The position numbers and the translations under genes were made by a program. A stretch of DNA of 60,000 bases from NCBI GenBank assembly GCA_949358305.1, contig OX442317.1:4098186-4158185 (forward strand), given 5' to 3'. This document shows, piece by piece, positions 1-60,000 of this stretch. Below the pieces are notes generated by a model that made no database searches, was not told the origin of the DNA, and worked only from the letters and a program-made list of their open reading frames with translations. Each line of letters opens with the position of its first letter. Position 1 is the stretch's first letter. This stretch comes from Strigamia acuminata (lineage: Eukaryota; Arthropoda; Chilopoda; Geophilomorpha; Linotaeniidae).

Positions 1-243
1 GCCTAACCCCCGAAGGAAATAATCGGCGTAATAAAAAGTGTTTGCTCAGCGATAAGTTGTTAATTCGCCGACACTTAACGGGGAATCAAACGAATGCCAG
101 CGAAATGGAGAAACGCTGGAATTTTATTTTCCATTTCCAACGAAAAAAAAAAATTAAAAAAGAAATGTATAATTAGTCGTAACTTAATCTTCGGTTTTAT
201 TAATTTGCTTTTAATACATTTATTCGTTTGTTTTTTTTTACAG

Positions 244-3200
244 ACAACGCAACAAGACAAAGACGTCGAAGTGGAAACCGAGGGAAAGGGCGTCGTTAAA
301 TTCGGATGGATTCAAGGCGTTTTAGTGAGTTGAATTATGTAATTAGGTTCGAATTGTCTCTAAATTACACAATTCAAACTGAATTAATTCGTTTTGTACA
401 CAATATTCGACTTATTTTGCATTTTTTTGGCTTTTAGATACGATGTCTTTTGAATATTTGGGGTGTAATGCTATTCCTGCGACTGTCGTGGGTCGTAGGA
501 CAGGCTGGAATTTGTAAGTCAATTCTTGGATTTTTTTTATTTTTTATTTATTTTATTAATTTTTTTTTTAGTGGAAGCTTGCATTATTATTCTTTTGGCG
601 TCAGTGGTCACGATTCTCACATCATTATCGGCCGCCGCCATTTGCACGAATGGAATGGTAAAAGGAGGTAAAAATTCAACATTTTGTGATTTGATTCGAG
701 TGAGTTTTTAATCGTTTTTGTCGTTGCTTGTAGGCGGGACTTATTATATGATTTCTCGGAGCCTCGGACCCGAGTTTGGGGGTTCGATTGGGTTGATTTT
801 TTCTTTCGCTAATGCTGTAGCCATTGCCATGTATGTCGTGGGTTTCTGCGAATCTTTCACTGACATGCTCAAAGTAATTCGCTAATAATTTATTTATAAA
901 ATAAAATTTTATTTAATTAAATAATAATTTATTTTTTACAATTTGCAGACTTTAGACGTGTCTTTAATCGGGGATCAAGAACACGACATTCGGATCATTG
1001 GAAGTATAGTTTTAGTCGTTTTGCTCGCAATTACCGTCGTTGGGATGGAATGGGAATCAAGAGTAAAAAAAAAATATTTTTTTTTAGCAATTTCTTTTTT
1101 TAAAAAATTAATTTTTTTATTTTTATTTTAGGCTCAAATAGTTCTACTCATAATTCTAATTCTAGCAATGGCTGATTTTATAATAGGAAGCTTCATCACT
1201 CCGTCGGACGAAGAAAAAGCGAAGGGATTTATAGGCTACGACAGTGAGTTCTGTTTTCTAAGCAAATTTTACGAATTTCCTTTAATTTTTCCATTTCCTT
1301 TTACAGTCGACGTCGTTAAGGAGAATTTTGTGTCCGATTATCGCGATGGTGAAGACTTCTTCACCGTTTTTTCCGTATTTTTCCCTGCCGCAACAGGAAT
1401 TCTCGCGGGCGCGAATATTTCCGGCGATCTAGCAGTAATTTAATTAATTATTTATAATTAATTAATTGTCTTTTCATTATTTTACATTTTCAGGATCCTT
1501 CTAAAGCCATTCCCCAAGGCACGCTGCTCGCAATCGGCATCACGACTGTTTCCTATTTGCTCTTTGCGTGTTTAGTCGGGTCGTGCGTCGTCCGAGATGC
1601 CGATGGAATTGTGGAAAATTTAGAGAACAACATCTTTAAGGACTGTGCCTTGAACAACACGTGCGCGTACGGCCTTATTAAAGACTATCAGGTTATTTTA
1701 TCAACACACATTTCATAATTCGAGACACAAATTTAAATTTATTTTTCTAGGTGATGGAATTAGTGTCAATATTTGGCCCAATTATTTACGCCGGTTGTTT
1801 CGCGGCGACGTTGTCCTCCGCACTCGCGAGTCTCGTGAGCGCGCCTAAAGTGTTTCAGGCGTTGTGCAAAGATAAATTGTATCCATACATCCACGTTTTT
1901 GCCAAAGGATACGGAAAAAACAACGAACCTTATCGTGCCTATGCTTTGTGCTTCGCCATTGCGCTCGGGTTCATTTTAATCGGTAATTTATTAATTTTAA
2001 AGTTGATTATATTGTGAATTTTAATTGATTTTCTTTGAAAACGTAGCAAAATTGAACGCCATTGCCCCGATCATATCGAATTTCTTTCTCGCATCGTACT
2101 GCCTCGTAAATTATTCGTGTTTTCACGCATCACTCGCGAAATCTCCAGGTAAAAAGGGTTGAAAATTGATTTTTAGACGTGAAAATTGATTTTCAGACGT
2201 GGAAATTGATTTTTAGACGTGAAAATTGATTTTTAGACGTGAAAATTGATTTTTAGACGTGGAAATTGATTTTTAGACGTGAAAATTGATTTTTAGACGT
2301 GAAAATTGATTTTTAGACGTGAAAATTGATTTTTAGACGTGAAAATTGATTTTTAGACGTGAAAATTGATTTTTAGACGTGAAAATTGATTTTTAGACGT
2401 GAAAATTGATTTTTAGACGTGAAAATTGATTTTTAGACGTGAAAATTAATTTTTAGACGTGAAAATTAATTTTTAGACGTGAAAATTGATTTTTAGACGT
2501 GAAAATTGATTTTTAGACGTGAAAATTTGATTTTTAGACGTGAAAATTTGATTTTTAGACGTGAAAATTTGATTTTTAGACGTGAAAATTTGACTTTTAG
2601 ACGTGAAAATTTGATTTTTAGACGTGAAATTTGATTTTTAAACGTGTAAATTGATTGTAATGATTGTTTTTTGTAGGTTTTCGACCGGGCTTCCGTTACT
2701 ACAACATGTGGGTGAGCTTGGCCGGTGGAATTTTATGTCTGGCCGTGATGTTTATCATAAACTGGTGGACCGCTTTGCTCACATTCGGCATTTGCTTCGC
2801 TCTGTACATGTACATATCTCACGCCAAGCCCGACGTGAACTGGGGCTCATCGACACAAGCGCAAACGTATAGATCCGCTCTTCAATCTGTCATCAAATTA
2901 AATCAAGTCGAAGAACATGTTAAAAATTATCGGTATTTTTGTTAAATTTTCTTAAATATTCGAACGAGCAATTTCTCATTTTGTTTTCGTCGTTTAGGCC
3001 GCAAATTTTAGTCTTAAGTGGGTTCCCGAGCTCCAGACCGCCGTTGGTCGATTTTGCAAATAACATCACGAAAAATTTGAGTCTATTAGTTTGTGGACAC
3101 GTGGTTGAAGAGCAGATCAATCAACGCGTACGGAACAGTTACTTCAAACACGCATACGCGTGGCTCGCGCGCAAGAAAATCAAAGCGTTTTATTATCTCA

Positions 3201-4940
3201 TCGATGGGACCAATTTAGCCGCCGGTTCACGCTCGTTGATGCAAACTGCCGGCGTGGGCAAACTCAAACCAAACATGGTTCTGCTAGGCTTCAAAAGCGA
3301 CTGGCAAACGTGCAAGATCGAAGAATTGCAGTCATATTTCAGTATTATTCAGTAAGTCAATTTCTAAACGGAAAATAAAGTAAAATAAAATTACTAATTA
3401 ATTTTTTTCTTGATTTTAGCGACGCATTTGACAATTATTTGGCCGTTGGGATCCTCCGGCTGCAGCAGGGACTCGATTACGGACATTTCCTCGAGGAAGA
3501 GACGGCCATTGCCATCATGACGCCCGCGTTATTGGCGCCACCGTTGCCGAAGCTGAGCGTGTCGATCGACTCGAACATCAACATCCGGCAAAATTTCTCG
3601 TCGTCGCAACTGTCGACGGGCGGAAGCAGTTCGTCCGAAGGCAGCCCGGCGACCGGCGACCATCGGGGCAGCAAACGTGCGGACGACGCGCACGACGGCG
3701 GCGGGAGCGACAACGAAACGACGAAACTGCACCCGAATAAAGGCGCCGGGAAACCGCAACGCAACGTGCCGAGAGAAGTTTTGGCCGCGCATTCGCAGTT
3801 TCAACGCAAACAGAAAAAGGGGACGATCGACGTCTGGTGGTTGTACGACGACGGAGGTCGCGTTTATCAACGAATTTCGCTCGCCAAATGAAATTTAATC
3901 CCACTTTTTGTATTCTGCAGGCTTGAGTATGTTAGTTCCGTACATTTTAACCACTCGGAAACAATGGCGCTCGTGCAAATTGCGCGTTTTTGCTCTTGCG
4001 AATCGTAAAGACGAGTTGGACGAGGAACAGCGCAAGTGAGCAAAAAATAAACGGAATTTTTTTCTATTTATATTTCTATTTATTTTTTTATTTGTAGTTT
4101 GGCTGCTCTGCTCAGCAAATTCCGTATTAATTATTCCGATGTTATTGTCATTCCCGACGTGCAGAAACGTCCGCAGGAAAGCAGCAAGGCTGAATTCGAG
4201 AGCGTGATTAAGAAGTTCCGGGAGAACGAGGATGCCGACACTAATAGCCGTGACGGGCGCACGGCGATCACCGACGCGGAGTTGTTGGCATTGAAAGACA
4301 GAGTGAGTCGTGTATTTTTACACAGCGTCATGTTTATTCATTGCCCATATTTTCCTCATTTTCTATTCTAGACGTTACGACACATCCGGTTACGGGAATT
4401 ACTGCAGAAATATTCGAGAGATTCGACTTTAATTGTGATGTAAGGCTCGAGAATGAATTATTTTTCGATTTTATTGAATTATATTGAATTTTATTCAATT
4501 TTATTCGATTTTATTCAATTTTATTCAATTGTATTGAATTTTATTCAATTTTATTCGATTTTATTCAATTTTATTGAGTATTATTCAATTTTATTGAGTA
4601 TTATTCAATTTTATTCAATTTTATTCAATTTTATTCGATTTTATTCAATTTTATTCGATTTTATTCAATTTTATTCGATTTTATTCAATTTTATTCGATT
4701 TTATTCAATTTTATTCGATTTTATTCAATTTTATTCGATTTTATTCAATTTTATTCGATTTTATTCAATTTTATTCGATTTTATTCAATTTTATTCAATT
4801 TTAGGACTTTACCGATGCCTAGAAAGGGAACCGTATCCGCGCCGTTGTATTTGGCCTGGTTGGACACGTTGACGAGGGATTTGCCTCCATTTTTGCTTCT
4901 GCGTGGAAACCAAACTAATGTGATCACATTTTATTCGTAA
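244..4940 (+). CDS. SLC12-family Na-(K)-Cl cotransporter (NKCC/NCC type), 5'-partial, multi-exon
   Basis: Electroneutral cation-chloride cotransporter of the plasma membrane. The first visible exon (from 244, after a cag acceptor) reads into KFGWIQGVL, and the next (about 438-516) gives [18 protein letters not shown], the hallmark first transmembrane segment of NKCC/NCC proteins. Later exons supply the other membrane segments (for example [20 protein letters not shown] near 1770, and [20 protein letters not shown] near 2080) and the long cytosolic C-terminal domain. The final exon starts at 4804 and ends VITFYS, matching the conserved NKCC C-terminus. The N-terminal exon lies outside the window. 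A serine-, aspartate- and glycine-rich insert at 3600-3780 is less conserved. Two introns are filled by 20-bp minisatellites (separate entries). Family assignment is firm; NKCC versus NCC is not settled. Confidence 0.93.
2151..2662. repeat. Intronic minisatellite, 20-bp unit (SLC12 intron)
   Basis: About 25 head-to-tail copies of gtgaaaattgatttttagac fill almost the whole intron between 2150 and 2675. Each unit starts with GTGAAA and holds TTTTTAG, so every copy carries a donor-like and an acceptor-like sequence. The last copies gain one base (21 bp). The true acceptor is the tttgtag just before the exon at 2676. Confidence 0.97.
4447..4803. repeat. Intronic minisatellite, 10/20-bp unit (last SLC12 intron)
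   Basis: The array alternates ttattcaatt and ttattcgatt and occupies nearly the entire last intron of the SLC12 gene. The donor gtaagg lies just before it and the acceptor ttttag ends it at 4803. The long open frame across the array (about 4453-4800) is a by-product of the repeat and not a gene. Confidence 0.96.
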
Positions 4941-5547
4941 TTGTGTTCCAGCGTTAACTGTTTAGTACTTAATTGTATTGTGCCTAGAACATTTTTCGTT
5001 TTGGAGGAGTGTGGTTTAATGATACGAATCATACGGAGAAATCTACATAAAATATTATTCTTATTATTAGTTTTGGAATTATGGCAAGTTAAACGACAAA
5101 AAATGACAAACAAACAAACAAAATTGAACTATTTGGTCTTTTTTTTTTTCCTTTTCTTTCTCCAATTTTTCGAGCTTAAATGTGAACAATGTGGAAAATA
5201 TTTGTTGTATTTGGCTTGCCATAAACACTCGTTATATCTTTGATATGATTGCTTTTACGGTAGTAGTTTTAAAAAAGTATTTTCAACTGCAGTTTATGCC
5301 AAAAGAAAACATCGATCTGAATGAGTGGAATTTGTTCCTATTGTACTTTTCTATTCCAGTGAAACAATCAGTTATTTTGTTAACTACATAAATAATTATA
5401 ATTAATTAATAATTGCAAATTTTCTAGTCAGCACTTCATTTTTAAAAAACCGATTTTTCTATACATGTATCGACTTTGGACAATAAACCGAATGGACCAA
5501 AGATTTTAGTAGAAAAAAACAACATATTTCATATGTAATTGATAATT
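4941..5547. other. Convergent 3' flanks of SLC12 and ZCCHC9
   Basis: No coding region is supported here. The stretch holds the 3'-UTR of the SLC12 gene on the plus strand and the 3' end of ZCCHC9 on the minus strand, which converge. It is A/T-rich without a clear repeat. Confidence 0.6.
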
Positions 5548-6392
5548 TTATTTCGAAGATATTTTCTTAAATTTCCGTTTTGGCTTCGATTTTTGTTTAG
5601 GTTCCGGTTCCGGTTCGGCCATTTCGTCATCTGAATCGAGTTTCTCCACACTTTCGTCCACTTTCAGAGTCCGCGCTGTCTTTTCGGCTTTTTCTAATTG
5701 AAAATGTGATTATAAGTCAATGTGGTGTGATTGATTAATCAAATTTACTTTCGCTTTGTCTATTGGGAAATGATTGCGGACAATCTTTAATGAGATGTTG
5801 CACAGATCCGCACAAATGACAAGATCCGCCTTTGGGAAAAATTCCGGAAGAATTCTGGGGGCAGGTCGATGACAGATGACCCTTTTGTTCGCATATAAAG
5901 CAAGAAGCGAACGGAAATTCAACTGTATAAAAAAAAATAATAATAATTCGATCATTTATATTCACTTCCATTAAATCAAAGAGCCAATTCACCTCCCGAT
6001 GACGTCTTCGCTCTACACGCGTGTGATTTATGCTCCGTCGATCCGCATTTAAAGCAAATACCAGCTGCCGACGAGTCTGCTTTTGGCAAAGTGGGACAGT
6101 CTGCCATTTTGTGGTCGGTCGATCGACAGTTAAAACACGTCTATGCGCCAAAAAAGTGCAAAAATATTAGTTTTTTTTTTGTTTTAATAACATATAGATG
6201 AGTGAAATATACGAAATATACCTTCATCCTTCGTTTTTCTTGCCGCCATTGCTTACTCTGAAGCCTTCTCTCCTGTCTCCAATCATTTATTTTGAAATCC
6301 GGGTTCGATTTGTTTTTCCGCAGTTCATCCCAAGATGAAGGTTCTGATGGCTGTTTCTTATGGGCGTTGTTTGCTCTCGCCCAACGAGTCAT
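5548..6392 (-). CDS. ZCCHC9: Zinc-knuckle protein, ZCCHC9-like, 4 exons
   Basis: Small nucleolar-type CCHC zinc-finger protein. Exon 1 starts at 6392 (MTRWARANNAHKK) and is basic. The next two exons hold four CX2CX4HX4C-type knuckles: CFNCRSTDHKMADC, CFKCGSTEHKSHAC, CFICEQKGHLSSTC and CHLCGSVQHLIKDC. The last exon (5548 to about 5694) is acidic then lysine-rich and ends FKKISSK, as expected for a nucleolar protein. Four knuckles in this order with basic flanks match ZCCHC9. In mammals that protein is linked to RNA binding and transcriptional repression; here function is inferred. It is divergent from ULK3. Confidence 0.88.
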
Positions 6393-6734
6393 TTTACAAA
6401 CTTACAACGAATTACCTGCAAATTTTTTAATGTCGATTTAAAGAATTGTATACGTAAACAGTTTTTAAAATAGAAAATAGAAAATACAAACTACATACAC
6501 ACCAGCGAGCATATACAAATGGCCGCTCTCGCATGCGCGATTTAGTTCACACTTGTGACGTCAAAATTTCTCAAATTAACGAACAAAATAGCACTGAAAT
6601 TTACGTAATAAACCATAATTCACGTGCGTACTCGCACTTGCCTTGCTTGTTTGTTTTTCACCTGTCTGCCCGTTGCCGACTGCACCCGTCAAAAGGGCAA
6701 ATAGGCGTGCAAATTTTTTGAAAATATTAATTTT
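6393..6734. promoter_or_regulatory. Likely bidirectional promoter of ZCCHC9 and ULK3
   Basis: The two start codons, at 6392 (minus) and 6735 (plus), are 342 bp apart and point away from each other with no other gene between. I see no TATA box at a fixed spacing from either. The segment around 6520-6720 is less A/T-rich than its surroundings. The assignment rests on geometry only. Confidence 0.5.
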
Positions 6735-8777
6735 ATGGCTGCATTTCCACGTATTTCAGGCTACATAGTTACTGAGAAGGTTGGAAGTGGCTCTTACGCT
6801 ACTGTATACAAGGCTTACCGCAATGTAAAACCAAAAATCGCATAAATTTTGACATTTAAAATTAAATAATTTTAATTTAAAAAATTAATTTCTTTTCAGG
6901 ACGGCAAAAGGGAAGTCGTAGCTGTAAAATGCGTACTAATCGCATCATTGAGTAAAACGTCAGTAGAAAATTTATTAAACGAAATCTCATTACTGAAAAA
7001 ACTTAAACATGACAATATTGTACAAATGATCGATTTTCTGGTACTTATCTCGTCTCTACGCAACAAATTAATCTTTTTATTAACACATTTAACTATTTAT
7101 CGATCTTCCAGTGGGACAAAAAACACATTTTTATTATTATGGAGTTTTGCAACGGCGGAGATTTATCCACATTCATCAAAACTCGACGCTCTCTCCCGGA
7201 AAAAGTCGTCAAAGTATTTTTACAGCAATTAGGTGAATACGAAAATGAAAATAAAAATGAAAATTGTGATGTATTAACCGTTTAAACGTTTCCCAGCCAA
7301 CGCATTACAGTTCCTACGCAATCAAAATATCTGTCACATGGATCTCAAGCCACAGAATATTTTATTGACGTCTCAAGGAGAACCAGTATTGAAACTTGCA
7401 GATTTCGGTTTCGCTCAGTATTTAAAATCGGACGATGACGGAACGTGTCTTCGAGGTTCGCCGCTTTACATGGCGCCGGAGATGTTACTAAACCAAAAAT
7501 ACGACGCTAAAGTTGATTTGTGGTCTGTCGGTGTAATTCTATACGGTAAATTTAGACTTTTAATGTGTAAATAACAAGTAGTTATCAAAACGTTTGATTT
7601 TAAGAGTGTTTATTTGGCCGCGCACCTTATTCGTCGAGAACATTCACTGAACTAAATGAAAAAGTAAAAAATCCAAGTCCCATCGAGGTATATAATTCGA
7701 ACAAATTCCATTTTTTAAAGTTTAAATTAAATTTAATTTACATTTTTAGATTCCATATGGCGCTCACATCTCCAGAGGTTGTCGCGATTTATTAACAAAA
7801 TTGCTTAAGCGGAATCCGACGGAAAGGATCAGCTTTGAGGAGTTTTTTAATCATTCGTTTTTGGATTTGGAACACGCGCCATCTTGTCGTTCGTACGAGA
7901 AAGCCGTGGAAATCCTCGCGGAAGCCGTTCAGAAAGACGAAGCGCAAAATTACGCGAAAGCCGTGGAATTATATTGCTCGGGACTTCAGTATTTAGTGGC
8001 CGCAATCCAATGTTTGTATTATTTATCCAGCGGACCGTAATCCCAGCTTGATTTCTTACATTTTTACACGATTTTAGATGAGCAAGATGGCGTGAGGAAA
8101 ACGGCGCTGCAGCACAAAGCGCGCCATTACATGGCCCGAGCCGAATATCTAAAAAAAATGCAATTTAAACGCAGCAAACGGAAATCGTCGTTGTCGCTCA
8201 CTCCGTGCCAGGAATTATGTAACAAAACTTAAATAATCATTGATTTTCCCGAGAAAAAATAATAATTTTTATTAACAAAACTATAGTTTTATTATCCGAT
8301 GATTCGCCTACGTTACACGCCGGTTTAATCGTGGGAGAATCCGCCGAAAAATTGGTAATTTTTATATAAATAAATAAAAATAGAATTAAATAAAAATTAA
8401 TTTTTCTATTTTTTCACCAGGACCAGGAAGACAAATACGAGGAGGCGCTGAATAAATACTTTTTGGCCTTGGACGCCATGTTGCCGATGCTGCAAACGGA
8501 AGTAGCGGGCAGACGGAAAGAGTTACTTTCGTCGCAGATTCGGATTTGGATGGAACGAGCGGAACAGATCAAATATTTCCAATCGCTGCGGATACCCGAA
8601 GAACAGGAGTCGATGGAGCTGAGCGAGTTGAGCAGGAAGGATGGTTCAAGTAAGAACCGATTTCCATTCGTTTTTAGGATTAAGAAATATTGTTATTCAC
8701 GTTTGAAGAGTAAATTGCGTTTTTCTTTATGATTATTTTTGTTATTTGTAGCTGACAGCAACTGCAGCGTTCAATAA
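6735..8777 (+). CDS. ULK3: ULK3-like serine/threonine kinase with two MIT domains
   Basis: Autophagy- and Hedgehog-linked kinase of the ULK family. The start [20 protein letters not shown] at 6735 gives the glycine loop. VAVKCVL holds the catalytic lysine. [14 protein letters not shown] is the catalytic loop, with HMD in place of HRD (ULK3 kinases have HLD). LADFGFAQ is the DFG motif and [11 protein letters not shown] the APE motif. After the kinase domain come two helical MIT modules, [20 protein letters not shown] (from about 7900) and [20 protein letters not shown] (from about 8410), which in ULK3 bind ESCRT-III tails. The protein ends DGSTDSNCSVQ at 8777. At least nine exons have consistent phases. 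Assignment is firm because the kinase plus double-MIT order is diagnostic. Confidence 0.95.
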
Positions 8778-9065
8778 CAACTATTTCTTTCCAAATATGC
8801 AATTTCTTTTTTAAAGTTACACTTTAATGTTTTGGATGAATAATTTTAGTGTTGTGAATAAATCTTCTGTGCCATAATTTTAATTTTATTTTAAATTTTT
8901 TTAATTGACAAAGTTAGAAATGTGTATATAAAATGTGGAGGAATTATGGCCGCCATCTTTGTTAAAGTGTTTGTAATGATTTTGCGACACATCGACGAAG
9001 AAGATCGATTTCGTTTTCAAGGTAAGTTTTCACGTTTTTTTTTTAATTCGAGATGTTTGTAGCTC

Positions 9066-11009
9066 TTATTCCGAAACGGTTCGCCAGTTATCGTTTGAAG
9101 GGTTATTTGGCTCTACCCACTGAAACGGGACGCTATTCCCTTCGTTTTCGTGCGCACAATAAGAATCCCAAACTTGTCTGCAAAATAAATTTTGATATTT
9201 TAGGTGGTACTTTGTATTTACCATTAAAAAAATGTATTTTTAAGCATAAAAATCAGTTTTTAAGCTGAAAATACATCTTTTAAATTAATTATTGACCTTT
9301 TTTGACTAAAAATCGTCATTTTTTGACTAAAAATCGTCATTTTTTGACTAAAAATTGACTTTTTTTGACTAAAAATTGTCATCTTTTGACTAAAAATTGA
9401 CACTTTTGACTAAAAATTGACCTTTTTTGACCAAAAATCGTCATTTTTTGACTAAAAATCGTCATTTTTTGACTAAAAAGCGTAATTTTTTGACTAAAAA
9501 TCGTAATTTTTTGACTAAAAATCGTAATTTTTTGACTAAAAATCGTCATTTTTTGACTAAAAATTGACCTTTTTTGACCAAAAATCGTCATTTTTTGACT
9601 AAAAATTGACACTTTTGACTAAAAATCGACAACTTTTAGCAAAAGAAAATTAATTTTTGTGTATCACACCATTTCTAATCGATTTTATACCTGATGCACA
9701 ATAAGGAGTCTAAACTCCTGTCGGCTTGTGTGTAATACAACGTAAATGGGTAAATCGGATCATCCGGTGAAATATCTAAAAGAAAAGATAAGATTAAACA
9801 CTAAAAAATCTAAACAAAAACAATTTAGATCCAATGTTTACTAACCCGAATTTCCAAACAAACTCTCCGCGAGACTATCTTCAACAGCGCCAAGTTTACT
9901 CCGTAAATCACTCGCTTCCTTCTTCTCCGCCTCCCGATCCAACATAACACAAAGCGCCTTCTCCTCGTCGTGGTAATCCCTCAACTGAACCTCCAACATC
10001 TTTTCCAACGAATTCGTCGTCGTCCCAAACTTTTCATCCGATTCTTTCGTCGTATACAACCCTAAAAAAAATTGAAAAAAAATTTAAAACATTTTTATTT
10101 TATTTTTACAAAATGGCGCCCAATACCTCTTCTTTCCGCACTTTGCTTCTTGAGCATTCGTAGTTTGTGCAAAGCCCGAACCAATTCTAACGCCCGTCTA
10201 CTCTCCGATATCTTCTTCCTCACTTCCGACAAAATACTATCGGCCTCTTTTTTCAACTCCTCCTCCCTTTTATTTCGTTTCACCCTCTCGTAAATCTGAT
10301 TCTGCCAATCGTCCAAATCCCTGTGCAGATTAACCCTCGTTTCCTCCGCATTTCGCGCCTCCCGTTTCAATTCATCGTTCCTCCGTCTATTTCGCATCTA
10401 AATTTAAATCAAATCAATCGAACACATTTTTCGCAAATAAATTCCAAAATTTGTACTCTTTTCTTCCTAATTTTTCCCAGTTTGTTGTCCACTTGTTCGT
10501 TGTTTGCAGCAAGCACTGCTTCGAGTGCGTCGAATCTCTCCCTGAGTTGCGCGGCTTTATCACACGTTAAATCCCATAACGTTTTGTCGCCGGTGGAAAC
10601 CATTCCCTTTAATTGTTCGTGCACCACGGACAAACCGTGTAATAATTTCATAGCTTCGCCCAGCTGCGATTTCGCTTCGGGAATCTGTAAATAACCGATA
10701 TAAATTATAAACGAAATGTCCATTTTGTGTTTTATATTTTTATGTTAAGACCAAACTTACGTTTAAATTACATTGGGGTTGTTGTTTGACTTTCCCCGAA
10801 CATTTGTTTAGTTTTCTGGCCCATTCGTTGACCCATTCCTGGTCATTTTCCCTTCGATTTACGTGTCGCGCACCTGTGTTTGGAGCGGGGTAATAACTCG
10901 GCGGCCATGTTGTCGGGGATACCAACGGCGGGTAATACTGATACGTTTGTCCGTGTTGTTGTTGCGCATCTTGGTTGTACCATCCCGGCCATATTTGCGG
11001 TGGTTGCAT
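9066..11009 (-). CDS. PDCD7: PDCD7-like U11/U12 snRNP 59K protein, 6 exons
   Basis: Component of the U11/U12 di-snRNP of the minor spliceosome. Exon 1 (10761-11009) encodes a Pro/Tyr/Gln-rich N-terminus starting MQPPQIWPGW and ends in a conserved WVNEWARKLNK segment. Exons 2-4 are long charged coiled coils. Exon 5 gives DDPIYPFTLYYTQADRSL, and the last exon (9066-9177) gives WDSYC...WVEP...WRTVSE; together these match the conserved PDCD7 C-terminus. The last exon is separated by an intron (9178-9690) filled with a 21-bp minisatellite. Reading through that intron instead would truncate the protein a few residues after LLCIR. The presence of this gene implies U12-type splicing in the organism. 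Confidence 0.88.
9290..9645. repeat. Intronic minisatellite, about 21-bp unit (PDCD7 last intron)
   Basis: The repeats have the form ttttttgactaaaaatcgtc with several variant units (bases a/c before att, and shorter tgacactttt units). They fill most of the intron between the last two PDCD7 exons. The minus-strand open frame across 9379-9612 is repeat-derived. Confidence 0.93.
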
Positions 11010-11670
11010 GATAATTTATCGGACAAACTGCACGTCCATATGTAAACAAATGAAACAAAATGACGACAGAGGGCGCTATTTTCGGTTCGAATTTTTTAAT
11101 TCCTGGTTTTATAAGTGTTTAATAACGAACGAATACAAATATTTAAAACTTAGTTTTTCTCTTTCATGAAAACATGAAAAATACAAAACAAAAAATGAAA
11201 ATGTCGTAACAATTGTGAAGAATTAAATTTATTGCATAGTGACGGACACCCCGTCACAAAATAAAATTATTTTTTTTTAAAAAAAACCACAAATTTAACT
11301 AAAATAAATGCTATTTTATATAATTTTTATGACTTTGCACCTCGTTTTGATTTTTTTGATCTTTTTTTAAGAAAAAATAGGTGCAATTTTCTTTTGACTA
11401 GAACTCTATGACTAATCGTAACAAATTCCTACATAAATTTGACTCTTTTTCAAAATGAATGAATTTGAACGAGATTGACTATTAAGAGCTATTGTTTTTA
11501 TCTCTCTCCAAAAAAATTGCTGAGTTTTTCTTTGGAATCCATAGGGCGAGTCCCAGAGCTTATTTGAAACAAAAAGCATTCGTGGTCCCACCTAACTATC
11601 CGACCCAGAATTTGTCTAATATTCGGACCAGCAGCACAAAGTTTTTTTTCTTCTTTTTCTCCTAATAATT
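11010..11670. other. Intergenic DNA between PDCD7 start and GNB5 stop
   Basis: Contains the upstream region of PDCD7 and the 3'-UTR of GNB5, both on the minus strand. I see no further coding region or RNA gene. Confidence 0.5.
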
Positions 11671-13305
11671 TCAAGCCCAAATCTAACAAAAAAGAATTTA
11701 AGAAATCGTTTTACAACAAAATGTTACTTAAAAACACAAATATTTACTCTCAAAGTGAAATCCCAACTTCCGGTACACAACGCAGTTCCATCAGGAGACA
11801 CCTTCAAACAACTAACACGATTATCATGTCCGTACATTATAGCAACGCGACAACACTTTAACGTATCCCACACGTTCACTGTGTAATCATTATACCCAGC
11901 AAATAACAATCGACCTGTGAACAAAATAAAATTTTACTCAAAAAATATTTTCATCATTTTTTCCACCGCAAAACTCACCACTAACGGAAAAATCAACAGA
12001 ATTCACACCAAATATAATACTTTCTTTCGAGTAAACAGCGACTTCTCTATCCGCACGTAAATCAAACAACCGACACTAAATTAATCACAAACAAAATTAA
12101 TTAAATCAAAATAAAATAAATTTTTATTTCTCATCTCACAGTTGAATCGTCAGACCCGGTAGCAATTGCATCGCCACTCGGATAAAACTTCACCGTATTT
12201 ATATCAGATTCGTGACCCTCGAACGACTGCACGCACCGACCAGTGCGCATGTCCCAAATAAGCGCTAATTTATCACAACCCTGTAAGTACAAATGACCAT
12301 TAAAAAACAACAACAACAACAATTTCAGCCGAATAATTACTCCAGACACAAATGTGTTTCCATTCTCCGAAGGCGCCAAATCCATGGCCATCACATCGCC
12401 GTTGTGACCGTGGAAACTCTGCAGTAATTGACCGCATTCGACGTCCCACAACGCGCACGTGCTGTCACCACTTCCCGTGAGAATCTAGGATGGAATTTAC
12501 GCGTTTAAAAGACGCTTTATTCCGTCGTTTATCGAAATACTTGTTGATCCGAATTGGGGAATGTGCAACACGACATGTAACTCGTGTGAGTGCCCACAGC
12601 TTTCTTTTTACTAGACACGTCGTCGTCGAAACTAAGAGGGTAGACCGTAACCTTATTATCGAGTCCGCTAAACCGAACGAAAAATTAAATTCAATTAAAA
12701 ACGGTTAAAAATGGCGCGCAATTTGCCCACCCGCACGCCACCATTGATCCCGAAGGTGCGTAAGCACACGCCATTACCCAAGTCGTTGGCATGGTAACCG
12801 CATGTTCCTGCACACAAATTTGTCATTTTTTTAAAATTCCCCGAGAAATTAACGCAATTTTTATACTTTATTCGTGGTAAAGGCATCCCATACGATCATC
12901 TTACCATCCTATTTTTTAAAAAAGCAATTTTTAATGTCCAATATTTATATATTTTGTGTATCGAAATCCATTACTTGGGAACTGCTGACTATGTGTCTTT
13001 TATCTAGGCTCCAGTCTGTACATAGAACTTTGCCTTGATGTCCTTTGAGCACCTTCCTCGGTTTAATATTCAAACAATTCAGATATTCCAACCGCTCCGC
13101 GACAGTCGACACTGCAAACACGAACAGGTTGTTTTTAGAAATTTAATTCAAATTTATTTTCCCATTTTTTTAAATACTCACGCGCAACATCGTTTAATTT
13201 CTGCCGTTCTTCCTCCAATTTAGCTTTCAACGATTCGACTTCTCTCGTGAGCGCTTCGACGGATTCGTTGGGAGAATCAACTTTGAGAATGCCAACAGAC
13301 GCCAT
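11671..13305 (-). CDS. GNB5: G protein beta-5 subunit (WD40), about 10 exons
   Basis: R7-RGS-associated G-beta-5. The start [19 protein letters not shown] at 13305 is followed by [16 protein letters not shown], the beta-5 N-terminal helix. WD repeats follow in order: [109 protein letters not shown] and [20 protein letters not shown]. The last coding exon is only 12 bp (11671-11682) and gives IWA-stop, matching the invariant VWA end of the family. The frame is open upstream of 13305 (to 13398), so a longer N-terminal isoform is possible. GNB5 rather than GNB1-4 is supported by the N-terminus and by the ESIIFG and AGYNDYT segments. Confidence 0.95.
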
Positions 13306-13817
13306 TTTGGACGAGTAAACATTCAGGTATGCTGCATAACAATTTGATTGGATTTGGATTCTGTGCGGTGCAGAGACATTAGGAGTTGAAACAGACACTT
13401 GTTTACTACACCTAGTGATGGAATGTACATACCGTAACCAGGATTAATTATGATAATGATTAATTGATTTGTCGTCGGATTTGTAATGTTTTTAACTAGT
13501 GAAAATTAATTTAACTAGTTCGGGTATTCGTACTAGCAAGGATTAATGACATGGCTCGTTATCCTTACGTGCGGATGCGTTAAAATCGTGTAAAGTAGAC
13601 ATTCGCACGGATCTTTGACAGCAAATTGCACCGAACTGGATCATAACACAGATGATGATAAAAGCTCTCGTGTTTGATTGGATGTAATTTGTGCACGCAT
13701 TTGATGCTCCGGTACGGTGCTGCGCCGAATGGCGGAATCGCAAACTAGTGTTTTCACCTCGTTTTTGCACGCGTAAAATTTTATTATTATAAAATTTTAT
13801 TTTTACATTACAAACAT
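13306..13817. other. Intergenic DNA downstream of the 13.8 kb gene
   Basis: Holds the GNB5 upstream region and the 3' flank of the small secreted gene ending at 13818 (AATAAAA polyadenylation-like signals on the minus strand near 13780-13795). No further gene is supported. Confidence 0.45.
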
Positions 13818-14498
13818 TCAGATTTTATAATGTACGGAGAAGTTGCACATAAAAGTTATCAAGGTCCTATTCCACTAAAATTTAAAAATATTTTAAATAT
13901 TTTAATATTTAAAAGAAAAATTTAAAATCTGTTATTGTATACTATGTTACTATACTATATACTTACATGGCATTCCAGGTTCTGAAATGAAAGAAATTCA
14001 AAAGAAAAATTACTGCGATTTACTGTGATTCAAATTTCCTTTTTGAATTTCCCGCTGCCAGGAGATCCTGGGAATTTACTGACAACTAGGCGCGTTCGAA
14101 AAGTCATTTAAACGAGTGTAAAAAACGTTTAAATGAATTTAACGTGGAATTTAACGTGGAAAATTGAGATTTACACTCGTTTAAATGACTTTACCAATGC
14201 TCTTACTGTATCTCGAGTCCCGGGAACATCAAGTGAGGGATTTGTATAATTTATTAAATTTTCCTTAAAGTATCCAACCCTGGTATTTACTTTTATGACT
14301 GGAGATCCTCTCTTGCTGTAGTCCTTCAACGTATCGGCTGGAAATTTAAATTCCCGCTTCTGAGTATCTGTCAATTGAAAATAATAACCGAGACAAAAAA
14401 ATTATGTTCTGGACGTGGTTTTGTTTTTCTCATTGGTTACCAGTAGTTGCTGAAGCGATAAGTATGATGGCGAAAAGAAGAAGAACACGAGAAACCAT
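13818..14498 (-). CDS. Small secreted protein, microexon family member (gene 2), putative
   Basis: Four exons fit in phase. Exon 1 (14441-14498) encodes the signal peptide MVSRVLLLFAIILIASATT. Exon 2 (14291-14367) encodes DTQKREFKFPADTLKDYSKR, with a dibasic KR site, then GSPVIK. A 15-bp microexon (13967-13981) encodes NLECH between a cag acceptor and a gtaagt donor. The last exon (13818-13874) starts WNRTLITFMC and ends in a stop. A TATA-like tataaaa lies about 35 bp upstream. Exons 1 and 2 resemble those of the gene at 20714-22021 in sequence (REF...KR), length and phase (G|AT or G|TC), so they look paralogous. Without splicing at 14290, the frame runs through a fold-back repeat. It may be functional or a decaying copy. 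Confidence 0.6.
14088..14206. repeat. Fold-back repeat inside intron of gene 2
   Basis: aagtcatttaaacgagtgta and its inverted copy (tacactcgtttaaatgactt) flank a central region with repeated aacgtggaatttaacgtgga. This is a MITE-like hairpin. The unspliced reading frame of exon 2 would end inside it, which argues that exon 2 is spliced before it. Confidence 0.75.
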
Positions 14499-14579
14499 TT
14501 TGGCTTTGTGTTTGCGTGTGACTGGACATCTTTTTTATACGCTTGGAGTTGTATTTGTTGGAATTGGGACGTCAACAAT

Positions 14580-15150
14580 TTTAATTTAATTTTAATTTTA
14601 ATTTATTTTGGATGATCTTTTCTAATGGTTTTTTCATTTCGTTTTAATTCGTTCTTGATTAACTTTTAGAATACCATTTTAATGGCATTTTAATGGTATT
14701 TTAATACACTTATAATGGTGTTATAAAAAACGTGCAGAATATTTCAGATGTTTCTGGGATCCAGAAACAACCGCGAATTCGCGGAATTCGAATCTCATGA
14801 AAAATCTGAATAACTGCGGAATAAATAACCTTATAACCTATTACGGAACTATTATAATTGAGGAATACATAAACAATTTGTACAAATATTCCGCAACACA
14901 TAAGCTGAGAAACCAAAAACCGAGAGAATAACGAGCAAAAATTTAATTTAAAAAAAAATTTAATTAGGAGCAGTCCATAAATTACGTAACGCTAATTTTT
15001 GGATTTTTAGCGGGAATGGTTTGTCATTCTAACAGTTTTATTGTTGATTATTAATTTCATTTTGTTCTTGTGGAATTTAGACAGTCGATATCGGTCGTCA
15101 ATGAAGCAGTCAATGAAGCAGTGGATATCGTCATAATGAAGCATTTGCTG
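14580..15150. other. AT-rich flank with repeats
   Basis: Contains the ttttggatgatcttttct motif that recurs at 18510 (inverted) and 19330 near the paralogous secreted-gene copies. It also contains a block of about 100 bp (14853-14960) repeated directly at 15615-15725 (gaggaatacayaaacaat...caaaaattta). No coding region is seen. Confidence 0.55.
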
Positions 15151-15300
15151 TTTGTTTATTTTACTTGTTTTATTTTATTTGTTTTATTTTACTTGTTTTA
15201 TTTTATTTGTTTTATTTTATTTGTTTTATTTTACTTGTTTTATTTTATTTGTTTTATTTTATTGTTTTATTTTATTTGGTTTATTTTACTTGTTTTAGCA
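15150..15300. repeat. Simple repeat, ttttatttgttttatttta type
   Basis: Repeats of ttttattttacttgttttattttatttg with a period of about 10-20 bp. Low-complexity DNA; the open frame across it is an artefact. Confidence 0.9.
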
Positions 15301-15943
15301 ATGAGTGATTTGCCAGTGATTTTAGGTTAAAGCTAAATTTGGCCGAACCATCGACAAAGAGGGAAAGAAGGAAATAATTAATATACAATTTAAAAATTGA
15401 TGTTTTTGAATAAATTGCAGGCACAGAAGTAAAATAACTATATTTGGATCAGGATCACAAAACAGAAGGAAAAGAGCGAGGAAGAAGCAGAGAATATTTT
15501 AAAAGGAAGATGGAAATGCTTAGAGCTGGGTATTCATGAATAAAATATAAAAATTAGGAGTTTACATTGATTTTGATTTTGATTTTATTTATTTTGAACA
15601 AAAAATATTTCAATGATAATTGAGGAATACACAAACAATATGTACAAATATTCCACAACACATAAGTTGGCGAAACCAAAAATCGAGAGAATATCGAGCA
15701 AAAATTTATTTAAAAAACAAATTAAATACAGTTAAAATGGAATCTCAAATTAATTGCTCCAAATGTTCAAACATTGTTCTAAAAATCGTCTTAAATCGGT
15801 GGGGCCACTCAGCGAGTAAAAATGAAGACACTTGTTTTACGTAAATCGCCTGTGTTTGATAAGCAATGTGTGAGCGGTATTCAATACGGTATTGTTTCGT
15901 TCAGCCGTCTCTAGATGGCAGCAGCGACCAGAGACAGTTTGCG

Positions 15944-16080
15944 ATAGGAAAACAGTGGCGCCATCTATGTTTTCAAGTTGCTATTAATTAGGATTTACAA
16001 TTTGTCTTCGGTGATTATGCTTTTGGCGATAGGAACACAGTGGCGCCATCTATGTTTTCAAGTTGCTATTAATTAGGAAC
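15944..16080. repeat. Direct repeat of about 50 bp
   Basis: cagtggcgccatctatgttt with the following caagttgctattaattagga occurs twice, near 15952 and 16037. Just downstream, gcgataaattcggatgcgtt-like motifs recur at 16216, 16278 and 16345, and again at 17932, 17998 and 18058. The satellite block therefore sits inside an older repeat unit. Confidence 0.8.
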
Positions 16081-16364
16081 TGAAATTCGTCTGACTTGTG
16101 AGCTTGTGAGTGGTGATTATGCTTTGGAAAAAACCCGATTTATCGCCCATGGGAGCAATGCAATACGGTATTGTTATATTAACACAAAGCTCAGTTTCAA
16201 CAGGTTTGGCACACTTGCAATAAATTCGGATGCGTTTTTTGAATTTATTGTAAAGATTGACGCCAGTTTTGATCATGTCCGATAAATTCGGATACGTTTA
16301 TTGGATTTGCAGTTGAGTTTCAACAAATTTTTTTTACGGTGGGCGATAAATTCGGATGCATTTT

Positions 16365-16905
16365 ATGAATTTGCAGTTGAGTTTCAACAAGTTTTGCAGT
16401 TGAGTTTCAACAAGTTTTGCAGTTGAGTTTCAACAAGTTTTGCAGTTGAGTTTCAACAAGTTTTGCAGTTGAGTTTCAACAAGTTTTGCAGTTGAGTTTC
16501 AACAAGTTTTGCAGTTGAGTTTCAACAAGTTTTGCAGTTGAGTTTCAGCAAGTTTTGCAGTTGAGTTTCAACAAGTTTTGCAGTTGAGTTTCAACAAGTT
16601 TTGCAGTTGAGTTTCAACAAGTTTTGCAGTTGAGTTTCAACAAGTTTTGCAGTTGAGTTTCAACAAGTTTTGCAGTTGAGTTTCAGCAAGTTTTGCAGTT
16701 GAGTTTCAACAAGTTTTGCAGTTGAGTTTCAACAAGTTTTGCAGTTGAGTTTCAACAAGTTTTGCAGTTGAGTTTCAGCAAGTTTTGCAGTTGAGTTTCA
16801 ACAAGTTTTGCAGTTGAGTTTCAACAAGTTTTGCAGTTGAGTTTCAACAAGTTTTGCAGTTGAGTTTCAACAAGTTTTGCAGTTGAGTTTCAACAAGTTT
16901 TGCAG
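16365..16905. repeat. Satellite, 23-bp unit
   Basis: About 23 copies of gttttgcagttgagtttcaa plus caa, with an occasional cagcaa variant that recurs at intervals (16548, 16684, 16776) and suggests higher-order duplication. It abuts the next array directly. Confidence 0.97.
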
Positions 16906-17394
16906 GTTAGGTTAAGGATGGGTTAGGTTAAGGATGGGTTAGGTTAAGGATGGGTTAGGTTAAGGATGGGTTAGGTTAAGGATGGGTTAGGTTAAGGATG
17001 GGTTAGGTTAAGGATGGGTTAGGTTAAGGATGGGTTAGGTTAAAGATGGGTTAGGTTAAGGATGGGTTAGGTTAAGGATGGGTTAGGTTAAGGATGGGTT
17101 AGGTTAAGGATGGGTTAGGTTAAGGATGGGTTAGGTTAAGGATGGGTTAGGTTAAGGATGGGTTAGGTTAAGGATGGGTTAGGTTAAGGATGGGTTAGGT
17201 TAAGGATGGGTTAGGTTAAGGATGGGTTAGGTTAAAGATGGGTTAGGTTAAGGATGGGTTAGGTTAAGGATGGGTTAGGTTAAAGATGGGTTAGGTTAAG
17301 GATGGGTTAGGTTAAGGATGGGTTAGGTTAAAGATGGGTTAGGTTAAGGATGGGTTAGGTTAGGTTAGGTTAGGTTAGGTTAAGGATTGTTGTT
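16905..17394. repeat. Satellite, 15-bp unit (ggttaggttaaggat), ending in TTAGG repeats
   Basis: About 30 copies of ggttaggttaaggat, with an aagat variant at intervals. The array ends in a pure (ttagg) run at about 17358-17384, which is the arthropod-type telomere hexamer-like pentamer. There is no other evidence of a telomere; it is an internal array. Confidence 0.96.
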
Positions 17395-17409
17395 TTGTTA
17401 GGCCTAATC

Positions 17410-17875
17410 TCAAAGTATAAATTCTCATTTTCACTATCTCATTTTCACTATCTCATTTTTACTATCTCATTTTCACTATCTGATTTTCACTATTTCATTT
17501 TCACTATCTCATTTTCACTATCTCATTTTCATTATCTCAATTTCACTATCTCATTTTCACTATCTCATTTTCACTATCTCATTTTCACCATCTCATTTTC
17601 ACTATCTCATTTTCACTATCTCATTTTCACTATCTCATTTTCACTATCTCATTTTCACCATCTCATTTTCACTATCTCATTTTCACCATCTCATTTTCAC
17701 TATCTCATTTTCACTATCTCATTTTCACTATCTCATCTTCACTATCTCATTTTCACTATCTCATCTTCACTATCTCATCTTCACGATCTCATTTTCACTA
17801 TCTCATTTTCACTATCTCATTTACACTATCTCATTCACTATCTCATTTACACTATCTCATTTTCACTGTTTACAT
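17410..17875. repeat. Satellite, 14-bp unit (tatctcattttcac)
   Basis: About 30 copies of tatctcattttcac with accatc and catcttc variants. The 181-codon open frame across it exists only because the sequence is a repeat. Confidence 0.96.
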
Positions 17876-18119
17876 TATTTTCCATCTGTAAATTCTCAGT
17901 GCAATTTCAATTCCAGCTTGTATTTGTGCTTGGGCGATAAATTCGCATGACTTTTTTTAGGCATTCAGTGCAATTTCAGCTGGTATTTGTACGTGGGCGA
18001 TAAATTCGGATGCGTGTTCACATCTACAGTGTAGTTTCAGCTTTTATTTGTGCGTGGACGATAAATTCGGATACGTTTTCACATATATATGAATTGACCA
18101 TTTTCAGTAAAATGCCAAA

Positions 18120-18432
18120 AGGCTTATGTCATTAAAATTGTATTTAATGCCATTAAAATTGTTTTTAATGGCATTAAAATTGTATTTAATGCCATTAAAA
18201 TTATATTTAATGCCATTAAAATTGTATTTAATGCCATTAAAATTGTATTTAATGCCATTAAAATTGTATTTAATGCCATTAAGATTGTATTTAATGCCAT
18301 TAAAATTGTATTTAGTGCCATTAAAAGTGTATTTAATGCCATTAAAATTGTATTTAATGCCATTAAAATTGTATTTAATGCCATTAAAAATTGTATTTTA
18401 AATGCCATTAAAAATTGTATTTAAACGCCATT
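18120..18432. repeat. Satellite, 20-21-bp unit (taatgccattaaaattgtat)
   Basis: About 14 copies upstream of the secreted-gene copy at 18654. The unit is partly self-complementary (taatggcatta), so both strands stay open; neither frame is a gene. A shorter related ttttaatggcattttaatgg stretch lies near 14675 upstream of the paralogue. Confidence 0.95.
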
Positions 18433-18653
18433 AAAATAAAATTAAAATCGCATTAGAAAAGCTATAATCTAGAAATGAATTAAAATGAAATGAAAAGTCA
18501 TTTTATAAGATCATCCAAAATGAATTGAAATTAAAATGAAATTAAAATGAAATTATTGACGTCACAATTCAACACACATAAGTAGCAGCGTGTGAAAACC
18601 ATGTTCAATCAAACACAAACACCGAATCGATTTTTAAAACTTTCTAAGTCAAA

Positions 18654-18912
18654 ATGGTTTCGCGTGTTTTTCTTGTTTTCGCCGTCGTACTTATCGCAAC
18701 CTTCGTCCAAGTCGCCACCACCGCCGAACACGAACAGGCATCCTCAGAAAGTCTTGGTATGCAATGAGTAAAAAAAAGCCAGATTGAGCGTGCGATACAT
18801 TCCGCTATTTCTAATTTTTACAGATAAACACGATCACGATCATGAATCGGAATCTACGTCTGAGCCTGTCGTGGACAAGATTTTAAACTTCTCATTTGTT
18901 TTTACATTTTAG
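18654..18912 (+). pseudogene. Decayed copy of the small secreted gene family (gene 3)
   Basis: Exon 1 (18654-18756) encodes a good signal peptide, MVSRVFLVFAVVLIATFVQV, ending in the same G|gt phase as its paralogues. Exon 2 starts at 18824 with DKHDHDHESES and runs to a stop at 18912, but has no basic cleavage site. The sequence after the tttttacattttag at 18912 (aaccctggcattgc) resembles the NLECH microexon of the gene at 13818 with a one-base insertion, which would break its frame. The 5' flank shares the ggatgatctt motif with the copy at 14.5 kb in inverted orientation. It could still encode a short His/Glu-rich secreted peptide. Confidence 0.5.
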
Positions 18913-19794
18913 AACCCTGGCATTGCAAATCAAATCTTATTACTTAAAATTTAATCTAATTTGTAATTTCAATTTTCTTTTCTAACCATTTGAGTAATGC
19001 CGTTGAGAAATGTTGATTTAGTTGAACGAAAATTGCAAATTAAACAAAAGTAAAAAAAAAAATATACCCGTATATACTGTATACTGTTCACACACAGACA
19101 TTGCTATCCATATGGTTCAAAAATATATTTTAAAAAATATTTTTAGTTTAGCCCAATTAATGCAGAATTTACGTATATTATTCGTGCATTAAGTAATGCA
19201 TTTCAAAATGTATGTGTATCCAACTTGGTGTTTGTGTTTTTGACTGAACAGATCGTTTTAACACGCTGGTATTTATATTTATTGAATAATTTTATTTTAA
19301 TTTCTTTTTGATTTCATTTTATTTTTAATTCATTTTGGATGATCTTTTCTTGATTACCTTTTATAATGCTCTTTTAATTCCATTTTAATGACACTTTAAT
19401 ACGATTTTTGATACAATTTAAATGACATTATAAAACTTTTGGTCTTTCACTGAACATTCATTTGAAAATGTTTTTTTTTCTGTTGTTTTAAATTTTTATT
19501 TTTATCTGAAACTATTCAGACGTTTTGAATTGTCCGCGTGGAAATGTTTGATACATTGGTCCGGTGCTCCACCCAGTGACGGAACGACGAACAATTAATA
19601 CTTTTTAACCGCCATTTGTGACGCAGCCAGCCCAACGTGAACAATTTGAAATATAAAATAATTGAAAGAAACATATATGTATATTTAAATTTATTTTATT
19701 TGGAATTTTATAATTCAATAATTTATTTATTACATTATAGTTATCGTTTTATACATTTGCACTGTGAGAAAGAAGATTCGCCGACCCAAACTCC
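18913..19794. other. AT-rich intergenic DNA
   Basis: No gene seen. A third copy of the tcattttggatgatcttttc motif with following ttaattccattttaatg sequence lies at 19325-19400. Confidence 0.5.
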
Positions 19795-20625
19795 GGCTCT
19801 GAACAAAACGCAGAGTACACCCAAAATGGGGTACCCAATTTGGGTACCCAAGTGAAACGAAATTTATCTATTTAAGAAAAAAATGTTTTACTTTTCTTTA
19901 AAATGTGTTATATTTTGACATTATTTACGACATTTTTGTACATGATAACATTGATTGTGAATTATTTCTTCCACAAATGTAACTGATTCGTTTTTTTTAA
20001 TATAAATCATTCCTCCTTTTTGGTTTTACGAAACCAGGAGGAGTTACTCAATCAACCAGAAAAAAATATCAATGTGTTTGGATCATAACAGGATGTCACA
20101 AATAATGTGCAAAACACATTTTCTTTCTTTTTTAAATGATTTTGATGATTTTTTAAAATGATTTTGATGATTTTTTAAAAATGTTTCGATAATTTTGTTT
20201 AATTTTGATAATATTTAGTTTAATTGGGATAATTTTGTGTTTAATTGGTATAATTTTGTGTTTAATTGGGATAATTTTGTGTTTAATTTGGATAATTTTA
20301 TGTCCCATTAATCTGTTGACCACTTCCGGGTCCCGTAGCTTCACCCTCGTCCAAGCTTCACCAAGGGCCGATTATTGAAAAGTAAAGTGACCGTTGGTCA
20401 CCTGACGATCTCAATATATGAAAATGTTTATGATCAGCGATACCACCGTGGGCGATACTAATGGGACAAGGAATTGAGTGCCACAACAGATTTAGTCTGT
20501 TTTCTATCACAGTGGGCATAATAATAATTAAATCAATTTCTGAAAATTTGTAAAAAATTTGATTAATCATTTCAGGAAATTTTGGGTACCCCATTTTGGG
20601 TGTACCCTGCGTTTTGTTCAGAGCC
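19795..20625. mobile_element. Non-autonomous DNA transposon, 831 bp, 9-bp TSD (MULE-like)
   Basis: Terminal inverted repeats of about 45 bp: the left end ggctctgaacaaaacgcaga at 19795 is matched by the complementary right end ctgcgttttgttcagagcc ending at 20625, and the similarity continues through gtacacccaaaatggggtac. The element is flanked by the perfect 9-bp direct repeat ccaaactcc (19786-19794 and 20626-20634). A 9-bp TSD with long TIRs is typical of Mutator-like elements. There is no transposase. Inside, 20160-20300 holds a short 21-bp minisatellite (ataattttgtgtttaattgg). Confidence 0.85.
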
Positions 20626-20713
20626 CCAAACTCCAACCATTAATCCCGCATTTCCGTTTCGTCGTTCTAGCATTTATTTAAAAAATAAGTGAGTCTTTAC
20701 TGGAAAAACCTAA

Positions 20714-22021
20714 TCAATTTTTTGCTATTAAAGTATTCACTTGGCCTAGCAGATTGCCTCTTTGATGGCGTTGAGCGAGCAGCGACGAAACGAGTTGCAT
20801 GCCCTGTCGTGCCGAAGACTGCGGAGCCTACGAATCAAAATGAAACCAAAATGCAAGTCGTAAACCACCATTAAACGACCTTTTCTTTATAACTCGGTCG
20901 TTTAACCACCGAAAACAGAAGAAAAGAAAGAAAAATAATCACAATTTCACATAAAAAAAAGGCTAGCTAACATAGCATTACCCACCTGGTCTTTTTTGCC
21001 GAATATTTGCGACTAGAAATGATAAAAGTTTAGTGATACATAAAGTCGTTTTATGTTTGGAAAACTTACTCCTCGACAGTTCTGAGGGAAACAATAGTAA
21101 TTGGTAAGTCAGTTTGGGTTAAAATTAGGGTTAAAATACTTACTCTTGGATCGTACTAAAAAAAAAATAAAGACAATTTTATCATGAATAAATTTTGTTT
21201 TAGAAAGTTCAAATTAAAAATTCTGTTTCATACCTGGCACATCTGGGAGTGATTAAATTAAAATTTAAAAAAGAAAAAAAAATATATTTTTAATCTAAAT
21301 TTTCTTATTTCATGTAAAGGAGAATAAAGAAATGATTCTCACCACCTGATTCCCGACGGAACGGGCAACAAAAAGGACATGCGAATAAAAGAAATTAATA
21401 GGAAAAGGACAAAGAAATTGGCATGAATAGAAGGTGTTGAATGGAATCAAATTACCGCTTGTCCCTAAAGGAAGAAACACGAGAAGCAAAACGGTTACTC
21501 AACACCAAATGACGAACACCTCACAGGTATACACATTTCTTACCAGATTCTAAAAAATAAAAAAATAAAAAAATAAAAAAATTAGTTATGAGGCTCGGAT
21601 TTAGGCCAAACTTACACATGGCCAGAGTATATATCAAAATACAGTCGAGCCTCGTTGTAACGAATCGCAAGAAACCCGAAAAATTATAACGAAAGTTCGT
21701 TATATCAACATTTTTTAACATGGTCTTCCATTGCCAACCATGAACCATTCTTTACAAGAAATTTGTTATATTGGGGTTCGTTATAACGAGGTATAGCCAA
21801 AAAAAATTGACTTACTTGTCGCTTGTCCACTTCAGATGCCTGGAAATCGTAAGACACTGGAAACTCCCGCTCTTGTTTGACTGTCGACGTACAGAAAGAA
21901 GTGACACAACAACAGTGAGTAGAATTGTTTCGACTTTCGTCTTACCAAAACGTGCCAGAGTTAAAGTTGCGCAAGTGGCGACGAGAAGAAGGGCGAAAAC
22001 AAAGAGCAAACGCGCGGCCAT
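20714..22021 (-). CDS. Microexon-assembled secreted peptide precursor (gene 1)
   Basis: Exons in minus-strand order: 21946-22021 (signal peptide MAARLLFVFALLLVATCATL), 21816-21880 (VKQEREFPVSYDFQ...VDKRQ), then microexons of 6 bp (21544-21549, NL), 9 bp (21456-21464, GQA), possibly 3 bp (21342-21344), 9 bp (21234-21242, MCQ), 12 bp (21144-21155, YDPR), 12 bp (21070-21081, NCRG) and 27 bp (20986-21012, SQIFGKKDQ), and a last exon 20714-20827. Every microexon has ag/gt borders, is a multiple of three and keeps the frame; the total is about 109 residues. Cleavage after DKR and at GKK would release an N-terminal Gln peptide with one CQYDPRNC loop and a SQIF-amide end. No family recognised. The symmetric microexon layout recalls flatworm micro-exon genes (MEGs), but no homology is claimed. 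Confidence 0.72.
21640..21796. mobile_element. pogo/Tigger-like MITE in intron of gene 1
   Basis: The left end acagtcgagcctcgttgtaa and the right end ttcgttataacgaggtatag are imperfect inverted repeats with the ttataacgaa core seen in the other CAGTCGA-type elements of this window. Confidence 0.7.
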
Positions 22022-24028
22022 TGCAATTGGCGAACTTGTGGAATCAAACTCGGCTCGTGTTGGAGTGAAACGTGCTTTTCGTATGCACGTATTTATGTTT
22101 GTCCGAGTTGCTACGTCACAAAAGGGAAAGTGTTCTTAGTTTTGCACCAATGAGAATGGGTTGCGCCAAGGTTTCAGAGAAATAGCTTTTGTTGAGCAAG
22201 CTGCACAAATGAGATGTTTGAATCAAAGGTGGTAATGTGAAGGAAAGGAGCAAAGAAAGAAAGAAAACGAGGTAAACATCGTTTATTACCAATAATGGGC
22301 TATTGGAAACGAGTTTGGGCGACGGCCTAGTTACTTGCGCGGTGTATTAACCCACATAAGGCGCAAGGATGATCGTTTTCCCAACGGTACATCATTCTTT
22401 TCGCTGATTAATTTGCTATTTTGTGAGTTTTGGTCGTCTAGATGTGCGAAATTTCGATTGTTCGATTATTTTGACGCGCGGGGGCGGAAATAACATCGAA
22501 ATCGCAATAATTGTGGCAATTGTGTGCTATTTTTGTGCTATTTCTTGAAAATGTTTCTATTTTTGTGTGTTTCGTTCCATTCCTTCGAGTTTTGTGCGAC
22601 CGGGGGTGATGTTGATGTGATGTTGCGGTGTCACTTTGCAAGTTCGCGTCAGACGCGCGTGATCCAATCAAGGGACGATTGAATTAACTTTGCAGTACAA
22701 AACAGGTGGAATTGTTTATCTAATATTTCAATTTTCATTTCCATTCGCAACCATTGCAAGTGAGATTAAGAGGAAGCAAGAAAAATGTGCGGGATTAAAT
22801 CTAATTAGGCTTATTTGCCCACTTGGAACGCTTCTTTCGCGTCACGTCTCCATTCTATTCTTTTTCACATCCATAAAGTTGAAATAAATATCCAAAAAGA
22901 AATTTTTTTTCTATTTTTTTTCATCTAAATCCTCGATTTGTCCAATTTAATCGCCTAACGAGCCCCTAACGACGGTTTTGGTATTTAAAACAAATTTGTT
23001 GATAATTAATAGGCCTATTGGAATTGATTTGCATGCAAGTTCTGGTTTTAATGAGCAGCCACTTTAACTTGTTTTTGGCGACATTGTGATGTCGTTATCA
23101 CAGAAGCTCCACTCACTAATGAGTGTAGTGTCCAGTTATGCGCCTGCGCAGTTTCTTCTAATAGCTACTCGTGGGCGAGGTGTCCGGCTTCTTATTTACC
23201 TTCTTGGTCCACTAGGCCGTGCAACACGGATTTTTTTCCTCATTTTGCTAGCATCTTTCGACCATGAGGAGACGCTGTTTTTCATCTCTCGGTGAGGATT
23301 TTATTTTTTGGCTTTATTTCTACTCGACTTTTATTTTTATTTTACTTTCTTAAAGTTTTAGTTTACAGTCACTAGGTGTCGGGTTACTCTTATTTTCATT
23401 GCTATTGTCGCTTTAATTATTTATTGCCCTTGGTATTTATTACTTGTTTCCTAATTAAATTAGCTAATGTTAAATGTCAGGCTGTAAGCGTTTGATTTAT
23501 GACCGTTTTAAGTGTTTTTGAGAATGGAATTTTGAATATTTTGAATAATATTTATTGTTTTTTATTTTGAGTACCCAAATAGACTAATTTTTCAATCAAA
23601 CGGTTCGAACACATGGGGGGAATGGTAATTGGAAGCGAGTTATTGGTTGTTTGTCAGTGCAGGACGTGAGTACGTGTTGGTAGGCGCCTATGCTCATTTT
23701 GTAAGCTGTCAATCGCGAGGTATTATGGGATATTGGCATTTGTAAATGAGCTGGGAATTTTTGATGACGTAACCATTAAATATTTGGTTCAAATTTCCAA
23801 ATAATATTGAAATTTCTTCTAAGTTAGATACATAGCTTAAATACTATCCCTGTGTGGCTGTTGCTAAGCGGAAAAAGCTAGGCTTAAGAAGGATTATTGA
23901 ATGTATACGTCTTCGTGTACAGGGGTAAAGTTGATTGATTTTTTATTGAAATACTAGAGAGAAAGTGGTGGTGCATCCCCAGGGGAGATGAGAAATATTT
24001 AATATATAAGTGAGAAAAAAAAATAGTA
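22022..24028. other. Intergenic DNA without supported genes
   Basis: Contains the upstream region of gene 1 and about 2 kb in which I find only short open frames without domains, compositional shift or splice-supported partners. Confidence 0.45.
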
Positions 24029-24196
24029 CAGTCGAAACTCTTTATAACGAATCGCGATATAACGAATTATCGATATAACGAATACCTAAAAATGGCCGGT
24101 TTGGTTGACTGGCCATAAAACAGCATTTTAAAAAATTTCGATATAACGAATCGATTTTTCGGGTCCCTTGCGATTTGTTATAAAGAGTTTCGACTG
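24029..24196. mobile_element. pogo/Tigger-like MITE, 168 bp, TA target site
   Basis: TIRs cagtcgaaactctttataac and gttataaagagtttcgactg (near-perfect inverted repeats) flanked by TA on both sides. Internal cgatataacgaat motifs repeat. Related copies lie at 28972-29155 and 38696-38830. Confidence 0.88.
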
Positions 24197-24635
24197 TATA
24201 AAATATATTTTCATTGGATGCGAGCACGGATTTTGAAAGTCAAAGGTTAAGAAGCGAGGACGTAGAGGGTCTATCGCCACTTTCGGATAAGTCGAGATTG
24301 GTCGGACTCAGGGCTGGACTGGGAACAAATTTAGTACCGGGAAATCTGGATGGGTCGGGCCACAGGTACGGGCTGTGATGGGCCAGGGACGGGCCACGGT
24401 GGGCCTGCCACGGGCCACACGCCACCAGGAAATTCCCGGTAGCTCGCCGGGCTGGTCCAGCAGTGGTTGGGCTTGTTAGTTTAACCGTTTGAACTATGTT
24501 AGCTGCAGCCACTGTTCTATGTTTAAGTGAAGCGGCTTCATTACGCTATGTGCAGCGAGAAAGTCGTCTTACTTTCTTATGTAAGGATGGAGAGGAACAT
24601 AGACATAAGTGTTTATAAGGAGAGGAAGAGCTCAC

Positions 24636-24842
24636 AATGCTGATCACTTGTTCCCACTAGAACACAGAAGTTAAGCAGCAATGAATGTGGCAAGGATCAT
24701 TATTTGCCCGGTCTATCTTTTAATACTGTTGTTAGGGTAAGACGAGAGACTGAGTCAAGATTTATGTCATTGAATATCAATGGATTTTTATGCCACCTGG
24801 TAGATAAACTTAAAACAGCTAAACCGAAGGGAAAGTCCACGA
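24636..24842 (+). repeat. 5S-rRNA-like fragment joined to a dispersed repeat
   Basis: ttcccactagaacacagaag with ttaagcag after it resembles the internal part of 5S rRNA. From 24696 on, a block (cattatttgcccggtctatc onward) is repeated at about 33350-33486 with about 90 percent identity by eye. This looks like a 5S-derived SINE-like or other dispersed repeat. The shared open frame (PGLSFNTVVR...NGFLC) is present in both copies but shows no known domain. Confidence 0.6.
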
Positions 24843-25349
24843 CTGTACTTGGACACGTGAGGTGCTGGCAATCGCAGTTATTTGCTAGGTACTGTTCCTA
24901 TGGAAAGGAAATCTGCCAACCACCTCAACTGGTTTTCTGTGGTTTTCCCAGTTGTCAGTGCAAATGCAAGGTTGGATCCCAAAAAGGCAATCAATCAAAT
25001 GAATTTAAGAAGTAGAAAATAGGCCTCAGTATCAATTGATTTGTGGGAATAAAGTGTCTTATTAAAAAACAGGGCAGTTTAATATGACACTTGATGATTA
25101 TTTTAAAAAAGGATTGAAAAGCCTTGTTAGTGAAGAGGAATTGTGAACTAGCCAAGTTTTGTTATTTTAGAAGACAAATGCAAGATGTGTTATTGCTGTA
25201 GAAGTGCACCAATGCTTGTGAATGCTTGTCTTGCATGAGTGCTTGTTGCTATGGCAAATGGTCGTTTGCTCACATATGTTATCCATCCATGTGTAGCTTG
25301 TTAGGACCTTAATTTGCTCATTTCTGGTTTCTAATTTTTCTTATTGCAG

Positions 25350-25600
25350 CAACTAGACATCTTTACTTGTTCCTAGTATGTTTGACGATTTTATTTCTGC
25401 CGTGTGTCTGTGATGGCGGTCGTTGCAATTATTTGTGCAGCGTGGAGCAGCTCCGCGACAAATGTGAGCGATGTATGTCGCGGGTTCCCATGCGGTTTGG
25501 CAAACGGGCCCACAATAACCACTCCCATTGGTGGAGGGACGAGTCCGGCACGAGATGGTTATGTTTCTCCGAAGTTGATTCACCCACATGGCGAAATTGA
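25350..25600 (+). CDS. Exon encoding a putative four-cysteine RFamide-type peptide precursor
   Basis: After a ttattgcag acceptor the frame reads RHLYLFLVCLTILFLPCVCD, a hydrophobic signal-like segment, then GRCNYLC, SVEQLRDKCERC and MSRVPMRFGKR, followed by a His/Trp-rich tail ending PTWRN-stop at 25600. The Gly-Lys-Arg after PMRF is a classic amidation and dibasic cleavage signal, giving a predicted ...RVPMRF-amide preceded by C-x3-C-x8-C-x2-C. There is no ATG in frame in this exon, so an upstream exon supplying the start (phase 1) is needed; I did not find it. GC content is higher than in the flanks, which fits coding. No known family recognised. Confidence 0.45.
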
Positions 25601-25914
25601 TGTAGTTTTTCTTCGTACAGCATAAATCATAATGATAACAACAACTAAATTGTCCAGGACAACTGTACACAAGTTCTGTAACCTGATATTTAATTTTTTG
25701 TTTTCTGTTCATTTGTTCCACTCTGATTCTCGAATTGAAGTGATTGTATACTGTGTTCTTTGCTTTTCATAAATAACATATAACTAAACAATGCATTCGA
25801 AAAGGTCTTTTATTCCACTTTGTTTTATCTCCTGGATCTCCAATAAGTTAATCCTCGTGGAGATTGTGGATACTGAAAGGAGCAGGACATCCAAGGTTAG
25901 TAAAAAATGACAAA

Positions 25915-26000
25915 TTGGTCCAGACTCTGAAGGAGTTGCTATGCTAGTCGGGAGTTGAACCTAGACAAGTGCTCGGCCAATTGAGCTGAACGGGACACCA
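25915..26000 (-). repeat. tRNA-like SINE fragment
   Basis: On the minus strand, tcagctcaattggccgagca resembles a tRNA A box and ggttcaactcc matches a B box, but the spacing is too short for a folded tRNA. Likely a tRNA-derived SINE remnant. Confidence 0.4.
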
Positions 26001-26108
26001 AAAGAATCACAAGCCTAAACGTCATGACGACCACATAAAAATGATTAACTACGGTATTGGTATCAACTGATATTTAGGAGGACAATGTCGGTATCGGAAA
26101 ATTTTTGT

Positions 26109-26231
26109 GCAGTAGAACCTCGATAATCGGAACACCAGCTATATGAAATCTAATGTTCGATTATCCGAACAATTCGGTTTTATGAACACCCATGTCCCCA
26201 ATTAGTTCGGTTAATCGAGGTTCTACAGTAT
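26109..26231. mobile_element. Short MITE with gtagaacctcgat termini
   Basis: The left end cagtagaacctcgataatcg and the right end cggttaatcgaggttctaca are inverted repeats with two or three mismatches. Size about 123 bp. Confidence 0.75.
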
Positions 26232-26988
26232 CGGTCAAACCCTAATTGTAAGACGCACCCTGTTTTGAGGTATACTCTATGGGACTACAGATTGTAAAGT
26301 GCCTTTTTGACTGCAACTAGAGTATAGAACTACGTCTAAGAGGTCAATCCTTGAAACGGAATTGGAAACCAAGCTTGCTGACTGGTCAAAAGCTATAAAA
26401 AACAATAAAAATTTATGTTGCGGCTGAGTTACTATTACTGTAGCCTTTAAACTTTTGTTAGAGATGTTTATGTGGGGGAAAAGTGCGTCTTAGAATTGAA
26501 GAAATACGGTATTTTCTTCCAGAAAACAGCATTAAGTGAAATCAGCTCTAAGTGTAAAGTTATCGGCGAAATATGAAGAAATGCTGATTACTTTAGGGAG
26601 TTGGTGATGTTTGGGAATGCAATGCCCGAAAGACAAAATACTCAATCTCTAGTTAACCCAATACTAAAAAAAAAATTATTTTTGTTATTGAAATTACACC
26701 AATGGCGTAATTGATGTATTTTGTCTTATTTCAGAGGTAAAAATAACACAAACAATTCTCAAGACAATTATATAGTTCTGTAAAAACCGTTTAGTGTCGT
26801 GTTGCTTCCAAGAATACAATCTGCCCTAAGATTTTTATCTCTTCTTTGTTTTTCCCAGCAGTTTTTATTTACTTCGATTTTTTTTACATTTCTTTCTTTT
26901 AAGTTTGAAACAATATATCTGGAATATGAATCTGAAAGGAATAGAAAATTCCAGGCAAGTTTTGAATTAATAGCTAAGAATGGTTCTC

Positions 26989-27078
26989 CATGCTCCAGTT
27001 CCCACTAGAACCCAGAAGTTAAGCTGAATTGGGTCTGTCAGTACATGGATGGGTAACCGGCTGGGAATCTCAGTTGTT
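26989..27078 (+). repeat. 5S-rRNA-derived sequence
   Basis: cccactagaacccagaagtt, aagctgaattgggtctgtca, gtacatggatgggtaaccgg and ctgggaatctcagtt follow the order of the 3' two-thirds of eukaryotic 5S rRNA, including the internal promoter region. The start of the 5S gene is missing or diverged, so this is a 5S pseudogene or SINE3-type head rather than a functional gene. Confidence 0.65.
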
Positions 27079-27463
27079 TCTCATTCTTGTCTGACTAAAG
27101 CTAGGTATAGGGGCGACGCAATGCAACCAACGCAAGGAAAAATTAGTCAAACACAACACAGAGTCTGTTCCCACTGTAGGGCACGTGTGAACAGAGCTGA
27201 AACAATTGATGTTGCGCCTGGTCAATCAGATGGTTTTAATGAAACCTGGAATTGGATCTATTTCTAGAACTAGTTCCAGAATCCGAAAATGGCGGCCTGT
27301 TTGCATGTGGCAAAGTCTCGCCAACCAAACGTGAATCTACGAGAGTTGGAGTCGATCGTGATTGGTTGGCCGCAAGACCTTTTCTTGCGTTGCGTCGCTT
27401 ACTTCAACTTGGAGTTGAAGCAGGAATTGGCGGCAGTTTTCTTGCGTTGCGTCTAGTGTGGAC

Positions 27464-28042
27464 CAGTGTTTTTCATTGGCAAAAAAACCGTACCCGTTAC
27501 CCGCCGGTTACCCGTCTCCAAAAAAATTCTCTACCCGTACCCGCCCGTACCCGCTCGTACCCGACCCATACCCGTCCCGTACCCGAACGCGATGCGGTTT
27601 AAGTAAATCTTTTTGGACTGAGGTCTTGAAAGAATTAACAACCTTTGGCGACGATGACGAAGAGGAGGACTGCATATTGTTGTGTTATTTTAATCGTAAC
27701 AAAGTGTAAAAGTGGTCGTGGCGTGAACAATGCACAATGTAATGTATATACAGATACAGAATACAGATACACTGATACACACGACACACGTGCAACGTGA
27801 AGTGAATCGTATAATGTACATATTTAATTTCCGACGCTAGCGCCACGGCGTGGCGTTAACGTCGTAAATTAAATATGTACGTTGTACGTTGTACGACAAA
27901 ACGTGTCGTACATATTTACATTTTACACAACAACGCGCACCCGCGCGTACCCGTCAGACCTGTACCCGTACCCGCCCGTACCCTACGGGTACGGGCGGGT
28001 ACGGGTATGGGTACGGGTACGGGTACCCAATGAAAAACTCTG
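27464..28042. mobile_element. hAT-like non-autonomous element, 579 bp, 8-bp TSD
   Basis: TIRs cagtgtttttcattgg and ccaatgaaaaactctg (one mismatch) are flanked by the perfect 8-bp duplication gtgtggac (27456-27463 and 28043-28050). Subterminal tacccgtacccgc-type repeats occur in opposite orientations at the two ends (27490-27590 and 27935-28030). An 8-bp TSD and CAGTG...CATTGG termini fit hAT. No transposase is present. Confidence 0.9.
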
Positions 28043-28050
28043 GTGTGGAC

Positions 28051-28668
28051 ACATGTGTGAACCTAACTTAAGGTATTGTTTCCAGGGCATTCGTTGTACT
28101 CAATCTTCTTTTTCTTCAATTACTCAATGAAGTGACTCAAAGAAGTGAATTCTCGATTAAACACACAAAAAACTGACCAGAACTAAAAATATAGCTAGCT
28201 TCAACATGTGATCACATTAGCCAATAGCAGGTGCAGAAGAGAGAAGTCACTTAGTGTGTTATTGGCTGTATTGAACACTTCTATAAGTCAAAGAAGTCAT
28301 TTCAATTTCACTTAATCTTAATCCTCTTATTTGAATTCTTTCAAGTTGACTTCTCAGAGATGTAAAAAACGTCATATCCTGTTTGGAGAAGTCATTTCAG
28401 ACGAATAAATCAATTCGTTTTTTGCAGATTCAATGCACCTATTATCCGCTACCTGCCTCCAACTAGGTTTTCTGTGGTTCAATTCTACTTACGGGGCCAT
28501 GACCATGCCAAGTGTTACACTACTCAATACACTTATACAGTAGTTATTTTAGGCTTAACCTGAACAAATGCACTACAGAAAAAAATATTTTTTTACCATT
28601 TTTTATTTCCTATAACTGACATTTCAAAATGATAAATTGTTAAATGGCCAAATTATCTCTCACAAAGA
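28051..28668. other. Intergenic DNA with aagtcattt/agaagtgact repeats
   Basis: Several copies of aagaagtcatttca and related inverted motifs suggest a degraded MITE between about 28120 and 28430. No gene seen. Confidence 0.45.
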
Positions 28669-29252
28669 CTATTTTCCAGGGGAATTGTAGGATTCTATGT
28701 ACTTTGTAGTAGATGCCGCATGCTGTGCATACTTTGCATCACATCCATCCGAAGCACCAGGAATACCTATAGTAGCATCATCGCATGTATCGCGTCTCCT
28801 GTTTAAAAGACAAGAAATACGATTAGATATTCAGATTATTAATACTAACATCAGAAATAAATTGTCATTTCTGTAACAATCACAGAAGTTATTTTATGTA
28901 ACAATGGACGGGTAGACCCATCATTATTGGACACACCTTAAGTGTTAGATTTGTGGAATAATTTTGAAATACAGTCGAAACTCTTTATAACGAATCGTAA
29001 GGAACTCAAAAAATCGATACGTTATAAGGAGAATTTGTTATATCCAATTTTTTTAACATGGTGTTCTATGGCCAGCCAACCAAACCGGCCATTTTTAGGT
29101 ATTCGTTATATCGATAATTCGTTATATCGCGATTTGTTATAAAGAGTTTCGACTGTATTGGGAAAGTGTCTGTACCTTACTAGCGGTTGATTGCTGGATA
29201 TGCAATGAATGAAAACGAGCAAGCTGATGACGATTAACGTACGAGAAGCCAT
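28669..29252 (-). CDS. Amidated two-cysteine peptide precursor A
   Basis: Two exons. Exon 1 (29176-29252) encodes the signal peptide MASRTLIVISLLVFIHC and ends NQPLV plus AG. Exon 2 (28669-28798) starts RRR, a tribasic cleavage site, then encodes one peptide, DTCDDATIGIPGASDGCDAK followed by YAQHAASTTKYIESYNSPGK and a stop. The single Lys after Gly gives a predicted C-terminal Pro-amide. Total 68 residues. The layout is a two-Cys loop, a helix-prone segment and a Pro-amide end. A TATA-like tataaaa lies about 40 bp upstream of the start. It is paralogous to the genes at 30400 and 32525 (same strand, same exon 1 phase). The layout is loosely like calcitonin-type peptides, but the 12-residue loop is longer; homology not claimed. 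Confidence 0.82.
28972..29155. mobile_element. pogo/Tigger-like MITE, 184 bp, in intron of precursor A
   Basis: TIRs cagtcgaaactctttataac and gttataaagagtttcgactg with TA on each side. It inserted in the intron between exon 2 and exon 1 of precursor A. Confidence 0.88.
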
Positions 29253-29870
29253 GTTTGTAACTGATGACCGCTTTGGGTTGTCTTGTGTCTTTTATACGGC
29301 AAAAACTGATGCACATCTGTTGGGTGCTTGTTTTGATCTCTAGTGAAGTGTGTTAAGGAGTAAACTTGATGATGTTATTGTTTCTATTTGAGATTTCCCA
29401 ATTTAGGGTCACGCTAACTATACTTAGTTAAACAGATGTGAAATTGTTGACGAGTGTCTTTGACTCTTGATGCAATTAAACATGTTTTATCGTTTAAATG
29501 TCATGCGCATGCCCTCTGTGTCTGAAAGCAGATTAAATCGGCTGCCATTTTTTAAATTAGATCGAGTAGTTTTTAAAAAAAAAACCGTGTGGTAATTAAT
29601 CCTCGAGCAGATAATGGGCACTGGAAGAAGAAAAACATTTCGGGCTAAATTCGACTCTTAATCATCGGTAGTCCCTTTAACATGAGGCACTAATTGACTA
29701 AATGTGGTAATTGCTTCGATGTTCTTGAGCTTGTTGTTCCGAGGCAGGCTGTGGATTGGTAAATGATATTAGAATATAATTTTCACGAATATTTTAATAA
29801 GAAATTCGATTGATTTAATTCTTTCTTTTATGCTTTTGTTTTTATTTTGTGATTGAATTGATTTAGTAGC

Positions 29871-30083
29871 TGCATTCAAAAACTCTAAAACGTATGCAAA
29901 ACTCGTTTCGTGTTTGTACGTGACTTACATTGAAATAGAACATAGAATAATATTTGTTCTTGATCTAAGATGATTTGGAAATATGGTGCTCACTCAAATA
30001 GGAATATTATGTTATTCAATGGGAATGACGTCACGTACAAACACGAAACGAGTTTTAGAGGCGTTTTAGAGTTTTTGAATGCA
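29871..30083. mobile_element. MITE with about 50-bp terminal inverted repeats
   Basis: tgcattcaaaaactctaaaa at the left and ttttagagtttttgaatgca at the right, with the similarity continuing through ctcgtttcgtgtttgtacgt. It lies between precursors A and B. Confidence 0.85.
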
Positions 30084-30399
30084 CCTAGTGTTTTTTTTTT
30101 CATTTCTGGAGAACTGAAATTTTAGTAAAATTGTCATTGTTTCTAAGAAATACACTCTGCTCTTATGATTGTTTTCACAAATAACACATTCCAAAATAAC
30201 TTATTCCCACTTTTTATTTACTTTGATTGTTTAAAACAATAAATTCAGATCATGGGCTTAGGGAGAAACAGAAAATTGGAGATTAATTAATTTCGCTTAT
30301 TATAATTAGAAGCTTCTTAATGAGGTGCGGTTTTCCGAGTGATTGGCGAGTGTTGTTGAATTGGGCATCAGTCCTTTTACGAACCAATTGATCTACGTT

Positions 30400-30658
30400 T
30401 TACTTGCCAGGATTGTTTCCATATGCAAAATGCTGTGCGGTTTTTGCGGCATTATACGCCCGCCACGTTTCACATCCATCCAGATCAAAAGTTAACGATC
30501 CATACTGACAACCTCTGGGATATCTGTTTAAAAGAATGATTAAAAATGTGATTAAAAGAATGATTGTATTTGAATCAGTACCTTTCGAACTCTGGGTTTC
30601 CTAAAACGCAATGAATAAAAACGAGCACACAAATGACGACTAACTTGCTAGAGAGCAT
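30400..30658 (-). CDS. Amidated two-cysteine peptide precursor B
   Basis: Exon 1 (30582-30658) encodes MLSSKLVVICVLVFIHCVLG and ends NPEFE plus AG at the gtac donor. Exon 2 (30400-30523) reads RYPRGCQYGSLTFDLDGCET, then WRAYNAAKTAQHFAYGNNPG and K-stop. One peptide with a C...DGC loop (11 residues between cysteines) and a NNP-amide signal at the very end. Total 66 residues. Exon 1 has exactly the length and phase of precursor A (77 bp). Cleavage before the peptide would be at a single Arg or the signal peptidase site, because there is no dibasic site. Same strand and family as A and C. Confidence 0.8.
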
Positions 30659-30899
30659 GTTGACTACTGAAGAGTTCTAAGGAGGATTCGTTCATCTGTT
30701 TTCATTTCTCGAGGTGATTATATTAATTGACTTAATATGACGTGCAACAGGAAACTACATCAATATAGTTCTTCAAACTCTCCAAATTGCAAAAAACTAC
30801 TGACTCACTTTTATTCTTAAATCAAAAGAGGTAAAAAAGGGGAGTTTTAATGATGATAAAACTCGATAAATTACACAAAAATATTTTATAAATCAATTA

Positions 30900-31240
30900 C
30901 AATACACAATAATAACACTTGCAAAATGAAATAAATGAATAACACTTTAAGTTGATAAGCTCCCCCTTTGGGGTTCGCTTCACCACCACACAATTCTCAT
31001 CTTAAAAACTCGCTAGTTAAATTAAGAGATTTTTTAAACTTAATAAATTTTAAATTTTTGTTTTTCTAGTTTCTAATCACCAGCCCACCTGTCTCTTAGT
31101 AGTAAACACAGTGAATACAAGTGTGAACCAGTTTTGCTACTGCTATTAACAGCTTGCATAGTAATATTAACTCAAACTCTTTGCTGATGGTAAGTGAGAG
31201 AGTTCCAACTGTTATTGCGTAGAACGCAATGTGTTAATGT
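30900..31240. other. Intergenic DNA between precursor B and a promoter-like remnant
   Basis: No open exon of the peptide family was found. See the promoter-like remnant at 31240-31440. Confidence 0.4.
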
Positions 31241-31440
31241 GTTATTTATGATGAGTTTGTGGAGTGTTTTATAAGTGAAGTGATGAAAGTCTGTTTTGAT
31301 TACCTGTGAGGTGGCGTTCGTAGCATCTGTCTAGGGCGATTGGTTTAAAGTTGTTTTATTTTTTTTTATTTCTTCTCTGTCGTGGCTTCGCAATCGCGGT
31401 GCCGATGAGGTTGAGCGGTTTGTTAATTAAAGGGAAACTC
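31240..31440 (-). promoter_or_regulatory. Promoter-like segment duplicated from precursor C, no intact gene behind it
   Basis: gtctgttttgattacctgtg, a TATA-like ttataa just before it, and a downstream tcttctctgtcg...ttgttaattaaag block match, in order, the region 34000-34205 upstream of precursor C. In the minus-strand direction no signal-peptide exon follows at the expected position, so this looks like the remnant of a fourth gene copy. Confidence 0.5.
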
Positions 31441-31885
31441 GAGATTCGAGACTGTAAAATAATTAAATGCCGAGTGCTGGCGGTTTTCGTTTGGTTTTCA
31501 CACGAGTTACTAACATTGAATGAAAAATAATGAAACGGGACAACATAACGAATAAATCCATTTTGAAAAGATTTATTTTTGCTTTAAAATAATTTTTTAT
31601 TTTTTTTGTTGTTGTTGATTATTTACATTTTATCTTTAAATTAATATAATTAAAATCATCGGATTCGAAACTCGACATTTTCATAGTTGCAGATTCTATA
31701 AAATAAAACAAAATCAACATTAGGAGCGTTCAAAGTTTCGGTTTTTATCGTTTCTAAAGATGTGACCCAAAATTAACGCAAGATTTGAATTTGCCGCCAT
31801 TTGTGCAGTAAATTGTTGGCAACCCTGAAAAAAAAACAATTTGACAACCGAGAGTTTAGGGTTAGTAAAAATGGAGCGTTACACA

Positions 31886-32055
31886 GTTCTCTCTGCCGAA
31901 ATTGGATGATATTGATGTGGCCAATATGTGGTTTCAACAAGAAACAATTCAATTACTGCACGAGACATTTCCTGGTCGTGTACTCTCGTTTCGGTGATCA
32001 GAATTGCCAGCAAACCCGTGGACGCCATTTGCCCGATGTGTTATCCCATAAATAA
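31886..32055 (+). pseudogene. Degraded mariner/IS630-type transposase fragment
   Basis: DIDVANMWFQQETIQLLHET is followed in frame or after a shift by FPGRVLSRFGDQNCQQTRGR. This is the recognisable block around the second catalytic Asp of a Tc1/mariner-related transposase (MWFQQDGA...FPGRVISR...GD) with the catalytic region corrupted. No complete transposase is present. Confidence 0.6.
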
Positions 32056-32524
32056 CCCTATCTTATGTACTTTATGATTCAATAAAAAAATAACAATCTA
32101 AAGACTAAAAACTGTGTTTTCTATTTAATTCAAATCTTGCGTTAATTTTGGCATCAAAAACAGCCAAAATCCATCACCAAAAACCGCAAAAACCAAAACC
32201 AAGACTGGAGTGGTTTATGAATCGGGGTTTTGGTTTAGCACTAAATTTCACTCTCTGGTTTCCAGGAAATTGCACTCCTGTTTGATATTGTTGATTAATT
32301 TAAAAGAAAACCCTCTGGGATATGATTTATTTACAACCTAATCACATTCGAGTGGATGTGGTTGACAAAGCGTAACTGCTGGTTATGATTAATCGCGCGA
32401 GTGATCAGCGATCAATCGTGTTATCTTTACACGAGTTAAATTTATTGTAAATAGGGGTGGAATTAATTTAAAAAAGAAGTGTACGATTTAGTTTTTTGGG
32501 GCAAGCCTTTCTAGTTACCTCGTG

Positions 32525-33965
32525 TCAGTTCCTCGGACTGTCCTCTGAATTACTGTCATCGTTTTCCACTTGGCGTTTTCCGGGTGATTGCAGAGAGTTG
32601 AAGAATTCTCGAGCTTTCAACGCTTCCATTGCAGATTGGGCGTCACATCCGTCCATGAAGCCACCGAGACCCAACGCGCACACATTTCTCTTCCCAGGAC
32701 TGTTAATCGAATTTAAGAATTTCTCTTTCAGTCGAAGGTTGAGCGCATGCTGTGCCTCACAACCGTCCTTAGCGCCGGGAAAGCTCATACCGGACTCGCA
32801 GCTGCGTTTACTGTTCAAAAAGACACGAAACAAACAAACAAACAATCAATCCACGACCATTACTAAACACCTAATAACCAATTTCTGGGGTTGTAAATCA
32901 AAAACATTGATATCCGATAGCGGTTACAGTCATTTTAGCGATTTTTACAAAAAAGTCCCATTTTAGCTATCACGTTTTAGCGACAATAAGGTAATTTTCC
33001 AGTAGTGATCGACACGTTTTAGCAACGCGACATTTTAGCGACGCGACACGATTTACCGCGACAAGCCGGCTCAAAAAAGTGGTTTGCATAAAAAAACCAG
33101 TAAGGTTAGGTTCGTGGGGGGTCAAGGGGGGGCGCAGCCCTTCTTAGGAATTAAACCTAAACTATATGGTTAGGTTAATATTAGTGTTAGTATTAGTGCC
33201 GTTTTAGCGACCATCACTTTAGCGAACATGTCATTTTAGCGATTTTTGTGTCGCTAAAATGACATGTTTGCTAAAATGGTGTGTCGCTAAAATGAAGTAC
33301 ATCCAACAGATAGGGCTTCATGGTGCGGTTGTTAATACCCTCAGATTTAAATCATTATTTGCCCGGTCTATCTTTTAATACTGTTGTTAGGGCAAGACGA
33401 GAGACCGGGTCAAGATTGATGTCATTGAATCTCAATGGATTTTTATGCCGCCTGGTAGATAAAATTAAAACAGCTAAACCGAAGGGAAGTTTTTTTGTCT
33501 ATGACTGTACATTCCCGGTCATAAAAACTTTCGCCTTTTCCCATGCTAAGCATAGGGAAAAGCGACAAGTTTTATGACCGGGATCGTACATTGTGTCCAA
33601 GCCACTTGACCAGGCCGTTCAACAGCGGGAGGAAATCCCTCTGCCTTTCAGTGTCAAAATACGTTGAACTTCCTCAACAGATACGACAAAACGAGCTATA
33701 AAATCTTTCCAAAGTCTCCGGTACTTACTGCAGCTGAGCAAGTTGCTGATCCCATTCATTCACAAGTCGTTTCAAATTGGCGAGTTGTTGACGCCTGGAA
33801 AACAACTCTCTCGCGTCTCTAAACCCCCCCAAAAAAACAAGAAAAGCACATAAAAACACTCCAATTTGACGACGATCATTCGTACCTTTCCGCAAACTGA
33901 CTGGCAAACACGCATTGGATGAAAACGAGCGCGACGACGACGACGACTAACGTACGAGAGGCCAT
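32525..33965 (-). CDS. Amidated two-cysteine peptide precursor C with two peptide copies
   Basis: Three exons, 151 residues. Exon 1 (33886-33965) is the signal peptide MASRTLVVVVVALVFIQCVF. Exon 2 (33729-33818) is a charged spacer (RDARELFSRRQQLANLKRLV...). Exon 3 (32525-32810) opens with HKR and encodes peptide 1, SCESGMSFPGAKDGCEAQHA...KEKFLNSINSPGKR, then peptide 2, NVCALGLGGFMDGCDAQSAM...AREFFNSLQSPGKR, then an acidic tail ending EDSPRN. Both peptides have a Cys, 9-12 residues, DGC-[DE]-A-Q, a helix-prone stretch and N/Q-SP-amide. Clean KR and GKR sites bound each peptide. A TATA-like ttataa lies about 40 bp upstream of the start. Intron 2 holds transposon-derived repeats. It is the founder-like, longest member of the cluster. 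Confidence 0.87.
32930..33300. mobile_element. MITE-like repeat with cattttagcg termini
   Basis: cattttagcgattttt occurs in direct and inverted orientation near 32932, 33229 and 33250-33290, surrounding tttagcgacgcgacacg motifs. Located in intron 2 of precursor C. Confidence 0.6.
33345..33490 (+). repeat. Second copy of the dispersed repeat at 24696
   Basis: cattatttgcccggtctatc through cagctaaaccgaaggga matches 24696-24835 closely. It is followed by an inverted pair around the aaaactttcgccttttccca region (33500-33580). Confidence 0.75.
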
Positions 33966-34205
33966 GTTGGTTACTGGTGATCACTTTGGTTGCGGAGTGT
34001 CTTATAAGGGGATATATGTGCGTCTGCAGCACGTCTGTTTTGATTACCTGTGAAGTGTGGCGAGGGGGGGCAGGGGGGCAGTTGCATCTGTCATGGATGA
34101 GTGGCCCAGTGTTGTTTTTATCTTCTCTTCTGTCGCGGATTTCTCAATTGCGGATAGGGAGAGGTCGGGGCCGTCGGGGCCGTCGGGCGGGCTGTTAATT
34201 AAAGA

Positions 34206-34780
34206 AAAACGCCATCTGGATGGGTGCGGAGTGTGTGTGGTGATAAGCCGTCGTCGTTGCACGGTGGAATTGCGTTCCGCATCCAAATGAAGAGCCAATC
34301 CTAGTGATTGAATGCCGCCCTCGACGGGGTTTTATTAGGGGGATTGTTGATGCACTAGATTATTGTTTGTCCGTTCTTTTAATAAATTGAGCGGGGTTGA
34401 TTGGCGTTTGTTTGGGAAGTTTGGATATCTATATTGACTTTATTTTTGATGTTGTTTTTATTGCAAGATGGGATGACAGTGGAGTATTTATTTGTTTTCT
34501 TGGTTTATTAAGGATGGTCAATATGGACATGTATTTCTATTTCATTGGAAATTGGTAAAAGGTTTTTGTTTGTGCTCGGGAAACAATTTATGTGGTTTGA
34601 TGGTCAGTGAAGTTGAAGTTTTTGAAGGTTTTGGGGGGTTCATTTAGTGTAAAACTTGTAGGGGGTACGGATGTTGGAAATCTCGATGGTGAAGAGTTGG
34701 AATGTGTAAATCAGTGGCGAAACTTCGGATTTTCGGCTCCCATCTCCCATGTGTTTTCAAGCGAATTTGCATTTACAGGT
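34206..34780. other. Intergenic DNA
   Basis: No supported gene upstream of precursor C apart from its promoter region. Confidence 0.4.
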
Positions 34781-35110
34781 AGAATGAGGTTAAAAAAATT
34801 GCATTTTCAAGTAGACAAAATGCATTTTCAGTCTAAAAAATGCATTAGTAGTCTAAAAAATTCATTTTCAGTCTAAAAAATGCATTAGCAGTCTAAAAAC
34901 TGCATTAGCAGTCTAAAAAATGCATTTTTAGTCTAAACAATGCATTTTTAGTCTAAAAAAATGTATTTCCAATCTAAAGTATGCAGATTTGGAAGGAAAA
35001 ATGCATTTGCAGGCTGGAAAATACATTTTTAGGTTAAAAATTGCATTTTCGGGTGAAAAAAAATGCATTTTCGGGTGAAAAAAAATGCATTTTTAGGCAC
35101 AAAAAAAAAT
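34780..35110. repeat. Minisatellite, about 20-bp unit (aaaaaatgcattttcagtct)
   Basis: About 14 degenerate copies of gtctaaaaaatgcattttca with variants (attagca, atttta, gggtgaaaa). Intergenic; no gene on either side within 1 kb. Confidence 0.92.
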
Positions 35111-36318
35111 TATTTTTGAAGAAAAATATGCTTTATTAAACAACAACCAAAACATGCATTTTTATGTTTAAAAGATTTAGCTGGAATGTCATACCCCCCG
35201 TATTGTGGAATGTAAAACTAATCCTGCTCTTTTATTACCACTTGTAAGGTCATCTTAATTCATATTTAATATCAATTACCAAACATTTAAAAAAATAATC
35301 TAACTTTTAATTCGAAAAGATTACAAATTCATATAAAAACATCCCCAAAACTGACCAACTTCAACTTCCACACATGCCAATGTGGACAAAATCCCAACTA
35401 ATCCAACCCCCAAAAAAAAACAATCAAAACAAAACTAACAAGTAAATATAAAAAAACCAAGTTTTTGGAAAAAAGCTTTTATATTGGTGCTTCAAATCGC
35501 CGCCAGAGTGCGCTACTATCGCAGATTGTTTCGTCACCATGCCAAAAGACGTTTTAAAGCAAAACTATTTCTTAACAACATTAAAAAACAAAACATACGG
35601 GCAGATAAGAATTTTATTTTAACCAGGTTTAGCTCGGTTTCAGAATTTAACGAATCCTTTTCGACACAGAAACAATCCGAAAAAGCATCGGGGCGAACAT
35701 TTCGGCCTCCATTATAGTATACCGGTTCCGCCAGATGGCCCTAGCAACACCGGAAGTTGAAATAAACAAACAAACACACAAACATTCAAGTCAAGTTAAA
35801 TAAAAGCGTTTAAAAATAAAAACGCACCATCCCACGCGATTAAACGACATTTTAATCCCACCAACCACTGGCAAACGACATCGAACGTCGACCTTGATAA
35901 CATAATTCAACATCCATTCATCCATTCAACAATGCCGTCGCCACTAGCAATCTGTTTTTAGTCTCGTTTCGTTGGCACCTTCTCAATGCCGACTGACTGA
36001 AGCTGAAGCTCAACCGAAATCGCGTGGGCTTTTGGGCAAAGCACGACGGGTAGACGGGTGTACCATCCTTGGATTGGACCGGCTCACATTCACGCACACA
36101 CTCGCTCGCATTTCCTCCGCGCCATTTTGCGCTATTGTTGCCGCTCAAGTGGCGCCCTCCTCCGCCTCGAAGTAATCTCATCACGTGATTGAATTGAAAC
36201 GGGAACTCAGCTGATGAGCCGAGCCACCGCGTGTGCGTGTGTCTCGAAACCGGACCGCTTCGACCTTCCACACAATTTAATGACGTCACCCGAGCGTTTA
36301 ATTTGACACGACCCACCG
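35111..36318. other. Intergenic DNA upstream of the Ly6-type gene
   Basis: An open frame of 77 codons (35484-35717, basic) has no recognisable domain or splice partner. 35918-36310 is GC-richer and may hold the promoter or 5' UTR of the gene at 36319. Nothing further is supported. Confidence 0.4.
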
Positions 36319-37422
36319 ATGGATTCAACGTGTCTCCTCATCGTAGCAGTGTTGACATCGTTACCATCAAGTAAGCGCTTTGCTTTTCCCGTTTTAACGC
36401 AACACCGCGTGACGTCATCGCCTTTCTATTCACCCAGTCACGTGTCGAGGGTTCAGTTGTTACGTCTGCATGTGGGCGAATAACAATGACACTTGTGGGG
36501 ACGCTGGTTTCGCATTGACACCTGAACAGGACGACCATTACGCCATTAACTGCTCGGTTTGCTATAAAATGGTGCAATACAATGCCAAAGGTATGTGTCT
36601 TCCCATTGTTTCGATGCAGGACCGTCGACAGTGTAGAAATCAGGGCGAAAGTTAGCCGGAAACTCTCCGGAATGTCATACCGGTAAAAAATTTGGAAACG
36701 GACATTTTAATTTTAATATCGGCGCAGGTATCGGTGTCGGCCGATGTTCGGTATCGGCGATACTGCAAAATATCGATATCGGTCAAAGTTTTAAGTTCTG
36801 CGACGTCGGAGATTATCCGAGACAGTCTTATAATTACTCCCTGGGAGTGCTTGAAATAAACTACCGTATTTTACCGAATAAGAGTCGCCCTCGAATTGTA
36901 GCCGCCCTCGAATAGTAGCCGCGGCCGAGATAGGCGACTTGATATAAGAGCCGCCCTCGAATAGTAGCCGCGGCTATATACGTTCAATGGACGTAACAGT
37001 AAGAAATTGGCCACTATTTAAAATAAGAGCCGCCCCCGAATTGGAGCCGCCCCCGAATTAAAGCCGCAGCTCGTAGTGGCAGTTTTGAATAAGAGCCGCG
37101 GCTCTTATTTGGTAAAATACGGTAAACTAAACTAATGTATTAGGGGCGATGTTTGTCTGTCGGCGGCCCTGGTTTCGAGCTATTGTTGCGGATTTGTGAT
37201 GGTATGCGATTAATTCACGCAGGTGCGAAATCGAAAATCTTGCGGGGATGCGGCAAGAGCGAGTGGGCGTACGAACCCATCTGTCAGTCGCTCAAATACC
37301 TCAAAGGTCTGTCTACACAGGTGTGCGCGTGCACTTCCGATTACTGCAATAACTCTTGGCGTCAATATTTGTCTTTCGTCACCGTTTTGTTTACCACCGT
37401 TTTCCTACACGTTTTTCATTGA
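36319..37422 (+). CDS. Ly6/uPAR (quiver-like) GPI-anchored protein, 3 exons
   Basis: Exon 1 (36319-36370) encodes the signal peptide MDSTCLLIVAVLTSLPS. Exon 2 (36438-36590) gives ITCRGFSCYVCMWANNNDTC and later INCSVCYKMVQYNAK. Exon 3 (37223-37422) gives RGCGKSEWAYEPIC, VCACTSDYCNNS and a hydrophobic C-terminus ending LFTTVFLHVFH. The CxC...DxCN end followed by a hydrophobic tail is the signature of three-finger Ly6 domains with a GPI-anchor signal. The spacing resembles the invertebrate quiver/sleepless group, which modulates ion channels and receptors; that role is inferred. The large second intron contains a MITE. Confidence 0.87.
36863..37125. mobile_element. MITE with taccgtattttac termini in Ly6-gene intron
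   Basis: The left end taccgtattttaccgaataa is the near-perfect complement of the right end ttatttggtaaaatacggta. The interior has repeated gagccgcc(c)ccgaatt and tagccgcggc motifs. About 260 bp. Confidence 0.85.
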
Positions 37423-37604
37423 CTTTAGTCGTTTTTATTATGATTTTTTCTTTTTTTTTCGATACACGATTGAATTTTATTTTTTAATTTCCACGCAACA
37501 ATTTATGTAAATAAAAAGAGGCGAGAAAGAAAGGAAGGAAAAAAAAAATAACAATAATAAAAAAGATAATTTGAGATTTGATTGTCGAGTTCTTTATGGC
37601 CCCA

Positions 37605-40600
37605 TTAAATACAATGGAAGTCAAAATCCAAAGGTCGATCAGGGGTCAAATTGAGTCGCATCACCATGCCAACCGGAGCCGGGTTCACGGGTTCGATTCG
37701 GTATTGTTGGATCAACTCAAAGGGTTAACAAAACGGTCAATTATTTAAAGAAAAAAAAAATTTTAATTTTTTTTTTATATACTTACTTTAGTGAGAAATA
37801 ATTTTATTTCTTGCTCGGCCAAGCGTCGTCCGGGACACATTCGGAGCCCCATGCCGAACGGCAGCGACGCGAAGGGGTGCGGAAGGGTTTTGGACGGTTC
37901 ACGGAGCCAGCGGTCGGGATTAAAGCGGAGAGGATCCGGGAAGAATTGAGGTTGATGACAAATGACCGGATGACAGCCGAGGAGGATGCTGTTGGCCGGT
38001 AGGTGGTGCTTATTGATGGTTATGTCCCGTGGGATAATGCGCGCTGAAGCCACTGCTGTGGGACTGAGTCTGGCAAATTCGAGATCGGATGATGAGCGTT
38101 TGTTGTGTTGAATTGTTTATGTTTGTTGGGTGGTAAATGAATTGATGATGATGTAATCATTATGTTTTGTGGAGGGAAAAAAAAATTGAAGGTTGGAAAA
38201 GCGGTTTTGTTCTTTAAGGAAGGGAGGAGAAAAAAGTTGTAATTACATGTAATTAAGTTGTTTTTAGAGATAAATATAACCTTGAAATGTAACATGAGTT
38301 TGGAACGGCAGTAAAATACGTTGCTATAAGAAATCGAGTGTTGTTGTAAAGATTTTATAACTTTCAAGTGTTTTGTATGCGGCCGTAATCCAATTGGAGT
38401 GTGATAACATTAAAACACTCCTTTTCATTCATTGGACGCCATGTTGGATTTTTTTTTTCTTTTTTTTTTCAAAAAAGTTTTTATTTTTATTTTTTGAATT
38501 AAATTTGACGCCATTTTTTTTTTTTTTTTTTTTTTTTTGAAATTTAAAAAAATTTAAAAAATCCAAAATGGCAGCACAATTTATTTTGATGATTTTTTTT
38601 TATTTTAAACTTCTTTCGGCACGAGTGATTCCGAAAGATTGTAACGGAAATGCGTGACGGAAGGAGTATGGCACTGACACCGACAACAGTAACTACAGTC
38701 GAAACTCTTTATAACGGATCGCAAGGGACCGGGAAAATTGATTCGTTATAATGAAAATATTTAACAATTTTAACAATTCGTTATATCGATAATTCGTTAT
38801 ATCGCGATTCGTTATAAAGAGTTTCGACTGTATTGACTTGTGTGTAGTGATTCTAATTGGTTTACCGCATATTATTGTTACTGTATGTTTCTAGGATACT
38901 GAAAAATGGGTGTTATGAGGAACAGCTGACCAAAAGGATGAGTCTGGGTCAGTTCTTATGTCAAATGATTGGAGTGTAGCGTGGAACACTTCAGTGTGGG
39001 ACTATATTTGCATCTGACTACGGAAGCAGAACGAAAGAAAGCATGCTACAGCCAATAAGATAAGACAAAAACTTCAGCCAAAAGAGTAGCGGAACAAAAC
39101 TTCTTTTAACCCAGTGATCCCCAAACTTTTTTGGCTCACGATACACTAATGCTGGGCGCACACATACCACAATTTTGCATCGCCCTGTGAATCGCGCGCT
39201 ATGCTACACACATTTAGCTATTCCAGCTTTGCTATTTCAATGTTATGAAGCGCTTGGCGACAGGGGGCTCTGACCAATGAAATTACAGACGCAAACCAGG
39301 AATGACTAATTCATACTAACCATATCGCGACTAAATAAGTGCCCAATTGCCCATCACATTAAAAAAACCAGTTAAGGTGAGGTTCACGGGGGAAAGGGGG
39401 TCAAGGGGGCACTGGCCCCCCTTGTTAAAAAAAATACCCAAGAACATGTGAAAAACCAAGATACAGCATTAGTCACTTCTGGCTGAGGAGCCCTCTGTCC
39501 CTAATGCCTACTTTGTTTTAGACTCCCCCGATTACGTCAAGAAGTTTCACTTCTACCGTGTGGTCTTAAACACTAGGTGCGTTCAATCTGCTAGTAGAAA
39601 GTCACTTAACTGACTTAACTGCCTTTCAGAGGGCGGAAGTGACGATAATTACGTAACATTTTGACCAAGTAAAGTCACCTAAGTGATTTTCAGGAAAGTA
39701 ACTGGAAATTTCCTTTTCCACCTTTTAAAAGTCACTTATGTGCGTGCGCTTGCGCATTGTACATTTAACAAAGCTACAGTGGCAGCCATTTTGTTCTCGA
39801 TGGAAATGGAAGTCTGGTGGTAAGTAAGTGCATTCAATGAAAAGTGACTTTGAGGAAAGGAAGGAAAGTGAAAGTCACTTCTTCTAACTCAGATTGAACG
39901 CACCTACTTTCTTTTTACCTGAGGGTCTCTCGAACGGTTGCATGAAGGTATTGGCAATCGTCGAGTTGTTTTGGAGTTTTAGGCGCTACTCTAGTCACTT
40001 CGTCCCTCAGTTTATCTTGGCACTCTTTGTTATTGGACAGATAATGGAGCGCCATGATAATGGCGGTTGCCGTCTGGGAAATGAAAGTGTAAAATATGAA
40101 TAAAATTGAATGGGGGAAAAAATTGATGATTCGCTTAACTGCGTCGATCCCGCCTTGAAACAATTCGTTAACGAGCAAAGAGACGTCGAGCGGATGCAGA
40201 TCCGACTCGAACAGAGACTTTAAGAAAACATGTTTATCAGAATTTCTCACGTTTCGTTTCGCCTTCTCCATGTGAGTAACACTGCACCTGAGCGAGAAAA
40301 TGATGCGATAAGAAATGAAGATTAATGGCGCTGACAAGCGAAAAACCACATGCAGCGAATTTCACAAATTCATCTAACACGCGGAGTCGGACAGAAAAAT
40401 TAAAAACTGCGCGGCTCCGCACGTTAAATGGAAGAAGACAAAAATGGCCGAATAACTTGTTCTAGTTTTCGGGATTTTTTTCCGTCTTTTGGCGGCTTTT
40501 CGAGGCCGATTTGGTGAAATCCGACGAATGTGTACAATGGTAATAAATCTTTTAGTTTTATTTTTTTTTTAACTGCCAAAGATAATCTTGGGTTTGCTCC

Positions 40601-42311
40601 AGGTTCCGATACGACGCGGTTTTGACGATCTTCCACCAGGGTGGGCTCAGCATTGTTCGGCCCATGGCGTCGAGAGTTCGGGTTACATTTTCGGCGAGAA
40701 CGAGAGCATTTTTCGATTGTTTTCCGAAGCAGCCGAGCCGTTGTCCAAAACAAACAAAACCGATCGCTGAAAAGTTGTGAAATAAATATAGACATTTTAT
40801 TTGCTTAACTGGTACTTGCTACATTTCGTACATTCTTGCGCGTATAAGTAAAGATGGGGCAGCAGATTTCGCACTCGGCCATCCTTGTCCCGCAATTGGT
40901 CCAAATATCCAACGAAATCTCGCGCGATCAACTCGTGACTATCGAAGTACGAGTGAACGGTGGGAAACCTCAATAGAATCTGAACGTGTTTTCTTAGGCT
41001 TAACCAAGAAGGCCCATTTCTACAATTTTTTTTTTTAAAATAAATTAAATAAGTAAATAAATAAATAAATAAATCTGCGCGACTGGTTTCAATATGATTA
41101 GGCCACGTAACAATATTTTCCAGCATACGTGGCTCTGGTTTTTAACACCTTTTTGATTTGTTTACGAAGTTGAGCCTTTGCGGCCATTCCACGTTTGTTT
41201 ATTCACAAAGAAGCAAGCAGTCGTGCACATCTCTTTAAATCAGGGGTGTACATAAAATATACTGACACCAACAATAGCTAATGAGCAAAAAGAAAAGGTC
41301 TGTGCATAATTTTCTTGATATACACCACCACAAAAACAAAAAGTCCTTGCGTAATAGTCCTAATTTTAATGGTATTTGCTGTCTACAGAAAACAAACACT
41401 AAAATCTGAAGAAAAAAAAATTTTATCGAGTGTGTTGGGCCGCCCATTGGACACCCATGCTTTAAATGAATTCAACGACCCTCCAGGAAGAGAATTCGAG
41501 ACTCCCATCCCAACAATACAAAACAACAATTACAATAAACAAAACGCCGTTGCCAAAACATGCTAATAGGCCTAAAATAATAGGCCTAACATTGGCCTCA
41601 AATCAAACTAAGGCGTTTTAATTTCTTTTAAAGTAGAAGTCGCCCACAAAGCATGCGTGGAATAAGAATTAAAATTTAAAAAAAAATTGTCATAAATTAT
41701 GTATAATGTACAATAAAAAATCACAAAACCAACGGGCAAATCTCGTGGAATCCCGTGTAAATAAATCCCGTGAAAATAAATCCTTTGTAGAATATGAATA
41801 TTTCGCGATATTCCAAAAAGGGTTTATTCATCGGTTTTATTTTATTTTATTTTATTTTATTTTATTTGTTTTGTCTTGTTTCGTTTTGTTTTTTTCATAT
41901 TTTTCTTTCTTTAATTCGAAGAACAAGATACAGAGCACTTACTCTGTAACCAGACCCATATGTTTGTATTTATCTGGGCGAGATGCCCTGTAATGTCGGA
42001 GGACATCGAACAACGGCCTTTTTGGCGAGTTGCCTTCCCAACGGTACATAGTTTCAATGTCATCCGGATTGAACAGCAATACAAAGGGCATGCCCAAACG
42101 AAGTTGCACAACTCTGCCGTAAGTCTTGTGCAAGTGTGCGTGGGCTTCGACGAGTCTATTCACTTTATACGGCCCTACATATTTAATAAAAATTCCGTTT
42201 AGTAAAGTACGCGCCATCTAGCGACCGAGATTCCAACTTAACCGAGCGGCGAGAAGAGATGCGCGTGTCCGATAAAAGGCAGTTCACGAGGCCCTGGTAT
42301 CGTCGTCGTCG
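37605..42311 (-). CDS. Cytochrome P450, mitochondrial clade (CYP10/12/24/27/44-like)
   Basis: Exons read in order: TIPGPRELPFIGHAHLFSPL (to 42311), then GPYKVNRLVEAHAHLHKTYG, the C-helix exon with NGPSWLSLRKHVQ, WWKIVKTASYRNLEQTQDYL, an I-helix GGIDA joined to TATAIIMALHYL, the ExxR motif RETLR, and the haem loop FGMGLRMCPGRRLAEQEIKL. The last exon ends PLDFDFHCI at 37605. The PGP-x-LPFIG start, the GPYK...KTYG segment and the FxxGxRxCxGRRxAE form are those of mitochondrial animal P450s, which receive electrons from adrenodoxin and act on sterols or xenobiotics. The N-terminal targeting exon upstream of 42311 was not identified. Introns are long and hold two MITEs. Confidence 0.88.
38696..38830. 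mobile_element. pogo/Tigger-like MITE, 135 bp, in P450 intron
   Basis: TIRs cagtcgaaactctttataac and gttataaagagtttcgactg flanked by TA. The shortest of the three close copies in the window. Confidence 0.88.
39115..39140. mobile_element. hAT-type terminus fragment
   Basis: cagtgatccccaaacttttt is a typical hAT (Charlie/Tip100-type) end. I could not place the other end with confidence. Confidence 0.4.
39574..39906. mobile_element. MITE with taggtgcgttcaatctg termini, 333 bp
   Basis: taggtgcgttcaatctg and cagattgaacgcaccta are perfect inverted repeats, and agtcactt motifs recur inside in both orientations. Its right end is only 12 bp from a P450 exon border at 39919. Confidence 0.9.
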
Positions 42312-43148
42312 CTAGCAGTCGCGATGCACTATGGGAAAGAAATTTAATACTTTCCCCACCACATTTCGGCCTCAGTTTGATATCTATGTTTACGTACCTT
42401 GTAAATACCATTTTTAAGTGCAGTTCTGATTAAAATCGATCTAGAAAATTTAAAACGTGCATTTATTGGTTTATTTTTTCCAAAGGTGGTTGGTTTTTAT
42501 GGAAATTCGTTAGTTTTCCGTTTTTCTCTTCCCCTTTTCATTAGGCTCCTTTCCCATTTTCCGATTACCCTCGATCGCTAGTCCTTGGACTAACCACAAA
42601 TTAAAGGCACTTTTTATCTCGCTTTTTATAGCTGCGAGTTAAACCAATAAGTTTAAATCAGATCCAACTTTCCAACAAAGTGTAAAGTAGAAGTTTCGAA
42701 GGACAAATCCGTATTCATGTTTCTTACCTATAATAGTACGGGCCCGCACGACCTTGAACTGGATTCGGAACTAAAACCCCATTAGCATGCGATGCACATG
42801 CTTCACCGAACTAAACTGGCTCTCCTTGATAATTTAAATAATTTTTCCCAAAAAAATAAAAATAAAAAATAAAAATCGAAATAATTCTCTTTTATTTATT
42901 CACATATTTCCGTCTTTTCCGTTAATCGATCGGCATTAATCCCCTCATCACGTTTTCCAACACCCTGAGAATTTACATCCGGGACCTTGGACTTTGCTCC
43001 GCTCTGCCGACGTATAAGCCTGACGTCACACCTCGTTGTTTTGTGTGCGTTGTCGCCATTTTCTAAGCGCCTGCAATTTGTCTAAAAACATAACGGTAGG
43101 TAGACGCTGTATTCACTGATTGACCTTAAAGCGTGATAGCTAACAGTT
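42312..43148. other. Intergenic region with divergent P450 and SRSF3-like promoters
   Basis: The P450 runs leftward and the SRSF3-like gene rightward. The segment 43020-43145 (tgcgttgtcgccattttcta) likely holds the 5' UTR of the latter. No other gene seen. Confidence 0.5.
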
Positions 43149-45218
43149 ATGAGCAGTCCAAAAAGTAACGGTAAGGGGAATTTGAGATCTGATATTTTGA
43201 TTAACAGTGCCCGAAGAGCGAGAAAAACAGCGCAGTAAAATGCGCATTTAGGCCTAACCGCTAAAGCGCGCCCGCCGCAACAAAAGAAATGTTGTTTTTC
43301 CTGTTTTTCCTCTCTTCGCGCACCCCTTAATCAAATTTCTACATTCAATACGTCAATGTCGATCGATGCGGACCGAACAAGGTGTATTTAACGCATTTTT
43401 TTCATGTTTTTATCGCAGGTATGTCGCGCTACAGGGAGTGGTCGCTCGATTGCAAAGTTTACGTGGGCAATCTGGGCAGCGGCGCCGCTAAACACGAAAT
43501 CGAGTCTGCATTCGGAAAGTATGGACCTTTAAGGAATGTGTGGGTAGCGAGGAATCCTCCAGGTAATGGGTATAAAAGTAAATTAATTCCCTTTGTTTAC
43601 ATTTGCTGTATAATTAATTTTTGGCGTTGATAGGTTTCGCTTTTGTCGAGTTCGAGGACCCCAGGGACGCCGAGGACGCGGTCAGGGCACTGGACGGGAC
43701 GTATGTTGATGCCCCGCGACAGAAATCCCGAATTAAAATTTTTTTTTAATTTTTAATCGATTTTTTTTTAGACGTTTGTGCGGCACGAGAGTCCGAGTGG
43801 AAATGTCACATGGTCGGTCAAGACGTGGAGGGAGACGCGGACTGCCACCGCCACCCAGGTAAAATGAATTTAAACAGAAAAAAAATAGACGCAGGTTTAG
43901 GTTTATTTTTGTTCTATTTATTCCAAAAAAAAAAATTTATTTAAATATTTTTTTTTAATTTTTGTTTAAAAAATTAAAAAAAAATTAAAAATGGTGGTCG
44001 AATGTCCATAGAGTTGGATCAAAAGTAGTTTCCGGGAGAATTAAGTTTATTCAAAAAAATGCAGATTGATGATGATGTTAAAAAAACAATTTGTCAACAC
44101 CGAGTACCAATTACAGGGCGTTTCGTGCATCGTTGCGGCTGAGTGCAGACATCTTAAAATCAACTTTAAAGTCACTTGAAAATCTACTGCAATTCCCCTT
44201 ACAACAACTACTGCAAACTACTGCTTTCTTCACTTAAGTGGCCCGCGTCGCGAGCGTTTGATGAGCATATTCAACGCCTGCTGCAACTACCCTTGGGGGT
44301 GAGCCGTCTGGTCATAAGATTCATCACCAACCAGCGCCCCCTGGTGCCGAGCATTAACCAGACCAACTCAACCACAACCAATCAGCCCATCCTTATCAAC
44401 CAACCAACCCCACATTTTATACAAATTGGCTCATCTATCTTCTTCGGTCACAACCTTCTCAGCCAAGTTTTAAAAGACAGCCCGGAGACACATCTTGCCG
44501 ACCCCACATCACCACCTTCTTCACCTTTGTCCACCTGTAAACAGGTTGAGTTTTTTTATTAAGGCAAAAAAAATTAATTATAATTATAATGGGTAAAAAA
44601 AAAAAATATTTCTCGATTTGTGTCCTGTCTATTAATCCGACCGGTCGTGGTCACAAAATTTATTTTTTAATTTGTTTTTTTATATTTTTTAATTTTTTTT
44701 TTAATTTTTTTTTGATTTGTCCAAGTGAACGGTTGAGTGTTATGAATGTTAATTAAGTGGTGATCAAATGGTTGAGCTAATTTAATGAAATTTGATAAGA
44801 AAAAGGGGTTTTTTTAAGTTTAGATTTTTTTAAATTGTGACGTCATATTTTTTTGATGCAATCTGTTTAGCGTGGTTGCATTGCATGATAATTGGTTTTA
44901 TTCGGTTACCTCGTTAGTTAGTTGTGTAATTTTTAGATTTTTGTTTTTATTTATTTTTGTTTTATTTTTATTTTTGTTTTGTTAACATTTTTTAAATTCG
45001 TTTCTCCCCGTTTGCGGCTGCGCGTTTTTGTTTCTAACCCTCGTTTGTGCCGTTTGAGGAAATTTGGCTGATATTTTGTTTGTTTCTTTCGTGTTTGATG
45101 TTTATCAAGGTCCCGGTCACCAAGAAGGCGGTATTCACGCAGTCGCAGTCGTAGCCGAAGTCGCAGTCGCAGTCCAAGGAGAAGTATGAGCAGATCACCT
45201 TCGCGAGATCGCCGATAG
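43149..45218 (+). CDS. SR splicing factor, SRSF3-like (one RRM, short RS tail), 5 exons
   Basis: A 22-bp first coding exon (43149-43170, MSSPKSN) joins in phase to the exon at 43419 ([20 protein letters not shown]). The RRM shows RNP2 VYVGNL and RNP1 FAFVEF, plus [20 protein letters not shown] and [12 protein letters not shown], which closely follow SRSF3. There is no zinc knuckle, unlike SRSF7. The last exon encodes [20 protein letters not shown] and ends SPSRDRR at 45218. The protein is only about 130 residues, with a shorter RS tail than vertebrate SRSF3. Role: alternative splicing and mRNA export. The 1.25-kb fourth intron may contain a regulatory exon (separate entry). Confidence 0.93.
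44100..44565 (+). promoter_or_regulatory. Candidate alternative (poison) exon region in SRSF3-like intron
   Basis: Within an otherwise T/A-rich intron this block is balanced in composition, starts after a ccaattacag acceptor-like site (44115), and is rich in ctact, cttcttc and caacc motifs resembling SRSF3-type CU-rich binding sites. SR-protein genes commonly autoregulate through such exons. The block has a 128-codon open frame (44176-44562) of no known family. The assignment is inference from composition and position. Confidence 0.3.
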
Positions 45219-45998
45219 ACGTCGTTAAATGGTTATTGAGACGTTTTCATCGTGGTAAATATTTGATTTATTTATTTATTTTGTTTTTGTTTATTTATTT
45301 ATTTATTTGTTTGTTCATTTATTTATTTTTTAGATTTTTCTTTGCACGAAATCAAGATATGTCAAATTGCGCATCGATGGATAATTTTTATTTTATGAAT
45401 AAATTTTTTTTTGTTTCTTAAATTTTTTTTTTAAGTAGTTACGTGCATATTTTTATTTTGTTTCGTTCATAATTTTTTTTTTGGTTTTTTTCTTTTTTTT
45501 TCTGGAAAAAAAATGTGTGCATAAACATTTGTCACTTAATTGTATGTAATTGATAAAATATATTGTTTGCTAGAAGTGTTTTATATCGCAATTAAAAATT
45601 CATTTTTCTCAAAGTAGAAGGAATTTTAAAGTTAAAGAAAAAAAAAACTATTCATCATTACGATAATTGTGTAATACGTGTAAAAACATGGTTACAAAGT
45701 GTAATAAAAACTTCTTGAGAAAATATGACGCGACCAGTTTACTCCGCTTATCGTCAGAGGGCCTTGAGATCACGCGTACTAAGCGAGATATTGCAAGTAT
45801 GCTGTATGCCCATAGAACCTACACAATGAAACCGCAATGGTGCACAATTTGATTGAATTAACCGTCGAAATGGATCGATTATTTCCTCCAACCTACTCCC
45901 GTAAGCAAAACAATAGTTGAAACAACTTTTTTAATCGAGGGATGGGCGGTTTTCATCTCATTTCCGTTGTGTCGAAATATTAGGATAACCGCAACACG
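45219..45998. other. Intergenic DNA between SRSF3-like gene and liprin-beta
   Basis: T-rich 3' flank of the SRSF3-like gene, then the 5' region of liprin-beta. No other gene supported. Confidence 0.45.
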
Positions 45999-48900
45999 AT
46001 GACTACAACAGCGACGATGAACCCGTTGGTAGAGGCGAGCGACATGCTGGCCGCCGCGATCGAACAAATGGACGGGATAATCGCGAAAACAAGCCCAACA
46101 ACGCCCACGTACATAGAAGAAAGGCCGTTGTGCGAACTTTTGGAGCAAGTTCGGCATGCCATAGAGTCGGGAGGCGGTATTGAGTGGGAATCGATCAAGC
46201 CTGACACCAGGGAATTTTTTCTGAGACTAAATAATGGGAAAACCATGGTGAGTTGTGTGTTAAATGTTATGTGGCCCTGCTAGAAAGTCTGAATTTAATT
46301 ATGTTGGGCCTGGTCTGGAGAATGCTAAACTGGATTTTTGAAATGCCAAAGGTGCTCGAGCGCAGGCGCACCACGATAGAATTTTTATTAAACGAATACA
46401 CACACGTTTATTCTATTTTTAAGTTTATTCGTTCTACTTTTTTTTTTATTTCATTTGTTTTGAATTGTTTTCAACTTGAAAACATTGAAAACAAAGCGTG
46501 GGTGGTGAAATGTGGAAATAGTTCGAAAAACCGTCGCTAGATGATTGCGCGCTCGGGATTGGCCCGTTGCCAATGCACTAAGGAGGGCATCATCGCATCT
46601 GTCGCTCGTCTTAGTCGTGATCGAAGGGTTGCTAGGCAACCACATATTATTCGCCCGATATGAAACGTGGCGACGATAAGAAAGTGGCGCTCTCGCAGCA
46701 GGATTCGAGCGGCGATGACAAATTAACGTTCGTCGTGACCATCAAGCCGTCGCCGCCGAGCAGAAGAAAATTCGCAAAGCCAACGCCTTCCGCCTCGCCT
46801 CCTGGTGACAAAAGTTTCAGCGAGGCGTTACAGGAGTTGATCGAACAGATCACTGCACCGGCCGAGAGGGAACTGGAGGAGCAGTTGCGCCCGACCAAGC
46901 AGGCAAAGCCCAAGCAGGCGCAGGCCAAGCCCAAGCCGCACGCGCAGCCAGGGCCGCCGCAGCTGCAACAGGCGAGGATCAACAGGTTGCACGATGACGT
47001 CTCGCGTGACTATAAATGGAATGAGGTTGAGGATCGGCCTTCGGGTTTGGATGGTGTGAATGGTAAAAACAGATGGAGGTCACCGACTAAAGAGTTTTGG
47101 CAGAATGGGATTCACGATAAGGTAGTTGGAATTGTGTTTGAGGGGATTTCTGTGGAAGTTGAGTGCGTGGGTTATTTAAGGTGACATTTATGGCTGGTTC
47201 GTAATCTTGCCACTAGAGTGGCGATTGCTTTGAATGTTGAGTGTTTAAAAACTTGGGATTCCGGATTTTTTTTTTTTGTGTTGTTTGATGGAAAAACGTT
47301 TTTAAATTGGGATGTTAAAATGATTTTTTCCGATTGGTCTTGTTCGTTTTACGAAAATTTTCGTTGGAACGAAATTTCGAAGTTACTGGCCATTTTCTGC
47401 TGGCTGCGCGGATTCCAGTAGAGTCGTGAATGAAATTTATATTCGCAAGTGTACTGGAATAAGGCGTTGTTATTCAGAGCACGAAGTTAAACGGTTTTTA
47501 TTAAGGTTAAGCTCAATGCCCCCTTTCGCTTTTTTTCTTTCGCTAGACAGATGACAAAATGAATCATGAATAATTAGATGGATTGTGTCAATTTAATTGC
47601 GTTAATCACACGCATCTGCTGTCGCCATTTTATTTTCCCATAACAAAAACAAAAATATTTTAAAAATTCCAAACTTTGATATTTTTACACCGGAAGTAAG
47701 CAAGTGGGTGGCTGTAAAAATATTTCATCTTCTCAAGTTTTCAAAGGGTTAGATTACAGATAAACTAAACCGATGAATAAACTCTTGTTAGGAAATCGCA
47801 AATTATCGATACTCTACAACGGGATTCTACGGGATTCCTCGAGATTTGCCTTTTGCATACACAATTGTGTACATAATTTGTGGAAAAAAAATATACTGCG
47901 TGGGTGGCTTTTAGTAAATAAATAAAAAGCGAACTTTGTAAATAACAAGGCGGCCATTTTGAATTGTTAAGACTTAAGAGGCGGGGATTTATGGATGCAA
48001 AAGGTGACTGTATCTGGAACGTTAATCCTAAATTTGGATGGAGTCCTTGGTCTGGCATGTGTATCGGGCGCTATTTATAGATATGTATCTCATTTGGCTG
48101 TTTGGTTGCGACTTGCGAGAGGTTCGTGTCGGCTCGGAACTTGGCTGTAACCATGGCAACGGGACGAAAATCCAGCACCCACGAACAGGAGGACAACGAT
48201 GAAGAGTTTAATTGGCCGGATAACGAGTTTGTTCGTCGCGCGCTGAGTCTGGGGCACGAGACTAACGAGGGGGCAGCGAGGGTCGCGTGTTGTGAGAACA
48301 TGAGTGCTTGCGCGGCTTGTTCGCAGTTGTGTTCCTTACCTGTTCGCTCGTGTGTACATCAACGGCTCTCGTGCGTGTGTCACGCGGAGAATTTGTACAC
48401 GTCCGTCAGTCGGTTTCATTGCCCCACTGCCGGGTTTGAATATCTCAGTCAGAATAGAAATTCGCTCAAGGTCGAAAAATAATTTTATAAAAATTAAATT
48501 TATAAAAAAAAATTTAATTTATAGAAATTTTTTTTTTTTTTTTATAATTGATTTTTTTTTTTTTTTAGTGTAAGGATGTTTCATTGGATCAGAATGAATG
48601 GATGGATAAAATTCGGAGATTGGAGAATGATAAATCGACACTTGGATTGCAGGTATTTTTATTTTTATTTTTATTTTTATTTTTATTTTTTTGGATTTTT
48701 TTTTAGGTGAGTGTTTTGATGGAGCAAGTCGAAGCGCAGAACGAGAAGATCCGAGACGTGGAAGTCGTTTTGGAACACGAGCGCAAAAAGGCGCATAAAA
48801 TGGACGAAATGATGCAACAGGAGATGAAGTTGCGCTCATCGATGGAGAACCAAAAACTCGATTTCATGTCCGAAATGTCACGACTCAAATTGTGCTTGAG

Positions 48901-51900
48901 CAATTTAGAGAATGATAAATTCGAATTAGAAAAGAAATTATTCAAGTCCGAAGTGAGAGAATTAATTTTCTATTTCTAAATCAAATTAAAAATTAAAAAT
49001 TATTTCCACAGAGCGAACTTGCTAAATTTCAACGAAATTTTGACCATTCCTCTTCCCTTTATCTCCGGGGCCTCAAAACACCGACCCAAGAAACCAGTAA
49101 ACACCAAATAAATAAATTAATTAATAAATCTTTAACTAAAAATAATTTATTTCGCTCCAGATGCCGAAGTCGAGAAGATGAAAAAAGCACTGGAGTCGGT
49201 AATGGCGGCCAACGACGAAAAAGACAGAAAAATCGACGATTTGCGGGCAGCTATGTCGCGATACAAACGAATCCAAGAAAAAATGATCGAGGAACACACG
49301 AACAACGAGTGGAGTCCGCATTTTGTGAATAAATTCACATCTGCCGGCAACGACTTGAAGTTGTCGGATAAACCGCCATTGGCTCCTTCTAGGTCCATGG
49401 TGACGTCGACGCCCGTGCGTGACGGATCGTTGCCGCAAACGAGTCCGGTGTCCGCCGTGGGCCGCAGATCGATGAGTCCCGTGGTGCGCAAATCGCCCGG
49501 TTTGAACTGCACTCACGGCTCGGAGGAATCGGTGGCGACGCCCGCGGTCCAGTCGGGTCAAGCGCCGCGGAACATCGAGCATTACGGCACTGTACCTAGA
49601 AATTACGCGCCCGCTTTGCAAGCTTTGGCTAATTCCGGTAGTTCGTCCACGTTACCTGGAAATGTGGCTTCGCTACAATCGTCGAAACCCTCGTTTGGTA
49701 AAACGTTCTTCTCTCGTGCTCGTGACTCCTCTCGCAGCACCAGTGCTCCTAATTTAGGTGATGGGACTTTTCTTTGTTTGTTTGTTGTGGGACTTTTCAA
49801 AGGTGGGACAAAGACTCGAGGCTCAAAAAAGTGGATTACACAAAAAAAACTGCAGTTTTATGTGCAAAAGTATGTTTTTTAGGCCTGTTAATGCCCGCAA
49901 ATGCATATTTTAGGTACCAAAATAGATGTTTAGGTCTAAAAATCCGTTTTTAAGTCTGTAACTGCATTTTTTTAGGTTTATAGGTGCATTTTTTAGGTTT
50001 AAAGATGCAATTTTTAGGTTTATAGATGCATTTTTTAGGTTTATAGGCATTTTTTAGGTTTATTAGGTGCATTTTTAGGTTTAAAGATGCATTTTTTAGG
50101 TTTATAGATGCATTTTTTAGGTTTATAGATGCATTTTTTAGGTTTATAGATGCATTTTTTAGGTTTATAGATGCATTTTTTAGGTTTATAGATGCATTTT
50201 TTAGGTTTATAGATGCATTTTTTAGGTTTATAGATGCATTTTTTAGGTTTATAGATGCATTTTTTAGGTTTATAGATGCATTTTTTAGGTTTATAGATGC
50301 ATTTTTTAGGTTTATAGATGCATTTTTTAGGTTTATAGATGCATTTTTTAGGTTTATAGGCATTTTTCAAGTTTATAGGTGCATTTTTAGGCCTGTAGAT
50401 GCAATTTTTTGGGTCTGCAGATGCACTTTTAAAGTGTGAAGATGCATTCTTGATGTGTAAGAACGATTCTTTAATAGACCAAGTGCAAAATGTAGTTTTA
50501 TGCCAAAAAATATCGTTTGCGCCGATGCCAACTTGAGGTCCTCGTCCCACCACTGGGGTGTTTATTGTTGTTTTTGTTGTCACATTTTTCACGATTCGGG
50601 AATTTATGTTGTGTTTTTGTTGTCACGTTTTTCACGATTCGGGAATTCGTGTTGTTTGCTTTGGCACGCCATACGTGTTTTTACTTTAATTTTTTTTTAA
50701 TTATTTTAATTGATTATTTAATTAATTATTTATCTATCCATAAAAATAACAGCCGAGACTGAAATCGATTCGGAGCACGACGGAAGATACGGACACATCA
50801 ATCAGGAAAATAATAAACCCAAAACAAGCAAAGGGTTTAAAAAATACTTCGGGAAATTAAAGCGAAGTAATTCGCAGTCCATGGAAAACGAGGTGGTTCC
50901 CGCGGATTTCCAGCGCGGAGGACTTCGCGCCACCGCCGGATCACGACTCGCCTGGTCCCAGGACATCAAACGATCGAAAGAGTAAAAAAATAAATTGTGT
51001 TACTCTATTACCCCGCTTTAATTTTTACTTAAAAGAGCCCGGGTGAATAATTATGTTGGATTTTGGGCCTGAAATTTGAGTTTTCTTAATTTTCTGAAGA
51101 TTATTAATACAATATATATACAATAAATTTATAGAAATTTAGGCCAATTTTCTACATTTTGGACATCGGAAAAATGCTTTTTATGCTCGTTCAGGCCAGG
51201 GGTCGGCAACCTGCGGCTCTTTCGATGTCAAGATGCGGCTCTCCAGTTATAGGAATGTACTTCAGTTTAGCGACGCCGTTTTTTAACCTAATTAAACCTA
51301 ACCTAGCTGAATCTAAGCAGCTGAAACACGACGTCGCTAAAACAGGCGTTGCTAAAATAATATATATATGTTAGTGACTCTTTAAAAACTGGGAAATTAT
51401 GTAAATTTTAACTTTTGGCTCTTTCGTCTCAAAAGGTTGCCGACTCCTGGTTTAGGCTCAATTCTTATTGAAAAAGATTTGCACTTAAACCGGGTTGCCG
51501 GTAAAAACGGGATTTATCGGCATGCCGGTAAAACTCGCACTATACCGGCTTGCGGCTGAAAGCGGGGTAATAAGGTAGCATTTTGCTAATTTGTTGATTT
51601 TATTCTCTAGTTTGATCGACGTGCCGTTTGCTCGCTGGGATGCGGAGAAAGTGATGGCATGGCTGCACGATTTAGGCCTGAGCGCGTACATTAGCGAGTG
51701 CAAACGATGGGTGCGTAACGGCGATCAATTGCTGAAAGCCACGGTCGACGATTTGGAGAAGGATTTGGGCATCAAAAATTCACTTCACCGGAAGAAGCTG
51801 AGTCTGGCGTTGCAGGCGAAAGGCTCGGAAGAGGAAGACGTGTTTGCGAATCTAGATTACCATTGGGTAATGCGTTGGTTGGATGATGTCGGATTGCCGC

Positions 51901-53360
51901 AGTACAAAGATGTGTTTTCGGACGGGCGTGTGGACGGCAGGATGCTTAACCGATTAACAATGGTGAGGCTTTAAGCAGTGTTTTTTAGTTTTGTGGATCT
52001 TTTTGCATTTTGTCACCTTTTTTTCATTTTTTCATTTCTTACTCTCTTTAAAAAAATACTCTTTCTCTGTCTTCTGCGAACGGCCCGAATTCGGTACGTG
52101 TCTTTATCATTATCACAAAATAAAAATTAAATGAATGTTTTTTTTTTTATATTTGTATTAAATTAATTATAAAGTTGATTTATTTATTTTTACTTTTTTT
52201 AATTGATTTTTTAGACTGATTTAACTCATCTTCGCGTCACTTCACTTCTACATGCAATCAGTCTGAAACAAGGGATTTACGTGTTGCGACTTCACGGATT
52301 TTGCCCTTTGATTTTGAAAAGACGATCCGCACCCGATGAAGTAAACGGAAATATTTTCTTTTAAAAAAATCAAAATTGATCAAAATTGACCAAACATTGA
52401 CCAAAATTGACCAAACTTTGACCAAAATTGATCAAAATAGACCAAAAGTAATCAAAATTGACCAAAAATTATGGAAATTGTCAAAAATGACCAAAAATTG
52501 ATCAAAATTGACCAGAAATTGATCAAAATTGACCAGAAATTGATCAAAATTGACCAGAAATTGATCAAAATTGACCAGAAATTGATCAAAATTGACCAAA
52601 ATTGATCAAAATTGACCAAAATTGATCAAAATTGACCAAAATTGACCAAAATTGAACGTTTTTGTCATTAAAATAGTCTCGAAACCCACCACCAACAGAC
52701 GTAGCTTTGTGGACAAACCACAGAGTAATGGAATGGCTTCGATCCGTCGACTTATCCGAATATGCTCCGAATTTAAGAGGGAGTGGCGTCCACGGTGCTT
52801 TAATGGTAATTTTTTTTACAAAAATATAAAAATTTAAGATTTTAATTTTTTTTTTTTTTAGGTTTACGACGAGCGTTTCAATTCAGAATTACTCGCGACC
52901 CTTTTATCGATTCCTCCAACGAAGACGTTGCTACGCCGGCACCTGAGCATGCACTTTAAGGATCTCGTAGGTCCTCAAGTGATGCAGCAGAAGCGCGATC
53001 ACGAATCCATGCCGACCTACAACCCGCTCACTCCCCATTTGAAAGTGAAAATCGTGAAAAAAAATCAGTTCTCGCTCTCGCGTAAACGATCAAAGTCCGA
53101 AGCGGAAGATTTACTTTGTCCTATGGACGACCAAAACCGCTTGAAGTTCTTAATGTCGCAAATGTCATATTCCAACGTGATTTCTCGCAATTCGCCTTCA
53201 CCGGTGTCTCATGCGCCGGTCAAATTGAGTCCGCGAGCGACCAGAGAAGGTAAATCGAACGAACGAACGCAAAAATGATGAATTTTCAGCCGTTAATCGA
53301 TTAATTTCCGATTTTTTCTCATTTTTAGATAAAATAAACGAAGAAAAGGAACAATTTTAA
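45999..53360 (+). CDS. Liprin-beta (PPFIBP-like) with coiled coil and three SAM domains
   Basis: Scaffold of synapses and adhesion sites that pairs with liprin-alpha. Exon 1 (45999-46247) gives ASDMLAAAIEQMDGIIAK, near-identical to the liprin-beta N-terminus. The next exon, in phase, is at 48569-48652 (SLDQNEWMDKIRRLENDKST), then 48707-48952 (VSVLMEQVEAQNEKIRDVEV, coiled coil) and 49161 onward (EVEKMKKALESVMAANDEKD, then a Ser/Pro-rich region). 50752-50985 has GFKKYFGKLKRSNSQS, and 51611-51962 has SAM1 (WDAEKVMAWLHDLGLSAY) and SAM2 (WVMRWLDDVGLPQYKDVF). SAM3 runs over the 52216, 52677 and 52862 exons (LWTNHRVMEWLRSVDLSEYA). It ends DKINEEKEQF at 53360. Two introns are minisatellites and one carries a hAT MITE. 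The coiled coil is shorter than in vertebrates. Confidence 0.94.
46628..46640. promoter_or_regulatory. X-box-like (RFX) motif gttgctaggcaac
   Basis: gttgctaggcaac fits the palindromic X-box consensus (GTTNCC, spacer, GGNAAC) bound by RFX factors, usually at promoters of ciliary genes. It lies 20 bp before the ATG at 46660. Confidence 0.6.
46660..47184 (+). CDS. Unrecognised 174-residue ORF nested in liprin-beta intron 1
   Basis: Intact frame starting MKRGDDKKVALSQQDSSGDD, then a Pro/Ser/Lys-rich stretch, SFSEALQELIEQITAPAERE (helical), a KPKQAQAKPK low-complexity segment, and a C-terminal part with DVSRDYKWNEVEDRPSGLDG and RWRSPTKEFWQNGIHDK. GC is higher than in the surrounding intron, which favours coding. 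A possible donor at 47119 (gataag|gtagtt) means the last residues may be intronic. A perfect X-box-like palindrome sits just upstream, hinting at a ciliary role. The same strand as liprin-beta also allows an alternative first exon, but the liprin exons join in phase without it. Confidence 0.55.
   Translation: MKRGDDKKVALSQQDSSGDDKLTFVVTIKPSPPSRRKFAKPTPSASPPGDKSFSEALQELIEQITAPAERELEEQLRPTKQAKPKQAQAKPKPHAQPGPPQLQQARINRLHDDVSRDYKWNEVEDRPSGLDGVNGKNRWRSPTKEFWQNGIHDKVVGIVFEGISVEVECVGYLR
47185..48146. other. Liprin-beta intron 1 sequence without supported genes
   Basis: AT-rich; short open frames only. Confidence 0.4.
48147..48160. promoter_or_regulatory. X-box-like (RFX) motif gtaaccatggcaac overlapping a start codon
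   Basis: gtaaccatggcaac matches the X-box consensus GTNRCC-N-RGYAAC and contains the ATG at 48153. It is the second such motif in the same intron. Confidence 0.6.
48153..48482 (+). CDS. Cysteine-rich ORF, nested gene or alternative liprin-beta first exon
   Basis: MATGRKSSTHEQEDNDEEFN is followed by WPDNEFVRRALSLGHETNEG and a Cys-rich part (CCENMSACAACSQLCSLPVR...). A stop at 48482 follows SLKVEK. The codon before a possible donor (CTC AAG|gtcgaa, 48473) is in phase with the liprin exon at 48569, so it could be an alternative first exon replacing exon 1 at 45999. The Cys-rich second half may be non-coding read-through. No family recognised. Confidence 0.4.
   Translation: MATGRKSSTHEQEDNDEEFNWPDNEFVRRALSLGHETNEGAARVACCENMSACAACSQLCSLPVRSCVHQRLSCVCHAENLYTSVSRFHCPTAGFEYLSQNRNSLKVEK
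49905..50450. repeat. Intronic minisatellite, 21-bp unit (gtttatagatgcattttttag)
   Basis: About 24 copies in a liprin-beta intron. Each unit starts with GT and ends with TTTTTTAG, and the next unit starts again with GT. Minus-strand open frames across it (49950-50592) are repeat artefacts. Confidence 0.96.
51197..51449. mobile_element. hAT MITE, 253 bp, in liprin-beta intron
   Basis: Termini caggggtcggcaacctgcgg and ggttgccgactcctg are inverted repeats of the common hAT CAGGGGTCGGCAA type. The 8-bp flanks gttcaggc (51189-51196) and gtttaggc (51450-51457) are a TSD with one difference. tgcggctctttcg-type motifs recur at both ends. Confidence 0.87.
52360..52672. repeat. Intronic minisatellite, 20-21-bp unit (gaccaaaattgatcaaaatt)
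   Basis: About 15 copies fill the liprin-beta intron between the exon ending at 52340 and the exon starting at 52677. The donor gtaaac and acceptor aaaatag lie at the edges. Confidence 0.94.
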
Positions 53361-53803
53361 TGTTTATCTTAACGGAAAAGTATAAAATATTGAGAAAAAA
53401 AAAGATGGCAGCTTAACGGCTTCTAAATCGTTTTGATATATTTCAATATTTTGTTTAGATTTTTAAATATTTGTTAACAAATCGACATGGCTTTATTTTT
53501 ATTGTCAGTTTGCTTTTAGTTCGATAAACATAATCAGTTTAATGAAATTTGATATTATATACGGAAGGAGACGATGAGAGAAATAAAATATATACATCAA
53601 GCGTTAATTTCCTGCCGTTTATCAACGAAACAATGCGCGACACGCCGATTGTTTGAGCACAACAATTCCAAATTTTGTGAACAAATTTGCCAAATTTTCT
53701 ATGCATCAGTTCTAAATCAATGAACGGAAAAATTTAAAATTGGAGAGCTTACAGCGAGGGCGCAATATTTGTTTTATATATTTATTAATAATCTTTTTTC
53801 AAA

Positions 53804-55637
53804 ATGAGATTTATTCAATTGGAGAAGAAAGAAGGTAAGACCGCTCTAGACAGGATACTCAAGTATGGATGCGGGCCTAACTTTGTTTTAAATCGTAAAG
53901 AGACGTTTGAGTGCATGGTCAAAGAGCAGGTAAGGAAAAGTGATTGAAAATCGATTATATTTTTGTCTTTTGTGGTTTTTGAAGGGTCAGACATTTTGGT
54001 TCCGGTTTTGGTTAGCTTTTTCTACGCACCCGGAGTGCCCTCTCGTCTGTGTATGTTTGCGAATTGATTTCGATTTTTAATGATTTTATTTATTTTTGTG
54101 TCTAAATTATTTATTTTTGTCGAATAGGTGGAAAGGAAATGGCCCGATTTGTTTTATTATTGCTACATATCTTTGCACGAGCATTTTGTAGAAGGTAAGT
54201 TTTTATTTTTTGTTTGTTTAGTAAATAATTAATTGAGTTTTGATTGATTTGGTGATCTAGCATCGGTAGAGGACGCTTGTCAATTTTGTTGGACCGTGAT
54301 ATTTATACCAGGTTGAGAGAGCGATTATTTTTTTTTTTTGGTTTTATTTTAAATTTTGGAAAAATAATTTGGTTTGTTCGGTAGGGGGAAGGCCAAGTAA
54401 AAAGAAAAAGTCTAAAGAGTCACCTTTGGAACAGGTAAAGTAGAGGTAGAAGTACATTTACATGTAAATGTAGAGGTGGCTGATACAAATCGATCAAATT
54501 TTGATGCAAATCAACCAAATTTTGTTGCAAATCAACTGGATTTTGTTGCAAATCAACTGGATTTTGATCAGAACAACCAAATTTTGATGTAAATTAACAA
54601 AATCAACCAAGTTTTGATGTAAATTAACAAAATCAACCAAGTTTTGATGTAAATTAACAAAATCAACCAAGTTTTGATGCAAATCAATCAAATTTTGTTG
54701 CAAATCAACCAAGTTTTGATGCAAATCAACCAAATTTTAAAGCAAATCAACCAAATTTTGTTGCAAATTAACCAAATTTTGTTGCAAATCAACTGGAATT
54801 TGATCAGAACAACCAAATTTTGATGTAAATTAACAAAATCAACCAAGTTTTATGCAAATCAATCAAATTTTGTTGCAAATCATCCAAGTTTTGATGCAAA
54901 TCAACCAAATTTTGAAGCAAATCAACCAAATTTTGTTGCAAATTAACCAAATTTTGTTGCAAATCAACTGGAATTTGATCAGAACAACCAAATTTTGATG
55001 TAAATTAACAAAATCAACCAAGTTTTGATGCAAATCAATCAAATTTTGTTGCGAAACAATCAAATTTTGTTGAAAAACAACAAAATGTTGATAAAAATGA
55101 CATTACAAATGTGCTAAGATGAGAGAGAGAGATTTGCTGCCCCACATAAACAATAAATGTCTTTTCTCTGCTTCAAAAATTCTAAAACGGAAGGTAATCA
55201 CTATACCAACTAACCAAAATGCCATTTTTTGGGATCATTTCGCATTAATCTAGTCGTTTCTTTAGTTGCAAGCTGATATATACGATGCGGTGGCGTTGAA
55301 CTTTGGCATTGCCTTGTGCGAAGTGTTTTACAAATGGCTGCTCGCTAAAGATGCGGACGACGGATGCCGGAATTATTGGTGCGTGCCCGAACCTTATCTA
55401 GACTGTTGCTTTCAACCGACGCCCTTGGAGATTTACTTCTCCAAGTTATGGAAGGACAAAGTGCTCAAACTTCTTGGCGTTAATAAAACGCAGCTGCCTT
55501 GGTTGAAAAAATTGCTGGACGATAAACACGAGTGCGTGGACGAATGTGAGGGCTACAAAGACATCATTAAAACCATTAACGAAATCAGGGACTTTATAGA
55601 CCAAAGAACGACTGAAATTCAATGCGCTGACGAATGA
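53804..55637 (+). CDS. Unrecognised cysteine-rich intracellular protein, 5 exons
   Basis: Exons 53804-53929, 54128-54194, 54261-54311, 54385-54434 and 55266-55637 join in phase to give 221 residues from MRFIQLEKKEGKTALDRILK. There is no signal peptide. Visible segments are KYGCGPNFVLNRKETFECMV, ERKWPDLFYYCYISLHEHFV, a Lys-rich GRPSKKKKSKESPLEQ, then a long last exon with NFGIALCEVFYKWLLAKDAD, GCRNYWCVPEPYLDCCFQPT and a C-terminal helix (KDIIKTINEIRDFIDQRTTE). About 15 cysteines are spread unevenly. I recognise no domain. The fourth intron is a 600-bp minisatellite. The spacing of exons and consistent phases support a real gene. Confidence 0.7.
54480..55090. repeat. Intronic minisatellite, about 21-bp unit (gcaaatcaaccaaattttgtt)
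   Basis: About 28 copies with variants (aactgga, aaccaag, taaattaacaaaa). A longer block (54550-54720) is repeated as a whole at 54800-54930 and again at 54970-55060, so there is a higher-order structure. Confidence 0.94.
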
Positions 55638-56122
55638 ATGTTGGAGCCAAAGACAAAAATGTTAAGTTTGTAGTGTTCGAAAGTGAGTGTTCAGTTCAAA
55701 ACAAAATAAAATTGTTTTTTTTATCTTTAATACTTAAAAGGTTAATTAACTTTGGTCTATTTGCGGGCTATTGTATGTGCGTGACAGCTGACAGACAGGT
55801 CGAATGAATTTTTGATGAGTTTGGCGGTTTTGGCAAATTCCTACGCATTTTAACTTAAGAAATACGCGAATTTAAAATTATAAAAGCATTTTATAAGCGA
55901 TTTTTGTGGGTTTATAAGCGATTTTTGTCGTTTGAAAGTGAAAAAATGGCAAAATTTTCAATTTTTTCTTTGAAATTTCCTCAAGATGGAAATCGCCATT
56001 GACTAACCTATTTTCCCTCTTGTTAATTATTTAAAAGTGAACTCCACAACCTAGATTCTTATACTCAAAGGAAAATTTGTTTCGTTAATTTTCCTCGCGA
56101 CTCGCGTAGGGTTAAGTCCGAC

Positions 56123-59100
56123 ATGTTGCGCAGAGCGAGAATGAGGAGAATTACCAAATCGCTTTTGCAGCACTTAATGCGAATTGAATTGCTCAAAGAA
56201 TCGAGTTTTGGGCTTAGAAAAATCTCCGGGAACGTGAAAATGTCGAAATTGTTCTGGCTACTCGTCATTACCGGCTGTTTTGTCGGACTAAGTTTCCAAA
56301 TGTACACGAGAATCGCCTACTATTTCCAATACCCGGTCGCCGTGGACGTGCACAACGTATACGACGGACAAGTTCCGTTTCCTTCGTTGATGTTGTGCTC
56401 GTACGACACTCCGCCGATTGCTGAAATATGGAAAAACACCGAAATGCCTCAGCTGAGTACCAAGTTCAATTGGAATTGCATCAACGAATTTTATTCGCTC
56501 ATCAAGTACAGTAATGTGTCGATAGATCAACTCTACAGTGCTGCGAACATGAGTGCGATCACAACCGAGTTTTCAATCAAAAAGGTGAAATTGTCTAAAT
56601 TTATTAATTTTCGCACTTTTTATTTAATATTTGCTTTGTGCAGAAAAGAAACGTCGCGTTGGATGTCAATTACAAGTATATTTCAACGCCATTTGGTATC
56701 TGCATGCTCATGGAACTTGGTAAACCGATTTTTCTTTCATTCCTTCCGTAATTTGATTTGATTTTACTAAATTCTGTGCAGATGGCGACGAGTTGAACTC
56801 ATTTGCTGGGAGTTCAGTGTCGGTGAAGCTGCACAAACCGCGGAAAGACGTGTGTGGTCGGGATGCTCCCTATTTTGTAAGTATAAGCCTCGAAAAAACG
56901 GACATTTCTCTAACTACATTTGAATTCCAGTTGAGTTCGATACCTTCGATGGACATACCTTCTCTGAAATACGCAATCGCACAAATATCAGGCACCAAAA
57001 TGGGTCTATGGTTTGGTAAGACGAAGGTAAACAAATCCAAAGCTCAAAAAGATGAATTTCTAGACGAACTAAAATTAAATTTTCCTCTTCTAGTACACTT
57101 TTGTTAACTCCCCATTGCATCATTGCGTGGACGACGCCACGTTTGCAAAATGCATGTCAGAATGTTTAATCGATCATCTCAAGAAGGGTTTAACGTGCAG
57201 GTAGAATTCTAATGACGGGCCCCGCCATCAGAGAACTTATTTAAACATTTTCTAGGTTTCCCTTCACCCCGTCCGAGATTGAGAAACCAGATTGTGTCGA
57301 GCGCAAAGAATCCGAAACGGCGTACAGCAAAACGTTGGATTTCTACGGGGACTTGGATCCCATCAACGATTGCCACTGCCCGAAAAAATGCCAAGAATTG
57401 ATCCACCATCTGAACGCCGAAGCCTCTTTAATCGCCGGCCAAACATCCACGTCGAGTCCGTGCGACATTTCGTCAACGGCGCCTTGCTACACCGAAATCG
57501 AACTCTTGTTTGTCGGCAACGAAAGAACCGAATTCCAAGAACGTCTCGTTTACAGTTTCGCAGCTTTGATGGCCGATTTCGGAGCGAATTTGAGCTTCTT
57601 TCTCGGTCTATCCACACTATCCCTGTTGGACAATCTGCAAAACTACTTGAAATTGGCGGCGTTGAGGCAAAAGACGAAAAAATTCGCCAGACACCCAAAA
57701 ATTCTGAATTTATCCGAACGGATTTTGCGGAAAACCGTCGCCCGGGAGAAGGAAACCGTTCTGCGAAAGGGGAGAATGAATTTGGTGAAGATTCTCTACT
57801 ACGTCATGTTCGTCGTGTCCATTTTGTCAATTTACAACCGACTGCGCCTCTACTGGCACGAGCCCGTCAACACGATCGTCGTAATGGTGCAGGCCGACAC
57901 GATGCAATTTCCGGACGTGACCGTGTGCGGCGAGGACGCGGATTTGGGCGAATATCGAGCGAAACGGATGGAGCAAACCGGGCGAGATTCGTGTCGATTT
58001 GTGCCGTGGGAACTGCTCGATTACCTGCCTATCGAAGACCTGTGGGAGTTCCTCTCGTTGGAAGGCAGCATTCTTCCGGAAGTTGACGTTTTCAAGGCAG
58101 AATAATCAAATAAAAAATCATAAATATTATAATTTTCTAATTTTTCTCAGTATTACGGAACTCCTAGCATCACTAGATTCGAAAGGACTCAACTAGACCT
58201 TCCCTTTGGTCAATGTTCTAAATTCGTGGCCCCAAGTACGACTAATTAGGTTTTCCAGATGATTTTTATTTCCGATTAATTATTTTTACAGTGCCGAGCA
58301 AATTTCGAGGTTCGTGGGGCATGGGAACGATTATTATGTTAAGATATGATACGCCCGATGAAGATTGCGCGAAAGGATTCTTCAAGGCGAGTATTTGGTG
58401 TTGTTTTGACTGCTTAGGGTCAACGAACCTTAGATCCATTCATAATTTAGTCTTTTTTTTCAGTATTTTGTGACACCGAGAGGTGAACCGATCGATTTAA
58501 TGGCTATAAATAGCATGCCGCTATACACGGCCAGTGGACTATGGCTTGAAGAAAAGAGGGTACGCGAAGCGAGATAGATTAAATCTTTGAAAAATAAATA
58601 TTTATAAAATTAATCACACAGGTTTATCACGTGAATGCGAAGAGTAAACCGTGCGTGGACAACGTCAGTCACTTCAAGTGTGCGCAGGAATGTTTTGAAG
58701 AGAAACTCGCGCTCGTTTTGCCCGAAATCCGATGCAGGTTAGAAGAATAGAAGAGCCAAATATTTAAATAAAAAAACTCTAAATGTTTATTCGTGGTCAC
58801 CAGGTTGCCGTACTTCAAGGAAGATAAATTTCCGCTGTGCAATTCCTCGCGGAGTGCATTAGCGGCCCACGCCGCTTACATGGGGGTCTACCAAGCGTCG
58901 AAAACATCCGCCGAGTGCAAATGCACCAGACGTTGCGAAGAAACTTACTACGACACGCGCGTTTACAACCCGCCCATGGTCGAGCACGTCACTGTCTTCA
59001 ACTACCTTTTCCACTCGAATCTGATCGAAATGTTCGTCGACGTCATGTTGTATCCTTTCTCCACTTTTCTCAGCGACATTGGCAGTATTTTAGGCCTAAC

Positions 59101-59179
59101 CATCGGGTTTAGTTTGTTGTCTTTCTTCGATTACCTCGTTGAATTGAAGCACTTGGTTCGGGGTCACTACACAAAATGA
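56123..59179 (+). CDS. Tandem-fused double DEG/ENaC sodium channel, 11 exons, 814 residues
   Basis: Amiloride-sensitive-type cation channel with two complete subunit modules in one frame. Module 1: TM1 FWLLVITGCFVGLSFQMYTR (about residues 45-65), VPFPSLMLC, Cys-rich extracellular exons, CHCPKKC, TM2 ALMADFGANLSFFLGLSTLS with the G-L-S filter (about 376-412). Same exon continues with a basic linker into module 2: TM1 LVKILYYVMFVVSILSIYNR (about 454-478), FPDVTVCGED, extracellular exons, CKCTRRCEETYY, TM2 FLSDIGSILGLTIGFSLLSF with G-F-S, stop at 59179. Exons: 56123-56584, 56644-56719, 56782-56876, 56931-57026, 57094-57200, 57256-58096, 58151-58235, 58292-58386, 58464-58559, 58622-58737, 58804-59179; total 2445 nt. 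Two introns (after 58096 and 58386) use gc donors. The conserved pre-TM1 His-Gly is Phe-Gly in module 1 and absent in module 2. Confidence 0.88.
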
Positions 59180-59536
59180 TGCTAAAACAACACAACTGAC
59201 TAAATATAATCAATTTTTATTATTCCGTGATTGTATATATGACCCAAATTAGAAATTACGAAAAAGTTCACATGTAAACCTTGAAAGAAATTACACAATT
59301 CGATGCAAGTCGTTACAAACGATACAAACTTAAATTAGGGGTTAGTTAATTGATTTTAAGGCAAAAGTGTTATTAAAACCCGCTCGTGCCTTAGAAAGAA
59401 ATCAATTTTGCATTTTAAATTCCGCTGCAATTGACAAGAATAGTATTTGTATACCTAGTCTTGGAATTGAGCCGAACGAAACAGTGTGAACAATTCGTTA
59501 TACGAAAACAAGAAGAAAGAAGGGAAAATAAATCAT
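59180..59536. other. Convergent 3' flanks
   Basis: 3' region of the DEG/ENaC gene (plus) and of the LITAF gene (minus). No gene seen. Confidence 0.5.
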
Positions 59537-59891
<355 letters not shown>

Positions 59892-60000
59892 CTTTGGAAA
59901 AGATTACAATTAATCTTTGTCGCTTGAATCCCCCAAAAACCTCGTTTATGGATCTGGTACTCGAGTGACACGAGCCAGACCCGAGTGTTTGTTGTTTAAT
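59892..60000. other. Upstream of LITAF-gene exon
   Basis: Probably intron or 5' region of the LITAF gene; nothing else supported. Confidence 0.4.

Follow-up and report, generated by a model that had tools for sequence, protein, structure and literature searches.

Two DEG/ENaC Subunits Joined Head to Tail in a Single Predicted Gene of the Centipede Strigamia acuminata

Results

The channel gene and its surroundings

The window analyzed here is a stretch of 60,000 nt from Strigamia acuminata (contig OX442317.1, forward-strand positions 4,098,186 to 4,158,185). Toward its end lies a predicted channel gene of 11 exons (56123-59179, plus strand; Table 1), which join into a single 2445-nt frame of 814 amino acids plus a stop codon, with no internal stops. 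The exon boundaries are predictions, made from splice consensus and from the homology between the two halves of the gene (modules 1 and 2). Directly downstream, and convergent with the channel gene, is a LITAF-like zinc ribbon gene (59537-60000, minus strand; PF10601, 48.6 bits), and 53804-55637 is occupied by a five-exon, cysteine-rich open reading frame of 223 residues, the last exon of which has no Pfam match. Elsewhere the window carries a complete G-protein beta-5-like WD40 gene (G-beta-5; 13305-11670, minus strand) with nine introns, all with GT donors; the 3' part of a gene that we take, from its SAM-domain sequence, to encode liprin-beta; and, at 6876-8729, a kinase-like exon (29.7 bits against Pkinase, under the cut-off of 31.7) followed by an MIT domain exon, an arrangement presumably like that of ULK3-like kinases. 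A match to PDCD7, which we take to be a minor-spliceosome protein, is located at 10412-11020 on the minus strand (27.5 bits, cut-off 27), from which U12 splicing may be retained in this species. Intergenic arrays of short degenerate repeats (e.g., GATCAAAATTGACC) are present at 52360-52660, 54460-55080, 17374-17947, and 49953-50622, the last two being open over more than 130 codons.

Table 1. Predicted features of the two-module channel gene (window coordinates)
Feature	Coordinates	Strand	Description
Exon 1	56123-56584	+	Start codon, cytoplasmic N-terminus, TM1, start of module 1 ectodomain
TM1 of module 1	about 56240-56308	+	Within exon 1
Exons 2-5	56644-56719, 56782-56876, 56931-57026, 57094-57200	+	Module 1 ectodomain, predicted
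Exon 6 (fusion exon)	57256-58096	+	End of ectodomain 1, TM2, linker, TM1, start of ectodomain 2, in one frame
TM2 of module 1	about 57545-57643	+	Within exon 6
Linker	57644-57775	+	Residues 409-452 (44 residues)
TM1 of module 2	57776-57832	+	In-frame ATG (residue 453) is its start
Intron 6	58097-58150	+	Weak GC donor, 16.7% GC
Exons 7-10	58151-58235, 58292-58386, 58464-58559, 58622-58737	+	Module 2 ectodomain, match BRTNaC1
Intron 8	58387-58463	+	GC donor
Exon 11	58804-59179	+	End of ectodomain 2, TM2 of module 2, short C-terminus, stop
TM2 of module 2	about 59042-59146	+	Within exon 11

Both modules belong to the DEG/ENaC family

The original prediction described a single gene with two complete modules and four hydrophobic segments, and our model bears this out. 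Among the best 40 windows of 19 residues, hydrophobic segments of the 814-residue product fall into four clusters, starting at residues 36-47, 376-385, 451-459, and 770-786, and the most hydrophobic window of the whole protein is TM1 of module 2. Each module alone thus has the two TMs per chain of a DEG/ENaC subunit, whereas the predicted chain has four. The exon structure is also repeated, with module 1/module 2 sizes of 76/85, 95/95, 96/96, and 107/116 bp, exactly as first described, and with start phases of 0, 1, 0, 0, and 2 common to exons 2-6 and exons 7-11.

The full protein matches Pfam ASC (PF00858) with 159.6 bits in three stretches (cut-off 23.6), the best of which spans residues 30-403 in module 1; exon 6 alone scores 60.2 bits. 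When aligned with each other by blastp of the two sequences, the modules are 22% identical over 400 columns (E 3e-17, 68.9 bits). Among solved structures, the best match to module 2 is the centipede channel BRTNaC1 (8ymx; E 9.4e-19, residues 29-364), followed by PDPNaC1 (9jf7; E 6.8e-10), with four sequences in total at E 0.001, and the match of module 2 to BRTNaC1, a solved DEG/ENaC, is the basis for assigning it to the family. Module 1 matches 21 such sequences, including ASIC5 (aligned with residues 28-95) and ASIC1 at E 5e-8 to 7e-8.

Family motifs are found in both modules. Each has a cysteine-rich ectodomain between TM1 and TM2, with eight thumb cysteines spaced 9, 4, 11, 14, 26, 2, 4 in module 1 and 9, 4, 14, 13, 26, 2, 4 in module 2; an FP..C motif following TM1 (PFPSLMLC and QFPDVTVC, respectively); and the G-x-S pore signature in TM2 (GLS and GFS). 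In TM1, the FP..C motif, the cysteine-rich ectodomain, and the TM2 G-x-S, each module is therefore like BRTNaC1 and PDPNaC1. The canonical His-Gly motif before TM1 is in neither module, with FG in module 1 and no counterpart in module 2, a feature shared with PDPNaC1, which is described as conducting without this motif (PMC12714832), so that its absence is no ground for exclusion from DEG/ENaC, a family described as animal-specific (PMC3583452). The departure from BRTNaC1 and PDPNaC1 lies in the chain itself: these are single two-TM subunits, three per channel, whereas here two subunits are predicted in one chain, separated by a 44-residue linker.

The fusion exon and linker

Exon 6 had been predicted to run uninterrupted from TM2 of module 1 through the linker into TM1 of module 2, and we find that it does so in frame and with no stop. 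Its frame is open from the acceptor to 58102, and the stop at 58103-58105 lies past the predicted donor. Openness alone is weak evidence because a second plus-strand frame is also open across most of the exon (57283-58083); it is the family homology on both sides of the joint that fixes the frame. Exon 6 (841 bp) exceeds the combined length of the first and last exons (462 + 376 = 838 bp) by only 3 bp, and resembles the last coding exon of one gene followed immediately by the first coding exon of another. It thus has no space for a 3' UTR, a promoter, or a 5' UTR.

Neither AATAAA nor ATTAAA occurs in exon 6, or anywhere between 57074 and 58109, and the exon contains no donor-like GT or GC site matching at 7 or more of 9 positions and no acceptor-like AG preceded by at least 10 pyrimidines in 14. 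These internal splice-site tests are not sharp, given that the gene's own predicted donors and acceptors score 5-8 and 6-12, respectively, and weaker sites may be present. When exon 6 was folded alone, the predicted structure had a mean pLDDT of 37.1, too low for use.

The linker itself looks coding. We trained a codon model on the remainder of the fused gene together with G-beta-5, and the linker scores 13.0 bits, compared to a maximum of 4.6 bits among the 104 open windows of 2690 noncoding 132-bp windows; the median for coding windows is 24.2 bits, with 7% of these scoring no higher than the linker. Other frames of the linker score as well (10.8 bits for a minus-strand frame and 6.9 bits for another plus-strand frame), and the test is therefore a better discriminator of coding from noncoding sequence than of one frame from another. 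The linker has a GC content of 0.471 (measured on 57641-57776), with values of 0.395-0.526 for exons, 0.167-0.400 for the 10 introns, and 0.325 and 0.333 for the flanks. Its composition (8 K, 7 R, 1 H, 3 E, and no D) places 15 K/R against 3 acidic residues which, with the even number of TMs preceding it, suggests that it would be cytoplasmic. Taken at the level of the gene, the DEG/ENaC fusion in this sequence is confirmed as real and clean, the protein product being a prediction from it.

Origin of the fusion

The fusion had been attributed to tandem duplication with loss of the intervening stop. The first part fits the repeated exon phases and an unrooted six-sequence tree of the thumb-to-TM2 pieces, in which the modules group with a UFBoot of 78, although this tree is weak (another node has 40, and the module branches are 1.4-1.7 changes per site) and the 22% identity makes the fusion a separate event from the duplication. 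A recent tandem duplication we reject, since the modules are so diverged and since module 2 scores higher against BRTNaC1 (82.8 bits, 24% identity) than against module 1, which itself scores 42.7 bits against BRTNaC1. These scores point to an old paralogue pair, perhaps sisters, that would have been fused later. As a route, losing the intervening stop and nothing more is an oversimplification, given that exon 6 lacks space for the UTRs and promoter that separate genes would have had between them. More plausibly, the DNA between two long-diverged tandem paralogues would have been deleted, so that the final coding exon of the upstream copy came to abut the initial coding exon of the downstream one.

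No further DEG/ENaC module was found in the window, with tblastn of the fused protein giving only matches of E 6 or worse outside 56123-59179. A protein collection searched with the full protein yielded 7158 candidates, none at E 0.001, and a pattern scan of viral and genome contigs gave 2 and 30 matches, respectively, none of them confirmed; these collections yielded no DEG/ENaC of any kind, and the results are thus little informative. The likely kind of ancestral state is illustrated by the Drosophila ppk genes, which are unfused neighbors: 9 of 31 are reported to lie in chromosomal clusters, in a paper whose main text nowhere uses the terms fusion, fused, or tandem (PMC3583452).

GC donors and the possibility of a truncated product

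Two of the 10 introns have GC donors, both in module 2: intron 6 (AAG/GCAGAA at 58097) and intron 8 (AAG/GCGAGT at 58387). These were absent from the original prediction, and they pose a risk to the full-length product. The intron 8 donor matches the consensus at the remaining 8 of 9 positions, whereas that of intron 6 matches at only 5 of 9. Introns 1-5 all have GT donors, as do all 18 of the introns read across four other genes in the window (nine in G-beta-5, four in the 3' part of liprin-beta, four in the open reading frame at 53.8 kb, and one in LITAF), and GT-AG introns are reported to account for 98.3% in animals (PMC7072748). The GC donors of module 2 (2 of 5) differ from these 23 (5 in module 1 and 18 in the other genes, none of them GC) with a Fisher value of 0.026; comparing the whole fused gene with the 18 other-gene donors gives 0.12.

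What most threatens the full-length product is intron 6, with its weak GC donor. If this intron is left unspliced, the frame would continue as K-A-E-stop, with the stop codon and an AATAAA at 58109 both within 18 bases, and the product would be 561 residues that comprise module 1 but, of module 2, only TM1 and a stub. We considered whether this truncated form could be the main product, with the intron 6 donor often unused and the mRNA ending in intron 6, reflecting either regulation or a module 2 that is losing constraint. The proximity of the stop and the AATAAA to so weak a donor, and the restriction of GC donors to module 2, are in keeping with this. Nonetheless, we think it unlikely, because module 2 is intact, with no stop or frameshift in 378 residues, has kept all eight thumb cysteines and the pore signature, and matches BRTNaC1 over residues 29-364; moreover, the GC donor of intron 8 is otherwise consensus. 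AATAAA is also present in introns 9 and 10 (58593 and 58767), as expected in A+T-rich DNA, and its occurrence in intron 6 may be due to chance. Intron 6 might act as a switch that sets whether the product has two modules or one.

Discussion

A proposed natural concatemer

The reading that we tentatively favor is that one gene encodes two head-to-tail DEG/ENaC subunits, probably as one four-TM protein, with its modules occupying two adjacent places of a trimer and a separate subunit occupying the third. In its favor, the DNA shows a continuous frame, exon phases that recur from one module to the next, a linker that resembles coding sequence, and DEG/ENaC motifs in each module. Splicing across both GC donors would give one mRNA for both modules, and its translation would give a single four-TM chain with a cytoplasmic linker. 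Within a trimeric cation channel, the two modules would then sit side by side and another DEG/ENaC subunit would take the remaining place, forming a pore of 2+1 stoichiometry. A more elaborate version would have the concatemer build a 2+1 heterotrimer of fixed composition, completed by a dedicated subunit of its own, or else a pair of coupled pores, with the weak GC donor after the second TM1 serving as a one-/two-module switch; this version seems to us rather doubtful.

There is a counting problem, in that a channel with three places is not filled by a whole number of two-module chains. Two-pore-domain potassium channels are a natural fusion of two oligomeric-channel units in one chain, and there two-unit chains fit a pore of four, whereas a pore of three, as expected here, offers no such fit. 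In engineered ASIC concatemers, as here, subunits are arranged head to tail with their cytoplasmic ends joined in one chain. Head-to-tail ASIC1a constructs of two, three, or four subunits are reported to give typical currents in oocytes, although smaller bands were also seen with dimers (PMC4529235), and part of the current may thus come from fragments; trimeric concatemers with 19-residue linkers are also reported to work (PMC10329638). That engineered dimers conduct makes a natural concatemer a reasonable reading. The engineered versions are nonetheless man-made, use ASIC subunits, and, as described, have artificial linkers added between the tails, whereas the modules here are 22% identical and the whole 44-residue joint is natural. 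Among the listed titles and abstract openings of open-licence papers, none reports a natural two-module DEG/ENaC. Public protein databases presumably list predicted proteins with two ASC domains, and the architecture may be annotated elsewhere without having been studied.

Alternative assemblies and artifacts

The full chain could also assemble in other ways, either with three chains tying a module 1 trimer to a module 2 trimer as a twin channel, or with two chains filling a four-place channel. Each module has its own pore signature and set of thumb cysteines, and like may assemble with like, as PDPNaC1 is described as a homotrimer and the BRTNaC1 entries contain three chains each; for a four-place channel, crosslinking results have been put forward as an argument that ASIC1a is tetrameric at the surface (PMC4529235). 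We regard these arrangements as improbable, since on general grounds a 44-residue linker would need to span two pores in a twin channel, and the solved family structures of BRTNaC1 and PDPNaC1 are described as trimers.

The remaining alternatives question the fusion itself. In one, two genes have been taken for one: each module would be transcribed from a separate start, and the continuity of the frame across the joint would be fortuitous. The in-frame ATG at 57776, the first codon of TM1 in module 2, is preceded by purines and could serve as such a start, but exon 6 lacks a module 1 stop codon, a canonical poly(A) signal, and space for a promoter or UTR, for which reasons separate genes were rejected; it also contains no internal splice site of good quality, its linker is coding-like, and we consider the explanation very improbable. 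Similarly remote is an assembly error, in which a false join deleted the DNA between two tandem genes, for although tandem paralogues are a known cause of collapsed assemblies, these modules are too diverged to collapse (only one direct repeat, of 16 nt and 88%, falls at corresponding positions of the two, 57124 and 58652, and the longest, 22 nt at 77%, lies inside module 2), and a random join would need to preserve the frame and yield a plausible linker.

Implications

Concatemers are a laboratory device for forcing DEG/ENaC stoichiometry. If the two-module chain predicted here is indeed a natural concatemer, then this arrangement is viable in an animal, with a natural linker of 44 residues, shorter than the engineered joints, between long-diverged subunits. 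If intron 6 is often retained, the locus would instead be a fusion that alternates between one-subunit and two-subunit products, or one whose second half is en route to decay. A natural concatemer, if true, would make testable the odd question of how a chain of two units is accommodated in a channel with three places.
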